Of a stretch of DNA of 64,000 nucleotides, positions 1 through 64,000 are shown in pieces. The position numbers and the translations under genes were made by a program. The stretch spans positions 1 to 64,000 of the forward strand of contig CALVUI010000002.1 of the NCBI GenBank assembly GCA_944363565.1. The letters are read 5' to 3'. Every line of letters begins with the position of its first letter. Position 1 is the first letter of the stretch. Origin of the DNA: an uncultured Bacilli bacterium (GTDB taxonomy: Bacteria; Bacillota_I; Bacilli_A; RFN20; CAG-826). Under the pieces are notes generated by a model. The model saw only the letters and a list, made by a program, of their open reading frames with translations. It was not told where the DNA came from and did not search any database.

Positions 1-2498
<2,498 letters not shown>

Positions 2499-2730
2499 TC
2501 ATAAGTTATTTCGGTTTTTTGCAATTGCTTGACAGGTCTAACGGTGTAAATGTCTTACCCCGCTAGACAGAAAGAACATGTTTGAATATCCGGTTTTCAA
2601 AGAACAAAGTTTGAGAGAACCTAATCTCTCAAAACTAAGCAGACTTCCTAGCACCCAACGGTCAAACGTACTAGTTTAGGTTGAATAATGTACTGTCCGA
2701 GCGCGCTATGCGTCGGACAACTTTCTCCTT
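2499..2730 (-). other. 16S-23S internal transcribed spacer without tRNA genes
   Basis: This spacer of about 230 nt carries no tRNA. On the RNA strand it holds, in order: a hairpin (arms 2713-2719 and 2694-2700) just after the 16S 3' end; a 13-nt segment at 2631-2643 that is the exact complement of 4325-4337 in the leader, giving a pre-16S processing stem; a second hairpin with 8-bp arms (2610-2617 and 2626-2633); and a boxA-like element UGUUCUUUGAAAA at 2594-2606. BoxA elements recruit Nus factors for antitermination in rRNA operons. Confidence 0.75.
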
Positions 2731-4253
<1,523 letters not shown>

Positions 4254-4400
4254 AATTTGTATTCTAGTTCAAAATTATCTGACTTAAATGTTCTACTTAA
4301 AGAACCGACGTTAAGTGTTAGTTATCTGCTTAGTTTTCAAAGATCAGGGCCCACGAAGGCCGATCGCTCGACCGGGGTTCTACCCCCTAAGTTCGTGTGC
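4254..4400 (-). other. rRNA operon leader with boxA and processing-stem strand
   Basis: Transcribed leader between the promoter and 16S. It contains a boxA-like element UGAUCUUUGAAAA (4334-4346) and, overlapping it, the sequence AAAACTAAGCAGA on the RNA strand (4325-4337), which pairs perfectly over 13 bp with 2631-2643 on the far side of 16S. This arrangement is what RNase III uses to release pre-16S rRNA in bacteria; the pairing itself is read directly from the sequence. Confidence 0.7.
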
Positions 4401-4406
4401 TTGCAT

Positions 4407-4457
4407 AGGATATTCTCATTGCTTTTCCCTGTCAATCATTTTTTTAAGATTTTTTCA
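4407..4457 (-). promoter_or_regulatory. rRNA operon promoter with UP element
   Basis: On the minus strand: a perfect -35 TTGACA (4430-4435), a 17-nt spacer, and -10 TATCCT (4407-4412). Directly upstream of the -35 lies an A-rich tract (4436-4455) of the UP-element type, which binds the alpha C-terminal domains of RNA polymerase. Transcription would begin near 4400. Confidence 0.85.
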
Positions 4458-4573
4458 GGGGGCCTTGAGACCTATGTCACGACCTTTCGGCCGTGAGCGT
4501 TATTCTACCTAGATGGAAATAAGGGTCAAGGGGGAAAAATGAACTTTTTTTCATCTTTACAATCTCGCGCATA

Positions 4574-4602
4574 ATGCGCGTGCATGTGCGCGTGTGCGCG
4601 TA
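4574..4602. repeat. 29-nt alternating purine-pyrimidine tract (Z-DNA candidate)
   Basis: Positions 4574-4602 alternate purine and pyrimidine without a break and are made mostly of GC and GT/AC steps, the sequence type that most easily adopts the left-handed Z form under negative supercoiling. It lies about 140 bp behind the -35 of the rRNA promoter and just downstream of the terminator of the superoxide-reductase operon. No reading frame or RNA gene explains it. Confidence 0.6.
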
Positions 4603-4612
4603 AATATTAGGT

Positions 4613-4639
4613 AAAGAAAAGAGGGGCGTACTGCCCCTC
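4613..4639 (-). terminator. Terminator of the pgk-tpiA-dfx operon
   Basis: Perfect 7-bp stem (4633-4639 with 4621-4627), 5-nt loop, followed on the minus strand by UUUUCUUU. It begins 16 nt after the desulfoferrodoxin stop codon. Confidence 0.85.
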
Positions 4640-4655
4640 CTTATATATATGGATG

Positions 4656-5033
4656 TTAGATCTTGGCCTTCCAAAGACCGTGGATGTTGCAGTGGGCGTA
4701 GACCGCCAGCACCACTTCGTTTTCCCCGATGTGGAAGGTCGCTTCCGGGGCGCTCCCCGGATGGAGGACCTTGCGTTGGGCTCCCTGGTCGGTGAGGAGA
4801 TAGACCCAGTCGATGTAGTGGTTTTCCATCATCGGATGTTCCACTTCCCCGACCTTGACCTTGACGAGGCCCCCTTCTTCGGTGACGACGGGGACGTGCT
4901 TGGCCTCCCCCTCCCCGCTTTCCTTGGGGCCGAGTTCGACCATCGGGTGGCCGCAGCAGATGGTTTCGGGGGCCCCTTCCTTGACGAGGCCGACGATCTT
5001 GCCGCAGGTTTCGCAGACGTAGAATTTTGCCAT
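4656..5033 (-). CDS. dfx: Desulfoferrodoxin (superoxide reductase)
   Basis: Superoxide reductase reduces superoxide to hydrogen peroxide in the cytoplasm of anaerobes without making oxygen. The 125-residue protein has both domains of the class II form. The N-terminal desulforedoxin domain has Cys7, Cys10 and the adjacent Cys26-Cys27 pair that bind a rubredoxin-like iron. The C-terminal domain has the histidine ligands in KHVPVV and EHPMMENH and the closing YAHCNIHGLW that supplies the axial Cys and the last His of the catalytic Fe(His)4Cys site. The start at 5033 is preceded by AAGGAG and overlaps the upstream stop by one base (TAATG), so it is translationally coupled to the Bax-inhibitor-like gene. 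An upstream in-frame extension to 5240 would run through that gene and is not credible. Last gene of a glycolytic operon, followed by a terminator. Confidence 0.95.
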   Translation of the reverse strand: MAKFYVCETCGKIVGLVKEGAPETICCGHPMVELGPKESGEGEAKHVPVVTEEGGLVKVKVGEVEHPMMENHYIDWVYLLTDQGAQRKVLHPGSAPEATFHIGENEVVLAVYAHCNIHGLWKAKI

Positions 5034-5758
5034 TAGTTTCTGCTCCTTGTTAGCATGAGGAAGTAGATGATCCTCAGGAAGATGTTGACGAAGTCCCCAT
5101 AGAGGGCATAGGCGCAGGCCATCACGAGGTTGAAGTTCGGATGTCCGGCCATCGCCAGTTGCTTCATGCGCCGCGCGTCGACGGCGGTGAATAGAAGAAC
5201 GGCGAAGAGGATGAGGCCCTGGGCCAAGAGGTTCATCCAACTGAAGGTCCCCATCCAGAAGGTGATGAGGGAGATTACCAGGAGCCCGAAGGCCCCGGCC
5301 AATAAGCCAAAGCCCAGCATCGAGAGGATCCCGCTATTGATCTTGGTGAAGTAACCGATGAGGAACATCGATAGGAAGGCGAAGGCAGAGATGAGGAGCC
5401 CCTCCCCCGCGATCTCGAAGCTTAGGCCCGTGAGAAGGAGGGCGGAGAGGATGATCCCGACCCAGAGGGAGAAGACGGTGAGGTGGACGACGTAGAAGCG
5501 TGTCATCCTGGAAGTCACCAGCATGTAGATGAACATGAAGATGGCCGAACCCACCAGGGTCCAGGTCAGGTTCGTGTAGCCCTCTAGAGTCAAACCGTTC
5601 CCGGCCCCGTAAAGGGCGATGAAGAGGTAGCTGACACCAATGGACGTCAAGGCCGAGACCAGGAGGGCGGCCGCCATCGAAAGGAAGACGGCCCCCAAAA
5701 ACTTACCGGCAACCTTACCGGAGGCATCGACGACCGGGGTGGCGGTATAGGAAGCCAT
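5033..5758 (-). CDS. Bax inhibitor-1/YccA family membrane protein
   Basis: 241-residue integral membrane protein with about seven hydrophobic helices. The C-terminal segment ALYGDFVNIFLRIIYFL matches the family hallmark (AL-x-LY-x-DF-x-N-x-F-x-x-L) of the TMBIM/BI-1/YccA proteins. Bacterial members include BsYetJ, a pH-sensitive calcium leak channel; others help FtsH-linked membrane quality control. The two C-terminal acidic residues typical of the calcium pore are not obvious, so the conducted ion is uncertain. It overlaps tpiA by one base upstream (TGATG) and dfx downstream by one base, so it is co-translated with glycolytic genes, an unusual setting. Function beyond the family is inference. 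Confidence 0.88.
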   Translation of the reverse strand: MASYTATPVVDASGKVAGKFLGAVFLSMAAALLVSALTSIGVSYLFIALYGAGNGLTLEGYTNLTWTLVGSAIFMFIYMLVTSRMTRFYVVHLTVFSLWVGIILSALLLTGLSFEIAGEGLLISAFAFLSMFLIGYFTKINSGILSMLGFGLLAGAFGLLVISLITFWMGTFSWMNLLAQGLILFAVLLFTAVDARRMKQLAMAGHPNFNLVMACAYALYGDFVNIFLRIIYFLMLTRSRN

Positions 5759-6516
5759 CAGACGCTTTCCTCAATCAGTTCCATGAAGCTTTCAGGAGCT
5801 AGAGAAGCCCCTCCGACCAAGGCCCCGTCGATATCGGGGCAGGCCAGATAAGCCTTGATGTTGTTGGGTTTGACCGAACCCCCATAGAGAATCCGGATCT
5901 CCTCGGCGGTTTCGCCGAAGAATTCTTTGAGGACGCCGCGGATGGCGGAAATCGTCTTTTCGGCGTCTTCCTTGGAAGCGCTTTTCCCGGTCCCGATGGC
6001 CCAGATCGGCTCATAGGCCACCACGACCTTCTTGGCTTCCTCCTTGGTCAAATCGGCGAAGCCCTCTTCGATCTGGGTCTTCACGAAGTCGACGGTCTCC
6101 CCGGCTTCGTAGGTGGCAAGGCTCTCCCCGCAGCAATAAACCGGGGTCAAACCTTCGGCCAGCAAAGCCTTGATCTTGAGATTGCAGGCCTTCGAGGTCT
6201 CGCCGTTGTATTCCCGGCGTTCGCTATGGCCGATGATGGCGTGATCGATGCCAATGGCCCTGAGCATGAGGGGCGAGACTTCCCCGGTATAGGCACCGGA
6301 GGAATGCTCGTTGACGTTTTGGGCACTAACGACAAAGCCCTTGGGGGCCTTGGCCTTCACGGCCTCGAGGCAAAGGAAGGTCGGGGCGACCCCGATCTCG
6401 ATTCCCTTTTTGGAAGCAAGGGCCGCCATTTCCGGGGCCTTCTCCATGAAGGAGAGGGCCTCGGAGGGGACCTTGTTCATCTTCCAGTTGCCTAAAAGAA
6501 ACTTCTTGCGGCTCAC
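5758..6516 (-). CDS. tpiA: Triosephosphate isomerase
   Basis: Interconverts dihydroxyacetone phosphate and glyceraldehyde 3-phosphate in glycolysis. The 252-residue TIM barrel has all catalytic residues: Lys12 in GNWKMN, His97 in IGHSERR, and Glu169 in AYEPIWAIGTG, plus the C-terminal phosphate-binding LYGGSVKPNN and GALVGGASL loops. Length is normal for the family. The ATG overlaps the pgk stop codon by four bases (ATGA), so it is coupled to pgk, the usual Firmicutes order. The gene ends in the start codon of the Bax-inhibitor-like gene. Confidence 0.98.
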   Translation of the reverse strand: MSRKKFLLGNWKMNKVPSEALSFMEKAPEMAALASKKGIEIGVAPTFLCLEAVKAKAPKGFVVSAQNVNEHSSGAYTGEVSPLMLRAIGIDHAIIGHSERREYNGETSKACNLKIKALLAEGLTPVYCCGESLATYEAGETVDFVKTQIEEGFADLTKEEAKKVVVAYEPIWAIGTGKSASKEDAEKTISAIRGVLKEFFGETAEEIRILYGGSVKPNNIKAYLACPDIDGALVGGASLAPESFMELIEESV

Positions 6517-7742
6517 TTGAGGATGTCCACCCCGGGCAGGTGCCCGTCATTTTCGATCATCTCGAGGGAAGCGCCGCCCCCGGTCGAGACGTGGCTGAAG
6601 TCGTCCTTGTAGCCGAACTGCTTGACGGCCGAAGCCGAGTCGCCGCCGCCGATGACGGTGAAGGCCTTGCCCTTGAGGGCGGCCGCGGCCGCGCAGACGG
6701 CCTTGGTCCCTTCCTGGAAGTCCTTCTGTTCGAAGACCCCCATCGGGCCGTTCCAGAAGACCATCTTGGCCTTGGCGATTTCTTCGGCGTAGAGCTTCTG
6801 GGTCTTGGGACCGATGTCGCAGCCCTCGAAGCCCTCGGGGATCCCTTCCTCGGCCGAGACGACCTTGATGGTCCTCTCTCCTTCTTCGAACTTGTCGGTG
6901 ATGACCGAGTCGACGGGTAGGAGGATCCGACCCTTGGCATCGGCCAAGCACTTGCGGGCATAGTCGAGCTGGTCTTCCTCACAGGGGGAATTGCCGATGG
7001 CCTTGCCCTGGGCCTTGGCGAAGGTATAGGCCATGGCCCCGCCGATCAGGATCTTGTCGCACTTGGCTAGAAGCGTATCGATGACCTTGATCTTGTCGCT
7101 GACCTTGAAGCCGCCGAGAATGGCGATATAAGGACGATCCTCGGGCGAAACCTCGACGCAGCGGCTGAGGTTCTTGACTTCCTTGATCATGAGGTAACCG
7201 AGGGCCACGGACTTCCCTTCTTCCTTCATGAAGGTCGGGACCCCGACGGTCGAGGCGTGGGCCCGGTGGGCACTGCCGAAGGCATCCATGACGAAGCCGT
7301 CGCAAAGATCGGCCCATTCCTTGGCAAGAGCCGGATCGTTCTTCTCCTCGCCCTTTTCGTAACGGGTGTTCTGGCAAAGGAGGATTTCCCCGTCCTTGAG
7401 GGCCTCGACGGCCTTCTTCAGTTCCTCCCCACGGGTGGCGGGGCAGAAATGGACCTTGGTCTCCGGCAGGAGTTCCTGGAGGGCCTTGGCGACCGGCGCC
7501 ATGTCGTTGGCCTTCTTCATGGCCTCGATCTTGGCGGGATCGGGTTCCTTCCACTTGATCTTGCCGAGGTGGCTCATGAGGACCACGCGGGCCCCCTTCT
7601 TGGTCAGTTCCTCAATGGTCGGAAGGGCGGCCTTGATCCGGTTGTTGTCGCGGATGACGCCGTCTTTCTGCGGGACGTTGAAATCGACGCGGACGTAGAT
7701 TTTATTTCCCTTGATGTTGGTTAGTTCATTGACTACGAGCAT
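6513..7742 (-). CDS. pgk: Phosphoglycerate kinase
   Basis: Transfers the acyl phosphate of 1,3-bisphosphoglycerate to ADP, the first ATP-yielding step of glycolysis. 409 residues in two Rossmann-like lobes. Visible motifs are the N-lobe substrate site RVDFNVP near residue 18 and MSHLGK, the hinge region, the nucleotide lobe GGAMAYTF, WNGPMGVFE, and the C-terminal GGGDSASAVK and STGGGASLEM loops. A strong AAAGGAG lies 11 nt before the ATG. The gap gene upstream has its own terminator, so pgk starts a separate transcription unit: pgk-tpiA-BI-1-dfx. No phosphoglycerate mutase or enolase follows, unlike the common pgk-tpiA-gpmI-eno order. Confidence 0.98.
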   Translation of the reverse strand: MLVVNELTNIKGNKIYVRVDFNVPQKDGVIRDNNRIKAALPTIEELTKKGARVVLMSHLGKIKWKEPDPAKIEAMKKANDMAPVAKALQELLPETKVHFCPATRGEELKKAVEALKDGEILLCQNTRYEKGEEKNDPALAKEWADLCDGFVMDAFGSAHRAHASTVGVPTFMKEEGKSVALGYLMIKEVKNLSRCVEVSPEDRPYIAILGGFKVSDKIKVIDTLLAKCDKILIGGAMAYTFAKAQGKAIGNSPCEEDQLDYARKCLADAKGRILLPVDSVITDKFEEGERTIKVVSAEEGIPEGFEGCDIGPKTQKLYAEEIAKAKMVFWNGPMGVFEQKDFQEGTKAVCAAAAALKGKAFTVIGGGDSASAVKQFGYKDDFSHVSTGGGASLEMIENDGHLPGVDILK

Positions 7743-7779
7743 TATTCGTATATCTCCTTTGGGGAAATTTTACCCTCAA

Positions 7780-7816
7780 AACAAAAACAAGAAAAGGGCA
7801 CCCCGTAAGGGTGCCC
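7780..7816 (-). terminator. Terminator of gap
   Basis: Perfect 8-bp stem GGGCACCC/GGGTGCCC (7809-7816 with 7796-7803), 5-nt loop, then UUUUC and a U-rich run on the minus strand. It separates gap from pgk. A pgk promoter must lie within or after it; TAAAAT near 7768-7773 is a weak -10 candidate without a clear -35. Confidence 0.88.
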
Positions 7817-7830
7817 TCCACTAGGCTAAT

Positions 7831-8889
7831 TTAGCAGCCGAGGACTTTGGCGTATTCGCCAGCCAGACGGACGTACTGGCAGGTGAAGCTGTATTCGTTG
7901 TCGTACCAGCTCACGACCTTGACGTGCTGGAGTCCGGTCGCGTCGTCATAGATGACGGTCTGGGTGGCATCGAAGATCGAACCATAGGTCGAACCGATGA
8001 TGTCGCTAGAGACGATTTCGTCTTCGGTGTAGCCGAGGACGCCCTTGAGAGCGCCTTCGGAGGCTTCCTTCATGGCCTTGTTGATCTCGTCTTTGGTGAC
8101 GGGCTTCTCAAGGATGAGGGAGAGGTCGACGAGGGAGCCGTCATTGACGGGGACGCGGAGGGCGCCGCCCATAAGCTTGCCCTTGAGGGAAGGAATGACG
8201 AGGTTGATGGCCTTGGCCGCCCCGGTGGTGGTCGGGACGATGTTGCTGGCGGCCGCGCGGCCCCGGCGGAGGTTACCCTTGGCCAGGTCGAGGATGGTCT
8301 GGTCGTTGGTGTAGGCGTGGACGGTGGTCATGAAGCCGCCGCGGACGCCGTACTTCTCTTCGATCACCTTCATGACGGGGGCCAAGCAGTTGGTGGTGCA
8401 GGAGCCGCCGCTGATGATCTTCATGTCCTTGGTCAAGGTGTTGGTGTTGACGCCATAGACGAAGGTCGGAATGTCCTTGTCGCTGCTCGGGGCGCTGATG
8501 ATGACGCCCTTGGCGCCGTTGTCGAGGTGGACTTGCCCGTCGGCCTTGCTCTTGAGACGGCCGGTGCATTCCAAGACGATGTCGACATCGTATTCGCCCC
8601 ACTTGAGGTCATGGGGATCTTTCTTGCCGAGAACCGGGATCCTCTTGCCCTTGAAGATGAGGTCGTTCTTCACGAAGTTGCCGTTTTCGTCCTTTTCGAC
8701 GTCGGCGCTGATCTCATCGAGGTGCCAGCTCTTGTGGGTGGTGTCGTATTTCAACAAATAGGCCAGGGTCTTGGCATCGACCAGGTCGTTGATGGCGACG
8801 ACTTCGAAGCCGCCGACTTCATACGCCCGGCGGAAGGCCAGACGGCCGATTCTGCCGAATCCGTTGATTGCGAGTTTGACTGTTGACAT
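7831..8889 (-). CDS. gap: Glyceraldehyde-3-phosphate dehydrogenase
   Basis: NAD-dependent oxidation and phosphorylation of glyceraldehyde 3-phosphate. 352 residues, slightly longer than the usual 330-340. The N-terminal Rossmann motif is INGFGRIGRLAFRR, the active-site cysteine is Cys164 in GGSCTTNCLAP, and the downstream ATGAAKA-type loop, RVPVNDGSLVDL and WYDNEYSF are all present. The start at 8889 is chosen because AGGAGG lies nine bases upstream; an in-frame extension to 8979 would run through the promoter. It is monocistronic, with its own promoter and terminator, and has an operator-like palindrome over the -35. Confidence 0.97.
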   Translation of the reverse strand: MSTVKLAINGFGRIGRLAFRRAYEVGGFEVVAINDLVDAKTLAYLLKYDTTHKSWHLDEISADVEKDENGNFVKNDLIFKGKRIPVLGKKDPHDLKWGEYDVDIVLECTGRLKSKADGQVHLDNGAKGVIISAPSSDKDIPTFVYGVNTNTLTKDMKIISGGSCTTNCLAPVMKVIEEKYGVRGGFMTTVHAYTNDQTILDLAKGNLRRGRAAASNIVPTTTGAAKAINLVIPSLKGKLMGGALRVPVNDGSLVDLSLILEKPVTKDEINKAMKEASEGALKGVLGYTEDEIVSSDIIGSTYGSIFDATQTVIYDDATGLQHVKVVSWYDNEYSFTCQYVRLAGEYAKVLGC

Positions 8890-8920
8890 TCTTGTCCTCC
8901 TTAGAAACTCTTGCGGCATG

Positions 8921-8956
8921 ATTATAACGCGCCCGAAAACCTTGTGAAACGTTTCA
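8921..8956 (-). promoter_or_regulatory. gap promoter with palindromic operator
   Basis: Minus strand: -35 TTCACA (8943-8948), 16-nt spacer, -10 TATAAT (8921-8926). A perfect 12-bp palindrome TGAAACGTTTCA (8945-8956) covers the -35. Its AAACGTTT core with a central CpG is typical of LacI/GalR-family operators (family knowledge); it is two bases shorter than a CcpA cre box, so a different regulator is likely. Repression of gap is inferred from its position. Confidence 0.75.
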
Positions 8957-8994
8957 ACGTGCGACTTGCTTTTATTCAAAGAATAAAAAGGTTC

Positions 8995-9237
8995 CTAAAG
9001 GGGTCCGATGCCCCTTAGGAGCTCCTCGAGGCTGACATCGAGGGCCTCGGAGAGTCTGACCAGGGTCTTGAGCGAGGGATTCCTCTTTCCCTTTTCGACC
9101 TCGGAAACAAAAGAAGGGGCCAAGCCCGCGGCCAAGGCCAAATCGAGTTGGCTAAGGCCTTTGAGGCTCCGAAGATAGGCCACCCGCTTCCCCAGTTGAT
9201 AATAGATGGAAAGATCGTCGAAATTCAGCCCCGGCAT
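8995..9237 (-). CDS. XRE-family DNA-binding protein
   Basis: Small 80-residue protein made almost wholly of one Cro/C1-type helix-turn-helix domain. The segment from about residue 16 to 72 carries the family pattern: LRSLKGLSQLDLALAAGLAPSFVSEVEKGKRNPS and LVRLSEALDVSLEELL. No sensor or catalytic domain is attached, so it may act as a stand-alone repressor. The start lies inside the end of whiA (13-base overlap), so it is translated from the same mRNA as whiA. There is no strong Shine-Dalgarno sequence. It sits just upstream of the gap promoter, whose palindrome could be a target, but LacI-type symmetry argues against this. Confidence 0.85.
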   Translation of the reverse strand: MPGLNFDDLSIYYQLGKRVAYLRSLKGLSQLDLALAAGLAPSFVSEVEKGKRNPSLKTLVRLSEALDVSLEELLRGIGPL

Positions 9238-10178
9238 GTCTTCTTGTAGATCTCCTCGAGTTTCCGGAAAAGATGGTTGACGTTGCTTTTGGTGACTTCG
9301 GAAGCCAGTTCGTCGGATAGGAGTTCCGCCAGCTCCGACAAGGAGGCGTCCTCATGTTCGAGGCGGAGCTTGCAAAGGGCCTCGAGCTTGGGGGAAGCCA
9401 GACGGGTCAAACCCCCGTGTTCTTTAAGATAAAGTATCTGTTCCTTCTGCTTCTCCGAGGCTTTCAAGGTCTTCCCCATGTTGGCCCCGTCCAGATTGTT
9501 CCAACGGTTCGAGACATTGTGCATGTCTCTCTCCATCCGGGCGTTTTCGAATTCAAGGGTGGCTTCGGATGCCCCCATGCAGGCCATAAAGTCGGCGATA
9601 TCCTGGCTCTTCTTTAGATAGATGACGGATTGTTGCCTTCTTTCCGTCAGTTTGAAGGAAAAAGGCCGCAAAAGGTTCTTGTTCAATAGTTTTTGCAAAT
9701 TCCGCGCAAAAGCCCCATCGACGAGGGCGATTTCCAAATGGTAATGGGTCGAAGTGGGCGAAGTGACATAGCCGCTTGAGAGGAAACACCCGGTCGCGTA
9801 GGAGACCGATTCTTCCTTGCTGGAGAAGGCATAGGGCGGAATGGTTTCGTCTAAAGGCGAGACCATGAGGTCATGCATGAAGGGCTCGAGGCCGATCGAG
9901 AGATTGACGTGGTAACGGACCCGATGGGCGAACCCCGATTCCCGGGTATAGGAAAAATAGGGCTCTGCCGGATAGAGGTCCTTGATGGCCTTGAAGAGGG
10001 CGGTCGCCACCTTGCTCGATTCGCTGGAAAGAGTCAGGCGTGGTTCCCCGGAAACAAAACGGAGACTGCCACCGGCCTTGACGTAGCCCGAAAGCAAGGC
10101 CCTTAGGGCGGCCGGCGAGCGGTTCAAGGAAGCCAGTTCTTCCTTGAGGGCGAAGGAAAAAGTCGGGGCGGAATTCAT
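9225..10178 (-). CDS. whiA: DNA-binding protein WhiA
   Basis: WhiA is a conserved Gram-positive protein with an N-terminal LAGLIDADG homing-endonuclease-like domain lacking nuclease activity and a C-terminal helix-turn-helix; it affects cell division and chromosome segregation in Bacillus and sporulation in actinomycetes. This copy has the typical opening SFALKEELASL, the two-lobed endonuclease-like core to about residue 200, the conserved NRWNNLDGANMGKT segment and the C-terminal HTH (LRLEHEDASLSELAELLSDE, then SNVNHLFRKLEEI). The start at 10178 forms an ATGA overlap with the rapZ stop, giving 317 residues, the usual family length. The longer in-frame start at 10217 would lie inside rapZ. 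Neighbours are as in other Bacillota, except that yvcK (gluconeogenesis factor) is missing between rapZ and whiA. Confidence 0.95.
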   Translation of the reverse strand: MNSAPTFSFALKEELASLNRSPAALRALLSGYVKAGGSLRFVSGEPRLTLSSESSKVATALFKAIKDLYPAEPYFSYTRESGFAHRVRYHVNLSIGLEPFMHDLMVSPLDETIPPYAFSSKEESVSYATGCFLSSGYVTSPTSTHYHLEIALVDGAFARNLQKLLNKNLLRPFSFKLTERRQQSVIYLKKSQDIADFMACMGASEATLEFENARMERDMHNVSNRWNNLDGANMGKTLKASEKQKEQILYLKEHGGLTRLASPKLEALCKLRLEHEDASLSELAELLSDELASEVTKSNVNHLFRKLEEIYKKTCRG

Positions 10179-11035
10179 TTGAGGTAACGGGGCAATTCCC
10201 GGTGGTGGAGGGAGCAACGGTAGGTGGCTTCGTAACGTTCGTAGATCTTCCTGGCGATATAGACCGAACGGTGCTGGCCCCCGGAGCAGCCGACGGCGAC
10301 GCTTAGGTAGATGCGGCCGTCTTTTTCCGAAAGGGGCAGGAAGACGTCGAGATAATCAAAGATGGCTTTCAGGAACTTCTCGGTCTTGGGATCCTTTTCG
10401 ATGAAGGCCTTGACCTCCTCGTCGAGGCCGGTCAAGGGAGCCAGTTCCTTGACCCAATAGGGATTGTCGAGGATCCTAGCGTCGATGACGGTATCGGCAT
10501 CGAGGGGCAGGCCGTATTTGAAACCAAATGAAGAAATGAAGATGTTGAGGTTGCTGCGCCCATCTTTCCTAAGGACCTCGAAGATCATCGACCTCAGTTC
10601 CTTCTCCCCTAGGGAGGAGGTATCGATGTAGACGTCCAAGTCGTCGCGGACCCTGGCCAAGGCCTGGCGGTCGTTTTCGAGGGCCTCCTCGAGGCTATAG
10701 CCGCTGGTCATGAGGGGATGGATGTGGCGCGTCAACTTGTAACGGGACAAAAGGACCGCTTCCTGGCAATCGAGGCCGATGGAGATGAGGGAAAAGGCCG
10801 GGTCGCGGCGGATGAGGCGCGTCACTTCCCCGACGTCTTTGAGGGGCAAGATGAGGGCCACCCTTTGGTAGCGTTCCGCTTCGTTTTTGAAAAGGGCCAA
10901 AAGGCCCGGGACCATCTTCAAAGGGAGGTCGTCGACCACATAGTAGCCGGAGGCCTCGAAGGCAAAGGAAGCCGTGGTTTTCCCAGCCCCGGCCAGACCG
11001 CTTAATATGACGATGTTGATCGGCGTCTTTTCCAC
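10175..11035 (-). CDS. rapZ: RapZ/YvcJ family nucleotide-binding protein
   Basis: P-loop NTP-binding protein; in E. coli RapZ is an RNase adapter controlling GlmS, and in B. subtilis YvcJ binds nucleotides and affects competence. The N-terminal P-loop is SGLAGAGKT at about residues 12-20. The C-terminal domain has the conserved DARILDNPYWVKELAPLTG segment and the GCSGGQHRSVYIA loop. The chosen start is GTG at 11035, where the family N-terminus would begin. A TTG at 11053 extends it by six residues; neither has a clear Shine-Dalgarno sequence. TACAAT lies six bases before the GTG, so a leaderless internal start is conceivable. It lies between trxB and whiA, overlapping whiA by four bases. Confidence 0.93.
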   Translation of the reverse strand: MEKTPINIVILSGLAGAGKTTASFAFEASGYYVVDDLPLKMVPGLLALFKNEAERYQRVALILPLKDVGEVTRLIRRDPAFSLISIGLDCQEAVLLSRYKLTRHIHPLMTSGYSLEEALENDRQALARVRDDLDVYIDTSSLGEKELRSMIFEVLRKDGRSNLNIFISSFGFKYGLPLDADTVIDARILDNPYWVKELAPLTGLDEEVKAFIEKDPKTEKFLKAIFDYLDVFLPLSEKDGRIYLSVAVGCSGGQHRSVYIARKIYERYEATYRCSLHHRELPRYLK

Positions 11036-11070
11036 GCCTAGATTGTAAACCAAAAAGATAGGTCGGTGGC

Positions 11071-11994
11071 CTATTTTCCGGCGGCCGCCCTGCGGATGAT
11101 GGCGCTGCCGGCCTTGGCCCCGTCGCTAGCGGCGGTCACGACCTGCTTGAGCAGGCTCTGCTTGGCATCGCCGGCCACATATAGGCCCTTGAGGGAAGTC
11201 TCCCCGGTTTCGGGATCCCCGATCAGGAAGTTGCCCTTGTATTCGACGTTGAGGGAAGAAAGGAGAGCCAGGGGGCCGTTTTCCTTGGAATAGACGAAGT
11301 AGCCGTCGGCCTTGATCAACGTGATTTTCCCATCGATTTCGTATTCTAAACCCTCGATTTGCGTCCTTTTTTCATCAGCGACGAACCTCAGTGGCTTGAT
11401 AGACGTAATGATTTCGACCTTCGGATTCTCCTTGAGCGCCTTGATCGAATCTTCGCTTCCCTTGAGGTCAGATTCTTCGAACAAGAGGGTGACCTTCGAG
11501 CATTGGAGGGCGAGGTGGAGGGCCTCAGAAAGCGGCTTCTCCCCGTTGCCCAAGACCACGGTTTCCTTATTGACGTAGAAGGCGGCGTCGCAGGTGGCGC
11601 AGTGGCTGATGCCGCGTCCCATGAATTCCTTTTCCCCTTCGAGGCCCTTGCTGAGGCTGCTAAGCCCGGTGGCGATGATGACGTTCTTGGTCAGATAGCT
11701 CCCGTCTTCGACGCTGACCTTGAAGAGGTCCCCCTCCTTATCGACCGCGGTCGCCCGTTTGTAGACGATCTCGGCCCCGAGGGAAGTGGCCTCCCCTAGT
11801 AAAGCCAAAGCCAAATCGGTGCCCGAGGTATTGGGGACGCCGGGATAATTGTCGATTCGGTTGATGTCGACCAGCTTGCCCCCGGGAGTTGAGCCCTCGA
11901 GGACGATTCCCTTAAGGGGACTTCTGGCCAAATAGATGGCAGCGCTGAGCCCGGCCGGACCCCCGCCGATCACCACGTAATCATAGATTTCCAT
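11071..11994 (-). CDS. trxB: Thioredoxin reductase-like flavoprotein lacking the NADPH motifs
   Basis: 307-residue low-molecular-weight thioredoxin reductase. The FAD domain has GGGPAGLSAAIYLAR near residue 10 and the C-terminal GLYVAGDAKQSLLKQVVTAASDGA. The redox-active CATC is at Cys132/Cys135. However, the second nucleotide domain is altered: where NADPH-dependent enzymes have GGGxSA, this has GNGEKP (149-154), and the 2'-phosphate-binding HRR is replaced by FEE (172-174). Loss of both motifs is the hallmark of ferredoxin-dependent flavin thioredoxin reductases and related non-NADPH enzymes of anaerobes. A ferredoxin donor is therefore inferred; the window also encodes a ferredoxin-reducing PFOR. 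It overlaps the HAD gene upstream by 14 bases. Confidence 0.9.
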   Translation of the reverse strand: MEIYDYVVIGGGPAGLSAAIYLARSPLKGIVLEGSTPGGKLVDINRIDNYPGVPNTSGTDLALALLGEATSLGAEIVYKRATAVDKEGDLFKVSVEDGSYLTKNVIIATGLSSLSKGLEGEKEFMGRGISHCATCDAAFYVNKETVVLGNGEKPLSEALHLALQCSKVTLLFEESDLKGSEDSIKALKENPKVEIITSIKPLRFVADEKRTQIEGLEYEIDGKITLIKADGYFVYSKENGPLALLSSLNVEYKGNFLIGDPETGETSLKGLYVAGDAKQSLLKQVVTAASDGAKAGSAIIRRAAAGK

Positions 11995-12631
11995 AAAGTT
12001 TCTCCTTCAGTTCATCGTAGGATGTGAATTCAATGGTCGGCCGATATCCTTCAAGCAATTTCCGAGGAGCGAATTTGGCGAGGGCCATATCAAGCCCCAA
12101 GGCCTTGGCGGCCTGCTCGTCATAGGCCGAATCCCCGACGTAGAGGACCTTATCCAGCGGTCCCTTGTAACCCATGAGGTCCAAGGCCTTGAGCAAGGGT
12201 TCGGGATCGGGCTTGTTGTGTTTGACCTCGTCTCCGGCCACGGTGGCATCGAAGATCCCCTCTAAATGAACGAGGTTTAGGGAGAGATCGGTCGGTCCCC
12301 GAAACTTGCTGGTCGCGAGTCCCAGGAGGATTCCCTTTTCCTTCAAAGAGGTGAGGAATTGATAGGCCCCGGGATAAAGAACCGCCGTATTGAGATAGTA
12401 TTTGCGGCTTTTTTCGACAAATAGGTCCCTCATCTTCTCTTTGGGCCGATCCGGGAATTCCTTCTCCATCGTCTCCAAAAGGGGAGGCCCGGAAAAGAGG
12501 AACATGTCGCGTAGATGGGGACGGTAATCGGGACGGAACTCGCGGTAGAGCTCGTACATCGTGAGGGCGATCATGAAATCGCTGTCGAGCAAGGTCCCGT
12601 CGAAGTCGAAGAGGAGGACCTGATATTTCAT
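11981..12631 (-). CDS. HAD-superfamily phosphatase (PpaX/phosphoglycolate phosphatase type)
   Basis: 216-residue HAD hydrolase. Motif I is LLFDFDGTLLDSD with nucleophile Asp9 and general acid Asp11; motif II is ATSK near residue 115; the motif III lysine lies in KHNKPDPEP; motif IV is YVGDSAYDEQAAKAL. The helical cap between motifs I and II is of the C1 type found in phosphoglycolate and pyrophosphate phosphatases. In B. subtilis the pyrophosphatase PpaX is encoded between lgt and trxB-region genes, the same position as here, so PpaX-like activity is a reasonable inference, though the substrate cannot be read from sequence. Two bases separate it from lgt and it overlaps trxB by 14 bases. Confidence 0.9.
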   Translation of the reverse strand: MKYQVLLFDFDGTLLDSDFMIALTMYELYREFRPDYRPHLRDMFLFSGPPLLETMEKEFPDRPKEKMRDLFVEKSRKYYLNTAVLYPGAYQFLTSLKEKGILLGLATSKFRGPTDLSLNLVHLEGIFDATVAGDEVKHNKPDPEPLLKALDLMGYKGPLDKVLYVGDSAYDEQAAKALGLDMALAKFAPRKLLEGYRPTIEFTSYDELKEKLYGNL

Positions 12632-12633
12632 GC

Positions 12634-14097
12634 CTATTCTTTGTCTACGGTCTTAGGTGTTTCTTTTTCGGGCTCGGCCTTCTTGGTTTCCTCAATGAAG
12701 TTCCCGTTTTCGTCGACCGGGGTCCTTTGCCAACCGTTGTCGGCCTTCCCGAATTCGATGTAGTTGATGGGGGCTCCGGCCACCTGGACGGCCTTGCGGT
12801 AACGGAGGTACTTCCAGACTTCGAAGGCGGCGATCAAGGCCAAACCGATGAAGATGTAGGCCAAACTCCCCCAGACCGAGAAGTTGTTGTCGTTGCCCAT
12901 GTTGTAGTTTTCGTCACGAAGGGGTTCCATGATGAAACGGACGATCCCGTAGTAGATGAAGTAAAAGCCGGCGGCATCGCCCTTGGCCAAGTAGTTCTTG
13001 AGGGGCGTGCAAATCCCATAACGGATGATGAAATAACCGGCGATGTTGAAGACCGACTCGATGAGGAAGAGGGGGACGTAGATCATGGTGGTCCCGGTCA
13101 GGGAATTGGAGACGCTGCTATATTGCATGTTCCTGGCGATCCAAGTCGGGAGCCACTGCCAGCCGGAACTAAGTTCCACCGCCACCCCGTGGACCTCGGC
13201 GTTGAAGAAGTTGCCCCAACGGCCGATCCCTTGGGCCAACAGAATCGTCGGGACGATGACCCCCATGGCCCAGGGGATGTCGATGAACTTGTATTTCTTG
13301 TTGAGGGCGATGAAGAGGACCCCGCCGACGATCCCCAGGGCCGCGCCCCCGATGATGGTGAGACCCCCGTCCCAGATGGCGAAGACGCTCCAGAAGTCCT
13401 TGTCGAAGCCGTCGCGGGTCCAGTTCCCGACCACGTACCAAAGCCTCGCCCCGATGATTCCGCAGAGGAAGGCTACGACGACCAAAACCTCCAAGATCCC
13501 ATGCCGTCCGTACTTCTTGTAGAACTCATGGTCGGAGACGAAGTAGCAGACTGCCACCCCGGTCAAGATGAAGACGGCGTACCACATGATGTGGACCCCA
13601 CCGCTATGGCCGCTTAAAGGCGTCGAGAAATAGAAACCGGCATCGCCTCCGAAGACGACCCCGTTGATGAGCGGGTAAGCGAGATAGGGGGCCACCCCTT
13701 CCCCGAACAAAAGGAAGAAGGCGAGGGCCAAGGGGATGGCAGCAAAGGTCAAGATCCTAGAGATCTTCTTTTGTTTCTTGTCGAAGGCCGGCTTGTAGTA
13801 ATAGAAGGCGAAGGCCGTCCAGAGGACCAAAAAGCTGACCGCGAACAAGCCAGCACCCAAGATCGACATGGTGGCGTGGCCATTGTCCATCTTCCAAACA
13901 TCGCCCCAGGTATTGACGGCGGCGGCTAGAAATCCGGCCCCGACCCCGAAGCCGGCGATGGTTCCGATGATCTTATAGAATTCCGGGGCCTTGATGGTCG
14001 GCGTCCCGTTCCTGATGGCCTGGCGGCTGAAGACGATTTCGGCGGAGAGTGATCCGATGGCCATAAGGATCCCAATGACAAGAAACGCGATTGACAT
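12634..14097 (-). CDS. lgt: Prolipoprotein diacylglyceryl transferase with N-terminal membrane extension
   Basis: Lgt transfers diacylglycerol from phosphatidylglycerol to the lipobox cysteine of prolipoproteins in the cytoplasmic membrane, the first step in maturing the many lipoproteins in this window. The core (about residues 136-450) has the catalytic-region arginine in IIGARLWYV (216-222), WDGGLTIIGG, the family signature around GIGRWGNFFNAEVHG (290-304), and the late FIMEPLRDE. The protein has 487 residues against the usual 260-300: about 130 extra residues with three or four hydrophobic helices at the N-terminus and a charged 50-residue tail. Signature residues differ slightly from the typical GR-x-GNF-x-N-x-E pattern. 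No clear Shine-Dalgarno sequence precedes the ATG. It follows uvrA; hprK, often found between them, is absent. Confidence 0.93.
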   Translation of the reverse strand: MSIAFLVIGILMAIGSLSAEIVFSRQAIRNGTPTIKAPEFYKIIGTIAGFGVGAGFLAAAVNTWGDVWKMDNGHATMSILGAGLFAVSFLVLWTAFAFYYYKPAFDKKQKKISRILTFAAIPLALAFFLLFGEGVAPYLAYPLINGVVFGGDAGFYFSTPLSGHSGGVHIMWYAVFILTGVAVCYFVSDHEFYKKYGRHGILEVLVVVAFLCGIIGARLWYVVGNWTRDGFDKDFWSVFAIWDGGLTIIGGAALGIVGGVLFIALNKKYKFIDIPWAMGVIVPTILLAQGIGRWGNFFNAEVHGVAVELSSGWQWLPTWIARNMQYSSVSNSLTGTTMIYVPLFLIESVFNIAGYFIIRYGICTPLKNYLAKGDAAGFYFIYYGIVRFIMEPLRDENYNMGNDNNFSVWGSLAYIFIGLALIAAFEVWKYLRYRKAVQVAGAPINYIEFGKADNGWQRTPVDENGNFIEETKKAEPEKETPKTVDKE

Positions 14098-14125
14098 ACC
14101 GTGTAATCTTAACCTTTCTATTTCC

Positions 14126-16966
14126 TCATTTCATTTCCAAAAGCGGCCGAAGGTACTTCCCGGTGTAGGATCCCTCGGTCTTGGCCACCTCTTCCGGGGT
14201 GCCGGCGGCCACGATTTTCCCGCCCTTGTCCCCGCCGTCGGGGCCGATGTCGATGACGTAGTCGGCGACCTTGATGACGTCGAGGTTGTGTTCGATGACG
14301 ATGACCGTCTCCCCGCCTTCGACCAGGCTTTGGAGGATCCTGATCAGACGCTTGACGTCGGCCGTATGGAGGCCGGTCGTCGGTTCGTCGAGGATGTAGA
14401 CCGTCTTCCCGGTCGGACGGCGCTGGAGCTCATAGGCCAGCTTGACCCGTTGGGCTTCCCCGCCCGAGAGGGTGGTCGCGCTTTGGCCGAGCTTGATGTA
14501 GCCTAGGCCCACGTCGTAAAGGGTCTTGATCCGCCGGTAGATCGAAGGCCGGGCCTCGAAGAAGGAGAGGGCCTCCTCGACCCGCATCTCCAAGACGTCG
14601 TGGATGTTCTTGCCCTTGTAGGTGCACTCCAAGGTCTCGGCGTTGTAACGGAGGCCGTCGCACTCGTCGCACTTGACGTAGATGTCGGGCAGGAAGTTCA
14701 TCGGAACCCGGACCACGCCCCCGCCCTGGCACTTCTCGCAACGCCCACCAGGAACGTTGAAGGAGAAGCGGCCCTTGTCGTAGCCGCGCTCCCGGGCCAC
14801 CGGGGTTTCGGCGTAAAGCTCGCGTATTTCGTCGAATAATTTGATGTAAGTGGCGGGGTTGCTTCTCGGCGTCCGCCCGATCGGTTCCTGCGAAACATTG
14901 ACGGCCTTATCGACGTAGTTGAGGCCCTGGATCGAGGAATATTGGCCCGGGACGATGTCGGGATCCTTCCCGAGCTTCTTGGCCAGGGCCTTGTAGAGGG
15001 TTTCGTTGATGAGACTGCTCTTCCCCGAGCCCGAAACCCCGGTCACGGCGATGAAGGTCCCGAGGGGGAAGGAAACGTCGATCCCCTTGAGGTTATGGCA
15101 TTTGCAGCCCTTCAAAACCAACTTATGGCCGTTGCCCTTCCTTCGCTTAGTGGGCACTTCGATCTTCTCGCGGCCCGAAAGATAGGCTCCGGTGACGGAA
15201 CGCGGGCAGGACATGACGTCGTCCAAGGAGCCGGCCACGACGATTTCGCCGCCCCGGTCCCCGGCCGCAGGGCCGATGTCGACGATGTAGTCGGCGTTCC
15301 TGATCGTCTCCTCGTCGTGTTCGACGACGATCAAGGTATTGCCGAGGTCGCGCATTTCCTTGAGGGTCTCGATCAGCTTCTGGTTGTCCTTTTGATGGAG
15401 GCCGATCGAGGGTTCGTCCAAGACATAGAGGACGCCCGAGAGGCGGCTCCCGATCTGGGTGGCCAAACGGATCCGTTGGGCCTCCCCGCCCGAGAGGGTC
15501 ATGGCCATGCGGCTGAGGGTCAGGTATTCAAGGCCGACGTCGGCGAGGAAGAGAGCCCGGTTTTCGATTTCCTTTAAGACCAAGGAAACGATTTCTAATT
15601 GCATCGGGGTCAAAGAGGCCCGGGTCGACTTGATGTAATCCAGAAGTTCGGAGATCGGAAGACAGGTCACCTCGTAGATGTTGAGGCCGTTGACCTTGAC
15701 CGAAAGGGCGGCTTCGTTGAGGCGCGCCCCATGGCAGGCCGTGCATTCGGAATCGCGCATGAAGGACTCGTAGTACTGGCGCATCCATTCGGAATTGGTA
15801 TCGCGGTAGAGCCTCTCCAAACGGGTCTTTATCCCTTCGAATCTCCCCCTTTTGCGGAGGGAATTGCCGGACTGGGTCTTGATGACGTAATCGAATTCGG
15901 TGTCGCTCCCAAGCATGATGAGCTTCTTTTGGGAAGCGGTGAGATCCTTCCAAGGCACGTCGTATGGGATGCCGTAATGGTCCATCATGTGGCAGAACTC
16001 CTGCCACTCGATGGCGGCGGTCCCGATGATGCCCTTGTAGTAACGGATGGCCCCTTCGTTGATGGCGAGGCTCGGATCGGGGACCAGTAAATCTTCGGCG
16101 ACTTCCCGGGTGATCCCTAGGCCCTTGCAACGTTCGCAGTAGCCTAGAGGGGCGTTGAAGGAAAAGAGCCGCGGTTCCAAATTAGGGACCGAAAAACCGC
16201 ATTCCGGGCAGGTGTGGTGGCGGCTATAGAGCTTCTCGGTGCCATCATGGACGACGATCATGTAGCCCCGACCGTAATCAAGGGCGGTCTCGATCGACTC
16301 GTTGAGGCGGCTCCGCGATTCTTCCTTAAGGGAAAGGCGGTCCACCACCAGTTCGACGTCGTGGCGTTTGTTCTTCTCCAGTTCCGGGGTCTCCCCTAGC
16401 AAATAGAACTCCCCGTCGATCCGCACCCTCGAGAAGCCCTTGAGGGAGAGTTTGGAAAGGACCTCGGCCTGGGTTCCCTTTTCGTGACGGACGATTGGGG
16501 CCAAGATCTGGACCTTGGTCCCCTCCCCGAGGTCCATGATGTCATTGGCCATCGCCACCGGGCTATAGGAAAGGATCGGGAGATGGTGCTTGGGGCAATA
16601 AGGGACCCCGACCCTAGCGAAAAGCAAACGCAGGTAGTCGTAGATCTCGGTCACGGTCCCGACCGTCGAACGGGGGTTGTGGGAGGTTGTCTTCTGATCG
16701 ATGGAGATGGCCGGGGAAAGGCCCTCGATCGAATCGACGTCGGGCTTGTCGACCCCGCCGAGGAACTGGCGGGCATAGGGCGACAAAGATTCGACGTAGC
16801 GCCTCTGTCCTTCGGCGTAGATGGTGTCGAAGGCCAGGGTGCTCTTCCCGCAGCCCGAAACCCCGGAAAAGACCGTCAGGGTGTTCTTGGGAATGGTGAG
16901 GGAGAGGTTCTTGAGGTTATTTTCCCGCGCCCCCTCCACCACGATGTAATTGCGATAGTCCGTCAT
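14126..16966 (-). CDS. uvrA: UvrABC system protein A
   Basis: Damage-recognition ATPase of nucleotide excision repair. The 946-residue protein has the two tandem ABC modules. Module one: Walker A GVSGCGKST near residue 35, zinc-finger remnants CPKHH and CPECGFSVPN...CERCKGLG, and signature LSGGEAQRIRLATQ. Module two: Walker A GVSGSGKSS, the C-terminal zinc finger CEKCQGGG...CDECDGLRYN, and signature LSGGEAQRVKLAYE. The start at 16966 fits the family opening (MTDYRNYIVVEGARENNLKN). Only ten bases separate it from a TATAAT hexamer and no Shine-Dalgarno sequence is present, so the mRNA is probably almost leaderless. GTG/ATG starts farther up (17002, 16993) would cross the promoter. First gene of the uvrA-lgt-HAD-trxB-rapZ-whiA run, divergent from tRNA-Pro. 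Confidence 0.96.
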   Translation of the reverse strand: MTDYRNYIVVEGARENNLKNLSLTIPKNTLTVFSGVSGCGKSTLAFDTIYAEGQRRYVESLSPYARQFLGGVDKPDVDSIEGLSPAISIDQKTTSHNPRSTVGTVTEIYDYLRLLFARVGVPYCPKHHLPILSYSPVAMANDIMDLGEGTKVQILAPIVRHEKGTQAEVLSKLSLKGFSRVRIDGEFYLLGETPELEKNKRHDVELVVDRLSLKEESRSRLNESIETALDYGRGYMIVVHDGTEKLYSRHHTCPECGFSVPNLEPRLFSFNAPLGYCERCKGLGITREVAEDLLVPDPSLAINEGAIRYYKGIIGTAAIEWQEFCHMMDHYGIPYDVPWKDLTASQKKLIMLGSDTEFDYVIKTQSGNSLRKRGRFEGIKTRLERLYRDTNSEWMRQYYESFMRDSECTACHGARLNEAALSVKVNGLNIYEVTCLPISELLDYIKSTRASLTPMQLEIVSLVLKEIENRALFLADVGLEYLTLSRMAMTLSGGEAQRIRLATQIGSRLSGVLYVLDEPSIGLHQKDNQKLIETLKEMRDLGNTLIVVEHDEETIRNADYIVDIGPAAGDRGGEIVVAGSLDDVMSCPRSVTGAYLSGREKIEVPTKRRKGNGHKLVLKGCKCHNLKGIDVSFPLGTFIAVTGVSGSGKSSLINETLYKALAKKLGKDPDIVPGQYSSIQGLNYVDKAVNVSQEPIGRTPRSNPATYIKLFDEIRELYAETPVARERGYDKGRFSFNVPGGRCEKCQGGGVVRVPMNFLPDIYVKCDECDGLRYNAETLECTYKGKNIHDVLEMRVEEALSFFEARPSIYRRIKTLYDVGLGYIKLGQSATTLSGGEAQRVKLAYELQRRPTGKTVYILDEPTTGLHTADVKRLIRILQSLVEGGETVIVIEHNLDVIKVADYVIDIGPDGGDKGGKIVAAGTPEEVAKTEGSYTGKYLRPLLEMK

Positions 16967-16971
16967 AAGCC

Positions 16972-16986
16972 CCGCTATTATAGCGG
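16972..16986 (-). promoter_or_regulatory. uvrA -10 element inside a 15-nt palindrome
   Basis: The minus-strand hexamer TATAAT (16977-16982) forms the centre of a perfect palindrome CCGCTATTATAGCGG (16972-16986). No good -35 is seen at 16-18 nt. The hexamer is 10 nt from the uvrA ATG. It does not match the Bacillus LexA box. The palindrome may be an operator, or only an accident of the -10. Confidence 0.5.
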
Positions 16987-17027
16987 AACCCATCCCCTCC
17001 ACTCACCATAACGCTTAATTTTCCTAT

Positions 17028-17054
17028 GGCAAACGGCGCCGTTTGCCCTATAAT
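17028..17054 (+). promoter_or_regulatory. tRNA-Pro promoter with 20-nt palindrome
   Basis: A perfect -10 TATAAT (17049-17054) lies 11 nt before the tRNA. The whole spacer is filled by a perfect 20-nt palindrome, GGCAAACGGCGCCGTTTGCC (17028-17047). No -35 hexamer is recognisable at the right distance. A bound protein here could block or activate tRNA-Pro and also act on the divergent uvrA promoter about 50 bp away. Confidence 0.6.
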
Positions 17055-17065
17055 ATCGAGGCACT

Positions 17066-17142
<77 letters not shown>

Positions 17143-17153
17143 GTGGAAAATAG

Positions 17154-17180
17154 AGCCGGCCTCCCGCCGGCCTTTTTTCT
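17154..17180 (+). terminator. Terminator of tRNA-Pro
   Basis: GCCGGC arms at 17155-17160 and 17166-17171 around a 5-nt loop, followed by CTTTTTTCTT on the plus strand, 12 nt after the tRNA. Confidence 0.85.
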
Positions 17181-17190
17181 TGCCTAGAGA

Positions 17191-17224
17191 CGAAAAAAGA
17201 GGGCCGTTTGGCCCTCTATTTTTG
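17191..17224 (-). terminator. Bidirectional terminator closing the opp-peptidase operon
   Basis: Perfect 8-bp stem AGAGGGCC/GGCCCTCT (17198-17205, 17210-17217), 4-nt loop, with a U run on the minus strand (17192-17197) and a shorter one on the plus strand (17219-17223). It ends the peptidase gene and backs up the tRNA-Pro terminator. Confidence 0.85.
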
Positions 17225-17234
17225 GATGTTGAGG

Positions 17235-19022
17235 TTAGTCCGCCAGGGTCACGGTGATGGTGGCCTTGACGCCGTACTCGGGATCTTCCTCGATCGAGTT
17301 GACGCGGAAGGAGAAGTTGCAGTCCATCTCTTCGTCGACCGTGAAGGTCTGCTGCATGGTCGAAGCCCCGGCCGTGATAGTCTTGGCCTTGTTCCAGAGG
17401 TTCGATTTGCTCGGGAAGAAGGCCTTGGTCCAAAGGGAGTTCTCGCCGCCCACGAAGCGGGCCCCGCGGGTGAAGAGGGAGGCGGTGGTGGCCTGGTAGG
17501 AAGCGGTGTTCATCCAGTTCCGGTCGGTGATCGTCGATTCGACCAAAGAGGCCTCGGTGAAGTAGCTGTATTCGCTGTACTTGTTGGCCCCGGTCCCGGT
17601 TCCGTGTCCCCAGTAGTCGCCGTCGATGCCGATCCCAGCCCGGCCGCCGTAGGTATTGCCGACGCGGAGTTCCGTGGCTTCCTGTCCGACGAGGTCGGGA
17701 TCATCGATGTAGGTGCTCCAGTTGTTGGCGTAGGCCCTGGCGTCGACGTGGATGACCCGGATGCCCGGCTCCTTGAAGCCCGAGCTCATGTCGTAGCCGT
17801 TCTTGTAGTCGGTCTCGCAGAGGCCATGGGGACCCATCAGCTCGAGGATCAGGTATTCGTCGAAGGCGGTGCCGTTATAGCCCGGGGAGGCCAGAACCAA
17901 GGCGTCGCCGGAGGAAGAACCGTGGCGGAGGGTGATGGTGGCACTGGTGACCCCTTCGCCCTTCCCATCTTCGTCGGCTACACCGTCGATATCTTCCTCA
18001 TGGAGGATATAGGGGTTGATCCAACCGAGGGCGAACTTCGAGTAGGCATTGTGATCCCCGAGGTTACCGTCCATGTAGTCGACGCGGCCTAACGGCTTCC
18101 AGGTGTTGTTGTAGTCGTAGTAATCGCTGAGACCGAGGGTATGCCCGGTTTCATGGATGAAGGTATGGCTATCGTAGCCATTGTACTGGGTCATGAAGTT
18201 GGTGGAAGCAAAGGCCAAGGTCTTGACGGTCGGGTCGGCGACGTTGGGGCTGGTCTGCATGTTGTAGGTGACGTAGGCCCACCAGAAGTCGTTGTTCTTG
18301 TCCGGATTGTCGCCCGATCCGTATTGGGGATAGGCATAGACGTTCCAGATGAGGTCGAGGTAGCCGTCCTTGTCACTGTCGAAGTAGGTCCAGGGATGGG
18401 CATCCTCGCCCAGTTGCCCATGGCCGTCCTTGGCATATTCGCCGCGGTACCAGTTGCGGACATAATTCGAGGCATAGAGGCCGCCGCCACCGACGGCGTT
18501 GGCCGCGGTCCGGAATTCATCGGGGCTCCCCGGGTAGTCGATCCAGCAAGGGAGGACCACGACGTCGAAGGCACCCTTCCCATAGGAGGACTTCTCGTAG
18601 AAGGAGGAGACGGAGATGTAGCCCCCGACCGCTGCCGTTTCCTCGTCGGTCCCGTCGAAGGCGATCCGGATCTTCTCTAGCAAGGCGTCGTCGGCCACGA
18701 TGGCGTCGTAGTCTTCGAAGCGCATCGGGGCGACCAGTAGCTTCTGCTTTTCGGGCATCCCTTCGGAATACGAAGCGACGTGGGGCGAGCCGGCGTTGCG
18801 GTAGATGGTATCGCGGTTGAGGGGTTTGACCTCACCGTCGGTGTCGGTGTAGGCCGTGATGCCTCTTTCGAGATCCTGTTCGGTGATGGTGGTGCCACCG
18901 GTCGTATCGGGGCTCGTCGACGAGCCCCCGTCTCCGACGCTCGAGGTGGTGGTAGCGGGCCCGCAGCCGGCGAGGGCCAGTAAGCCGACCAGCAGTCCCA
19001 TGGAAACGAGTTTCTTCTTCAT
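17235..19022 (-). CDS. M6-like secreted metallopeptidase lipoprotein
   Basis: 595-residue lipoprotein exported and anchored at Cys20 (LALAGC), then a Ser/Thr/Gly-rich linker to about residue 50. The zinc site is HETGHTLGLSDYYDY: His290, Glu291, His294 and a third ligand in the following DYYDY, the pattern of the immune-inhibitor-A (M6) type metallopeptidases. A calcium-loop-like DSDKDGYLD lies at 215-223. The C-terminal 150 residues look like a beta-rich accessory domain. The start has AGAAAGGAAGG upstream and lies 16 nt after the small membrane gene, so it is the last gene of the opp operon. The likely job is to cut extracellular protein into peptides for the Opp importer (inference from context). 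Confidence 0.88.
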   Translation of the reverse strand: MKKKLVSMGLLVGLLALAGCGPATTTSSVGDGGSSTSPDTTGGTTITEQDLERGITAYTDTDGEVKPLNRDTIYRNAGSPHVASYSEGMPEKQKLLVAPMRFEDYDAIVADDALLEKIRIAFDGTDEETAAVGGYISVSSFYEKSSYGKGAFDVVVLPCWIDYPGSPDEFRTAANAVGGGGLYASNYVRNWYRGEYAKDGHGQLGEDAHPWTYFDSDKDGYLDLIWNVYAYPQYGSGDNPDKNNDFWWAYVTYNMQTSPNVADPTVKTLAFASTNFMTQYNGYDSHTFIHETGHTLGLSDYYDYNNTWKPLGRVDYMDGNLGDHNAYSKFALGWINPYILHEEDIDGVADEDGKGEGVTSATITLRHGSSSGDALVLASPGYNGTAFDEYLILELMGPHGLCETDYKNGYDMSSGFKEPGIRVIHVDARAYANNWSTYIDDPDLVGQEATELRVGNTYGGRAGIGIDGDYWGHGTGTGANKYSEYSYFTEASLVESTITDRNWMNTASYQATTASLFTRGARFVGGENSLWTKAFFPSKSNLWNKAKTITAGASTMQQTFTVDEEMDCNFSFRVNSIEEDPEYGVKATITVTLAD

Positions 19023-19038
19023 GGTGTTTCCTTCCTTT

Positions 19039-19497
19039 CTATGAAATTGGCGGTAAAGTCGCGTGATAGCCGATGAGGAAGCCCAAACCGGCGAAGATAA
19101 ATATCACGGATATCAGGAGTATTGCAAGCAAAGGTTTTCGCTCGCTGGCGTCCTTCTTCTTCTTGTAGGAGTAGTAATCGCGCTCCGGGTCTTCCTTCCA
19201 CTTCTTGTAGGCGAAGACCGAGTAGAAGAGGGTGTAGACCGAGTAATAGAGGATGTCGAAGGTCCCCTTGGCCGAGATCCAGCTCAGGACATAGAACATG
19301 GCCAATAGGAGGCCGGTGAGGCCGAACCCGTCGGCCAGATATCCTAACAAGGTCTCGAGGGTGATGGGCTCCGGATGCTTCTGGCCGTAGTAGAGGGCCA
19401 GGAAGATGAGGCCGGCGATCAGACACCCGACGGCGAAGCAGACGAGGAGCGAGATGACGAAGCCCTTGGTCAGGACCTTCTTCTTCCCCTCCTTCAT
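19039..19497 (-). CDS. Small membrane protein, DUF3899-like
   Basis: 152 residues with about four hydrophobic segments (near 12-36, 52-72, 78-95 and 122-145) and a strongly basic cytoplasmic loop (EDPERDYYSYKKKKDASERK) before the last helix. It overlaps the oppF stop by four bases (ATGA), so it is translated with the Opp transporter. Small proteins of this layout next to opp genes in Bacillota are annotated as DUF3899; the family assignment is from memory of size and arrangement and is not certain. No catalytic motif is visible. An accessory or assembly role for Opp is possible. Confidence 0.7.
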   Translation of the reverse strand: MKEGKKKVLTKGFVISLLVCFAVGCLIAGLIFLALYYGQKHPEPITLETLLGYLADGFGLTGLLLAMFYVLSWISAKGTFDILYYSVYTLFYSVFAYKKWKEDPERDYYSYKKKKDASERKPLLAILLISVIFIFAGLGFLIGYHATLPPIS

Positions 19498-21092
19498 TTC
19501 TTCAGTTCTTCGAGGTAGCGGGCCGCTTCCTCGTCGTTGCAGGAGACGAAGTGGCCGGGAACCAGTTCCCGCCAGGTCGGCTTCTGCTTCGAGTAATCAT
19601 GGTCCCGTTCCGGGACGTAGGTGATTCTCTTCCGGCTTTCCTCGACGATGGGGTCGGGGTAAGGGACGGCCGAGAGAAGGGACTTGGTGTAGGGATGGAG
19701 GGGGTGGCTGAAGAGTTCGTCGCTGGTCGTTAATTCCACGAGGTTCCCGTAATACATGACGGCGATCCGATCGCAGAAGTATTTGACGACCGAGAGGTTG
19801 TGGGCGATGAAGATGAGGGTCAGGCTCAGCCTTTCCCTCAGATCGTTCAGGAGGTTGATGACCTGGGCCTGGACCGAGACGTCGAGGGCGCTGACCGGTT
19901 CGTCGGCGACGATGAGCTCGGGGTTCATGATGATGGCCCGGGCGATCCCGATCCGTTGACGTTGGCCCCCCGAGAACTCGTGGGGGTAGCGGTTGGCGTG
20001 TTCCGGGACCAGGCCCACCATGGTCAGGACCTTGGCGACCTGCTCGTCGATGTAGGCATTGTCGTGGACCCCTTGGATGATGAGGCCCTCGGCGATGATG
20101 TTACGGACCGTCATCCGGGGATTGAGGGAGGCGATCGGGTCCTGGAAGATCATCTGGACCTTGTTGGCGAGGCTCGTCTTCTTGGCGGCCTTGAGCTCCG
20201 CCTCATAGGCGGCATGGATCTTCTCATCTTCCGGGGTCTTCGCCGCCTTCCCCTCGTAATCCTTGAGGAAGGAGGCGTATTTCTCCTCGACCTTCTTGAC
20301 GGCGGCGGCGGCCAGGTTCTTGTTGTAGTTCTTGTCGTCCCGCTTGGCGGCCTTGATTTTTTCGGTCTGCTCCTTGGTGACGGCTTTGGCGTGTTCGAGG
20401 ACGGAAGCGATTTCCTTTTCCTTTTCCTCGATCTTCGCATTGCACTTCTGGAGCAAGGCGTCGATGGCGGGATCCCCTTCCGCCATGGCGGCGGCTTTCC
20501 GGAAAGAGATCTTCTCGGTGAAGACCTTCTCGGCGACGCTGGAGGTGAATTCCTTGCGGATCTCCTCCTCTTCGTCTCTGAGCTTGGCGACCGCGGCCTT
20601 GGCCCGGATGTTGGTGAACTTGATTTCCTTCTCGTTCCACCGGGTCCCGGCGGCGATCCGCGTCCCCTCGAGCCAGATGTCGCCCGAGGTGATCTTGTAG
20701 AGCTTGAGGATGTCGCGCCCGGTCGTCGTTTTCCCGCAGCCCGACTCCCCGACGAGGCCGAAGACCTCGCCGCGGTAGACCTTGAAGGAGACGTCGTGGA
20801 CGCCCTTGAGATACTTGGTGAGGCCGCCCTTGAAACGGAAGTACTGCTTGAGGTGCTTGAGCTCGAGGAGGACTTCCCCGTGCTCGTAGTCAAAGCCCTT
20901 CTTGGCTTCCTTTTCGGGCGCGGCCTTGACCGCTTCCTTTTCGGCCTTCGGGGCCTTGGGCTTCACGGCCTTGGTCGCCGGCTTTTTGGCGGCCGGCTTT
21001 TTGTTAGTCGATGCCTTTTTGGTCACCGTCTTCGAGGTCGTTTTCTTAGAAGAGGCGGTTTTTGCGTCGGTTTCCTTGGTTTTGGCTTTCAC
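19494..21092 (-). CDS. oppF: Oligopeptide ABC transporter ATPase OppF with inserted coiled domain and basic tail
   Basis: One of two ATPases energising peptide import. Recognisable core: Walker A GESGCGKTT (115-123), Q-loop QMIFQDP (313-319), signature FSGGQRQR (373-380), Walker B IVADEP (394-399), H-loop IAHN, and the Opp C-terminal zone HPLHPYTKSLLSAVPYPD. Two features are odd. The first 65 residues are a Lys/Ala/Thr/Pro-rich tail like histone H1. About 160 residues (150-308), rich in Lys, Glu and Ala and probably helical, are inserted between Walker A and the Q-loop, raising the length to 532 from about 320. Mycoplasma Opp ATPases are also enlarged by insertions (family knowledge). It overlaps oppD by four bases. 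Confidence 0.94.
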   Translation of the reverse strand: MKAKTKETDAKTASSKKTTSKTVTKKASTNKKPAAKKPATKAVKPKAPKAEKEAVKAAPEKEAKKGFDYEHGEVLLELKHLKQYFRFKGGLTKYLKGVHDVSFKVYRGEVFGLVGESGCGKTTTGRDILKLYKITSGDIWLEGTRIAAGTRWNEKEIKFTNIRAKAAVAKLRDEEEEIRKEFTSSVAEKVFTEKISFRKAAAMAEGDPAIDALLQKCNAKIEEKEKEIASVLEHAKAVTKEQTEKIKAAKRDDKNYNKNLAAAAVKKVEEKYASFLKDYEGKAAKTPEDEKIHAAYEAELKAAKKTSLANKVQMIFQDPIASLNPRMTVRNIIAEGLIIQGVHDNAYIDEQVAKVLTMVGLVPEHANRYPHEFSGGQRQRIGIARAIIMNPELIVADEPVSALDVSVQAQVINLLNDLRERLSLTLIFIAHNLSVVKYFCDRIAVMYYGNLVELTTSDELFSHPLHPYTKSLLSAVPYPDPIVEESRKRITYVPERDHDYSKQKPTWRELVPGHFVSCNDEEAARYLEELKK

Positions 21093-22867
21093 TTTTGCTT
21101 GGCCTCCTTTTCTAGGTGTTCGAGGACGGAGTTCTTGTAATTGGTGGGTTTGGGCATGCTATCCGGATGGTCCTTGAGGGCCTTGGCGATCCTTTCCCTC
21201 ACGATCGAAGGGACTTCGACCTCGGGGGCGTTTTCGTGGAGCATCCAGGTGGCGGCGAAGTGGGTCGGCGAGACTTCGAAGAAGGGCGGCTCCTTGAGCT
21301 CGTCGATCTTGAGGGCAAACTCATTTCTCGCCGCGAAGGCATCGCCCTTGGGCGGAAGGAGCATGTTGGGCGGAGTGCCGGGGATGGCGTGGAGCCTTTC
21401 CTTGGTCTCGAGGTCCGGCATCGAACCCAAGAGGGCCCAGGTATAGGGGTGGCGGGGATCGTAGAAGATCTCCTCGGCCGTCCCGTACTCGACGATCTTC
21501 CCGGCGTACATGACGGCGATGTCGTCCGCCATATTGGCCACGACCCCGAGGTCGTGGGTGATGAAGACGATCGAGAGGTGGCGTTCGGCCTTGAGCTTGT
21601 TGATGAGCTCGAGGATCTGGGCTTGGATGGTGACGTCGAGAGCCGTGGTCGGCTCATCGCAGATCAAGACTTCCGGAGAGGAAGAAAGGGCGATGGCGAT
21701 GACGATACGCTGCCGCATCCCGCCCGAGAGTTCGAAGGGATATTGCTTGTAGCGCCTTTCGGGTTCGTCGATCCCGACTTCCCTTAGAAGCGAGATCGCC
21801 TTTTCCTTGGCCTCGGCCTTGCTCAGTTCCTTCTTGGCGTCCTTGGCGTATTCCAAGAAGGCCTTTTCGATATATTGGGCGTAGGTCTCCCCGAGATCGT
21901 CGATCTTCCCCGCCACCTCCTCGAGGTGGGCGATGAGGAAGGAGACGGCCTCGCGGTATTCCCCGCGGGTCTCCTCGGAGCTGGGGATGATCTCGCTTTC
22001 CTTGGCCCGCGCTTCCGGCGGGAGGTCGAAGATGTTGTCGACCCCGTACTTCTCGAAGTCCTTTCCTTGCTTGGCCCTCAGGACCACGGCCCGGGCTTCC
22101 TTGCTGACCGCATTGTAAAGGACGGTCTTGAAGGTCGAAATGACGTCGTCGGGGTCGTCGGTCAAAGCCAATTGGCAACCATCGACCGCCTTGAAGACGG
22201 CCTTTCCGGCCTTGTAGGCCTCCTTGAGGTCGAACTCCCCTTGGAGGACGGCGTTTTGGTAGGCCTCGAGGGCCTCCAAAGCGGCGGCGATGGCGACCTT
22301 CTGGTCGCTTAGGGCCCGCTTGGCGGCCTCAAGGAAGAGGTCTTCATACCCTTCGACATAGGTCTTGAGGGCGGCTTCGTCGTCCCCGAGGGCCAGCTTG
22401 GAAAGTTCCTTGGCCTTGTCTTTGTCGAAGGCGGAGATGGCCTTAGCGATGGAAGCGACGTAACGCTTCCCATAACGACGGGAGGCCTTGTTCTTGAGAA
22501 GCATGGCTTCGGTCAGTTGCTTCCCGACGATCATGATGGGGTTGAGGGAAGAGAGGGGGTCTTGGAAGATCATCGAGATCTTGACGCCCCTGATCTTCGA
22601 GAAGGCTTCTTCCGAAACCTGGAGGAGGTCCTTCCCGTCGTAGATGATCTGGCCCCATTCGACGATCTTGTTGTTGGCCAAAATCCCAAGGATGGCCTTG
22701 GAAGTCACCGACTTCCCGGAGCCCGATTCCCCGACGATGGCCAGGGTCCTGCCCTTAAAAAGGGAGAAGGAAATGCCGCGGACCGCCTTGACGGTCCCCC
22801 CATTGGTCTTGAAGGAGATGCGGAGGTCCTTGACTTCGAGGACCTTCTGTCCGTTGTTCTGGTCCAT
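21089..22867 (-). CDS. oppD: Oligopeptide ABC transporter ATPase OppD with inserted helical domain
   Basis: Second ATPase of the peptide importer. Walker A GESGSGKS (46-53), Q-loop MIFQDP (99-104), signature LSGGMRQR (380-387), Walker B LICDEP (401-406), H-loop FITHDLGV, and the OppD C-terminal zone with DPRHPYTWALLGSMP and IPGTPPN. About 225 residues (128-352), mainly charged and helical, are inserted between the Q-loop and the signature, in the helical subdomain that contacts the permease; this is a different place from the OppF insertion. Total 592 residues against about 340. OppD proteins usually carry cysteine ligands of an iron-sulfur cluster near the C-terminus; these are not seen here. 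The start at 22867 follows the oppC stop by one base and has GGAGG upstream; the longer frame to 22906 would overlap oppC. Confidence 0.94.
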   Translation of the reverse strand: MDQNNGQKVLEVKDLRISFKTNGGTVKAVRGISFSLFKGRTLAIVGESGSGKSVTSKAILGILANNKIVEWGQIIYDGKDLLQVSEEAFSKIRGVKISMIFQDPLSSLNPIMIVGKQLTEAMLLKNKASRRYGKRYVASIAKAISAFDKDKAKELSKLALGDDEAALKTYVEGYEDLFLEAAKRALSDQKVAIAAALEALEAYQNAVLQGEFDLKEAYKAGKAVFKAVDGCQLALTDDPDDVISTFKTVLYNAVSKEARAVVLRAKQGKDFEKYGVDNIFDLPPEARAKESEIIPSSEETRGEYREAVSFLIAHLEEVAGKIDDLGETYAQYIEKAFLEYAKDAKKELSKAEAKEKAISLLREVGIDEPERRYKQYPFELSGGMRQRIVIAIALSSSPEVLICDEPTTALDVTIQAQILELINKLKAERHLSIVFITHDLGVVANMADDIAVMYAGKIVEYGTAEEIFYDPRHPYTWALLGSMPDLETKERLHAIPGTPPNMLLPPKGDAFAARNEFALKIDELKEPPFFEVSPTHFAATWMLHENAPEVEVPSIVRERIAKALKDHPDSMPKPTNYKNSVLEHLEKEAKQK

Positions 22868-22868
22868 A

Positions 22869-24551
22869 TCAGTCCTCCGCTCCCTTGAGGGTGGTGTTGA
22901 AGGCATCGCGCAAACCGTTGCCGAAGAGGTTGAAGCAGATCATCAATAGAGAGATGACAATGCAGGGGAATAAGAGCATGTGGGGGTAATTCGCCAAACC
23001 CGCCGTCTGGCCTTCGTTGAGCAAGCTACCGATCGAGCAAAGGCCCGAGGTCGTGAAGTTGATGAGGCCGAGGTAGGAAAGCGAGGTTTCCGAGAAGATG
23101 ACGCCGGGGACAAGTAACACCGAAGAGGTGACCAAGGTCCCGGCGGCATTGGGCAAAATGTGACGGAAGATGAGACGTCTATCCTTGGCCCCCAAGGTCC
23201 TGGAAGCCAAGACGTATTCCTGGCCCTTGTAGCGGTAGAACTGCATACGGGTCGTGGAAGCGGTTCCGATCCAGCCCGAATAGACGAAGGCCAAGAGGAT
23301 CGAGACGATCAGGACCCCGGCACTGCCGAGTTTTCCCATCATGGCCCCGTTCGAGGTAAAGGACACCGAACATATCGTAAGGACGACGATCGAAGGCACG
23401 TTCCCGATGATGTCGGTTACCCGTTCCATCACGAGGTCGGCGGTACCCCCATAGTAACCGGAGACCGCCCCCCAAATAAGACCGATGATGAAGTTGATGA
23501 GGGAGATACAGACACCGAGGATCAGCGAGAAGCGGGCACCTTCGGCTAGACGCAAGAAGATGTCCCGTCCTTCGGCGTTGGCCCCGAAGAAGAGATAGGG
23601 CTCGAAGCCGTTGAAGTAGGTCGAGTAATCGAAATAGTCGACCCGGAGGGTATAACGGCCCTGGCCGTAGGTCCCATAGACCAGGTCCCCGGCATCGTCG
23701 CGGATATAGAGGTCCTTGACGTTCCCGTTTTCGTCGTAGATCGGCGAGAACATGTTCGATTTGTCGCTGGGTTGCTGGGTCTCGTCGTTGTCGGGATAGG
23801 CCGAAAGGGCGTAATAGATGCCCGGATTGTTTTCGTAGTAGGTCCGCATCTCGTTGATGATGGTGGTGACCAGGGTATCGATGACCCCGTTGCCCCTAAG
23901 ATGGTCGGCATAGTCGGTCAGATAGGTTTCGTAGTCGACGGACGGCTTGATGATCGAGTCCGCCGTCCCGACGATCCCATTCTCCTCTTCGTAGTCGACG
24001 AGGTTCTGGTAGGCCGAGGGCGAAAGGTCGATCCGCTTGACGCCGACGGCGTAGGTGTCGACCCGGCAGTTGTAGACCACGGTATCGCTGATAACTATGT
24101 CCCCGGCCATGACCCGGTCATGGGTCTTTTCGAGGGTTTCCACGATATAGGGCCGGTTGGCGTCGGTCAGGGTCTGGATGGCGTAGCTCCGCTCGTTGAG
24201 GGACTCGATCTTGGTCCCGTCCCAGAAGCCGGTCCCGGCGAACATCGGGTTGTAGGGCAAGACGTACTTGAAGTAGTTGTCGAGGTAGCCGTTCGGATAA
24301 GCGGTCGGGGAAACGTGGGCCCGCGGGGAGGCGATGGGGACGATGATGGCGTAAAGGATGATCAGCAAAATGATGATGCCGGCCACCACCGAACCCTTGT
24401 TCTTCCTAAACCTCCTGAAGCAGTCCTTGAGATAGGAAACAGGTTTGGTTTCGAAAGCCTGGTCGTGGATGTTTTCCCGATCGATGCGCTCGAAAAGGGA
24501 CTTGTCCAGGGTTTCGCCGGAGTTTTGCAGGGTTTTCGTGTTTTCGCTCAT
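22869..24551 (-). CDS. oppC: Oligopeptide ABC transporter permease OppC with large external domain
   Basis: Membrane subunit of the peptide importer. One helix at about 53-74, then an exported loop to about 320, then the usual OppC pattern GANAEGRDIFLRLAEGARFSL, the remaining helices and the EAA loop ASRTLGAKDRRLIFRHILPN that docks on the ATPases. The loop between helices 1 and 2 is about 245 residues against 30-50 in ordinary OppC, so total length is 560 rather than about 300. It is rich in Tyr, Asp and Asn and has no recognised fold. It may contact OppA or the cell envelope. It overlaps oppB upstream by four bases. Confidence 0.93.
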   Translation of the reverse strand: MSENTKTLQNSGETLDKSLFERIDRENIHDQAFETKPVSYLKDCFRRFRKNKGSVVAGIIILLIILYAIIVPIASPRAHVSPTAYPNGYLDNYFKYVLPYNPMFAGTGFWDGTKIESLNERSYAIQTLTDANRPYIVETLEKTHDRVMAGDIVISDTVVYNCRVDTYAVGVKRIDLSPSAYQNLVDYEEENGIVGTADSIIKPSVDYETYLTDYADHLRGNGVIDTLVTTIINEMRTYYENNPGIYYALSAYPDNDETQQPSDKSNMFSPIYDENGNVKDLYIRDDAGDLVYGTYGQGRYTLRVDYFDYSTYFNGFEPYLFFGANAEGRDIFLRLAEGARFSLILGVCISLINFIIGLIWGAVSGYYGGTADLVMERVTDIIGNVPSIVVLTICSVSFTSNGAMMGKLGSAGVLIVSILLAFVYSGWIGTASTTRMQFYRYKGQEYVLASRTLGAKDRRLIFRHILPNAAGTLVTSSVLLVPGVIFSETSLSYLGLINFTTSGLCSIGSLLNEGQTAGLANYPHMLLFPCIVISLLMICFNLFGNGLRDAFNTTLKGAED

Positions 24552-25567
24552 GCTTTCTTACCTCCCATGCGGATGCGGGGATCGACGATCCCGTAGGAAA
24601 CGTCGACGACCAAGGTCCCGACCAGGCCGATGGCCACGTAGAACATGGCCACGAACTGGAAGACGTCGTAGTCGCGTTTGGTGATGGATTCCAGATAGAG
24701 GGCCCCGACGCCGCTGACCGAGAAGATGTTCTCGATGACGAGGGAACCGGAGAGGACGGAGATGATCTCCCCGAGGATCATCGGGAAGATCGGGACCATC
24801 GAGTTCCTTAAGGCGTGGCGGACGGTGGCCTGGGCCCGGGTCAGGCCCTTGGTCCTAGCTAGCAACATGAAGTCGCTGGTCAGGACTTCGGTCAATTCGG
24901 CCCTCGTATAACGGGCGAAGCCGGCGATCGAGCCGACGCACATCGACATGACCGGGAGGATCAAGGACAAAGTCATCTGGGGCGAGAACCAACCGAACTC
25001 CCCGGAGGCCCGCATCGGGGGCAAGACCTTCCAGACATAGCCGAAGAGGTATTGGAAGACGAAGGCATAGACGAAGCTCGGGACCGAGATGACGAGCATG
25101 ATGAGGACCGAGAGGACCTGGTCCTGCCACTTGTTCTTCTTGAGGGCCATGTAGATCCCGAGACCGATCCCGACCGGGATGGCGATGATCATCGAATAGA
25201 CGTTGATGAGGATGGTCGGCGGCATCTTCGAGAAGAGGATGTTTTGGGGTTCCATCCACTTGTCGACCGCATAGCTGAGGCCGAACTTCCATTGGCTCCC
25301 CGGTTTGAAAAGGTTGACGATGAAGTTCCAGAGCTGTTCGAGGACCGGGACCATCGAGTACCCGGTTTCGCTACTGGGATCGACCCGCATCCGGCCTTGG
25401 GCCACCATCCGGAGGTAGAAGGTATCGACGTCACCGGGGGTCAGGTTCGGGGTCAAAGGCAAAAGCCGGATGAGAATGAAACAGATGACGAAGATGGCCA
25501 AAAAGGTGACGACCATCAAAGCCAAGCGCTTCAGGATGTATATGAGGGTTTGCTTGGTTTCGCGCAT
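24548..25567 (-). CDS. oppB: Oligopeptide ABC transporter permease OppB
   Basis: Partner permease of OppC. 339 residues with about six helices; N-terminal ILKRLALMVVTFLAIFVICFILIRLLP is the typical OppB opening, and the EAA loop LARTKGLTRAQATVRHALRNSMVP is clear, followed by LSGSLVIENIFSVSGVG. A moderately enlarged external segment lies between helices 1 and 2 (about 40-115). AGGAGG lies before the ATG. An attenuator-like hairpin separates it from oppA, which could allow more OppA than permease. Confidence 0.96.
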   Translation of the reverse strand: MRETKQTLIYILKRLALMVVTFLAIFVICFILIRLLPLTPNLTPGDVDTFYLRMVAQGRMRVDPSSETGYSMVPVLEQLWNFIVNLFKPGSQWKFGLSYAVDKWMEPQNILFSKMPPTILINVYSMIIAIPVGIGLGIYMALKKNKWQDQVLSVLIMLVISVPSFVYAFVFQYLFGYVWKVLPPMRASGEFGWFSPQMTLSLILPVMSMCVGSIAGFARYTRAELTEVLTSDFMLLARTKGLTRAQATVRHALRNSMVPIFPMILGEIISVLSGSLVIENIFSVSGVGALYLESITKRDYDVFQFVAMFYVAIGLVGTLVVDVSYGIVDPRIRMGGKKA

Positions 25568-25603
25568 GAGACCTCCTAAGTTGTCGTTATATTACAAACA
25601 TAA

Positions 25604-25629
25604 ACGGCCAGGCGGGTTGCCCCGCCTAG
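25604..25629 (-). terminator. Hairpin between oppA and oppB (possible attenuator)
   Basis: An 11-bp stem on the minus-strand RNA with one G-U pair (arms 25619-25629 and 25604-25614), loop of 4, followed by GTTTATGTTTG rather than a pure U run. A leaky terminator or mRNA stabiliser here would favour the binding-protein transcript over the permeases, a common arrangement. Confidence 0.6.
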
Positions 25630-25653
25630 CCGATGAGGTAGAAGAAGCTATCT

Positions 25654-28374
25654 TTAGCGGACGTAGAGGTTGGAGAGATTGCCGCCCTGCTGGGCCACGA
25701 AGTTGGCCCATTCGACGTCGTCCATGTTGGCTTCCATGTAGCGGACGCCGCCATAGCCGATGAGGTTGACGTAGGTCTCGGACCCGTTTTCCCACTTGTA
25801 GCTCATGAGGCTCGAAGTGCCGCGGGCCACGATGGGGACCGCTTCGAAGCGGTTGAGGATCCCGATTTCGAGGCCGGCGAGGATGTTGAGCCTTTGCTCA
25901 TGGGCGGCCTGCCACTGCTGGTAGGTGGTCTCGTCCATCTCGGCCGGATCGTCGCCATACTGGGCTTCGTTGATCCCTTCGGTCATCAGGTGGTACCACT
26001 CGTCGAAGGTCTTGGTTTCGGCAGCGCCGTCCCCGTCGCTATCGATGTCGAGGGTGGCCAGGTTCTGACGGCCCTTGAAACCGTATTCGCAGTTATTGGG
26101 GAAGTCGGCCGCGCAATAGACTTCCATGAGGCCGTAAGGATCGATGGTCGCCCCGCCCCAGATCGAGAAGATGAGGTCGTAGCGGCCGCTGGTGGCCGAG
26201 GTGTAGTAGTCCTGGTCGGTGACGGTGTGGAAGTTGAGACTGGCTTGGACGCCGGCCTTGGCCGCCGCTTCCCGGAGGACTTCGGTCCAGGCTTTGTTCA
26301 GGAAGTTGAACATCCCGATGGTGGTTTCCGACTCGTTGTCGTAGACCCGGAATTCGATGTCGATGGTGTCGCCGCTCCTGAAGTGCCCTTCGGCACTCGA
26401 AGCGACTTCATCCCTCAAGGCCTTGGCCACGTATTCGACGGCCAGGGCGTTGTTGTAGCCGTAGGCGCTTTCGGCCAGGGCTTCTCCCGAGCCGATCGTC
26501 TCACCGCCGAGGTCACCGTAGACGGCGGCATAGACGGACTTCCCTTGCGTGGTGCTACGATAGGAGGTACCGTCGGCGTTGTTGGCGATGTAGAGGTCGT
26601 TCAGAAGTCCGGTGAAGGCCCTCGAACCACCGGTGGTCTGGGCCGCGAAGCTGGTGCGGTTGATGGCAAGGCTGAGGCCGCGGCGGAAGTCGGTGTTGGC
26701 GAGGATCGTCTTGTTGATGTTGCTCCCGCTCCCGGAATCGTTTTGCCGCCTGAGCAAGGTCGGACGGTCGCTATTGAAGCTGATCTTCTGGGTGTAGGAC
26801 TCGTAGGTCGTGGTCCGGCGGGAAGAACTCCCGTACTTGGCCATGTCCTGCGAGGTGAGGTCAATGTCGTCGAGGTTCCCGGCCAAGAATTCCTGAAGGG
26901 CCGTATTGTGGTCCGGGATGATGCGGGTGACGATGGCGTCCATCTCGTACATCCCCTCGTGGCGGCCGTCGGTATAGCCATACCACTTGTCGTTGCGGGA
27001 GATGTTGATCTGGTTGCCCGATTCGTAGTGGGTCAGCTTGTAGGGCCCGTAGGAACGGTAGTTGTCGACCGAGTTGCTCCCGTAGGTCGTGAACTTGGTG
27101 TTGTTGGCCCCGGTCTGGGTCAGACGGTCGTAGAGAGCGACGTCGACGATCCAGTTGCTGGTAAGGGCAAACCGGAGGTTAAGCGAAGTGATCGGCTTGG
27201 TGAGGTAAAGGCGGATGGTGTAGTCATCGACGGCCTTGATGCCGAGGTCTTCCTGGGTCAGGCCCGAAAGATCGTGGCTGATCTGGGTGAAGAGGGGCAA
27301 TTCCCAGTTCCAGGCCGAATTGCGGTAGGACGGGGTGACCCCGCCGATGAAGGTCGAAAGGTCCCTCTTGAGGTCGGCTTGGGTGTAGCGGACGGTGTTT
27401 TCATCGTTCCAGCTGGTGTTGCCCTTGTTGACAGTGGTGTAAACCTCTTTGTTGTCGAATTCCATGAGGTCGATGTAGGTCTTGTCGTTTTCGAACATCG
27501 TCGAGCTGACCTGGTCGGGACGGAAGCCGTCTTCGTAGAAGGCTTCCCAGTCGGCCTTGTCGGGGCTATTGGCGAGTTCGCTCGACCCCGGGGTATAGAC
27601 GAACTGATAGAGGTAATAGGCGACGCCGTAGGTGATCCGTTCGGCCGCCAGTTCGACGGCGTCGGTCGAATCCTGGGCTCGGTTGTTGAGGACCGAATAG
27701 AAGTTCCCGGCCCCCTGCTCGCCGGTGAAGAGGGCGTTGAAGTAGGGGGTCGCCTGGCCGAGGTTGATGTACCAGATGCCGTTGCCGCTTTCGACGGCCC
27801 CGGTCGTCTTGTTGACGTGGTCGAAGGCCGCTTCGATGGTCTCACGGCCGGACTTGTAATAGTCTTCGGCGTTGAGGAGGACCAATTCGCCCGAGTAATA
27901 GGAATCGGCGCGGTAGTTGGCGTATTGGGGGTTGAGGAGCCGCTCCATCGAGTCGACGTAGGTCTTGGCATTGATGGCAGTCCCGTCTTCGAAGCAGGCC
28001 GCCTCGTTGAGGGCGATGTCCCAGATCATGCCGCGGGTCGGGTTGCCGATGTCGGCCTCGAGGAAGAGGTCGAATTCTTCGTCGCTGAGGGTGGTCGGAT
28101 CGATGCTGACCGGTTCGGCCGCGGCCATTTCCGGCATGAAGGCGTAACCGTCACGGTTCTCGTTGAAGACAAGGTCATAAAGCCCCATTTCGGTGAAAGA
28201 GGTAATGTAGGCTTCGTCGTTGGTTTCCCAGGTGTGGGTGTTCCAAAGGGTGGGGTTGGTCGAGAGGAAGGTCCGATAGGTATGGACCCCGCTTTGCGGA
28301 CCCGAGGGGTCACAACCGGCCAAGAGGGCCACGGCCGTGAAGGCCCCGGTCAGAAGCAAGAGGTTCTTCTTCAT
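25654..28374 (-). CDS. oppA: Oligopeptide-binding lipoprotein OppA
   Basis: Extracellular peptide-binding protein, solute-binding family 5. Lipobox LLAGC with Cys21. The 906-residue length exceeds the usual 540-600, as in Mycoplasma OppA. Family segments are visible: an early LWNTHTW region, NRTSFAAQ-type SBP_bac_5 core (LANTDFRRGLSLAINRTSF) and a late block LIFSIWGGATIDPYGLMEVY. Extra length lies in the first half (about 120-330) and near the C-terminus. AAAGGATAAG precedes the ATG. It is the second gene of the operon, after the 620-residue lipoprotein. Confidence 0.93.
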   Translation of the reverse strand: MKKNLLLLTGAFTAVALLAGCDPSGPQSGVHTYRTFLSTNPTLWNTHTWETNDEAYITSFTEMGLYDLVFNENRDGYAFMPEMAAAEPVSIDPTTLSDEEFDLFLEADIGNPTRGMIWDIALNEAACFEDGTAINAKTYVDSMERLLNPQYANYRADSYYSGELVLLNAEDYYKSGRETIEAAFDHVNKTTGAVESGNGIWYINLGQATPYFNALFTGEQGAGNFYSVLNNRAQDSTDAVELAAERITYGVAYYLYQFVYTPGSSELANSPDKADWEAFYEDGFRPDQVSSTMFENDKTYIDLMEFDNKEVYTTVNKGNTSWNDENTVRYTQADLKRDLSTFIGGVTPSYRNSAWNWELPLFTQISHDLSGLTQEDLGIKAVDDYTIRLYLTKPITSLNLRFALTSNWIVDVALYDRLTQTGANNTKFTTYGSNSVDNYRSYGPYKLTHYESGNQINISRNDKWYGYTDGRHEGMYEMDAIVTRIIPDHNTALQEFLAGNLDDIDLTSQDMAKYGSSSRRTTTYESYTQKISFNSDRPTLLRRQNDSGSGSNINKTILANTDFRRGLSLAINRTSFAAQTTGGSRAFTGLLNDLYIANNADGTSYRSTTQGKSVYAAVYGDLGGETIGSGEALAESAYGYNNALAVEYVAKALRDEVASSAEGHFRSGDTIDIEFRVYDNESETTIGMFNFLNKAWTEVLREAAAKAGVQASLNFHTVTDQDYYTSATSGRYDLIFSIWGGATIDPYGLMEVYCAADFPNNCEYGFKGRQNLATLDIDSDGDGAAETKTFDEWYHLMTEGINEAQYGDDPAEMDETTYQQWQAAHEQRLNILAGLEIGILNRFEAVPIVARGTSSLMSYKWENGSETYVNLIGYGGVRYMEANMDDVEWANFVAQQGGNLSNLYVR

Positions 28375-28399
28375 TAGTGCTTATCCTTTCTTTAGAGCG

Positions 28400-28431
28400 C
28401 GTCAAGAGGGGCCTAGCGGCCCCCCGTGACG
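28400..28431 (-). terminator. Hairpin between the 620-aa lipoprotein gene and oppA
   Basis: Nested stem: outer CGTCA/TGACG (28400-28404, 28427-28431) and inner GGGGCC/GGCCCC (28408-28413, 28418-28423). No U run follows, so it is more likely an mRNA stabiliser or processing site than a full terminator. Confidence 0.5.
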
Positions 28432-28449
28432 TTGAGGTTATAGAGGTGA

Positions 28450-30312
28450 TTAGGCCACCACGCTCGGGGTGTAGCCCGAGAAGTCGGCGGTCGTGGTCCC
28501 GATGTTGCTGATGGTGTAGGTCAGGTAGACGTAGCCGTCTTCGAGGCCGACCGGGATGTAGCAGAGGACGTCGATGCTGATCTCGTTGGTCTTGGTATTG
28601 ACGGTGAGACCGAGGTAATCGCTATAGAGGGTCAAGGCATGGTAATCGCCGGCATTGAATTGCTGGGATTCGGTCCAGGATTCCCCGATCGTGTAGAGGG
28701 AGAACTGGTTGAAGAGGGTCCGGAAGAGGTTGTTGGCCTTCACGGTTCCGGTGTCGTCGCCGACGGTGCTGACGACGGTGACGAGGTCGCCCTTGGTCGT
28801 CTTCTCAGTGATGTTGAGCTCATTGAAGCCCGTCACTTCGCTGACGGTCTGGGCCTTGGCGTCCGGATATTCGAAGACGTCGGTGACGCCGTCGAGGGCC
28901 TTCACTTCGTTGAAGGTCTGGGGCTCGAATTCATCGGTGGCGATACCCGGTTGGGTCCCGACCAGGAATTGATAGCCCTGGCCATCGCGGTTGAAGTAGC
29001 CGACATCGATGATGGCATCTTCGCGGACTTCGGCGTCTTCGGTACCGCCGATGTAGCCGACTTCGCCGAGGACACCTTCGCTGGTGACCTTGTTGGTTTG
29101 GTAAAGGGGCTTGTCGGAGCCGAGCATCACGTAGAAGACGCCACCTTCGGCCGCGGTGTAGAGCTTATCGCCTTTGGCGTTGGACGGATAGGCGGCGATG
29201 TCGACGGTGTAGTTGCCGAGCTCGGCGACGTTTTCGAAGCCGGCTTGGAGTTCGGTGGCTTCGATCACTTCCGGAACGAAGGAAGAATCGGCCTGGGCTT
29301 CTTCGATGGCTTCGACGCTGGAGCTGCCGATGCTACGGACCCCGACGATGACGTTGGAATAGAAGATGGTCTGGACGGTTTGCTCCCCGGTCAAGGGGTC
29401 ATCCTGGACCAGGTTGACGGTAGGAATGAGCAAGAGGGTTTCGGCCTCCCCGTCACCTTCCTGGTCGACGAAGCCGAGGACCTGGGTGTCCCCGTAGCTG
29501 ACGAAGGTCAATTCGGTCTGGTCGATCGGCATCGAGGCGGCCCAGAAGAGGGCTTCGGAAACCGAGGCATCGCCGGCGAGGTAGGTTTCCCCGCTTTCCT
29601 CGTCAACCACGGTGTTGAAGGCGAGGGGGTTGATGGAACTCGGCATCATGATGAAATAGTTGGTGGGGTTGCTCAGATACCCGGGTTGGAAGGTCGGCTT
29701 CCCTTGATTGTCGAAGCTGCCTTGATAGAACCTTCCATCGGCGAGTTGGGCAATGACGAAATCTTCGGGTCCGGGGTTGTTCTTGTTGTAGCTGGCCCCG
29801 TAGGTCTCCCGGTGGACGACGCTGTTCCAATAGGAGAAGCGCGTCATGTCCTTGGTCTCGAAGAGGTCGATGGTGAAGTTCTGGGTGTGGGTGGTAATGG
29901 GCATCAGGAAGTCGATGACCTCCATGACTTCCTTGGTCCTGAAGTCGAGAGGGACACGCATGGTCCGGGCGTTGTCGCCGCTCCTGACTTCGACGGTGTA
30001 GGTCCCGGCAACGGCAGTGGTAACCACATGTCCATCGATCGTGAGATCACTGGCGTTGGCAGAAATGCACTGGACGGTGAAGTTCTTGTCTTCCTTGTTG
30101 TCGGTGTAGACCACGGTGATGTATTCATCGAGGTCGACCTGGGTCCCGATAGCGAACGGGGTGGTGCCCAAGGTATTGTTGATCCTCGAGGCGGTCGCGA
30201 CCGGGCTTTGCGAAGTCCCGCTTTCGCCCGGGGTCCCCGGCTCGCAGGCCACGAGGCCCAGGCCGCCGAGGGCGGCTACCGATACGAGAAGGAACTTTTT
30301 GAAATTGTTCAT
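28450..30312 (-). CDS. Lipoprotein of unknown function, first gene of the opp operon
   Basis: 620-residue exported lipoprotein (lipobox LVAC, Cys23) followed by a Gly/Ser/Thr linker. The N-terminal 60-130 region (TQVDLDEYITVVYTDNKEDKN and TYTVEVRSGD) resembles a bacterial Ig-like fold; the rest is acidic, beta-rich and without a recognised domain. A calcium-loop-like DQEGDGEAE lies near residue 300. The start at 30312 has AAGGAGAG upstream, although the frame stays open to 30498. Two promoters precede it, one overlapped by a perfect cre site. Position before oppA suggests a role in binding or presenting substrates to the Opp system, or an adhesin; this is inference. Confidence 0.85.
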   Translation of the reverse strand: MNNFKKFLLVSVAALGGLGLVACEPGTPGESGTSQSPVATASRINNTLGTTPFAIGTQVDLDEYITVVYTDNKEDKNFTVQCISANASDLTIDGHVVTTAVAGTYTVEVRSGDNARTMRVPLDFRTKEVMEVIDFLMPITTHTQNFTIDLFETKDMTRFSYWNSVVHRETYGASYNKNNPGPEDFVIAQLADGRFYQGSFDNQGKPTFQPGYLSNPTNYFIMMPSSINPLAFNTVVDEESGETYLAGDASVSEALFWAASMPIDQTELTFVSYGDTQVLGFVDQEGDGEAETLLLIPTVNLVQDDPLTGEQTVQTIFYSNVIVGVRSIGSSSVEAIEEAQADSSFVPEVIEATELQAGFENVAELGNYTVDIAAYPSNAKGDKLYTAAEGGVFYVMLGSDKPLYQTNKVTSEGVLGEVGYIGGTEDAEVREDAIIDVGYFNRDGQGYQFLVGTQPGIATDEFEPQTFNEVKALDGVTDVFEYPDAKAQTVSEVTGFNELNITEKTTKGDLVTVVSTVGDDTGTVKANNLFRTLFNQFSLYTIGESWTESQQFNAGDYHALTLYSDYLGLTVNTKTNEISIDVLCYIPVGLEDGYVYLTYTISNIGTTTADFSGYTPSVVA

Positions 30313-30340
30313 AATTCTCTCCTTATAAATGAGCGTGTGT

Positions 30341-30368
30341 AATATAAGGGCGTTCCGGCTTTTGTCAA
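30341..30368 (-). promoter_or_regulatory. Proximal promoter of the opp operon
   Basis: Minus strand: perfect -35 TTGACA (30363-30368), 16-nt spacer, -10 TATATT (30341-30346), about 22 nt before the Shine-Dalgarno sequence of the 620-residue lipoprotein. Confidence 0.82.
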
Positions 30369-30504
30369 TGATTGTTTTTCGGAAGGGGTCCCGGCCTCCC
30401 GCCTTTTCCCCTCCCCTTATAAGGGAAAATACCAAAAGAAAGCCCGATTGCTCGTGATTTTCCTCTTTTTGGACACCCGGTTTCGTGGTCAGGATCAACC
30501 CTCC

Positions 30505-30533
30505 CTTATGAAAGCGCTTTCAGAAATTTTCAA
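30505..30533 (-). promoter_or_regulatory. Distal opp promoter overlapped by a perfect cre site
   Basis: A perfect palindrome TGAAAGCGCTTTCA (30509-30522) fits the CcpA catabolite-response element exactly. It sits inside a promoter-like pair on the minus strand: -35 TTGAAA (30528-30533), 17-nt spacer, -10 CATAAG (30505-30510). In Bacillota CcpA bound over the core promoter represses; sugar repression of peptide uptake is the inference. The rest of the 30313-30731 gene-free stretch holds the proximal promoter, a bidirectional hairpin and the PFOR terminator. Confidence 0.8.
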
Positions 30534-30610
30534 ACCTAGGTCGGGGATCTACCACTCACATACCCAATCCAAGGCAAACAAACAAGGGATCGACCAACCC
30601 CTCTACCTTC

Positions 30611-30675
30611 AAAAGCCCGCAAAAGGGGGCTATCCGTTTTGATTTAGGCCTATACCCCTCCCCTGCGGGCTTTTT
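30611..30675. terminator. Long bidirectional terminator-like hairpin
   Basis: Perfect 11-bp outer stem (30611-30621 with 30664-30674) that starts with AAAA and ends with TTTT, so either transcript would end in a U run. An inner G-rich/C-rich pairing surrounds a loop of about 30 nt. It lies downstream of the PFOR terminator and may be a back-up, or the end of a small RNA. Confidence 0.6.
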
Positions 30676-30690
30676 GGATAAACGGGCATG

Positions 30691-30722
30691 AAAAAAGGCG
30701 GCCCCTTGCGGGAACCGCCTTC
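30691..30722 (-). terminator. Terminator of the pyruvate:ferredoxin oxidoreductase gene
   Basis: Stem AAGGCGG..CCC/GGG..CCGCCTT (30710-30722 with 30695-30706) with a small internal mismatch, followed by a U run on the minus strand; begins about 10 nt after the stop codon. Confidence 0.85.
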
Positions 30723-30731
30723 CTAGGCGCC

Positions 30732-33700
30732 TTAGAGTCCGAACTTCTTGATGGCTTCGAAGCGCTCCTCGGCGTGCTTTTGGCACTCGTCGAGGAGTTC
30801 GGCCGCGTGCTCGGGGTTGACGACCGGCAGCTGGCTATAACGGGTTTCGTGCATGACGAAGTCCTTGAGCTTGCTGAAGTCGGGCTTGTCGAAGTCGAGT
30901 TCGACTTTGCCCTTCCTCGGGTCGTAACGGAAGATCTGGAAGTAACCGCAGTTGACGGCATCCCTTTCTTCCTGGATCGAGTTGACGAGCCCGCCCTTGA
31001 CCCCGTGGTTGGCGCAGGGGCAGTAGCAGAAGATGATGGACGGTCCATCGTAGCTCTCGGCTTCCCTGAGGGCCTGGATGGCCTTCATCGGGTTGGCCCC
31101 GAGGCTGATGCAGGCGACATAGACGTGGCCATAGGCCATGGCCATGAGCGGGAAGGGCTTCTTGGCTTCCTTCTTGCCGGAGGCCGTGAACTTGTTGATG
31201 GAGCCGGTCTGACTGGCTTTCGAGGCCTGGCCGCCGGTATTGGAATAGAGCTCGGTATCGAGGACCAGGACGTTGACGTCGGCTTTGTTGGCCAAGACGT
31301 GGTCAAGGCCGCCGTAGCCGATGTCGTAGCTCCAGCCGTCGCCGCCGACGATCCAGACCGACTTATCGAGGAAGTCGCGGTAGTAGGGCTTGAGGGCCGC
31401 GCTCTTCTCGGTCCCGTGCTTTTCGAGGGCTTCGATGAGGTCGGGGATGATCTTCCGGGCCTTTTCCTTGTCCTTGATGGAGGCGAGGTAGGAATCGATG
31501 AGGGCGTTGAGGGCCTCGTCCTTTTCTTCCTTGACCTCGAGGAGGAGGCGGCTGATGGTGGCCAGCTTGTAGTCGGTGGCCATCCGCATCCCGAAGCCGT
31601 ATTCGGCGTTGTCCTCGAAGAGGGAGTTGGCCCAGGCCGGACCTTCGCCCTTTTCGTTGGTGACGAAGGGGGTCAAGGGGGTCGAACCGCAGTAGATCGA
31701 GGAGCAGCCGGTGGCGTTGGCGACCAGCATGTCCTTCCCGAAGAGCTGGCTCACGAGACGGTAGTAGGGGGTTTCGCCGCAGCCGGCGCAGGCCCCGGAC
31801 ACTTCCATGTAGGGCATCAGGAACCCGACGCCCTTGACGGTGTTGAGCGGGAACTTGTCGGACTTGTAGGGAACGTGCTTGTAGAGGTAGTCGGCCCCTT
31901 CTTCCTCGGCGAACTGGCTCTTGGCCTCAACGAGTTTGAGGGCGAACTTGTCAGTGCCGGTGCGCTGGGCGGCCTTGTTGGCAAGGCACTCCTTGACGCA
32001 GAGACCGCAGCCGACGCAGTTCTTGGTCGAAATCTGGATCCTGAAGGCCAGATCCTTGACGGTGGGCCCGAGGGCCGGCTTGGTCCCGTTCTTGACGATT
32101 TCCGGCGCCTTCTCCAACTCTTCCTTGTTCAGAAGGAAGGGACGGATGGTGGCGTGGGGGCAGACGAAGGCGCAGGTGTTGCACTGGATGCAGTTGTCCT
32201 TGTTCCATAAGGGCACCCGGTCGGCGATGGCCCGCTTCTCCTTGAAGGTGACGTTGGGTTCCATGGTCCCGTCGAGGAGTTCGAACTTCAGGAATTCGGA
32301 AGTCGGGATTTCGTCCCCGTCGAGGGCCCCGATGACGTCCATGTATTCGTCGAGGTAGGCGTCCCCGGTCATGGCCGTTTCCTTCTTGATCGGAAGCTTG
32401 GCCCATTCCGGATCGATCTTGAATTCACGGATCCCTTCGGCCCCGGCGTCGATGGCCTTGTAGTTCAGTTCGACGACGTCCATTCCCTTCTTGGCGTAGG
32501 ACTTGAGGGCGAATTTCTTCATCCATTCCTGGGCCTCGGCATAGGGCATGATCGACTCGTTGAGCTTGAAGAAGGAAGCCTGGAGGGTGGTGTTGGTGTG
32601 ACGGCCCATCCCGATTTCGGCGGCGATCTTGTTGGCGTCGATGACGTACATCTTGGCGTGCTTCTTGGCTAACAGGGCCTTCATGCGGTTAGGCATCGAT
32701 TTGGCCAAGGTGGCGTCATCCATGTCGGTGTTGAGCAAGAAAGTCCCACCTTCCTTGAGGTTGGCGATGATGTCGAAACGGAAGATATAGGTATCGAGGG
32801 AGCAGGAGATGAAGTCGGCATCCTTGACGTAGTATTCGCTGTGGATGGGCTCCTTCCCGAAGCGGAGGTGGCTCCGGGTGACACCGCCGGCCTTCCTGGA
32901 GTCGTATTGGAAGTAGGCCTGGGCATATTGGTGGGTGGCGTCGCCGATGATCTTGATCGAGGACTTGTTGGCGCTCACGGTGCCATCGCTCCCGAGCCCG
33001 TAGAAGAGGCAGCTGGTGTAGTTATGGGCGATCCGGTAGTCTTCGTCGACCGGGATGCTCAAATGGGTGACGTCATCGACGATCCCGACCGTGAAGCCGT
33101 TCCAGGTCTTCTCGGCATCGAGGAAGTCATAGACGCTCTTGACGTGCTTGGGCTGGGTGTCCTTGCTGCTGAGGCCATAACGTCCGCCGAGGATGAGGTC
33201 GACCTTGCGGCCTTCCTGGGCCAAAGCGGCCACGACGTCGAGATAAAGCGGTTCGCCGATCGAGCCGGGTTCCTTGGTCCGATCCAAAACGGCGATCTTC
33301 TTGACGGAAGAGGGGATTACGGAAACGAGGTGCTTGGCGGAGAAAGGACGGTAGAGGTGGACCTTGACGAGGCCGACCTTCTCCCCTTTCTTCAAGAGGT
33401 CTTCGACCACTTCGTGGGCGGTTTCGGTGACCGAGCCCATGGCGATGATGACCTTTTCGGCATCGGGGGCCCCTTCATAGACGAAGGGCGCATAGTGACG
33501 CCCGGTCAGACGGGAAGCCTCGGCGAAGTACTTTTCGGCGATTTCCACGATCTTGGTAATGTGGGCGTTCTGGGCTTCACGGCCTTGGAAGTAGATGTCG
33601 TCGTTTTCGGCCCCGCCCCTGGTCACCGCGTGGGTGTGGGGGTTGAGGGCCCGGCGCCGGAATTCCTCGACCTTGTCCATCGGAAGGAGCTTCTTCCATT

Positions 33701-34277
33701 CGTTCTCGTCGACGAACTCGACGTTTTGGACCTCGTGGCTGGTCCTGAAGCCATCGAAGAAATGGAGGACCGGGCACATCGAATCGATGGCCAAGAGGTG
33801 GGCCACCGGGGTGAGGTCGGCGATTTCCTGGACGCTATGGGAGCAAAGCATGGTGACGCCGGTCTGACGGCAGGCGTAGATGTCGGCCTGGTCCCCGAAG
33901 ATCGAAAGCGATCTGGCGGCCAAGCTTCTGGCCGAAACGTGGAGGACGGCCGGGAGCAACTCCCCGACCCACTTGTAGAGGTTCGGGAGCATGAGCAAGA
34001 GGCCTTGCGAAGCGGTGTAGGTGGTGGCCAAAGCCCCGCCTTGGAGGGCGCCGTGGACGGTGCCGGAAGCGCCGCCTTCGGATTCCATTTCCACGACCTT
34101 GACCGGGGAACCGAAGAAGTTCTTGTCGCCCCTGGAGGACATGACGTCGACCAATTCGGCCATCGGGGAGGAGGGGGTAATGGGATAAATAGCGGCCACT
34201 TCGGTGAAGTAGTAGCTTTCCATGGCCGCCGCGGTATTGCCGTCGACGGAATGGAACGTCTTCTTGATGTCTGACAT
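30732..34277 (-). CDS. nifJ: Pyruvate:ferredoxin (flavodoxin) oxidoreductase
   Basis: Single-chain homodimeric PFOR converting pyruvate and CoA to acetyl-CoA, CO2 and reduced ferredoxin in the cytoplasm. All domains are present in 1181 residues: N-terminal pyrimidine-binding domain (YPITPSSPMAE), the gamma-type domain (EPGSIGEPLYLDV), two 4Fe-4S motifs, CIQCNTCAFVCP near 695 and CVGCGLCVKEC near 757, and the thiamine-diphosphate domain with SGACAGCGETPY and GDGWSYDIGYGGLDH near 975, plus the fourth-domain NTGGQASKAS. AAGGAG lies before the ATG. It is monocistronic, oxygen-sensitive by nature of the family, and the likely source of reduced ferredoxin for other enzymes such as the TrxB variant. 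Confidence 0.98.
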   Translation of the reverse strand: MSDIKKTFHSVDGNTAAAMESYYFTEVAAIYPITPSSPMAELVDVMSSRGDKNFFGSPVKVVEMESEGGASGTVHGALQGGALATTYTASQGLLLMLPNLYKWVGELLPAVLHVSARSLAARSLSIFGDQADIYACRQTGVTMLCSHSVQEIADLTPVAHLLAIDSMCPVLHFFDGFRTSHEVQNVEFVDENEWKKLLPMDKVEEFRRRALNPHTHAVTRGGAENDDIYFQGREAQNAHITKIVEIAEKYFAEASRLTGRHYAPFVYEGAPDAEKVIIAMGSVTETAHEVVEDLLKKGEKVGLVKVHLYRPFSAKHLVSVIPSSVKKIAVLDRTKEPGSIGEPLYLDVVAALAQEGRKVDLILGGRYGLSSKDTQPKHVKSVYDFLDAEKTWNGFTVGIVDDVTHLSIPVDEDYRIAHNYTSCLFYGLGSDGTVSANKSSIKIIGDATHQYAQAYFQYDSRKAGGVTRSHLRFGKEPIHSEYYVKDADFISCSLDTYIFRFDIIANLKEGGTFLLNTDMDDATLAKSMPNRMKALLAKKHAKMYVIDANKIAAEIGMGRHTNTTLQASFFKLNESIMPYAEAQEWMKKFALKSYAKKGMDVVELNYKAIDAGAEGIREFKIDPEWAKLPIKKETAMTGDAYLDEYMDVIGALDGDEIPTSEFLKFELLDGTMEPNVTFKEKRAIADRVPLWNKDNCIQCNTCAFVCPHATIRPFLLNKEELEKAPEIVKNGTKPALGPTVKDLAFRIQISTKNCVGCGLCVKECLANKAAQRTGTDKFALKLVEAKSQFAEEEGADYLYKHVPYKSDKFPLNTVKGVGFLMPYMEVSGACAGCGETPYYRLVSQLFGKDMLVANATGCSSIYCGSTPLTPFVTNEKGEGPAWANSLFEDNAEYGFGMRMATDYKLATISRLLLEVKEEKDEALNALIDSYLASIKDKEKARKIIPDLIEALEKHGTEKSAALKPYYRDFLDKSVWIVGGDGWSYDIGYGGLDHVLANKADVNVLVLDTELYSNTGGQASKASQTGSINKFTASGKKEAKKPFPLMAMAYGHVYVACISLGANPMKAIQALREAESYDGPSIIFCYCPCANHGVKGGLVNSIQEERDAVNCGYFQIFRYDPRKGKVELDFDKPDFSKLKDFVMHETRYSQLPVVNPEHAAELLDECQKHAEERFEAIKKFGL

Positions 34278-34298
34278 ATTTTCTCCTTAGACGGACAA

Positions 34299-34319
34299 AG
34301 TATAGTAACTAGTTACTAT
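34299..34319 (-). promoter_or_regulatory. nifJ: PFOR promoter with an 18-nt palindrome
   Basis: A perfect 18-nt palindrome ATAGTAACTAGTTACTAT (34302-34319) overlaps the start of a -10 TATACT (34299-34304) and fills most of the spacer. The -35 position is poor (ATGCGA or neighbours). Such a site between -35 and -10 suits a dimeric regulator. It is not the Rex (TTGTGA) or cre sequence. Confidence 0.68.
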
Positions 34320-34358
34320 TTTCGCATTAGGGAAAAGAAAAAATCGTTCAGAAGGCTT

Positions 34359-34445
34359 GGCGAAATAACTCCTTTGGCGAAATAAAATCCCCGTGGCGAA
34401 ATAAAAAAAGGCCGATGGGGCCTTTGGGTATCGGAGGCGAAATAA
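34359..34445. repeat. Four direct repeats GGCGAAATAA
   Basis: Identical 10-mers at 34359-34368, 34376-34385, 34395-34404 and 34436-34445. The first three are 17 and 19 bp apart and the fourth is beyond the terminator hairpin. They occupy the intergenic region between the DUF1893 gene and the PFOR promoter. Tandem operator sites or a short repeat array are possible; no known family is recognised. Confidence 0.7.
34402..34425 (-). terminator. Terminator of the DUF1893 gene
   Basis: Stem AAAGGCC/GGCCTTT (34419-34425 with 34407-34413), 5-nt loop, then a U run on the minus strand. Confidence 0.85.
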
Positions 34446-34455
34446 AAGAGGGCCC

Positions 34456-34902
34456 TTAGGACTTGCCTTTGCCTCCTTGACCGAAGAGCTCCGCCGCCTT
34501 CTTCTTGATGGCCTCGATGGCCTCCTTCTCATCCTCTATCCCCGCCAAGGCGGCCTCGAAGGGGCAAAGCCCGTCCTTCTTCCGGTTTTCGATGTAGGGG
34601 GTGAGGATCTTGTAGGCCACCGGGATGTCATTGGCCTTGAGATAGGCCCTGGCAGGCTCGGCAAGAAGATGGGCGTAGACTCCTTTGGCCCCGAGGGCCT
34701 TCATCAGATAGGCGGCGGCCCGCCCCACCACCTTGTCGGCGATGTAGAAGTCCTCGATCCTCCCGTTGGCGAGATATAAATTCAATAACGGCCCGATCCC
34801 CGAACCCCTTAGGGGGTAGATATGGCCGTCCTTGGTATAAAGCAAAGAGATCGAAAGATCGCCCTCCAGCATCTCCGCCAAAACCCGCGTCTTATCGTCC
34901 AT
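34456..34902 (-). CDS. DUF1893 domain protein
   Basis: 148-residue soluble protein. The pattern fits DUF1893: an early short strand region with LLYTKDGHIYPLRGSGIGPLLNLY, then DFYIADKVVGRAAAYLMKALGAKGVYAHLLAEPARAYL and the closing PYIENRKKDGLCPFEAAL. The conserved ADKVVGRAAA and NR...G-x-CPFE suggest a ligand-binding or cytidine-deaminase-like fold, but no function is established. It overlaps the preceding gene by 11 bases, so the two are co-translated. Confidence 0.85.
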   Translation of the reverse strand: MDDKTRVLAEMLEGDLSISLLYTKDGHIYPLRGSGIGPLLNLYLANGRIEDFYIADKVVGRAAAYLMKALGAKGVYAHLLAEPARAYLKANDIPVAYKILTPYIENRKKDGLCPFEAALAGIEDEKEAIEAIKKKAAELFGQGGKGKS

Positions 34903-35326
34903 TCTTCTTCTCCTTTTTCCTAGATTTGATTTCCTCGTTCAAGAGCTTCCTAAGGATCGCTAGGTCCTTGTCGCTGAGCCTCACGTCCTTATCGAAGAGG
35001 CCCCCGACTCCGGTCATCTTCTTATAGATGAAGTCATTGAGGCCCTGGTACTCCCCGACCGCCTTCTTGGAGGCCACGACCCGACGGGTCGTTTCCTTCT
35101 TCTCGGCCTTCTCGAGGAACTCGCGGAGGGGAGTTTCGATGCTTTTGACGTCAAAGGAGGGATCAAGGAGGGCAAGTGGATCGAAGTCGCTTAGCATCTC
35201 CCCCAAGACTTCGGGATAGATCCCGATCTTGCTAGAGAGGAACTCCAGGGAAATCCACTTCTTCGAGCGGTTCTTTTCGATGACGCGCAAGATGTTTTTC
35301 CCTTCGGTCTTCGTCAGTTTCTTCAT
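34892..35326 (-). CDS. Hypothetical protein with possible winged-helix region
   Basis: 144 residues, strongly basic, with no recognised family. The first 50 residues (EGKNILRVIEKNRSKKWISLEFLSSKIGIYPEVLGEMLSDF) are predicted by eye to be helical with a helix-turn-helix-like spacing, and the C-terminus ends in a Lys/Arg-rich helix (LLNEEIKSRKKEKKN). The ATG is preceded by CATAAT and only six bases (35333-35338), with no Shine-Dalgarno sequence, so the mRNA would begin at or next to the start codon. It begins a two-gene unit with the DUF1893 gene. Confidence 0.75.
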   Translation of the reverse strand: MKKLTKTEGKNILRVIEKNRSKKWISLEFLSSKIGIYPEVLGEMLSDFDPLALLDPSFDVKSIETPLREFLEKAEKKETTRRVVASKKAVGEYQGLNDFIYKKMTGVGGLFDKDVRLSDKDLAILRKLLNEEIKSRKKEKKNGR

Positions 35327-35355
35327 GGCTCAATTATGGGGCCTAGGAGGCCAAG

Positions 35356-35380
35356 GAAAAAGGGGGCCAAGCGGCCCCCT
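35356..35380 (-). terminator. Terminator of the nuclease/ABC operon
   Basis: Perfect 8-bp stem AGGGGGCC/GGCCCCCT (35373-35380 with 35361-35368), 4-nt loop, then UUUUUCC on the minus strand. The same U run could serve as -35 (TTTTTC) of the next gene. Confidence 0.88.
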
Positions 35381-35396
35381 CTTGGGTTTAAGTGGT

Positions 35397-35864
35397 TCAA
35401 CGGGCCCCGGACTTCCCGTAGAGCTTGGCCACCAGCTCGATCTCGTGGTTGGCCCGTTTGATGGCCTGATGGGCCACGATGACCTTGTAGAGGCCATAGG
35501 CGAAGGCCGCGAGGCCGGCGGCTAGGAAGAGGGCCGCCACCACGAACTGGAAGGAAGCGAAGTTGATCCCGACGATCTGATTGCGGACCTTCTGCATCGA
35601 AAGGACCATGAAGAGGGCCCCGATGATGAGACCGATCGAGCCAAGGACCACGAAGCACATGGCGGAATTCCATTTTTCCGTCCACTTGGTCCGGTCGTCA
35701 TGGACCTTGACCGAAAACTTCTTGGCTTCTTCCTGGCTCGGCTTGGCCTTCAGCTCGTTATGGCAAACCGGGCAGGCCGAAGTCCCTTCTTCCACGTACT
35801 CGACGTGGCCGCAGGTCAGGCAATAGACGCCGACGAGTTTTTTCCCTTCCTTTTTCTTAGGCAT
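35397..35864 (-). CDS. Zinc-ribbon protein with two transmembrane helices
   Basis: 155 residues. The N-terminus carries a four-cysteine zinc ribbon, CLTCGHVEYVEEGTSACPVC (residues 15-34), then a charged stretch and two hydrophobic helices (about 68-90 and 103-128), ending in a cytoplasmic basic tail. AGGAGGAG lies before the chosen ATG at 35864, eight bases after the stop of the nuclease lipoprotein gene. The in-frame extension to 36047 would lie inside that gene. Function is unknown; it is the last gene of the ABC/nuclease operon. Confidence 0.85.
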   Translation of the reverse strand: MPKKKEGKKLVGVYCLTCGHVEYVEEGTSACPVCHNELKAKPSQEEAKKFSVKVHDDRTKWTEKWNSAMCFVVLGSIGLIIGALFMVLSMQKVRNQIVGINFASFQFVVAALFLAAGLAAFAYGLYKVIVAHQAIKRANHEIELVAKLYGKSGAR

Positions 35865-35872
35865 GGCTCCTC

Positions 35873-37822
35873 CTAGTTTTGGGCCGGCAGGGTTCCGGTG
35901 AAGGAAACGTCGCCCGGAGAGACGATGTTGACGGTCCAGGCCTCGGTCTTGCCGGAGGCCGAGGTGTAGAACTGGCTGATCCCGACGAGGTGGAATTGCT
36001 TCCTGGTGTAGACCTCGGGGGTCAAAGTGTCCTTGACGGCTTCCCACTGGTCCTTGAAGGCTTCGAAGACGTTGGCGTCAGAGCCATAGTCATAGTAGCC
36101 GGCCGCGTAGGCCACCGATTCGGGGTTCCCGGGGTTGTAGTAGGTTTCCCCGCCGGTGAAGAACTTGTAGGAATAGGAAACCTCGGTCCCGTAGACCAGG
36201 AGGATTTCCTGGGCCATGGTGATCCGCATCTGGGAGCCGGAGTCGCTGCCGACCTTGCCCCGGAAGATGATCTTGTTCGAGGTGTTGTAGAAAGGATAGG
36301 TCTCGTTGTACTTGTTGAGGGTATGGGTCCCGCCTTCGGCGTAGTCGTTTTGGGCCTTGCCGCTCAAGGTCGAGCTCTTTTCGTCCTGGGCATAGATGTC
36401 ATCGACGAACTCGACCAGGACGTGGTTGTAGGAATAGGAAGCGGAAGTCCAATCCGCAGCCGTGACCTTGATGGGGACGATGTCGTAGATCTTCCCGTCA
36501 TCGAGGATCATGGTGTCGCGCTTGGGATCGGGGTTGATGTCCTTCCAGCTGATCCCCATCATCTGGAGGTTCCCGCCGTACTCGCTGAGGACCCCGATGA
36601 CCCGGACGTGTTGGCCCGGCTGGATCGCGGTCTGGGCGTAGGTGAAGACGTACATGCCGTAGGCTTCGACGGGCTCGGTCCCGACTTGCCCGTAATCGGG
36701 CTTGTCCTGGAAGTAGAAGGCCCCTTCGACCTTGCGGCTGACATAGCCTTCGACCGAGTAGAGGGTGTATTCGTCATTGAAGTCCGAATCGGTGCCGCCC
36801 TTGGTGGTCCCGGCGTAGATTTCCTCGAGGGTGGTCTCGACCGGATCGTCGTACCAGTAGTTGGCGTCCATTTCCCCGGAGAACATGCCACGCTTGTTGG
36901 CTTCGGCACTGCGCCTGGCCTTTTCGAAGACCTTGTAGTATTCAAGGCCCGAGTCGGCGATGGAGCCGGTCCCGTAGCTATAGCCGTTGTAGACCATTTC
37001 GAGGTTCAGGCAGCGGAAGTCGTTGATCCTGGGGTTCGCCTCGTCGGTGTACCAGACGTAGGCAAGGTTACGGCCGTTGCTGTCGGTCGTCGATTCCCAG
37101 GTCTTCTCGTCCTGGCCTTCGCCCAAAGTCGGATACATGGCCCGGCCTTGGCTTTGGAGGATGACGTGCTTGGCGCTCGAGAGCTTCGATTGGTTGAAGA
37201 GCGAAGCCGACTTCCCCCATTCCTCGAGTTCCGAGGTCGATTCGGGGGTGTCGATGGAAAGATAACGGATCTTGACGGTGTAGCCGTAATGGAGGGTCTC
37301 CATATGGGTGGTATCGCCGTCGACGTAGTTGATGAAGGCGTCTTGGTCGACGAAGGTCGTCTTCATCTGTTCGACCCCGTCCTTCCTAAAGTCCATCGTA
37401 TTGGTCCGATTCATGAGATCGTAGAAGGTCCGGTCATCGACGTTGAGTTTGAACTTCCTGGCGATGTCGACGGTTGGGTCGATGTCGAAGGTGGCGGTCA
37501 GGCGGTTGACCCCTTCCTTGAGGGTGACGGTGTAGTGGCCGGAGTTTTCCCCTTCGCCCTTGCCGTCCGCGGTCAAAACCGTCCCGTTGACGGTCACATT
37601 CCCGATGAAGTAGTCCTCGTCGGGAGTGACGGTGAAGCCGACGGTGTCGCCGCTTTTGAGGTTACTGGTATCGACGCCCTCGTCGTAGACCAAGGTCCCG
37701 TAGATCGAGCCGGCCAGCTGGTTGTTGATGGTGGCGCTGGCCGCGGTCGGACCGCAGCCGGAAAGCAAGGTCCCGCCTAATAGGAGGGCCAGGAGTCCGA
37801 AGGATAGATGTTTGGCTTTCAT
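35873..37822 (-). CDS. Secreted thermonuclease-type nuclease lipoprotein
   Basis: 649-residue lipoprotein (lipobox LLSGC, Cys23). Residues about 150-330 form a staphylococcal-nuclease (SNase) domain: VDGDT (167-171), KIRYLSIDTPES with Arg186, Asp191, Thr192 and Glu194 matching catalytic Arg35, Asp40, Thr41 and Glu43 of the S. aureus enzyme, and GRNLAYVWYTD with Arg251 matching Arg87. All key residues are kept, so Ca-dependent DNA/RNA cleavage at the cell surface is expected. An Ig-like region precedes it (30-115), and an OB-fold-like domain (about 355-440, YSVEGYVSRKVEGAFYFQDK) follows. The gene lies directly after the binding lipoprotein of an ABC importer, as nuclease genes do in Mycoplasma. 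Confidence 0.92.
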   Translation of the reverse strand: MKAKHLSFGLLALLLGGTLLSGCGPTAASATINNQLAGSIYGTLVYDEGVDTSNLKSGDTVGFTVTPDEDYFIGNVTVNGTVLTADGKGEGENSGHYTVTLKEGVNRLTATFDIDPTVDIARKFKLNVDDRTFYDLMNRTNTMDFRKDGVEQMKTTFVDQDAFINYVDGDTTHMETLHYGYTVKIRYLSIDTPESTSELEEWGKSASLFNQSKLSSAKHVILQSQGRAMYPTLGEGQDEKTWESTTDSNGRNLAYVWYTDEANPRINDFRCLNLEMVYNGYSYGTGSIADSGLEYYKVFEKARRSAEANKRGMFSGEMDANYWYDDPVETTLEEIYAGTTKGGTDSDFNDEYTLYSVEGYVSRKVEGAFYFQDKPDYGQVGTEPVEAYGMYVFTYAQTAIQPGQHVRVIGVLSEYGGNLQMMGISWKDINPDPKRDTMILDDGKIYDIVPIKVTAADWTSASYSYNHVLVEFVDDIYAQDEKSSTLSGKAQNDYAEGGTHTLNKYNETYPFYNTSNKIIFRGKVGSDSGSQMRITMAQEILLVYGTEVSYSYKFFTGGETYYNPGNPESVAYAAGYYDYGSDANVFEAFKDQWEAVKDTLTPEVYTRKQFHLVGISQFYTSASGKTEAWTVNIVSPGDVSFTGTLPAQN

Positions 37823-37835
37823 GTTCTGCTATTCC

Positions 37836-39371
37836 TTATAGGACAGCCGCGCGGCAGGCGTTGTAGGCGTTTTGGAGGGCCTCCTTGGGGCTGTAATTGG
37901 AGTTGACTACCTGGGCGATGATTTCGTCCATCTGGTCGCGGGCCACGTCGGAGCCGATGAAGACGTCGCTGGTGATGTACTTGTCGCGGAGGTCCTTGGT
38001 GGCGTTGGGTATGGCGTACTTGAGGTCGAGGTCGGCCTTGGCGATCCAGTCGATATAGGTCTGGGTTTCGAAGCAGCTTTCCCGGACCGGGTCATAGGAA
38101 GACTCGAGGGCCATGGTGACGTTGTTCTCGGTTTCGGCCATGGCCTTGTAGAAGAGCCAGGCACCCTTTTGGACGTAGGGATCGTTCTGGATGAAGAAGC
38201 AGATCGAGGGGCCCTGCATGATGTAGAGCTGTTGCCCGTTGGCATAGGGCACCGGGGCCAAAGAGACCCGGAAGTTGCTCGAGACGTTGTAGGAGGAGCC
38301 GCCGGTCGAACCGATGGTCATGGCGGTCCTGAGGTCCGTGAAGAGGGTGTTGGTGTAGTTGACGCCCGAGGTGTTCCCGGTGACAAGGACCTTTTCCCTG
38401 ATGAGGCCGGTGAGTTCGGTCAAGAAGGTTTCGGTCTGCTCATTGTTGAAGAGGAATTGGTTGGCCAAATCCCCGCCTTCCGGCTGGTTGGTGGTATAGG
38501 GGATGTCACGTTGGGCCAGCTGGCTGATCATGAGGTTGGCGTCGCTGTCGTAGCCGACCGGATAGAACTCGCCGGTGACGTTTTCGGCCTGGCGGTCGGC
38601 GATCATCTGGCGGCCGAGGGCCACCATTTCGTCCCAGGTGGTCGGGACGTCGTAGGTGTAGCCGTCATGATCCTCGACCCATTTCCGGAGGTCGCCTAGC
38701 TGTTTGTCCGTGGCCTTGGCCCCGGCCGCGCTCACCACGGCCCGCTTGGCCTCGAATTCGCCATTGCCCTTGAACTTGGCGCTATTCTGGAGGTTGTCCC
38801 CGCTGAAGTAGTTCTCGTTGTAGTACATGATTTCCGTCGACTTGTAGAAGGGCATCGACCAGGTTCCTTCGAACTGGTAGTTCCTGCCTTCGTCGAGAAA
38901 TTCGTCGACGAAATCGTCGAGTTCGTCTTGGCTATAGCCGAATTCGGGGTCGGCGATGTAGTTGTCGACCTGGTAGACCGAGGACATGTAACGGTCGCTC
39001 GTGATGTACTGGGAGATGGAGTCGGGGTAGGCCATGGTCAGGGCCGGGACTTCGCCGCCGGCCAGACGGGTTCTGACGGCATCGTCGAGGTCATCGTAGG
39101 TGCCGGCCACCTGGTCGAGAACGACCTTGTACTTGCCCTTGTATTGCTCGTTGAATTCCTCGACGATCCGTTCGACCTGCGTGGTCCGGTTATGGCCCAT
39201 CGAGTGCCAGAAGGAAACGGTCACTTCGCTGGTCGGATCCCCTTCGGGAAGAATGGGGTTGATGTCGGCGTCGCTGAGGACGGCGGTCGGACCGCAGGAC
39301 GAGAGGGTGAGGGCGCTTGCGCCTATGAAGGCGGAAACGGCGACTAGACTTAGGACTTTCAGCTTTTTCAT
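37836..39371 (-). CDS. ABC importer substrate-binding lipoprotein (family 1)
   Basis: 511-residue lipoprotein (lipobox TLSSC, Cys26). The body is a family 1 extracellular binding protein of the sugar type: TVSFWHSMGHNRTTQVERIVEEFN near residue 52, ALTMAYPDSISQYI, the hinge region TWSMPFYKSTEIMYYNENYF (about 168-188), and late GSTGGSSYNVSSNF and QGPSICFF segments. Sequence motifs place it with glycerol-phosphate/oligosaccharide-type binding proteins. Its real substrate is open, because its operon partners include a nuclease. AGGAGG precedes the ATG; 16 nt separate it from the permease gene. Confidence 0.92.
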   Translation of the reverse strand: MKKLKVLSLVAVSAFIGASALTLSSCGPTAVLSDADINPILPEGDPTSEVTVSFWHSMGHNRTTQVERIVEEFNEQYKGKYKVVLDQVAGTYDDLDDAVRTRLAGGEVPALTMAYPDSISQYITSDRYMSSVYQVDNYIADPEFGYSQDELDDFVDEFLDEGRNYQFEGTWSMPFYKSTEIMYYNENYFSGDNLQNSAKFKGNGEFEAKRAVVSAAGAKATDKQLGDLRKWVEDHDGYTYDVPTTWDEMVALGRQMIADRQAENVTGEFYPVGYDSDANLMISQLAQRDIPYTTNQPEGGDLANQFLFNNEQTETFLTELTGLIREKVLVTGNTSGVNYTNTLFTDLRTAMTIGSTGGSSYNVSSNFRVSLAPVPYANGQQLYIMQGPSICFFIQNDPYVQKGAWLFYKAMAETENNVTMALESSYDPVRESCFETQTYIDWIAKADLDLKYAIPNATKDLRDKYITSDVFIGSDVARDQMDEIIAQVVNSNYSPKEALQNAYNACRAAVL

Positions 39372-39387
39372 GGATACCTCCTACTTT

Positions 39388-40308
39388 TTAGCCTTTGATG
39401 CCGGCACGAGAAACGCCGCGCATGATGTATTTCCTAAAGAAGATGAAGACGAGGAGTAGCGGCACGGTGACGATGACGGTGGCGGCCATCTGGGCCCCGG
39501 CATCGTTCGGGTTGGTAAGGGAGTCGAAGGTGCTCCGGAGGGCGTTGGTGACCAGATACAGTTCCCGGTGGCCAGAGGTAATGAGGTTAGGCCACACGTA
39601 GGAGTTCCAGGCCCCCATGAGCTTGAGGATGAAGATGGTGATGAGGGTCGGCATGGCCAGAGGGACCATGACCTTCCAAAGGAACTGCCAATCGGACTTC
39701 CCGTCGACCTTGGCCGCCAGGTAGAGTTCGTTGGGAATCTGCTTGAAGTTCTGCCTAAGCAGGTAGATGTAGAAGATCGAGACCATGAAGGGGAGGATCA
39801 TGGCGGCGTAGGCCCCGAGGGCGTTTTGGCCGCCGGTCATCCCGAAGAGGGAGACGGTGATGTAGTTGGTGATGACCATCATTTCCCCCGGGATCATCAT
39901 GGTGGAGAGGAGAATCATGAAGCAGGCATCGCGGCCCTTGAATTCGAGACGGGCGAAGGCGAAGGCGGCGAAGATGGTGGTAACCAAGGTCCCAAGGGTC
40001 GAGACGACCCCGACGATCAGGGTGTTGGTGATGACGGTCCCGAAGTCCATCCTGGAGACGGCCTGCGAGTAGTTTTCCCAAAAGATGACGGTCGGCCAGT
40101 AGGTCTGCTCCATCTGCTGGATTTCGGCCCCGGTCTTGAGGGAGGTGATGATCATCCAGTAGAAGGGGAAGAGCATCAACAGGGCCATGAAGACGAGGAA
40201 GAGATAGGTGATGACGAGGCCGACGATCCTAAGGGTCAAGGAAAGGACCCGTTGCTGATCGACGTTGAGCCGGTCGTTTTTAAGCACCAAAACCAAATCG
40301 TTATTCAT
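39388..40308 (-). CDS. ABC importer permease, MalG/UgpE type
   Basis: 306 residues, six helices. Typical opening helix ITYLFLVFMALLMLFPFYWMIITSLKT, then TNTLIVGVVSTLGTLVTTIFAAFAFARLEFKGRD, and the EAA loop NELYLAAKVDGKSDWQFLWKVMVPLAMPTL. WNSYVWPNLI in the late region is also characteristic. One base separates it from the partner permease gene upstream. Forms the membrane channel with that partner. Confidence 0.95.
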   Translation of the reverse strand: MNNDLVLVLKNDRLNVDQQRVLSLTLRIVGLVITYLFLVFMALLMLFPFYWMIITSLKTGAEIQQMEQTYWPTVIFWENYSQAVSRMDFGTVITNTLIVGVVSTLGTLVTTIFAAFAFARLEFKGRDACFMILLSTMMIPGEMMVITNYITVSLFGMTGGQNALGAYAAMILPFMVSIFYIYLLRQNFKQIPNELYLAAKVDGKSDWQFLWKVMVPLAMPTLITIFILKLMGAWNSYVWPNLITSGHRELYLVTNALRSTFDSLTNPNDAGAQMAATVIVTVPLLLVFIFFRKYIMRGVSRAGIKG

Positions 40309-40309
40309 A

Positions 40310-41236
40310 TCAGTAATGGACCCTCTTCTTGGAGACCATGAACTGGATCCCCGTGAATATCAGAATGATGATGAAGAGTATGACGGCAGCGGCCGAGGCG
40401 TATTGGACCCGGTTTTGGGCAATCTGCTGGTAGATGAAGTAGACGACCGTCTTCATGGTGTCGGGCCCGGTCGTCGAATCGAAGAAGCCGCCGGAGTCGC
40501 CGAAGAGACCGATGACGGAGTCGTATTCTTTGAAGGCCCCGATGAAGGAAGTGATCATGACGTAGAGGATCTGCGGCGATAATAGGGGCACGGTGATGCG
40601 CCAGGTCGTCTTGATGCGCCCGGCCGCGTCGATCTTGGCGGCGTCATAATACTGCTGGTCGATGTTTTGAAGGCCCCCTAGGAAGATGAGGATCTTATAG
40701 GGAAGCGAGTGCCAGACGATGTAGAAGGAAAGGGCGAAGAGGGCAGCCCAATAGTTGACCGATTGGCCGGTATCGGGGTTGTAGGTCAGCCAGCTGATCT
40801 GGGTGTGAAGGATCGAGTTGAAGACGCCGAAACGGGAGTCGAAGATGACGGCGAAGACCATGCCGATGGCGATCGAATTCGTGACGTAGGGCAAAAAGAA
40901 GATGGTTTGGAGCAACTTCTTGACCGCCGGGATCGAATTGAGGCCGATGGCGATCAGCAAAGCCACGATGATGGAAATCGGAACGGTGATGAAGGTGATG
41001 AGGAGGGTATTGGGCAAGGCCGTCTGCATGACGTCCTTGAAGTAGACCCCGTTCGGAGAAAGGATCTGGACGTAGTTTTCGAAGGTGAAACCCTGGGACG
41101 TACCGTTCGTGTAGTTATAGCCCTTCAAGAAGGAAACGACGAAGGTATTGATGATCGGGTAGAACGTGAAAACCGCCAGCAGAATGATGACCGGAGCAAG
41201 ATAGAGCCAGGCTTTCCAGTTGTTTTTGGTTTCCAT
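40310..41236 (-). CDS. ABC importer permease, MalF/UgpA type
   Basis: 308 residues. First helix AWLYLAPVIILLAVFTFYPIINTFVVSF, typical for UgpA/MalF, then NTLLITFITVPISIIVALLIAIGLN and the EAA loop NIDQQYYDAAKIDAAGRIKTTWRITVPLLSP. The start at 41236 lies one base after the ATPase stop codon and has GGAG upstream; the in-frame extension to 41281 is inside that gene. Works with the MalG-type partner. Confidence 0.95.
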   Translation of the reverse strand: METKNNWKAWLYLAPVIILLAVFTFYPIINTFVVSFLKGYNYTNGTSQGFTFENYVQILSPNGVYFKDVMQTALPNTLLITFITVPISIIVALLIAIGLNSIPAVKKLLQTIFFLPYVTNSIAIGMVFAVIFDSRFGVFNSILHTQISWLTYNPDTGQSVNYWAALFALSFYIVWHSLPYKILIFLGGLQNIDQQYYDAAKIDAAGRIKTTWRITVPLLSPQILYVMITSFIGAFKEYDSVIGLFGDSGGFFDSTTGPDTMKTVVYFIYQQIAQNRVQYASAAAVILFIIILIFTGIQFMVSKKRVHY

Positions 41237-41237
41237 A

Positions 41238-42707
41238 CTACTCCAGGTAGATTCTCTCTTCCGTTTCTCCGTCGAAAACAAAGAGCTTGTTGGGACGGAT
41301 GGCGAACTTCATGACCCCAATCGTGGCCTTGATGTCGCTATCGACGATGATCTTGATCTCGTCCCCGAGCAGCTTGTCGTGATCGGCCACGAGGCTCATG
41401 TCGCGCCCCATGGTCACGATCTGCTTGACCTTGAGGGAGAAGACCTTGTCCTCTTCCTTGGTGTGTTCGTCGGCTAGGAACCCTTCGGGACGGATCCCGA
41501 CATAGACCTTCTTGTTTTGGACGAAGGCGGGATTGGTCATGATCTTTTCCTTCCCGATGTAGAGGGCCCCGTCCTTGATCTCGCCGTTGAAGACGTTGAT
41601 CGGCGGGGTACCGAGGAACTTGGCGACGAAGAGGCTATGCGGGTCGTTGTAGACGTTCTGAGGGGCATCCTCCTGCATCTTGACCCCGAGCTTCATGACG
41701 ACGATGCGGTCGGAGATGCTCATGGCCTCTTCCTGGTCGTGGGTCACGAAGACGGTGGTGATGCCGGTTTCCTTTTGGATGCGGCGGATTTCCTCGCGGG
41801 TCTGGAGCCGCAGACGGGCGTCGAGGTTGGACAAAGGTTCGTCGAGCAAAAGCACGCGGGGCTTCTTGACCAAGGCCCGGGCGATGGCGACGCGTTGCTG
41901 CTGGCCGCCGCTAAGCTCGGAGGGCTTGCGGGTCAGATAGTCCTGGATTTGGACCAGGCGGCTCGTCTCTTGAACCAATTCGTCGATTTCGTCATTGGTG
42001 AGGCGGCGGACCACTTCGATCGTGTCCCCGTCCTCATCGAGGTATTCGAAGGCTTCATTGAGCTTGATGCCCTTGGCATTAAGCTTCGCGATGGTGGCCT
42101 TTTCGGCTTCCTCGAAGCCCTTGAGGATTTCGTTGACCTTGGCTTCCCTGGCCCCCTCATCCAATAGATGGAGGCCGTAGCCGTAGATCTTCTTGGCCAT
42201 CGAAGTCACGATGTGGTACTTGAAGACCAGGCGCCGGGCGGCGGCTTGCTTGCTGATCTTGCCGCTATATTCGCTAGCTAAGATTTCCCCGACGATCCCT
42301 TCGAGGTCCTTGGTCAACAAGGCCTTGATCTTCCGGTTGTACAAGATGCCGGTGGCCTTCTTTGTGGTCTTGGCCCGGAGATTGGTCAGGGGGAACTTGA
42401 CGTTATCGTAAATCGTCATGTGGGGGTAGAGGGCGTAGTTTTGGAAGACTAGGCCGATGCCCCGCTTCTCCGGAGGGAGATTGGTGACGTCCTCGTCACC
42501 GAACCAGATCTCGCCTTCGGTCGGCTTCTTGAGGCCGGCGATCATGTAGAGGGTGGTGGACTTCCCGCATCCGGAAGGGCCGAGCAGGCCGAGCAATTCC
42601 CCATCCTTGATGTCGAGGTTAAAATTATCGACGGCGGTCGTGTCGGGGATGTTCTTCTTCGGATTTCCCGGGAAAACCTTGGTCAGGTTCTTGATCGTGA
42701 TTTCCAT
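41238..42707 (-). CDS. ABC importer ATPase, UgpC/MsmX type with helical insertion
   Basis: 489 residues. Walker A GPSGCGKST (43-51), Q-loop VFQNYALYPHMT (87-98), signature LSGGQQQR (265-272), Walker B LLLDEP, H-loop FVTHDQEEAM, and the C-terminal OB-type regulatory domain. About 125 residues (112-238), charged and helical, are inserted between the Q-loop and the signature. Sugar ABC ATPases are normally about 370 residues without this. The Mycoplasma genitalium UgpC-like ATPase next to its membrane nuclease gene is also enlarged (recalled, not checked). The ATG is 14 nt after a TATAAT and has no Shine-Dalgarno sequence. First gene of the operon. Confidence 0.93.
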   Translation of the reverse strand: MEITIKNLTKVFPGNPKKNIPDTTAVDNFNLDIKDGELLGLLGPSGCGKSTTLYMIAGLKKPTEGEIWFGDEDVTNLPPEKRGIGLVFQNYALYPHMTIYDNVKFPLTNLRAKTTKKATGILYNRKIKALLTKDLEGIVGEILASEYSGKISKQAAARRLVFKYHIVTSMAKKIYGYGLHLLDEGAREAKVNEILKGFEEAEKATIAKLNAKGIKLNEAFEYLDEDGDTIEVVRRLTNDEIDELVQETSRLVQIQDYLTRKPSELSGGQQQRVAIARALVKKPRVLLLDEPLSNLDARLRLQTREEIRRIQKETGITTVFVTHDQEEAMSISDRIVVMKLGVKMQEDAPQNVYNDPHSLFVAKFLGTPPINVFNGEIKDGALYIGKEKIMTNPAFVQNKKVYVGIRPEGFLADEHTKEEDKVFSLKVKQIVTMGRDMSLVADHDKLLGDEIKIIVDSDIKATIGVMKFAIRPNKLFVFDGETEERIYLE

Positions 42708-42721
42708 ATGTCTTACGACGA

Positions 42722-42749
42722 ATTATAACAAGGCCCCTTCGGGCCGTAA
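42722..42749 (-). promoter_or_regulatory. Promoter of the nuclease/ABC operon
   Basis: Minus strand: extended -10 TGTTATAAT (hexamer 42722-42727), 16-nt spacer, -35 TTACGG (42744-42749). The spacer contains a 5-bp hairpin (42732-42736 with 42741-42745) that may be the weak terminator of the RDD gene upstream. Predicted 5' UTR is about 8 nt. Confidence 0.7.
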
Positions 42750-42785
42750 ATCGCCACTAGGAAAGAAAAAACTTCAAAATGAAGT

Positions 42786-43748
42786 TCATTTCTCCTTGAT
42801 GTTGGGATTGAAGAGGCTGGCCCTCCCCTTCCGGTCCTTGTAGACGAGGTAGTCCCCGTAGTCGAGGTAGATGTCCCTTCCCCTGGCGTCCACCGAATAC
42901 TGGTTGAGGACGTATTCGGCCAGGTCCTGCTGGCGTTTTCCAAACATCTGCATGGCCACCGAGACGATCTCCGGAAGCAGGAAGGAAAATAAGCCAAGCC
43001 AGAGATAGACGAAATAGATGAAGAGGAAGCGGAGGAGGTATTGTCCCACCGAGGGGGTAAGGGCGTTCCTATAAAGTAGGGCCACCCCCATCATCTTGCG
43101 CCCGATCGTCATCCTTCCCCGCTTCCAGGCGGTCAGCGGGAGGACGAGCCAAAAGACCGTCACCGAAAGGGTCATGGAGACGGATATTTGGATGAAGGAA
43201 GACCAGAAATAGAAACGGGTCGTCTCGGCATAGACCGGATTCGAAGCCAGGTACCCGAGGGCGTGGAAATCGAGCTCGTCGCAATAAAAGTCGAAGAGAT
43301 ACTGGGGATTTACGTCGTTTTCAACCAAATTGCCATTTTCGTCCTCGACAAAGAGGAAGGTGACACCCTCCACGGCCCCTTCTTTGCGGTCGTCATACCC
43401 CTCCAAGGCCTCCTGATCGCAGAAATCGGGGTTCAGGTAGAACTCCCCGAGGGCCTCGGCCAGGAGGTCCTTCTTCTCACGGGTCGAGAGGGCCCCATCG
43501 GCCCGGTAGTACTCGGATAGTGATTTCCCGTCGATATATAGACCGGATTCTTCTTGGATCGCGCTTCTTTGGGCCGCCACCCCCTTGAACCACTCGGTCT
43601 CGTTGAGGGCCATGTTCGATAAACCGAAGACGAGGAAGCCGACCAAAACGATGAAGAAAAGGTCGATCAGCATGGCGACGAAGCGCCGCCAAATGGGGGC
43701 GACCCGGTATTCGAGCTCGGTCTTCCCTTCCTGCTTATTGTCTTCCAC
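42786..43748 (-). CDS. RDD-family membrane protein with external domain
   Basis: 320 residues. RDD-family traits: the opening APIWRRFVAMLIDLFFIVLVGFLVFG with an Arg followed by Asp in helix 1, a helix near 188-212, and the cytoplasmic loop WKRGRMTIGRKMMGVALL before the last helix. Between helices 1 and 2 lies about 130 residues of acidic, exported sequence. RDD proteins are poorly understood; some transport ions or solutes. It overlaps the preceding RDD gene by 14 bases. Confidence 0.85.
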   Translation of the reverse strand: MEDNKQEGKTELEYRVAPIWRRFVAMLIDLFFIVLVGFLVFGLSNMALNETEWFKGVAAQRSAIQEESGLYIDGKSLSEYYRADGALSTREKKDLLAEALGEFYLNPDFCDQEALEGYDDRKEGAVEGVTFLFVEDENGNLVENDVNPQYLFDFYCDELDFHALGYLASNPVYAETTRFYFWSSFIQISVSMTLSVTVFWLVLPLTAWKRGRMTIGRKMMGVALLYRNALTPSVGQYLLRFLFIYFVYLWLGLFSFLLPEIVSVAMQMFGKRQQDLAEYVLNQYSVDARGRDIYLDYGDYLVYKDRKGRASLFNPNIKEK

Positions 43749-44982
43749 CTGACACTCCCCTTTCTTCCAACGGGGTACCCGCTTCGCTCACTTCCGTGTC
43801 CTTGACCAAAAGGCCGGCCACGGCCTCGGCCAAGCCCTGGTGTTCTTTCCTAGCCAGGCTCAGGATCGTCGATCCGAGGCCTAGTAGCAAGGAAGCAAAG
43901 ACCAAATAAGCCAGGGAAAAGCCGCCTCCTAGATCGAGGAACAAGAGGCCGAGGGCGCCACTGGAAAGAAAATACATAGACAAACCGATCGAGGAAAAGT
44001 GAATCGGTAGGCGGACCAGGCTCTTGATGAGGAACCGCCACCACTCGGGCTCGGTTTCGTCGACCGCGGAATAGCCCAAACGGAAGGCCTTGATCCCGAT
44101 CGTCTTCCCGTTTTTAAAGAAAATCGGGGGCAGGCCTTCCAATAAACCAAAGCCCAAGACCAAGCAGAGGGAAAAGACGAGGATCATCGTCGAGTAATAG
44201 TTTCTGGTTGCGTTCACCAAGGAAGCATTGGCCTCCAGATAGGGGGCGTATTTCGTCTGGACTTCGGAAACGAAGACGTCGGAAGCCCTGACGTAAGCGT
44301 TCCGGTAATAATAGTAGGTCCCTAAAACATTGTCCGACTGATCCCCATAGACGAAATAATCGGCCAAAAGCCGGGCCTCTTCGAGTTTGATCGACTGGTA
44401 GATGGGAAGCCTTCCATCGATCTCCTCGAAGTGGCCGAGGTCTTCATAGCCCATCGCCACCTCATAGAGGTAGCCTTCCTTGTCTGAGGAATAGTCCACT
44501 CCGTTATAGACGAACTCCCCGATCCCCTGGCCCGCTTCTTCTTTGAAGAAGAGGAAGTAATAGGAAAGGGGGTCGTTGGGATAGGGTTCTTCCTCGGCGC
44601 CAAAGTTCAAGAAGGTATCCTTTTCCTCGACCTTAACCGCCCCGTCCTTGGAGGGGTAGCTTTCGTCATGGAGGCAATACGAGGTCTTGGCCAGGGTTTG
44701 GAGATAGAGGTCCCCCATCTTGAAGGCGTCCATGATCTCGAGATCGTCCCCATAGAATTGGAGGTGGGTCGCGGAAATGATGGAGGTCGCCTCCTTTCGG
44801 GAAGCCTCCATCGCCTTTCCGTTTTCGATCGTGGAAGGCAAGGCCGAAAAGATCGGGATCCCCACCACCCACATCAGCAAGAAGGAAAGGACGAAGATGA
44901 GGCCGTAGTCGAGGAGGCCGGCCCAAAAGCATTTGCCCGCGGCGGCCACCGCGTTGTTCTTGTAACGGCTATATTCCTTCAT
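43735..44982 (-). CDS. RDD-family membrane protein with large external domain
   Basis: 415 residues from the ATG chosen at 44982. Helix 1 is AGLLDYGLIFVLSFLLMWVVGI with the family Asp; about 190 exported residues follow (near 45-240), then a helix, the hallmark loop FFKNGKTIGIKAFRLGY and further helices. The chosen ATG is seven bases after a TAAAAT hexamer (44990-44995, with -35-like TTTACT at 45012-45017) and has no Shine-Dalgarno sequence. An in-frame TTG at 45012 adds ten residues but would lie on the promoter. Co-translated with the next RDD gene; possibly the two form a heteromer. Confidence 0.82.
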   Translation of the reverse strand: MKEYSRYKNNAVAAAGKCFWAGLLDYGLIFVLSFLLMWVVGIPIFSALPSTIENGKAMEASRKEATSIISATHLQFYGDDLEIMDAFKMGDLYLQTLAKTSYCLHDESYPSKDGAVKVEEKDTFLNFGAEEEPYPNDPLSYYFLFFKEEAGQGIGEFVYNGVDYSSDKEGYLYEVAMGYEDLGHFEEIDGRLPIYQSIKLEEARLLADYFVYGDQSDNVLGTYYYYRNAYVRASDVFVSEVQTKYAPYLEANASLVNATRNYYSTMILVFSLCLVLGFGLLEGLPPIFFKNGKTIGIKAFRLGYSAVDETEPEWWRFLIKSLVRLPIHFSSIGLSMYFLSSGALGLLFLDLGGGFSLAYLVFASLLLGLGSTILSLARKEHQGLAEAVAGLLVKDTEVSEAGTPLEERGVSGGRQ

Positions 44983-45014
44983 CACCGGGATTTTACGCAA
45001 AAAAGAGGACAAGT

Positions 45015-45042
45015 AAAGAAAAGCCCCGGGTTACCCCGGGGC
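45015..45042 (-). terminator. Terminator of the Ig-like lipoprotein gene
   Basis: Perfect 8-bp stem GCCCCGGG/CCCGGGGC (45035-45042 with 45023-45030), 4-nt loop, then UUUUCUUU on the minus strand. Confidence 0.88.
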
Positions 45043-45060
45043 CTTGGGCGCAGATGAAGA

Positions 45061-46545
45061 TTACTTGGTGCCGACGGTGATGTTCACCAAGCCGACGCGG
45101 CGGTTCTCGTCCTCATCGGTATTGACGCAGAGCCTCAGCATCGTGGCTTCGAAATCGGTCCCGGCCGAAGTGTAATGCTGGTCTTCGGCATAGTCGACGC
45201 CGGAGGGCATATTGGTCGGAGCCATCAAATCGGTCCAAACGCTGCCATCGTTGCTGTATTGGATGGCGAAGGTGGTGCTGCTCTTAGCCCACCAACGGTA
45301 GGTCACTTCGATCGAGGTGAAGGTCTTGCCGGTGATGGTGAGGGTCCCGCCTTCGGGAGCGGTGACCTTGCTGCTTCTATCGGCAAGGACGAGGAGTTCT
45401 TCGGTCCAGTTGGTCTGCTTGGAGACGTTCATGTAGGTCCCTTCGAAAGTCAGTTCCTGGATCTCGGCGGTAGCCGAGGTGTAGCCGGTAGAGAGGCCAA
45501 AGGCCGCCAGGTTGCCGGAACTCGCGGTGAGGTCGACGGAAATGGCGCCTTGGACGGGCTTGAAGAAGGTGGCCTTGACGACGTTCTTGCAGGTGGCTTT
45601 GAAAGTGAAGGTGGTCTCGCCGGTCTTCTCGGCGCTGATTTGGCCATAGGCGGTCTCGACGACGACGTTGTTGGCGACATAGCCTTCGGCCGGAGCGACG
45701 GTGACGGTCACGGTTTCGCCATAGGCGAGATCGGTGGACTTGTCGAGGGTCGCGGTCCCGTTTTCGATTTCGGTGGAAACGGAAGCGGTGTACTTGGTGT
45801 CATCGGCTTCGTGGGTGAGGAAGATGGCGGAGAGGTTGCTGAAGTTGGCGGTCCAAAGGCCGTAGCCGGTCACCAGTTCGCCGTTTTCGTAATCAGCCAG
45901 AGTGGTCTTGGCGTCCTTGGGGTTCTTGTAGTCATAGGCCCCGGATTCATCCTTGGTGAGGGCGCTCTCGGTGGTGGTGGACCCATAGATCTGGAGGGTG
46001 GCCCCGGTCACCGGATCGGTGATGAAGGCGTTCCCGTACTCATCGTTGTGGTCGAGGTCTTCGAGGATGCCGCTGAAGGCATAGATCTGGCCATCTTCGG
46101 CCGCGGTCGCGAAGTCGGCGATGTCGAGGTAGGTGTATTCGCTGACGTTGACGGTGATGGAATCGCTGACGGTCGTCCCTTCTTCGGCCCCGACGGCGGT
46201 GGCGGTCAGGGTGACGGTCCCGGCCTTGAGGGCCTCAACGGAACCGTAGTCGATCTCGGTCAAATCGAGGATCCCTTCTTCGGAGACGCTCCAAGTGACA
46301 TCCTTGACGTCGGCGTTGGTCGGAGTCAAGACGACATCCACGTCCCCGCCATTGGTCAGAGAAATGTTGAGGACATCAATGGGGGCCTTGGTGTCGTAGT
46401 CGACGATTTCGATGCCGGTGACGTAGACGCTGGTGTCTTCGGTCCCGGTCGAATCGGACGTTGAGGGGGTGGGTTCCGTGGGTTCGCAGGCCGCCAAAAC
46501 CATGGTGGCTGCCAGCCCTAGGACAAGCAACAGAGACTTCTTCAT
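45061..46545 (-). CDS. Ig-like/OB-fold surface lipoprotein
   Basis: 494-residue lipoprotein (lipobox LAAC, Cys20) with a Thr/Ser/Pro linker. Modules by eye: a BIG2-like Ig domain (about 43-130; VTGIEIVDYDTKAP...DVTWSVSEEGILDL...GTVTLTATAV), an OB-fold-like domain of the kind next to exported nucleases (about 136-245; DGQIYAFSGILEDL then GNAFITDPVTGATLQIYG), a TATLDKS...EGYVANNVVVE repeat-type domain and a C-terminal beta-sandwich resembling a carbohydrate-binding or discoidin fold (SSTTFAIQYSNDGSVWTDL). No catalytic motif. The ATG at 46545 has AAAGGAAT and AGGA upstream. Probable adhesin or substrate-binding surface protein. Confidence 0.82.
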   Translation of the reverse strand: MKKSLLLVLGLAATMVLAACEPTEPTPSTSDSTGTEDTSVYVTGIEIVDYDTKAPIDVLNISLTNGGDVDVVLTPTNADVKDVTWSVSEEGILDLTEIDYGSVEALKAGTVTLTATAVGAEEGTTVSDSITVNVSEYTYLDIADFATAAEDGQIYAFSGILEDLDHNDEYGNAFITDPVTGATLQIYGSTTTESALTKDESGAYDYKNPKDAKTTLADYENGELVTGYGLWTANFSNLSAIFLTHEADDTKYTASVSTEIENGTATLDKSTDLAYGETVTVTVAPAEGYVANNVVVETAYGQISAEKTGETTFTFKATCKNVVKATFFKPVQGAISVDLTASSGNLAAFGLSTGYTSATAEIQELTFEGTYMNVSKQTNWTEELLVLADRSSKVTAPEGGTLTITGKTFTSIEVTYRWWAKSSTTFAIQYSNDGSVWTDLMAPTNMPSGVDYAEDQHYTSAGTDFEATMLRLCVNTDEDENRRVGLVNITVGTK

Positions 46546-46671
46546 TCCTATATTCCTTTCCAAGTTGCAGGACCATTTTAGGGGGGGTGACAAGGTATTT
46601 CAACCGCCCGAACCTGAAAGCGGTTTATAAGTGAAATCGAAATCAACCGTGCTTATAATCTAAGGTCACGA

Positions 46672-46720
46672 AGAAAAAAGGCAGGCCGGAGCCTGCCTCA
46701 TAAAGCCGATATTCGGCTTT
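46672..46720 (-). terminator. Terminator of ferritin, double hairpin
   Basis: A first AT-ended hairpin (46713-46720 with 46702-46709) next to the stop codon, then a perfect 7-bp stem GGCAGGC/GCCTGCC (46691-46697 with 46680-46686) followed by a U run on the minus strand (46674-46679). Confidence 0.85.
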
Positions 46721-46721
46721 G

Positions 46722-47210
46722 TCATTCCCTCTTTCCGAGTTCTTTGTCGAGGAGGTAGAGGCCTTGGCCTTCCTTTCCCAGGAGTTCGAACTTCTCGATG
46801 AGGGCGAGGGCGTTTTCCTCTTCCTCGGCCTGTTCGTCGATGAACCAGTCGAGGAACCTTTCGGTCCGATAGTCCCCTTCCTCGCGGGCGGCCTTGTAGA
46901 TGACGTTGATGAGGGCGGTCACCTTCTTTTCGTGGGCCAGCTGGAGAAGCAAGGGCTCCTTCGGCTCCTTGAAGTCGCCTTCGGGAGCGGCAATCGGAGC
47001 CAGCGGAAGGACGGAATTCTCCTGATGGAGGTAATCACGGATCTTGAGGCCGTGTTCCACTTCCTCCTCGGCCTGCTTCTTGAACCACGAGGCAAAGCCC
47101 ATGAGGCCCTTTTCGGCGTAGAAGTCCGCCATATGGAGATAGAGGTAACCCGAATAGAGTTCGGCGTTGACCTGGTCGACGAGTAGTTTTTCGATCTTTT
47201 TGGAAAGCAT
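46722..47210 (-). CDS. ftnA: Ferritin (non-heme, bacterial type)
   Basis: Iron-storage protein that oxidises Fe(II) and stores it as mineral in a 24-mer in the cytoplasm. The 162-residue four-helix bundle has the ferroxidase ligands Glu17 (NAELYSGYLY), Glu50 and His53 (AEEEVEHGLKIRDYL), and later Glu residues of the DEQAEEEENA segment. Length is normal. AGGAGAATAACCAAT precedes the ATG. It follows cysE by about 50 nt and may share its transcript. Supplies iron control to an organism rich in iron-sulfur enzymes. Confidence 0.95.
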   Translation of the reverse strand: MLSKKIEKLLVDQVNAELYSGYLYLHMADFYAEKGLMGFASWFKKQAEEEVEHGLKIRDYLHQENSVLPLAPIAAPEGDFKEPKEPLLLQLAHEKKVTALINVIYKAAREEGDYRTERFLDWFIDEQAEEEENALALIEKFELLGKEGQGLYLLDKELGKRE

Positions 47211-47263
47211 ATTGGTTATTCTCCTTTCGCCTAATGCTAAGCGCCATGGACTACCGATTCAAA

Positions 47264-48010
47264 TCACTTGCTTACGATTTCGAGGTCGTAGGGCTTGATC
47301 TTGACCCGGCTATGGGGCGGGACCGAAGACAATATGAAGGCATTGCTCCCGATCGTGGAGCCCTCCCCGATCACCGTCTCGCCCCCGAAGATCGAGGCCC
47401 CGCTATAAATCGTGACCTTGTCCTCGATGGTGGGGTGCCTCTTCTTCCCCGATAGGGCGCGTCCTTCCCGTAGGGAAAGAGCGCCCAAGGTCACCCCCTG
47501 GTAGAGCTTGACGTGCTTCCCGATGACCGTCGTCTCCCCGATGACGATCCCGGTCCCGTGGTCGATGAAGAAGCTCTCGCCGATTGAAGCCCCCGGGTGG
47601 ATGTCGACCCCGGTCCGGCTATGGGCGTACTCGGAGATGACTCTCGCCACGAAGCCATAGCCCATCTTTAGTAACAAATGGGCGATCCGATAGGCCGAGA
47701 TGGCGATGAAGCCGGGATAGGCCAAGACCACTTCGAGGGGGGAAGCGCAGGCCGGATCCCCCTCGTAGATGGCCTCGACGTCGCTATCTAGGAGGCGCTT
47801 GACCTCGGTTAATCCGTCGAGGAAGTCGGCGAAGAGGCCGCAACGGCCGTCCTTCGAGGTACAGGCAAAATCGCGGTAATGGGCCTCGGCTTTTTCTAGA
47901 AGCCTCGCCATTTCCTCCTTGTCTACCACCTCGTGGTAGCAATCGAAATAGAGGAGTTCCCGGATTTCCTCGTAGAACTCCTTGGCTCCTTTTCTGGATA
48001 GGAGCTTCAT
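47264..48010 (-). CDS. cysE: Serine O-acetyltransferase
   Basis: Acetylates L-serine with acetyl-CoA, the committed step of cysteine synthesis. 248 residues: a helical N-terminal domain to about 105, then the left-handed hexapeptide-repeat helix (VDIHPGASIGESFFIDHGTGIVIGETTVIGKHVKLYQGVTLGA) with the catalytic DHGTG histidine, and a short tail. The start at 48010 has GGAGG ten bases upstream. A longer ATG at 48073 would overlap cysK by 14 bases but has no Shine-Dalgarno sequence. It follows cysK, which uses its product. Confidence 0.93.
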   Translation of the reverse strand: MKLLSRKGAKEFYEEIRELLYFDCYHEVVDKEEMARLLEKAEAHYRDFACTSKDGRCGLFADFLDGLTEVKRLLDSDVEAIYEGDPACASPLEVVLAYPGFIAISAYRIAHLLLKMGYGFVARVISEYAHSRTGVDIHPGASIGESFFIDHGTGIVIGETTVIGKHVKLYQGVTLGALSLREGRALSGKKRHPTIEDKVTIYSGASIFGGETVIGEGSTIGSNAFILSSVPPHSRVKIKPYDLEIVSK

Positions 48011-48059
48011 CGCATTATCCTCCCTGAAGCTATGGAGGGAGGTGATGAAGCGGCAGTAG

Positions 48060-48989
48060 TCAGTTTTTCCCATAGAGACCCGGGACCGAGAGATAACGGT
48101 CCCCTCCGTCTGGCAAAATCACGACCACGTTCCCGCCCTTGTGGTAACGTTCTTCGAGTTTGAGGGCCCCCATGAGGGCGGCCCCGCTGCTGATGCCGGA
48201 AAGGATCCCCTCTTCGGTGGCCAGTAACCGCGCCCCTTCGAAGGCATCCTCGTCGCTGACGTCGATGACCGCGTGAAGTAATGAAGAAGCCAAAATCGAA
48301 GGCTTGAAGTTGGGACCGAGGCCCTCGATCTTATGGGGTCCGACCTCGTCTTTGGTAAGCAAAGGCGAGGAAGCCGGTTCGACCCCGACGATCGAGGTCG
48401 TCCGTCCGAGTTCCTTGTAGAGCTTGGCGATCCCGGTGATGGTGCCCCCGGTCCCGATCCCGGCCACCACGCAGGAGACGTTGCCGTCCAAATCCTCGAG
48501 GATCTCGTTCGCGGTCATGAAATGGCCGGCCGGGTTGGCGGGATTGTCGAACTGGGAGGGGCAGAAGGAATCCTTGACCGCCTTCCTTTCCTCCTCGGCC
48601 CTTTTGACCGCCCCTTCCATCCCTTCGGAGGCCGGGGTCAAGATGACCTTGGCCCCGTAGGCCGAGATGAGGGCGACCCTTTCCTTGGAGGCGCTTTCGG
48701 GCATGTAGATGTGGCATGGAAGACCGAAATAGGCCGAGATCATGGCTAAGCTTATCCCCATGTTCCCCGATGTCGGCTCGATGATGAGGGTCTTGTCCTT
48801 GATGAGTCCCTTCTTCTTCCCATCTCTGATCATCGAGATGGCGGCCCGATCCTTGATCGAGCCGCTGGGATTGGTCCTTTCGACCTTCCCGTAGAGGGAA
48901 AAGGGTAGGTAGAAGCGTTCCTCGATCTTCTTGAGGCGCACCAAAGGCGTATGGCCGGCGGTTTCTAATATCGAACGGTAGTAATGCAT
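48060..48989 (-). CDS. cysK: Cysteine synthase (O-acetylserine sulfhydrylase)
   Basis: Pyridoxal-phosphate enzyme making cysteine from O-acetylserine and sulfide. 309 residues: PLP lysine Lys46 in NPSGSIKDRAA, the asparagine/threonine loop EPTSGNMGISLAM near 75, the phosphate cup GTGGTITG near 180, and the conserved GISSGAA C-terminal segment. The start at 48989 is the family start; a far longer frame up to 49367 passes through the tRNA-Lys gene and is not real. No Shine-Dalgarno sequence is present; TATCAT lies 10 nt upstream (49000-49005), so it may be leaderless. First gene of cysK-cysE-ftnA. Confidence 0.95.
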   Translation of the reverse strand: MHYYRSILETAGHTPLVRLKKIEERFYLPFSLYGKVERTNPSGSIKDRAAISMIRDGKKKGLIKDKTLIIEPTSGNMGISLAMISAYFGLPCHIYMPESASKERVALISAYGAKVILTPASEGMEGAVKRAEEERKAVKDSFCPSQFDNPANPAGHFMTANEILEDLDGNVSCVVAGIGTGGTITGIAKLYKELGRTTSIVGVEPASSPLLTKDEVGPHKIEGLGPNFKPSILASSLLHAVIDVSDEDAFEGARLLATEEGILSGISSGAALMGALKLEERYHKGGNVVVILPDGGDRYLSVPGLYGKN

Positions 48990-49061
48990 GGTCGGATTAA
49001 TGATAAAGAAAGAAGGGGTATAAAGTAACCTCAAACGCTTTAGGCAGAGGGCTAAACGGGC

Positions 49062-49096
49062 AAAAAAATAACCTATGGTACCTAGGCACCATAGGT
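49062..49096 (-). terminator. Terminator of tRNA-Lys
   Basis: Perfect 9-bp stem ACCTATGGT/ACCATAGGT (49088-49096 with 49071-49079), 8-nt loop, then UAUUUUUUU on the minus strand. Confidence 0.9.
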
Positions 49097-49108
49097 CTAA
49101 GTCGGAAG

Positions 49109-49184
<76 letters not shown>

Positions 49185-49193
49185 AGCCCGTGT

Positions 49194-49222
49194 ATTATGC
49201 CCTCTAAAGAAAGAGGAAACAA
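49194..49222 (-). promoter_or_regulatory. Promoter of tRNA-Lys
   Basis: Minus strand: -35 TTGTTT (49217-49222), 17-nt spacer, -10 CATAAT (49194-49199), nine bases before the tRNA. The remaining stretch to 49370 shows nothing I can assign. Confidence 0.7.
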
Positions 49223-49370
49223 GGGGGAAATTAGGGAGAAAAAGCAGGAAATAGGACGTTGGTCGTTCCTCTTGACCGCGCTCATTCCCTAGGCCCATCA
49301 AATCCCCAATCGGGATATCGCTTCCTCCTCTCCGACTTTGCGGGCATTTCGTGGGATGACCCCACAAAAC

Positions 49371-49398
49371 AAAAGCGGCCAGGCTTTTGCCTGACCGC
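49371..49398 (-). terminator. Terminator of the third RDD gene
   Basis: 10-bp stem with one G-U on the minus strand (49389-49398 with 49375-49384), 4-nt loop, then UUUUGUUUUG. Confidence 0.85.
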
Positions 49399-49415
49399 GA
49401 TTATCATGTCGGATC

Positions 49416-50792
49416 TTATTCCTTCTTCTCCCCTTCGTCTTTCTTGAGATCGACGTTGGAGATGTCGACACCGTTCTTTTCGAACTCGTCGAAGGAAGTA
49501 ATGGCCGCCGCTTCCTTGCGGTGCCGGTCGATGGTCGAGAGGTCGAGGATCGAGTCTTCCATCGCCACCCTCACCTGCTCGGCCTTCTCCTGCTCCGAGA
49601 AGAAGGAGGACTTCGGCCTCAAAGTCGAGTGGCTCTTTTCATATTCCTCCTCGGTCTCTTTGTTGGCGAACCAGAGGGAACTTTTGGCATCGATGACCAT
49701 GGTCCCGGAGATCTTGTCGGTCAGGGTCATGTTCCGCGACTTGCTCAGGAAGGCCACCATGTAGTCGAGGACGGCGAGGACGAAGAACATGAGTATGGAG
49801 ATGTATTGGTTGAGGATGTTGAAGGGGATGGCGCAGGCCGAGGCCACGATGAGGAAGATGAGGAAGGGATGGAGCAAATGCCCGTCCCATCTTAAGGCGT
49901 ACCCGTCCTTCATGACCAAAGCCAAACCCATGATCTTCTTACCCAGGGTCTGGCCATCGGGGAAGCAAAGGGGAATGACGAAGAACCAGATGAAGGCCAG
50001 CGGCAGATAGAAGATGGCGAGGGCGGCCCAGGAATTGAAGAGCCAGCCCGAATAACGGGAGGCGTAGTAGGTCTGGCCCAAGGCCAAGTTGCAAAGATCG
50101 ACGTAGATGCCGCTGGAGGAGTCGCTATTGATGAAGAGGGAGCGGAGGTTACCCAAAATCTCGACCTTGTCGTTGTTGTTGGTCCCATCGATGATGGCTT
50201 GGGCACTCGAGGTCAAAACCGGCATGGCGTTGGGGTCGACATAGCCTTCCTCGTTGAGGGCATAACGGAAGTAATGGGACTCATCGTCGATCTCGTCCTC
50301 GGCGGGGTTGGCGGTCACCGGATATTCTTCCGGCAGCTCCAGATAATCGACGGCGAAGCGGGCCCCGGTGTAGAACTCGGCCTGGGTATAGGTCTTTTCG
50401 CCGACGGTGATTTCGGCATCGGCCAAAGGCGAAGTCGCAAAGAAGGTGGTGTAGCTATCGTAGCAATGCTCCAGGTAGAGCTGGTAGCCATAACCCCCCT
50501 GGTCATGGCCGTCGGAATCGGAGGAGCCGGCCACGAAGCTATAGACCTGCATGGCGGTCGGATTGCCGTCCTCGTCCTTCTTGACCTCGAAGAGCTTGGT
50601 CTCCTCGGCGTAGTCGTAGAGCTCGGAGATGATCTCTTTGTTCCCGAAAGCCTCCATCAAGGGACCGGAACCAACCGTGTTCCAAAGGATCATCGAAGCG
50701 ATGAAGACGATCCCGATGTCGATGAGGAAGGCCACCGTCCTTTTGCCGAAGCCGGCGGTGACGATCCGATTGTTGTCTGCTAGTTTTTCCAT
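49416..50792 (-). CDS. RDD-family membrane protein with large external and cytoplasmic domains
   Basis: 458 residues. Helix 1 FGKRTVAFLIDIGIVFIASMILW has the Arg...Asp pattern; an exported region of about 190 residues follows; then a helix, the family loop FPDGQTLGKKIMGLALVMKDG and two helices; then a charged cytoplasmic tail of about 100 residues ending in KKDEGEKKE. The ATG at 50792 is nine bases after an extended -10 (TGCTATATT, hexamer 50802-50807) and lacks a Shine-Dalgarno sequence; an in-frame start at 50819 would lie upstream of that -10. Third RDD paralogue in 8 kb. Confidence 0.83.
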   Translation of the reverse strand: MEKLADNNRIVTAGFGKRTVAFLIDIGIVFIASMILWNTVGSGPLMEAFGNKEIISELYDYAEETKLFEVKKDEDGNPTAMQVYSFVAGSSDSDGHDQGGYGYQLYLEHCYDSYTTFFATSPLADAEITVGEKTYTQAEFYTGARFAVDYLELPEEYPVTANPAEDEIDDESHYFRYALNEEGYVDPNAMPVLTSSAQAIIDGTNNNDKVEILGNLRSLFINSDSSSGIYVDLCNLALGQTYYASRYSGWLFNSWAALAIFYLPLAFIWFFVIPLCFPDGQTLGKKIMGLALVMKDGYALRWDGHLLHPFLIFLIVASACAIPFNILNQYISILMFFVLAVLDYMVAFLSKSRNMTLTDKISGTMVIDAKSSLWFANKETEEEYEKSHSTLRPKSSFFSEQEKAEQVRVAMEDSILDLSTIDRHRKEAAAITSFDEFEKNGVDISNVDLKKDEGEKKE

Positions 50793-50844
50793 GTAATGGA
50801 AAATATAGCAACTAGGCACCTAAACTTCTAGACATTACGGCATC

Positions 50845-50872
50845 AAAAAAGGCCCGGGGGTTACCCCAGGCC
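50845..50872 (-). terminator. Terminator of the str operon
   Basis: 9-bp stem with one G-U (50864-50872 with 50851-50859), loop of 4, then a U run on the minus strand, 24 nt after the tuf stop. Confidence 0.87.
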
Positions 50873-50895
50873 TAGGGAACTAAGAGACGAAACCC

Positions 50896-52089
50896 TTACT
50901 TGAGGATTTCGGCGACGGTCCCGGCGCCGACGGTCTTGCCGCCTTCGCGGATCGAGAACTTGGTGCCCTTTTCGAGAGCGACCGGGTGGATCAGCTCGAC
51001 GGTGAGGGTGACGTGGTCACCGGGCATGACCATGTCGGTCCCGGCCGGGAGCGAGATGGTGCCGGTGATGTCGGTGGTCCGGAAGAAGAACTGCGGACGA
51101 TAGCCGTTGAGGAAGGCAGTGTGACGGCCGCCTTCTTCCTTGGTCAAGACGTAGACGGTGGCGGTGAACTTGTCGTGCGGGACGATGGATCCCGGCTTGG
51201 CAAGGACCTGGCCTCGTTCGACCTGGTCGCGGTTGATGCCGCGGAGAAGGACGCCGGCGTTGTCCCCGCCTTCGACGAAGTCGAGGGTCTTGCGGAACAT
51301 TTCAAGGCCGGTGATGACGGACTTCTGGGTGGGCTTGATGCCGACGATTTCGACTTCGTCGTTGAGCTTGGCCATACCACGTTCGACACGGCCGGTGACG
51401 ACGGTGCCACGGCCGGAGATGGTCATGACGTCTTCGATCGGCATGAGGAAGGGCTTGTCGTTCTCACGGGCCGGATCGGGGATGTAGGTGTCAAGGGCGT
51501 CGAGGAGCTCGAGGATCGGCTTGCAGGCCGGATCGTCGATGCTCTTGGCTTCCCCGGCCAACTTGGCGGAACCGCGGATGACGGGCACTTCGTCCCCCGG
51601 GAAGTTGTACTTCGTGAGGAGGTCGCGGACGTCCATCTCGACGATGTCGATGAGTTCGGGGTCGTCGACCATGTCGGTCTTGTTGAGGAAGACGATGATG
51701 TAGGGAACGCCGACCTGACGGGCGAGCAGGACGTGCTCACGGGTCTGCGGCATGACGCCGTCGGCGGCGCTGACGACGAGGATGGCGCCGTCCATCTGGG
51801 CGGCCCCGGTGATCATGTTCTTGACGTAGTCAGCGTGCCCCGGGCAGTCGACGTGGGCATAGTGCCGCTTGTCGGTTTCGTATTCGACGTGGGCGGTGTT
51901 GATCGTGATGCCACGGGCCTTTTCTTCCGGGTTGGCGTCGATCTGGTCGTACGCCATGTCCTTGGCCAAGCCCTTCATGGCCAACACGTGGGTGATGGCG
52001 GCGGTGAGGGTGGTCTTGCCGTGGTCGACGTGGCCGATGGTCCCGACGTTGACGTGGACCCGGTCACGGTTGAACTTTTCTTTTGCCAT
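50896..52089 (-). CDS. tuf: Elongation factor Tu
   Basis: GTPase delivering aminoacyl-tRNA to the ribosome. 397 residues with G1 [10 protein letters not shown]3 [13 protein letters not shown]4 NKTDMVDD, and the effector segment [14 protein letters not shown]. Domain 2 ([13 protein letters not shown]) and domain 3 are complete. GGAGGAAAT precedes the ATG. It closes the str operon, 100 nt after fusA, and has its own promoter. Confidence 0.98.
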
Positions 52090-52142
52090 TTTCTTCTAAT
52101 TTCCTCCGAATATGGTCTTTTTTCCTATTGCAAGGCTAGATG

Positions 52143-52171
52143 ATTTTAGAGCAACGGTTCTGTTTAATCAA
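52143..52171 (-). promoter_or_regulatory. tuf: Internal promoter before tuf
   Basis: Minus strand: -35 TTGATT (52166-52171), 17-nt spacer, -10 TAAAAT (52143-52148), in the fusA-tuf gap. It would raise EF-Tu above the rest of the operon. Confidence 0.65.
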
Positions 52172-52189
52172 TCTCTTACAAAGTAAGGA

Positions 52190-54286
<2,097 letters not shown>

Positions 54287-54295
54287 AAAATCCTC

Positions 54296-54766
54296 CTACC
54301 AGCGATAGTGGGCGTAGGCTTTGTTGGCTTCCGCCATCTTGTGGACGTCTTCCTTCTTCTTGATCGAGGCCCCGGTGCCGTTGGCGGCATCGATGATCTC
54401 GGCGGCCAGCTTCTCTTCCATCGTCTTCTCGTTGCGGAGACGGCTGTAGGTCACGAGCCAGCGAAGGCCCAGGGTCTGCTTCCTTTCGGGCGAGACTTCG
54501 ACCGGGACCTGGTAGTTGGCGGCCCCGATCCGGCGGACCTTCAGTTCGACCTCAGGCATGATGTTGTTGATGGCGGTCGCGAAGACGTCGATGGCCGGCT
54601 TTTCGGTCTTGGCTTCGATCTTCTTGAAGGCCTTGTAGATGATGGTCTGGGCCGTCCCCCTCTTCCCGTCGTACATGACGCGGTTGATGAGGCGGGTGAC
54701 GAGCTTGCTATTGTAAACGGGGTCGGGCAAGACATCCCGCTTGATGGTTTTTCCCTTGCGTGACAT
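54296..54766 (-). CDS. rpsG: 30S ribosomal protein S7
   Basis: 156 residues, full length. Opening [16 protein letters not shown], then [20 protein letters not shown], the beta-hairpin [17 protein letters not shown]-type segment, and C-terminal [13 protein letters not shown]. It binds the head of 16S rRNA. In E. coli S7 represses str operon translation; whether it does so here cannot be judged. 14 nt after rpsL. Confidence 0.98.
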
Positions 54767-54780
54767 GGTTTCTCCCTCCC

Positions 54781-55200
54781 TTACTTGGCGGCCTTCGGCT
54801 TCTTGGTGCCGTAGAGGCTGCGGCCTTGGCGCCTGGCTTCGATGCCGGCGCAGTCAAGGGTCCCGCGGATGATGTGGTAACGGACGCCCGGGAGGTCCTT
54901 GACGCGGCCTCCGCGGATCATGACCGTCGAGTGGTCCTGGAGGTTGTGCCCCTCCCCGCCGATGTAGGCGGTCACTTCGTAGCCGTTGCTAAGACGGACA
55001 CGGGCGTATTTCCTTAGAGCCGAGTTCGGCTTCTTCGGGGTCATGACGCCGACACGGGTGCAGACCCCGCGCTTCTGGGCGCTGGGCTGGGCCGTCTCGT
55101 GCTTGGTGAGGCTATTGAAGCGCTTCCCAAGGGCCGGCGATTTGCTCTTGGTCTTGGCGGTCTTCCGCCCCGACCGCACTAACTGGTTGATCGTTGGCAT
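54781..55200 (-). CDS. rpsL: 30S ribosomal protein S12
   Basis: 139 residues. [13 protein letters not shown] opening, the decoding-site loops [20 protein letters not shown] and [13 protein letters not shown] (lysines at the usual streptomycin-resistance positions are wild type), and the basic tail [19 protein letters not shown] precedes the ATG. First gene of rpsL-rpsG-fusA-tuf. Confidence 0.98.
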
Positions 55201-55265
55201 TTTCTTTCTCTTTCTGCTCCTTTTCCTAAGCCCACGGTTCCGGGCGTATCAAGGGATACCCCATT

Positions 55266-55324
55266 AAAAGGCCGTAGGCTCACGGCAACGGCCAAACTAT
55301 ACGCGCGGAAAAAGGGACTGGCAA
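55266..55324 (-). promoter_or_regulatory. str operon promoter and leader hairpin
   Basis: Minus strand: -35 TTGCCA (55319-55324), 17-nt spacer, -10 TATAGT (55296-55301). Transcription would begin near 55289. The first transcribed bases can form a hairpin (55282-55286 with 55271-55275, or the longer 55288-55293 with 55270-55275) followed at once by UUUU (55266-55269), so it resembles a short attenuator in front of the ribosomal genes. Confidence 0.75.
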
Positions 55325-55410
55325 GGGGGAAAACAACGCTTTTCGATACGCCCGGAAACGTGGCCTTAGGATCCATCGCTTTTTCTCGCCCGTCTTTCCT
55401 CGCGGGTAAA

Positions 55411-55443
55411 AAGAATATATATTCTTGAGGGGTCTACTCCCCT
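55411..55443 (+). promoter_or_regulatory. Palindrome and hairpin before the plus-strand lipoproteins
   Basis: A perfect 16-nt palindrome AAGAATATATATTCTT (55411-55426) contains TATATT as a possible -10. It is followed by a 5-bp hairpin AGGGG/CCCCT (55428-55432, 55439-55443). The ATG at 55452 has no Shine-Dalgarno sequence of its own; the G-rich arm of the hairpin is 20 nt away. Confidence 0.5.
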
Positions 55444-55451
55444 AACCGAAT

Positions 55452-56087
55452 ATGAAACGCATTTTGGCCCTTACGGCCTTCCTTCTTCCCCTAAGCCTGA
55501 GCCTCACTTCCTGCGGGCCGGTGTCTTTGGGTTACGATGAAGGAATCGAAACCTTGGAGGGCTACGCCTCCGCCTATCAGGACGAGGGCTTCGTGAGGCC
55601 GAGCCGCTATACCTACGAAGAGGAGACGGAAAGCATCAAGAAGACGATCCGCCTCTCCTTCCAGGAGGGCTACCGTTACCAAAGGATCGAGGACCAAGGC
55701 CGTATCAGCGAGGAATACCATTACCTCAAGCGCGAGGACGAAAAGCTTTATATCTATGCCGCCTCGGTCGGCGAAGACGGGAGCAAACGCTGCCACCGGG
55801 AAGAAGTCTTCGATGAGGGCCAAGGTTTCCTCAATGCCCTCGAAATGGAATTCTCTACTAACGTCCTCGACTTCCCCTCCGACCTCATCGAGACCTTGAA
55901 GAAGGACGACACCGCCTTTTCCATCCGCGGCCTCAATTCCTTCACCGTCACTTGCCCGCGGGGGACCTATGAATTCGAAAACGGCCTCCTCTCGAACTAC
56001 GAAGAAGAAGCCAAGAAAGGCCGCTTCTACTACGGAGTCGCGGAAGTTGCCTATCCGGTCTACGACCTGACCTGGAGCCAAGAATGA
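55452..56087 (+). CDS. Lipoprotein of unknown function
   Basis: 211 residues; signal peptide with lipobox SLTSC (Cys21). The mature protein is acidic and tyrosine-rich, with alternating beta-prone segments (RYTYEEETESIKKTIRLSF, YHYLKREDEKLYIYAAS) like LolA/LppX-type lipid-binding lipoproteins, but I recognise no family. It overlaps the next gene by four bases (ATGA) and shares its style, so the two form a co-translated pair on the plus strand, one of few units running this way. Confidence 0.82.
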   Translation: MKRILALTAFLLPLSLSLTSCGPVSLGYDEGIETLEGYASAYQDEGFVRPSRYTYEEETESIKKTIRLSFQEGYRYQRIEDQGRISEEYHYLKREDEKLYIYAASVGEDGSKRCHREEVFDEGQGFLNALEMEFSTNVLDFPSDLIETLKKDDTAFSIRGLNSFTVTCPRGTYEFENGLLSNYEEEAKKGRFYYGVAEVAYPVYDLTWSQE

Positions 56088-57289
56088 AGAATAGGACAAT
56101 TGCCTTACTTATAAGCCTCCTGCCCCTAGTTTCGGCCTGCTCGGAGGGACGCAACCTCTTCCCTGCCGACGCCGTCGAGTTACTGGGGGAGATCGTGGCC
56201 AAGACCCAAAGCCCCGACTTCCTCTTGCCCGCCACCTTCAGCCTCAAGGCCGAGGGGCCGAGAAGCCAAAGGGAAATCCAATATGACGGAGGGACCCACC
56301 GCCTCTATATAAAAGAGGAAAGGGAGGGGGCCATGTCCGAACGCTTCCTCTATGTCCTCGATGGGGTCCTCTACGAATACCGCCTCGTCGATGGGGAATA
56401 TGTAACCATCCCCTACCCCTATGGGGTCCCGGAAGCCAGCTTCCGCGATTTGACCGCACCTTACGTCATCCCCTGCCTCGAGCTCAACCGGATGGTACCC
56501 GAGGGAGCCATGCAAGCCATCTCCAAGCTTCAGAAAAACGACTCCGACCTTTCCTGGCAGGTCCTCTCTTCCGGCCCTAGCTCCGCCGACATCGCCTATG
56601 CGGGAACCCGAAACGACAAGCCCTTTGCCTTCAAGGCCTCGATCGAAAAGACTTATCTGAAGTCTTTGTCCCTGAGCCTCGATGAGGAAACCTGGTCCTA
56701 CCGCTTCTCCTATGCCCTCCCCTCCTTCCCGGAGTTCCCGGTCGAAGTAACGGACGATTTCCAAGAGATAAGCAAAGGGGAAGCGACCCCAATCCTTGAG
56801 GCCCTCGGGCTCAAGGAAGGGACGGGACGTTACGAGTCGGGCACCCTCTTGAATAGGCGCCTCAAGGAAAGCGCCCTCCTCATAGAAGAGGAAGAAAGCC
56901 TGTCCTTGGCCGGACACAAGATGAGCCTCGACCCAAAACCCTTCATCCTCACCTTCCTCGGCTTTAAGAACGGTGAAGAACCCTTCTACCAAATGGACAA
57001 TGAGGACGAAAACGGTCTCTACACCGATCTTGGGGATCCCGCGGAAGGGAACCTCCTAGAGGCCAAGGCCCTCTATTCTTCCTACCAGGAAGGGGCCATC
57101 GACAAGGCCAAGGCCCTCCTATCAAACGATGAGGCAGAGATCAAACAAAGCGGCGATATCCTCATCATCCGTTCCCACCTCGACCACGCCATCATCCACG
57201 AGAAGACCCTCCTTCATTACTACGCCCAAAAAGAAGGGGAAATCTCCTACTACGACTACTCCTATCCGCCCATCCTGGAAGTGGCCTGA
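56084..57289 (+). CDS. Lipoprotein of unknown function
   Basis: 401 residues; short signal peptide with lipobox LVSAC (Cys19). Two similar halves are suggested by beta-rich stretches (about 40-230 and 240-390), e.g. HRLYIKEEREGAMSERFLYVLDGVLYEYRLVDGEY. No catalytic motif is seen. The body resembles the preceding lipoprotein in composition and could be a diverged, longer relative. A terminator follows 21 nt downstream. Confidence 0.82.
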   Translation: MKNRTIALLISLLPLVSACSEGRNLFPADAVELLGEIVAKTQSPDFLLPATFSLKAEGPRSQREIQYDGGTHRLYIKEEREGAMSERFLYVLDGVLYEYRLVDGEYVTIPYPYGVPEASFRDLTAPYVIPCLELNRMVPEGAMQAISKLQKNDSDLSWQVLSSGPSSADIAYAGTRNDKPFAFKASIEKTYLKSLSLSLDEETWSYRFSYALPSFPEFPVEVTDDFQEISKGEATPILEALGLKEGTGRYESGTLLNRRLKESALLIEEEESLSLAGHKMSLDPKPFILTFLGFKNGEEPFYQMDNEDENGLYTDLGDPAEGNLLEAKALYSSYQEGAIDKAKALLSNDEAEIKQSGDILIIRSHLDHAIIHEKTLLHYYAQKEGEISYYDYSYPPILEVA

Positions 57290-57310
57290 TCGTCCCCCGA
57301 TTCCCAACAT

Positions 57311-57336
57311 AAGCCCCTCGGGGCTTTTCTTTTTGA
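57311..57336 (+). terminator. Terminator of the plus-strand lipoprotein pair
   Basis: AAGCCCC/GGGGCTT (57311-57317 with 57320-57326), very short loop, then TTCTTTTT. Confidence 0.82.
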
Positions 57337-57389
57337 TGTAGAAAAACTCCGCAGAACATAGATGAATCATGTCGGTATTTGTTTTGGGA

Positions 57390-57421
57390 AAGAAAAAGCC
57401 CCACGCGTCAAACGTGGGGCT
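57390..57421 (-). terminator. Terminator of the LacI-PfkB-aquaporin operon
   Basis: Perfect 9-bp stem AGCCCCACG/CGTGGGGCT (57413-57421 with 57397-57405), 7-nt loop, then UUUUCUUU on the minus strand. The two terminators face each other between convergent operons. Confidence 0.88.
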
Positions 57422-57438
57422 TAGAAGACTGATTTTCG

Positions 57439-58194
57439 TCAACGGACGTCCTTGATCCGGATGCCCTTGAGCTTGTTGAGGCGGTGGTTCAAGAGGACGT
57501 AGATCGAAGCCCCGAAGGCGGCACCCAGGAAGGGAGCCAGGACATAGATCCAGGTTTCGGACCAGCTGAGGTCTGCAGACCCGCCATTGGGGAGGAAGCT
57601 GGCCACGATGTTGGTGGCTAGGGCCAGGAAGGGCTGACCGACATAGGGAATCCCATGGACGACTAGGAGGGACAAGGCCCCGAAGAGGGCGTAGCCCAAG
57701 GCCAGGATGAGGCCGGAGGCGGCATTGTATTCCTTCCGGCTTTTGACCTGGAGGTAGAAGAAGGAGAAGACCGCGGTCATGATGGCAAAGAAGAAGAAGA
57801 CCCACATGAGGGAGAGACCGGAGATCCCGTCGCGCAAACTATAGACGGGATAGGAAGGGCCTTCAAAGGCCCTACTATTCCCCACAAGGAGATAAAGGCC
57901 CCCGGTCGTAAGAGCGGCCAAGAACATCCCCACGAACTGCCCGATTCCATTGAAGACGAATTCGAGGATCCCCTCTTTCTTGGTCAGAAGGAGGGAGAAG
58001 CCGAGGGAGGGATCGAAATGGCCGCGCCCGAAGGGCATGTAGGAATAATAGGCCACCATGAAGGAGAGGCCGAAGAATAGAGGCGTCAAATAGGTGATCC
58101 CCCAGGCCTCGGTAAAGAGACAGGAGCTGAGGGACAAAAAGCCGAAGGCCAGGGTTCCGAGGAGTTCGGCAAGGGCATTGCGAAGGAAATTCAT
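57439..58194 (-). CDS. Aquaporin/MIP-family protein with degenerate NPA motifs
   Basis: 251 residues, six helices. The opening LAELLGTLAFGFLS and the C-terminal WIYVLAPFLGAAFGASIY are clear MIP-family traits. The first pore loop reads GHFDPSLGFSLLL, with Asp-Pro-Ser in place of Asn-Pro-Ala. The second reads PFLALATNIVASF and has lost the NPA-R filter. Classic water or glycerol selectivity is therefore doubtful. The ATG is eight bases after TATAAT (58203-58208) and has no Shine-Dalgarno sequence, so it may have its own leaderless transcript although it also lies 41 nt after the MsmX-like gene. Solute is unknown. Confidence 0.85.
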   Translation of the reverse strand: MNFLRNALAELLGTLAFGFLSLSSCLFTEAWGITYLTPLFFGLSFMVAYYSYMPFGRGHFDPSLGFSLLLTKKEGILEFVFNGIGQFVGMFLAALTTGGLYLLVGNSRAFEGPSYPVYSLRDGISGLSLMWVFFFFAIMTAVFSFFYLQVKSRKEYNAASGLILALGYALFGALSLLVVHGIPYVGQPFLALATNIVASFLPNGGSADLSWSETWIYVLAPFLGAAFGASIYVLLNHRLNKLKGIRIKDVR

Positions 58195-58235
58195 GCAATG
58201 GGATTATAGATAAGAAAAGGCTTTTCTAATAGCCT

Positions 58236-60029
58236 TCAGGAAATTTGGACCTTGGAGAGATCGAGCCCGAAGGCCATCTTCTTGTGGGCGAAGCAGGTAT
58301 CGTCCTTGTTGCCCTTCAAAACCAAGTAGTCCTCGAACCCTTCGGCGTTGACGTAAAGCAAGGTGAATTCCCCTTGGTCGCTTTCGTTGACGGGCCGTAG
58401 GCGCACCACCGCCTCCTTCATGGCCTTCTTGTCAGTGATGTGGGTCCAGGCGTCATAGGGGATTTCGACCTGATGGGGTCCGTCCCCGAGGCCCTCGACC
58501 CTTAGCTTCAAGGGTCCGACCCTGAGGATCCCGTTTTTGGCCTCGCCCTTTCCGTGACCGGAAGTGAAGGGGTGGCTCGCGAAGAGGGAAAGGGTTCCTT
58601 CTTCGTTCTTCAAAGAAGCGGTAGCGACATCGAAGGAAACCCCGACGGTCTCCCCGACTTTCAGCTCTTTTTCCTCCACGAAGGCCGGAAGCAAGGAAGG
58701 CAGGCCCTCGACGTCGAGGAAGAGGAGGCTGCCCTTGCGCCCGACCCGGGCGTAGGTAATCTTGCCCCGTAGTCCCTTCTCGTCGAGCTTGAAGGCGGAA
58801 GAGGGGATGACCAATAGGGCCTTGACCATTCCGGTCCTCACTTCGGGGAGTAAACGCGCTTGGTCTTCTTCACTCAAATCGTGTTCACGTTTGGCGTAGG
58901 TCAGCTTTTTCCCGTCTTTCAAAAGGGCGGGGATGTAGGCGTGGCTGGCCACGTCCAGGAGGCGCGTTCCTTCTTCGGTGAAGAGATGGGCCCTCTTAGG
59001 ATCGATTTCCACGAAGCGGACGCTGCCGGGAAGAAGTGTCGGGTCGTAGGGGCTTTTCACCACGCAGGAAGAGCCGTCTTCCAATAAGCCGTGGCACAAG
59101 GCCTCGGACCCGAGTTGTTCCACCACTTCCACCGCAAAACGGAGGCCTTTTTGAGAAAAACGGACGTCGTCGGGCCTAATGCCGAGCTTGGCCTTCCCGC
59201 CTATGAAGCCGTGGTAGAGGCGCTTCTCGCTTCCTAGGTTCAGGCTTTGGCCCGCCGCTTCCGCGAGAACCTTTCCCTTTTCCCGCTTGACCTCGGCTTC
59301 CAAAAGGTTCATCGGAGGCATCCCGAGGAAGGTGGCGACGAAGGTATCGGAGGGATGGTCATAGACTTCCTGGGGAATGTCGTCTTGCTCGACGAGGCCG
59401 TTTTTGATGACGATGATACGCTCGGCCATCGACATGGCTTCGCTTTGGTCGTGGGTGACGTAGACGAAGGTGGTCTTCAGCCGGTCGTGGAGTTTGCTGA
59501 GCTGGCTCCGCATCTCGGCCCGTAGCTTCGCATCGAGGTTGCTGAGGGGCTCGTCGAAGAGGAAGACCCCCGGTTCCTTGACGATGGCCCGCCCTAAGGC
59601 CACCCGTTGCTTCTGGCCGCCCGATAGGGCCCTAGGCTTCCGAGTCAAGTATTCCCTTAGTCCCAAAATGTCGCTGGCTTCGTAAACCCTTCTTTCCACT
59701 TCCTTTTTCTCGAGCTTGGCCATCTTGAGACCGAAGGCCATGTTCTCATAGACAGTCTTGTGGGGATAAAGGGCGTAGTTTTGGAAGACCATGGCCACTC
59801 CCCGATCCCGGGGAGCCAGTTCGTTGGCCTTCTTGCCCCCGATATAGAGGTCACCGGAAGTTATTTCTTCAAGTCCGGCAATCATCCTTAGAAGGGTGGA
59901 TTTCCCGCAGCCGCTGGGACCAATGAGGACGGCGAATTCCCCGTCGGGGATGTAGAGGCTGATCCCTTTGATGGCCTTGGTCCCCCCTTCGTAGACCTTG
60001 ATGACGTTATGAAGCGCGATGTCGGACAT
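58236..60029 (-). CDS. Sugar ABC importer ATPase, MsmX/UgpC type with long C-terminus
   Basis: 597 residues. Complete nucleotide domain of ordinary length: Walker A GPSGCGKST (37-45), Q-loop MVFQNYALYPHKT, signature LSGGQKQR, Walker B FLFDEP, H-loop YVTHDQSEAM. The usual OB-type regulatory part is followed by about 220 extra residues, making two or three more beta domains (for example GKITYARVGRKGSLLFLDVEGLPSLLP). MsmX-like ATPases energise several sugar importers with no ATPase of their own. AGGAGGAAG precedes the ATG. Here it has no permease beside it. Confidence 0.93.
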   Translation of the reverse strand: MSDIALHNVIKVYEGGTKAIKGISLYIPDGEFAVLIGPSGCGKSTLLRMIAGLEEITSGDLYIGGKKANELAPRDRGVAMVFQNYALYPHKTVYENMAFGLKMAKLEKKEVERRVYEASDILGLREYLTRKPRALSGGQKQRVALGRAIVKEPGVFLFDEPLSNLDAKLRAEMRSQLSKLHDRLKTTFVYVTHDQSEAMSMAERIIVIKNGLVEQDDIPQEVYDHPSDTFVATFLGMPPMNLLEAEVKREKGKVLAEAAGQSLNLGSEKRLYHGFIGGKAKLGIRPDDVRFSQKGLRFAVEVVEQLGSEALCHGLLEDGSSCVVKSPYDPTLLPGSVRFVEIDPKRAHLFTEEGTRLLDVASHAYIPALLKDGKKLTYAKREHDLSEEDQARLLPEVRTGMVKALLVIPSSAFKLDEKGLRGKITYARVGRKGSLLFLDVEGLPSLLPAFVEEKELKVGETVGVSFDVATASLKNEEGTLSLFASHPFTSGHGKGEAKNGILRVGPLKLRVEGLGDGPHQVEIPYDAWTHITDKKAMKEAVVRLRPVNESDQGEFTLLYVNAEGFEDYLVLKGNKDDTCFAHKKMAFGLDLSKVQIS

Positions 60030-60031
60030 GG

Positions 60032-60895
60032 TTACTTCCTCCTGTCGAGACCCCGGTCGACCTCCTCCGGGGCATGGATTTTATTGATGTAGCGGTCGAA
60101 GACGTAATCGCCGTAAAGGCAATAGACGAGGTTGAGGTGGGCAAAGCCGTAGAAGAGGCAAAGGAGGGCGAAGAGGCCCTGCAAGAGCCAGATGTTGGTA
60201 AGAAAGACGGGGATGGCGAAGGCAAAGGCCAAAAGGAAGACCAGAACACCCGGGAAATAACTAACGAGGGAAAGATAGGCCGAATTCTTGAGCGAGGCCT
60301 TGAAGGAGAAGGCGTAGACGGCCCCGGAAGTCAGTAGGACCATGGCCAAGTGGAAAAAATAGAGGGTCACGAAAAGGGAAACGACGAGGAGGGCGATGGA
60401 TAAAAACAAAGGGAAGCCCTCGAGGGAAGAATAGACGTAGATCCCACTATAGATGAGGAAGAAGCCGAGGCCAAAGGCGAAACCGCCTAAGAGCGAGGAC
60501 TTGTAGTTGCGCCTTAATCCGTCCCCGAAGGCCGAAAAGGCGGTAACGGTCGGGTCTTGGTAGACGAGTTTCTGGGTGGCCTCGGCCGAGGCTCCGAGTC
60601 CATAGAAGAAAAGCATGAGGAAGGGGATGGAAAGAAGGGCGTACGCCACGGCGATGGTGGCTTCCCGATAAGCCAAGACGTCATTAGGGACGTCGGCAGG
60701 CAAGCTCATGGCGTAGACGTCCTTGAGGACCGTAAGGGCCAAAAAGGGCAAGAAGAAGAGGAAGGAGAGAAAGGAAAGGGCCAGCATTTTCGGATAGCGC
60801 CCGAACATGACGTCGAAGTAGGCCCTGAAGCGGTTCTTCGGCAGCCTCTCGTCGCCGGGACGATACGGTTTTTTGAACAAATCAAAGAAGGCCAT
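60032..60895 (-). CDS. DUF624-like membrane protein
   Basis: 287 residues with about five or six hydrophobic helices. The N-terminus YFDVMFGRYPKMLALSFLSFLFFLPFLAL, the helix region near 80-105 and the later LLTSGAVYAFSFKASLKNSAYLSL fit the YesV/DUF624 layout, proteins often coded in sugar-utilisation operons of Bacillota. Function is unknown. It overlaps pfkB by 14 bases and is two bases from the ATPase gene. Confidence 0.75.
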   Translation of the reverse strand: MAFFDLFKKPYRPGDERLPKNRFRAYFDVMFGRYPKMLALSFLSFLFFLPFLALTVLKDVYAMSLPADVPNDVLAYREATIAVAYALLSIPFLMLFFYGLGASAEATQKLVYQDPTVTAFSAFGDGLRRNYKSSLLGGFAFGLGFFLIYSGIYVYSSLEGFPLFLSIALLVVSLFVTLYFFHLAMVLLTSGAVYAFSFKASLKNSAYLSLVSYFPGVLVFLLAFAFAIPVFLTNIWLLQGLFALLCLFYGFAHLNLVYCLYGDYVFDRYINKIHAPEEVDRGLDRRK

Positions 60896-61796
60896 CGGCT
60901 TTTGCGCTTATTTCCTCAAGGCTCGGGGTCACCCCGACCCCGCCGCGGCGCAAGGTGGAAAGGGCGCCGCAGACGTTAGCGTGCTTCAACGTGTCGGCTA
61001 GAATCGGCCCGGACAAAGGCTCCTTGAGCCCGTCGAGGGCAAAAAGGACGTAGGCCCAGAAGTTGTCCCCGGCCCCAGTGGCGTCGAGGGGCTGAAGCGG
61101 GGTCACGGGCACGGCCTTGATTTCGCCTTGGTAAACGTAGAGCGAACCCTTGTGGCCAAGGGAAACGATGAGCAGTTGCCCTTCGCGGCAAAGCCGTACG
61201 GAGGAACGGTACAAGGAAGAAGACCCGGCCAGCCACAAGACTTCCTCTTCCGACATCTTGACGTAATCGAAATGGGGAAGAATGTCCAGATAACGTTCCC
61301 TGGCCTCCTCTTCGTTTCTAAATAGGGAAGCCCGGTAGTTCACGTCAAAGGAAAGACGGGTACCGAGGCTTTTGGCCAGGTGGAGGCCCTCATTTAGACG
61401 GGCGTAGCCTTCGTCTAGGGAAAGGAGCAAGGACCCGAAATGGACGATGTCTTTTTCCTTCACCCTTTCCACCATCCGGCCGAGAGGAATGAGGCCGTCG
61501 ACCCCTTGCCGAACGAAGGAAAAGGTCCTCTCCCCGTCGACGTTGGTGACGTAGGCCGCGGTCGAGGAAAGGCCGTCATGGACGTCGATATCGACGTAGG
61601 ACAACCCCCTTTTGCGGGAATCTTCCAAAAGAAAGCGGCCGATTTCATCGTCTCCGAGGGCTCCCGAGAAACCGGCTTTCCCGCCGAGGGAAGCGACGGC
61701 GCAGGCGACGTTGTAGGCCGCCCCGCCCGGATAAAAGACCTGACGGCCGCCTTCGGTATAGACGTCGGACAATATTTCTCCGTAAAGGTGGATCAT
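60882..61796 (-). CDS. PfkB-family carbohydrate kinase (fructokinase-like)
   Basis: 304 residues. The ribokinase/PfkB fold motifs are present: the N-terminal GEILSDVY, signature 1 GGAAYNVACAVASLGGKAGFSGALG, the anion-hole/catalytic region PLDATGAGDNFWAYVLFAL (catalytic Asp near 245) and the later HANVCGALSTLRRGG. This group includes fructokinases and related sugar kinases; fructokinase is the best fit to the LacI/secreted-protein context but is not proved. It overlaps lacI by four bases. Confidence 0.92.
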   Translation of the reverse strand: MIHLYGEILSDVYTEGGRQVFYPGGAAYNVACAVASLGGKAGFSGALGDDEIGRFLLEDSRKRGLSYVDIDVHDGLSSTAAYVTNVDGERTFSFVRQGVDGLIPLGRMVERVKEKDIVHFGSLLLSLDEGYARLNEGLHLAKSLGTRLSFDVNYRASLFRNEEEARERYLDILPHFDYVKMSEEEVLWLAGSSSLYRSSVRLCREGQLLIVSLGHKGSLYVYQGEIKAVPVTPLQPLDATGAGDNFWAYVLFALDGLKEPLSGPILADTLKHANVCGALSTLRRGGVGVTPSLEEISAKADGLL

Positions 61797-62737
61797 GCGG
61801 TATCACCCTTTCTGAACAAAGTGGGGACCACGCTTTTGCCGGTTCTCTTCTCTCCGCCTAGCAAAGCCAGTATCGTCTCCAGGGCCTTTGAGGCCATTTG
61901 GTCGATGTCTTGGACCAATGAAGTGAAGCGCGGGGTTTGGATCCAGTCGTCCATGCAGCCGTCGTAGGCGATAATCGGTAGGGGCTTATCCCGTAATAAA
62001 GAACACCGGTACAAAGCAAACGCGAAGGAGTCGGAGGTGGCAAGGACGGCATCGAGGTCAGGGTGGCTTGACAAATATTCGTCGGCCCTGCGGCACTCCT
62101 CCCCGTGCATGAAGTCCTGGTACCAGGAAAGGTCCTCGAGGCTATGGGAAGCCACGAAGTCCAAATAGGCGTCGTGGCGCCTCGTCACCTCGGAAGGCAC
62201 CTTCGGGCAGCCCCCGATGAAGCCGATGCGGCGGTAGCCCTTTCCGTAAAGGTACTCGAGGGCCTTGGCCGAGGCTTCGTAGTTGTCGGAGGTGATGCAG
62301 GGAACCTTCCCCACCACCCGGTCGATGGTGACCATGGGGATGGAAAGGGTCGATTCTTCGAGGGGTTTATGAGTGACGATGATGAGGCCGTCGATTTGCT
62401 TGCGGGAGACCAGCTGTTCCAACTGGCCTTCCCGTTCGCTTAGTATGACGAGCTTGCTAAGGTCCTCGCCCCCGGCCTCGTAGAGGGCTTTTTCGAGGGC
62501 CTCGGCGAACTTGGAGAAGAAGGGGTGGCTCAGCATCGGCACGCAGAGGGCAAGGGTGTAGCTTTTATTGAGCTTAAGCATCCTCCCAAGGCTATTGGGT
62601 TCGTAGTTCAGTTCCTTGATGGCCTCGCCGATCTTCTCGGCGTTGGCCTTCGAAACATAACCCGACCCGTTGAGGTAACGGGAAACCGTGGACTTCCCGA
62701 CCCCGGCCTTCTTTGCGACGTCAACGATGCTTGCCAT
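61793..62737 (-). CDS. LacI-family transcriptional regulator
   Basis: 314 residues. N-terminal HTH SIVDVAKKAGVGKSTVSRYLNGSGYVSKANAEKIGEAIKELNYEPNSLGR (1-53) with the hinge helix, then the periplasmic-binding-protein-like effector domain (TYTLALCVPMLSHPFFS, VTIDRVVGKVPCI). AGGAG precedes the ATG. It is coded first in the operon with pfkB, so it probably controls it in response to the sugar taken up. No operator is obvious before it in 62738-62771; the LacI-like palindrome at the gap promoter is the best candidate site in the window. Confidence 0.95.
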   Translation of the reverse strand: MASIVDVAKKAGVGKSTVSRYLNGSGYVSKANAEKIGEAIKELNYEPNSLGRMLKLNKSYTLALCVPMLSHPFFSKFAEALEKALYEAGGEDLSKLVILSEREGQLEQLVSRKQIDGLIIVTHKPLEESTLSIPMVTIDRVVGKVPCITSDNYEASAKALEYLYGKGYRRIGFIGGCPKVPSEVTRRHDAYLDFVASHSLEDLSWYQDFMHGEECRRADEYLSSHPDLDAVLATSDSFAFALYRCSLLRDKPLPIIAYDGCMDDWIQTPRFTSLVQDIDQMASKALETILALLGGEKRTGKSVVPTLFRKGDTA

Positions 62738-62771
62738 ACCACTTCTCCTACTTTGTTTTACTTATTATGCC

Positions 62772-64000
62772 TCAATTGGCCTTCTTCTTTTTGCAAAGAA
62801 CGATGCCGCCGGCTAAGAGTCCGAGGACCGCGAGGGCGCCGCAGGAGAGGATGGCGATGAGGGTATTGTCATCGGCCATGGCCCCTTGGAAAAGGGCGTT
62901 CCCCGAAGCGTCGGTTTGCCGTATGCGGGCATAATTGGCGAGGGATTCCCCGACCGTGCAGTCGGTGGTGATTTCCGAGGTGATGGCGGCCCCGACGTAG
63001 TTGAAGTCCTTCGTGGCGTCGACGATTGCCTTGGCCTCGGAACCGAGGGTCAGGTATTCCTGATACAGCGTTTCCAAAGTGGCGTCATAGACGTTTTGGG
63101 CATCGCAGTAGGTGAAGTTCTTGCCAAGGGCCCGGAAGGTATCGAAGTACTTCTCGAGGAAGGTGTAGGCGGTATTTACCAAGGTATTGGCGCCCGGCTC
63201 GAATTCATTTGGAATGGCCGCGTGCTCAATGGTACCGAGTTTATTTTGGGTGAGAACATCCACCCCGAAAGCCGGGACTTCTTCGTAGTAAGTCACGACT
63301 TCGTCAAAGAAGGCCACGGCCCAGTCATTAGGCATCGAGCCATCGTCTTCCAACTCGACGTAGAGATTTTTCCCGAGGTGTTCGGAAAGGTCGATGAGGT
63401 ATTTGACCATCGTCCCTTGACGGTTGCCACTAGCGACCGACGGGAACGAATCTCCGGAATAGGCGGTATTGGTTACCGTTTTGATGAGCTGGTTTTCACC
63501 AACAGTGTAGACGTTGACTTTGGCCGCCCGTCCACCCATGCGGACGCTGATGAAGCCGGACCCGCCGAGAGTGAAATTGCTGCTCTTGATGGCATAACCC
63601 TCAGCCTCGACGGTGTTAGCCTTCCAACCATCGAAGTGGAAGGAACCATGCTGGTTGTAAGGAACCTGCTCGACCCAGTAATAGGAATCACTGATTACGG
63701 CCGCGGAAACATCGACTTTCCCCTTGGAAACGGTCCAGCCGTCCATGTTGCCGGTTTCGAAGTCACCGTTGACGATTTCGTTGTCATAGTTGACATCCGA
63801 TGAAACGCAAAAGCGGATCTTGGTCGTGGATTTTTGTCCGGCGGCGTCGGCATAACCCACGGTGAACTCATAAGTACCGTCTTCAAGGACGAGAGCGGAT
63901 AAATCGAGTCCTTCCAAGGAATAAGGAGAACCGTCTTTGGTCGCGCCTTCAATGGTCTCCACCAATTCGTTGCGCGAAGTGCCGTCGTCGATGACCTCGA
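62772..64000 (-). CDS. C-terminal part of a large anchored secreted protein
   Basis: The reading frame stays open to the right edge, so the N-terminus (and probably a catalytic domain) is outside the window. The visible 400 or so residues contain an Ig-like segment, then a lectin/CBM-like module with NGDFETGNMDGWTVSKG, HGSFHFDGWKA and FTLGGSGFISVRMGGRAA, helical spacers (AYTFLEKYFDTFRALGKNFTYCDAQ) and a C-terminal transmembrane anchor with a KKKK stop (no LPxTG). Similar modules lie in the C-terminal halves of fructan- or glycan-degrading enzymes (GH32 and others) of Bacillota. A link to the fructokinase-type operon downstream is inference. Confidence 0.8.
   Translation of the reverse strand, partial: EVIDDGTSRNELVETIEGATKDGSPYSLEGLDLSALVLEDGTYEFTVGYADAAGQKSTTKIRFCVSSDVNYDNEIVNGDFETGNMDGWTVSKGKVDVSAAVISDSYYWVEQVPYNQHGSFHFDGWKANTVEAEGYAIKSSNFTLGGSGFISVRMGGRAAKVNVYTVGENQLIKTVTNTAYSGDSFPSVASGNRQGTMVKYLIDLSEHLGKNLYVELEDDGSMPNDWAVAFFDEVVTYYEEVPAFGVDVLTQNKLGTIEHAAIPNEFEPGANTLVNTAYTFLEKYFDTFRALGKNFTYCDAQNVYDATLETLYQEYLTLGSEAKAIVDATKDFNYVGAAITSEITTDCTVGESLANYARIRQTDASGNALFQGAMADDNTLIAILSCGALAVLGLLAGGIVLCKKKKAN

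Follow-up and report, generated by a model that had tools for sequence, protein, structure and literature searches.

A thioredoxin reductase of anaerobic Bacilli without the NADPH-binding residues, probably driven by ferredoxin

A gut-type anaerobe of the Bacilli and nearly all of its genus-mates possess a thioredoxin reductase (TrxB) that lacks the residues gripping NADPH and is probably run on ferredoxin. Assignment to Bacilli was deduced from gene content and from relatives of the same class, among them genomes with the in-frame TGA of Mycoplasma; an RF39/RFN20-like position, suggested by PFOR and [FeFe]-hydrogenase (PMC7301438), is highly tentative. The enzyme, here termed type A, is encoded at 11071..11994 of the window, that is, the whole stretch of 64,000 nucleotides that was analysed, and comprises 307 aa with the thioredoxin reductase fold but no NADPH site. 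It is probable that type A is the main thioredoxin reductase of the cell, in a remodelled form whose FAD receives electrons from ferredoxin and not from NADPH. A survey of thioredoxin systems gives Bacilli a single TrxB, of NTR type, and within Firmicutes assigns ferredoxin-type (non-NTR) enzymes to Clostridia and Negativicutes alone (PMC10880999). In the present genomes, no TrxB bearing the NADPH motifs was found across whole genera of Bacilli. Loss that recurs in one gene slot, together with the close canonical orthologues, offers replicate natural experiments on change of electron donor in a flavoenzyme. Moreover, the use of ferredoxin would couple thiol reduction directly to the metabolism of pyruvate or hydrogen in reduced genomes that lack G6PD.

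Motifs, fold and gene slot of type A

The type A reading frame begins with ATG and lies on the minus strand, as do all features of the window located below; the sequence-only reading had named no strand. The FAD pyrophosphate motif GGGPAG (residues 10-15; 11950..11967) and the redox-active CATC (residues 132-135; 11590..11601) are intact, and the further FAD motifs ATG (108-110) and GD (275-276) are both present. The CATC site is flanked by GRG and FY, the thioredoxin-contact residues as named in PMC5627308. Regarding the second domain, both nucleotide motifs are degenerate. GNGEKP (residues 149-154; 11533..11550) replaces the pyrophosphate loop GGGxSA, so that the GxGxxA loop of NTRs is absent, and FEESDLK (residues 172-178; 11461..11481) stands in place of the 2'-phosphate motif HRRxxxR of NTRs, with Glu173, Glu174 and Lys178 at the first, second and third Arg positions, respectively. 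The residues thus agree throughout with the sequence-only reading, which had claimed intact CATC and FAD motifs and changes from GGGxSA to GNGEKP and from HRR to FEE.

The extent of the loss was measured on columns conserved in at least 85% of 33 TrxBs having both NADPH motifs. Outside the NADPH site this protein keeps 32 of 36 such columns, versus 2 of 8 inside (Fisher p 0.0007), while for 26 members of the clade the figures are 34 of 36 and 4 of 8 (p 0.0065). Conservation of the three Arg columns among these members is only 0-4%. Values of dN/dS were 0.06-0.18 for close pairs and 0.29 for a more distant pair including this gene, indicating that the gene is maintained under purifying selection and has not decayed.

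Pfam and NCBIfam searches assign the protein to the thioredoxin reductase family, although with 238 bits it stays below the curated cut-off of 343 for TRX_reduct (TIGR01292). An AlphaFold2 model, the check proposed earlier for the second nucleotide domain, reached a mean pLDDT of 90.6 with a 21-row alignment (a 3-row alignment gave a poor model, pLDDT 60) and was matched by VIA-align to S. aureus TrxB over 304 residues, with Z 34.6 and rmsd 4.0. The model shows a complete predicted TrxB fold in which the second domain still folds; being one chain with no ligands, it informs on the folding of that domain and not on what binds there. The VIA-align listing is headed by NTRs, although the family is not decided by fold comparison. 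The C-terminus reads ...SAIIRRAAAGK, without Trp.

The neighbouring genes, identified from sequence, are conserved. Upstream lie a HAD phosphatase of PpaX/PgmB type (11981..12631), the end of which overlaps the trxB start by 14 bp, followed by lgt (12634..14097) and uvrA (14126..17002). Downstream, rapZ (10175..11053) starts 17 bp past the trxB end and is followed by whiA (9225..10217). Within the order, the slot uvrA-lgt-HAD-trxB-(rapZ)-whiA is common to type A, to canonical TrxBs and to several further TrxBs without the motifs. Type A occupies the ancestral trxB slot, as canonical TrxB does in sister lineages. The Lgt encoded here is, at 487 aa, clearly above the usual length; it has additional membrane sequence at its N-terminus, and its tail is charged.

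Distribution of motif-less TrxBs and repeated loss of the NADPH site

In the genus survey, only motif-less TrxBs were found in 35 of 37 genomes, several of which are incomplete. The two exceptions (G014 and G033) have a motif-bearing TrxB at another location, and neither a slot copy nor type A was found there. These off-slot enzymes (L065 and L070, respectively) carry both NADPH motifs and group with the TrxB of family f5, which suggests lateral acquisition. The type A clade is present in genera g1, g23 and g30 with the motifs lost throughout; other genera of the family retain GGGNxAL...HRRNEFRG. The replacement residues vary by lineage, with loops such as GKGFQA, GHEEKA, GEGSRA and GYKDQA, and PEE, DDD and SKG at the HRR sites. 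A single-protein search of the genome contigs yielded only three distant loci.

Two trees were compared. In the full-column tree, one group holds all type A proteins, the ferredoxin-dependent flavin thioredoxin reductases (FFTR) and some other motif-less forms. Since the domain carrying the trait could itself produce such a grouping, a tree of 98 rows restricted to 179 columns of the FAD domain was preferred. There, type A of the genus forms one clade (96/80); once the rows of g23 and g30 are added, type A occupies one side of a branch whose bootstrap is weak (63/99). Other motif-less forms are located elsewhere: those of G040, G052 and G057 beside canonical genes of family f5, that of G046 beside G039, and those of G258, G303 and G318 interspersed with canonical genes from the family to which the window belongs. 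A single origin of all 44 motif-less rows is rejected on this tree, at a cost of 236 log-likelihood units (p-AU 1e-45), implying that the NADPH site was lost repeatedly in the order. Parsimony requires at least 12 state changes with the nrdD-linked and Thermotoga-type forms left out; the counts carry no direction, which was read as loss because motif-bearing forms are the general state.

Two further unusual proteins were observed. Genus g20 (L212, L217) has another motif-less TrxB (GEGGELMREEY, NGVKID) on a long branch outside the placed groups. An IMG/VR contig classed as viral (L279, 1501-2346) encodes a TrxB with the degenerate NADPH motifs GDNEEAL and SHHKEPRA.

Relation to FFTR and other reductases

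As a single sequence, type A scores 184 bits with the NTR 5mh4, 144 with the Gloeobacter FFTR (GvFFTR, 5j60) and 92 with the clostridial FFTR 6gna; with the clade profile, the scores become 292, 225 and 194. The Gloeobacter enzyme was compared by score alone, the tree being built without it. Canonical NTRs (Lactococcus 5mh4, Bacillus cereus 7aaw) are the top sequence and fold matches, and the canonical TrxBs of sister lineages share the gene slot, but GxGxxA and HRRxxxR are lost in type A, which also lies below the TRX_reduct cut-off. When all columns are used, the type A clade is placed beside clostridial FFTR (SH-aLRT 87-97), whereas the FAD columns do not resolve this placement: joining type A with clostridial FFTR is not rejected (p-AU 0.54), and joining it with the core canonical TrxBs of the family is marginally disfavoured (p-AU 0.085). 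The grouping within canonical TrxB that would have refuted the sequence-only reading did not appear, type A falling outside the canonical set of its family. It should be noted that type A drifts fast, so that features in common with FFTR may be long-branch effects.

FFTR (Clostridium 6gna-6gnd, Gloeobacter 5j60/6xtf) resembles type A in its TrxB fold, FAD, CxxC and absent NADPH motifs, and the clostridial hosts share with the type A host an anaerobic, ferredoxin-based metabolism. However, clostridial FFTR chains have 288-294 aa, compared with 307 aa and a full-length second domain in type A, which is unshortened after the second strand. Cyanobacterial FFTR ends in a C-terminal tail with a stacking Trp (PMC12796991), which type A lacks, and type A, unlike FFTR, occupies the slot that is ancestral for trxB in Bacilli. 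Altered nucleotide motifs on a TrxB-like protein, as in type A, also occur in Desulfovibrio DvTRi, Thermoplasma TaTrxR and Methanocaldococcus DFTR. Neither NADPH nor NADH reacts with DvTRi (PMC5627308), whose carriers, unlike the type A host, are reported only from Deltaproteobacteria and Clostridia. The statement of the sequence-only reading that such motif losses define FFTR does not hold, because the donor of TRs without HRR can also be NADH (Thermotoga TmTR, Desulfovibrio DvTR3) or F420, and in some cases is unknown (PMC5627308). Its broader proposal of a non-NADPH enzyme agrees well with the clade-wide loss, the purifying selection and the lack of canonical TrxB in most genomes of the genus, while membership of FFTR is left undecided by the p-AU above. 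From the unshortened domain, the missing Trp tail and the tree placement, type A was therefore filed as working like a non-NADPH TR and not as a proven member of FFTR.

Among the alternatives to ferredoxin, a reductase dependent on NADH, or weakly on NADPH, survives best, although it is unlikely. The loop keeps Gly-x-Gly, and the acidic Glu173 and Glu174 at the Arg sites that bind the 2'-phosphate recall NAD-preferring Rossmann folds; moreover, the characterised HRR-less TmTR and DvTR3 can use NADH (PMC5627308). However, the sister protein in G007 has P-D at the Glu173/Glu174 positions, and the second Gly is also lost in many members of the clade (GHEEKA, GYKDQA, GNNDIA), indicating that no NADH signature is conserved in the clade. 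Furthermore, position 154 is Pro in this protein. The Thermotoga/Thermosipho NADH TRs (TmTR, 7jyp) lack HRR like type A, but 7jyp-like forms retain GGGxSA, and the NADH-type pattern (GGGxSA kept, QNL for HRR) is not found in type A.

The electron donor and the second TrxB

PFOR, a likely source of reduced ferredoxin, is encoded at 30732..34277 (TIGR02176, 1513 bits). The suggestion drawn earlier from a PFOR in the window thus stands as regards its presence but is weak as an argument, since PFOR is equally common and equally near in genomes with canonical TrxB. Of 61 relatives, 58 have it, among them genomes with canonical TrxB. Where PFOR and the slot trxB share a contig (26 genomes), the two are 5-19 kb apart in 25, and these, too, include genomes with canonical TrxB. 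Co-location with PFOR, being near-universal and shared by both kinds of TrxB, was rejected as a link to type A; it is old gene order and no evidence for a switch.

The host genome also encodes a small single-cluster ferredoxin of ~63 residues (frame at L269 1417-1668, read from the sequence), HydABC and further [FeFe]-hydrogenase-like proteins, one thioredoxin of the normal WCGPC type, and a YumC-like FNR with intact HRR, which suggests ferredoxin/NADPH exchange in this genome. G6PD was found in 0 of 61 relatives searched, and the catalytic chain of Fe-S FTR, FeThRed_B (PF02943), in 0 of 61 genomes. A PF00258 search recognised no stand-alone flavodoxin in the host genome, and such a donor was rejected, the matches being a flavodiiron-type protein and a single hit that is short and weak. 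PFOR, the small ferredoxin, the hydrogenases and the lack of G6PD and Fe-S FTR point to ferredoxin as the most available low-potential donor, and we infer that it is the best-supported donor to type A. A further clue is that in an FFTR the potential of the FAD is known to be matched to ferredoxin (PMC12796991). PFOR and ferredoxin, being as common with canonical TrxB, do not discriminate between donors, and the canonical TrxB in two genomes of the genus implies that some members have access to NADPH.

With ferredoxin as donor, the process would probably proceed as follows. Reduced ferredoxin, supplied by PFOR or in equilibrium with [FeFe]-hydrogenases, would deliver single electrons to the FAD of type A. 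The second domain would swing, as in other TrxBs, after which FADH2 would reduce Cys132-Cys135, and this dithiol would in turn reduce the WCGPC thioredoxin. The second domain would now only carry the disulfide, which would explain the drift of its nucleotide loop. Pyruvate oxidation would thereby drive thiol reduction while bypassing NADPH, which these cells cannot form through G6PD.

Another redox-protein donor, such as a hydrogenase-like Fe-S protein, a flavoprotein of the YumC-like FNR kind or an undetected flavodoxin, is given a small chance. Several [FeFe]-hydrogenase-like proteins occur in the host genome, and in genus-mate G027 an FFTR adjoins a hydrogenase-like protein; none of these genes, however, is a conserved neighbour of type A, and the small ferredoxin is at hand. 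In G027 the slot copy was not found; at L093 3987-6411, a ferredoxin-domain/[FeFe]-hydrogenase-like frame, partly masked as N, is followed after 34 bp by a clostridial-type FFTR gene, as if FFTR could take over the role of the slot TrxB.

A second motif-less TrxB (type B) is encoded elsewhere in the host genome (C2:141471-142385; L036 4472-5386, plus strand), directly after nrdD. The latter gene specifies an anaerobic ribonucleotide reductase whose C-terminus forms a NrdH/glutaredoxin-like CPNC domain, and the nrdD-trxB pair is conserved family-wide and in some parts of the order. Type B has no HRR; its own motif, GD[AG]N[ST]A...LFDxxF, is fixed throughout the family, in which canonical TrxB is present alongside it. 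Type B seems to be a reductase dedicated to the NrdD-fused redoxin. With two TrxBs per genome and the type B motif conserved and not eroding, type A might serve another disulfide substrate while type B reduces thioredoxin. This is improbable, as CATC, GRG and the TrxB slot are all conserved in type A, type B stands beside canonical TrxB in sister genera and so is not the usual general reductase, and some genomes with type A gave no match to type B. Least probable is an ordinary NADPH-dependent TrxB with a merely odd-looking site: the nearest solved relatives are indeed NTRs, but 96-100% of the clade lack Arg at each of the three positions and DvTRi, a characterised TR with such losses, is unreactive with NAD(P)H (PMC5627308).

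Returning to a ferredoxin-driven type A, a wider and more tentative proposal is that the resident NADPH TrxB of this anaerobic Bacilli order was converted in place several times to a ferredoxin-driven enzyme, with no known FFTR inherited. If so, all thioredoxin-type reduction, with type B and deoxynucleotide synthesis included, would be independent of NADPH.

A further cluster was observed in the host genome at C5:18500-24253 (L276 1532-7253), where two [FeFe]-hydrogenase-like proteins enclose a SpoIIE-like phosphatase and are followed by a DUF362-like Fer4 protein. It looks like a sensory hydrogenase system.
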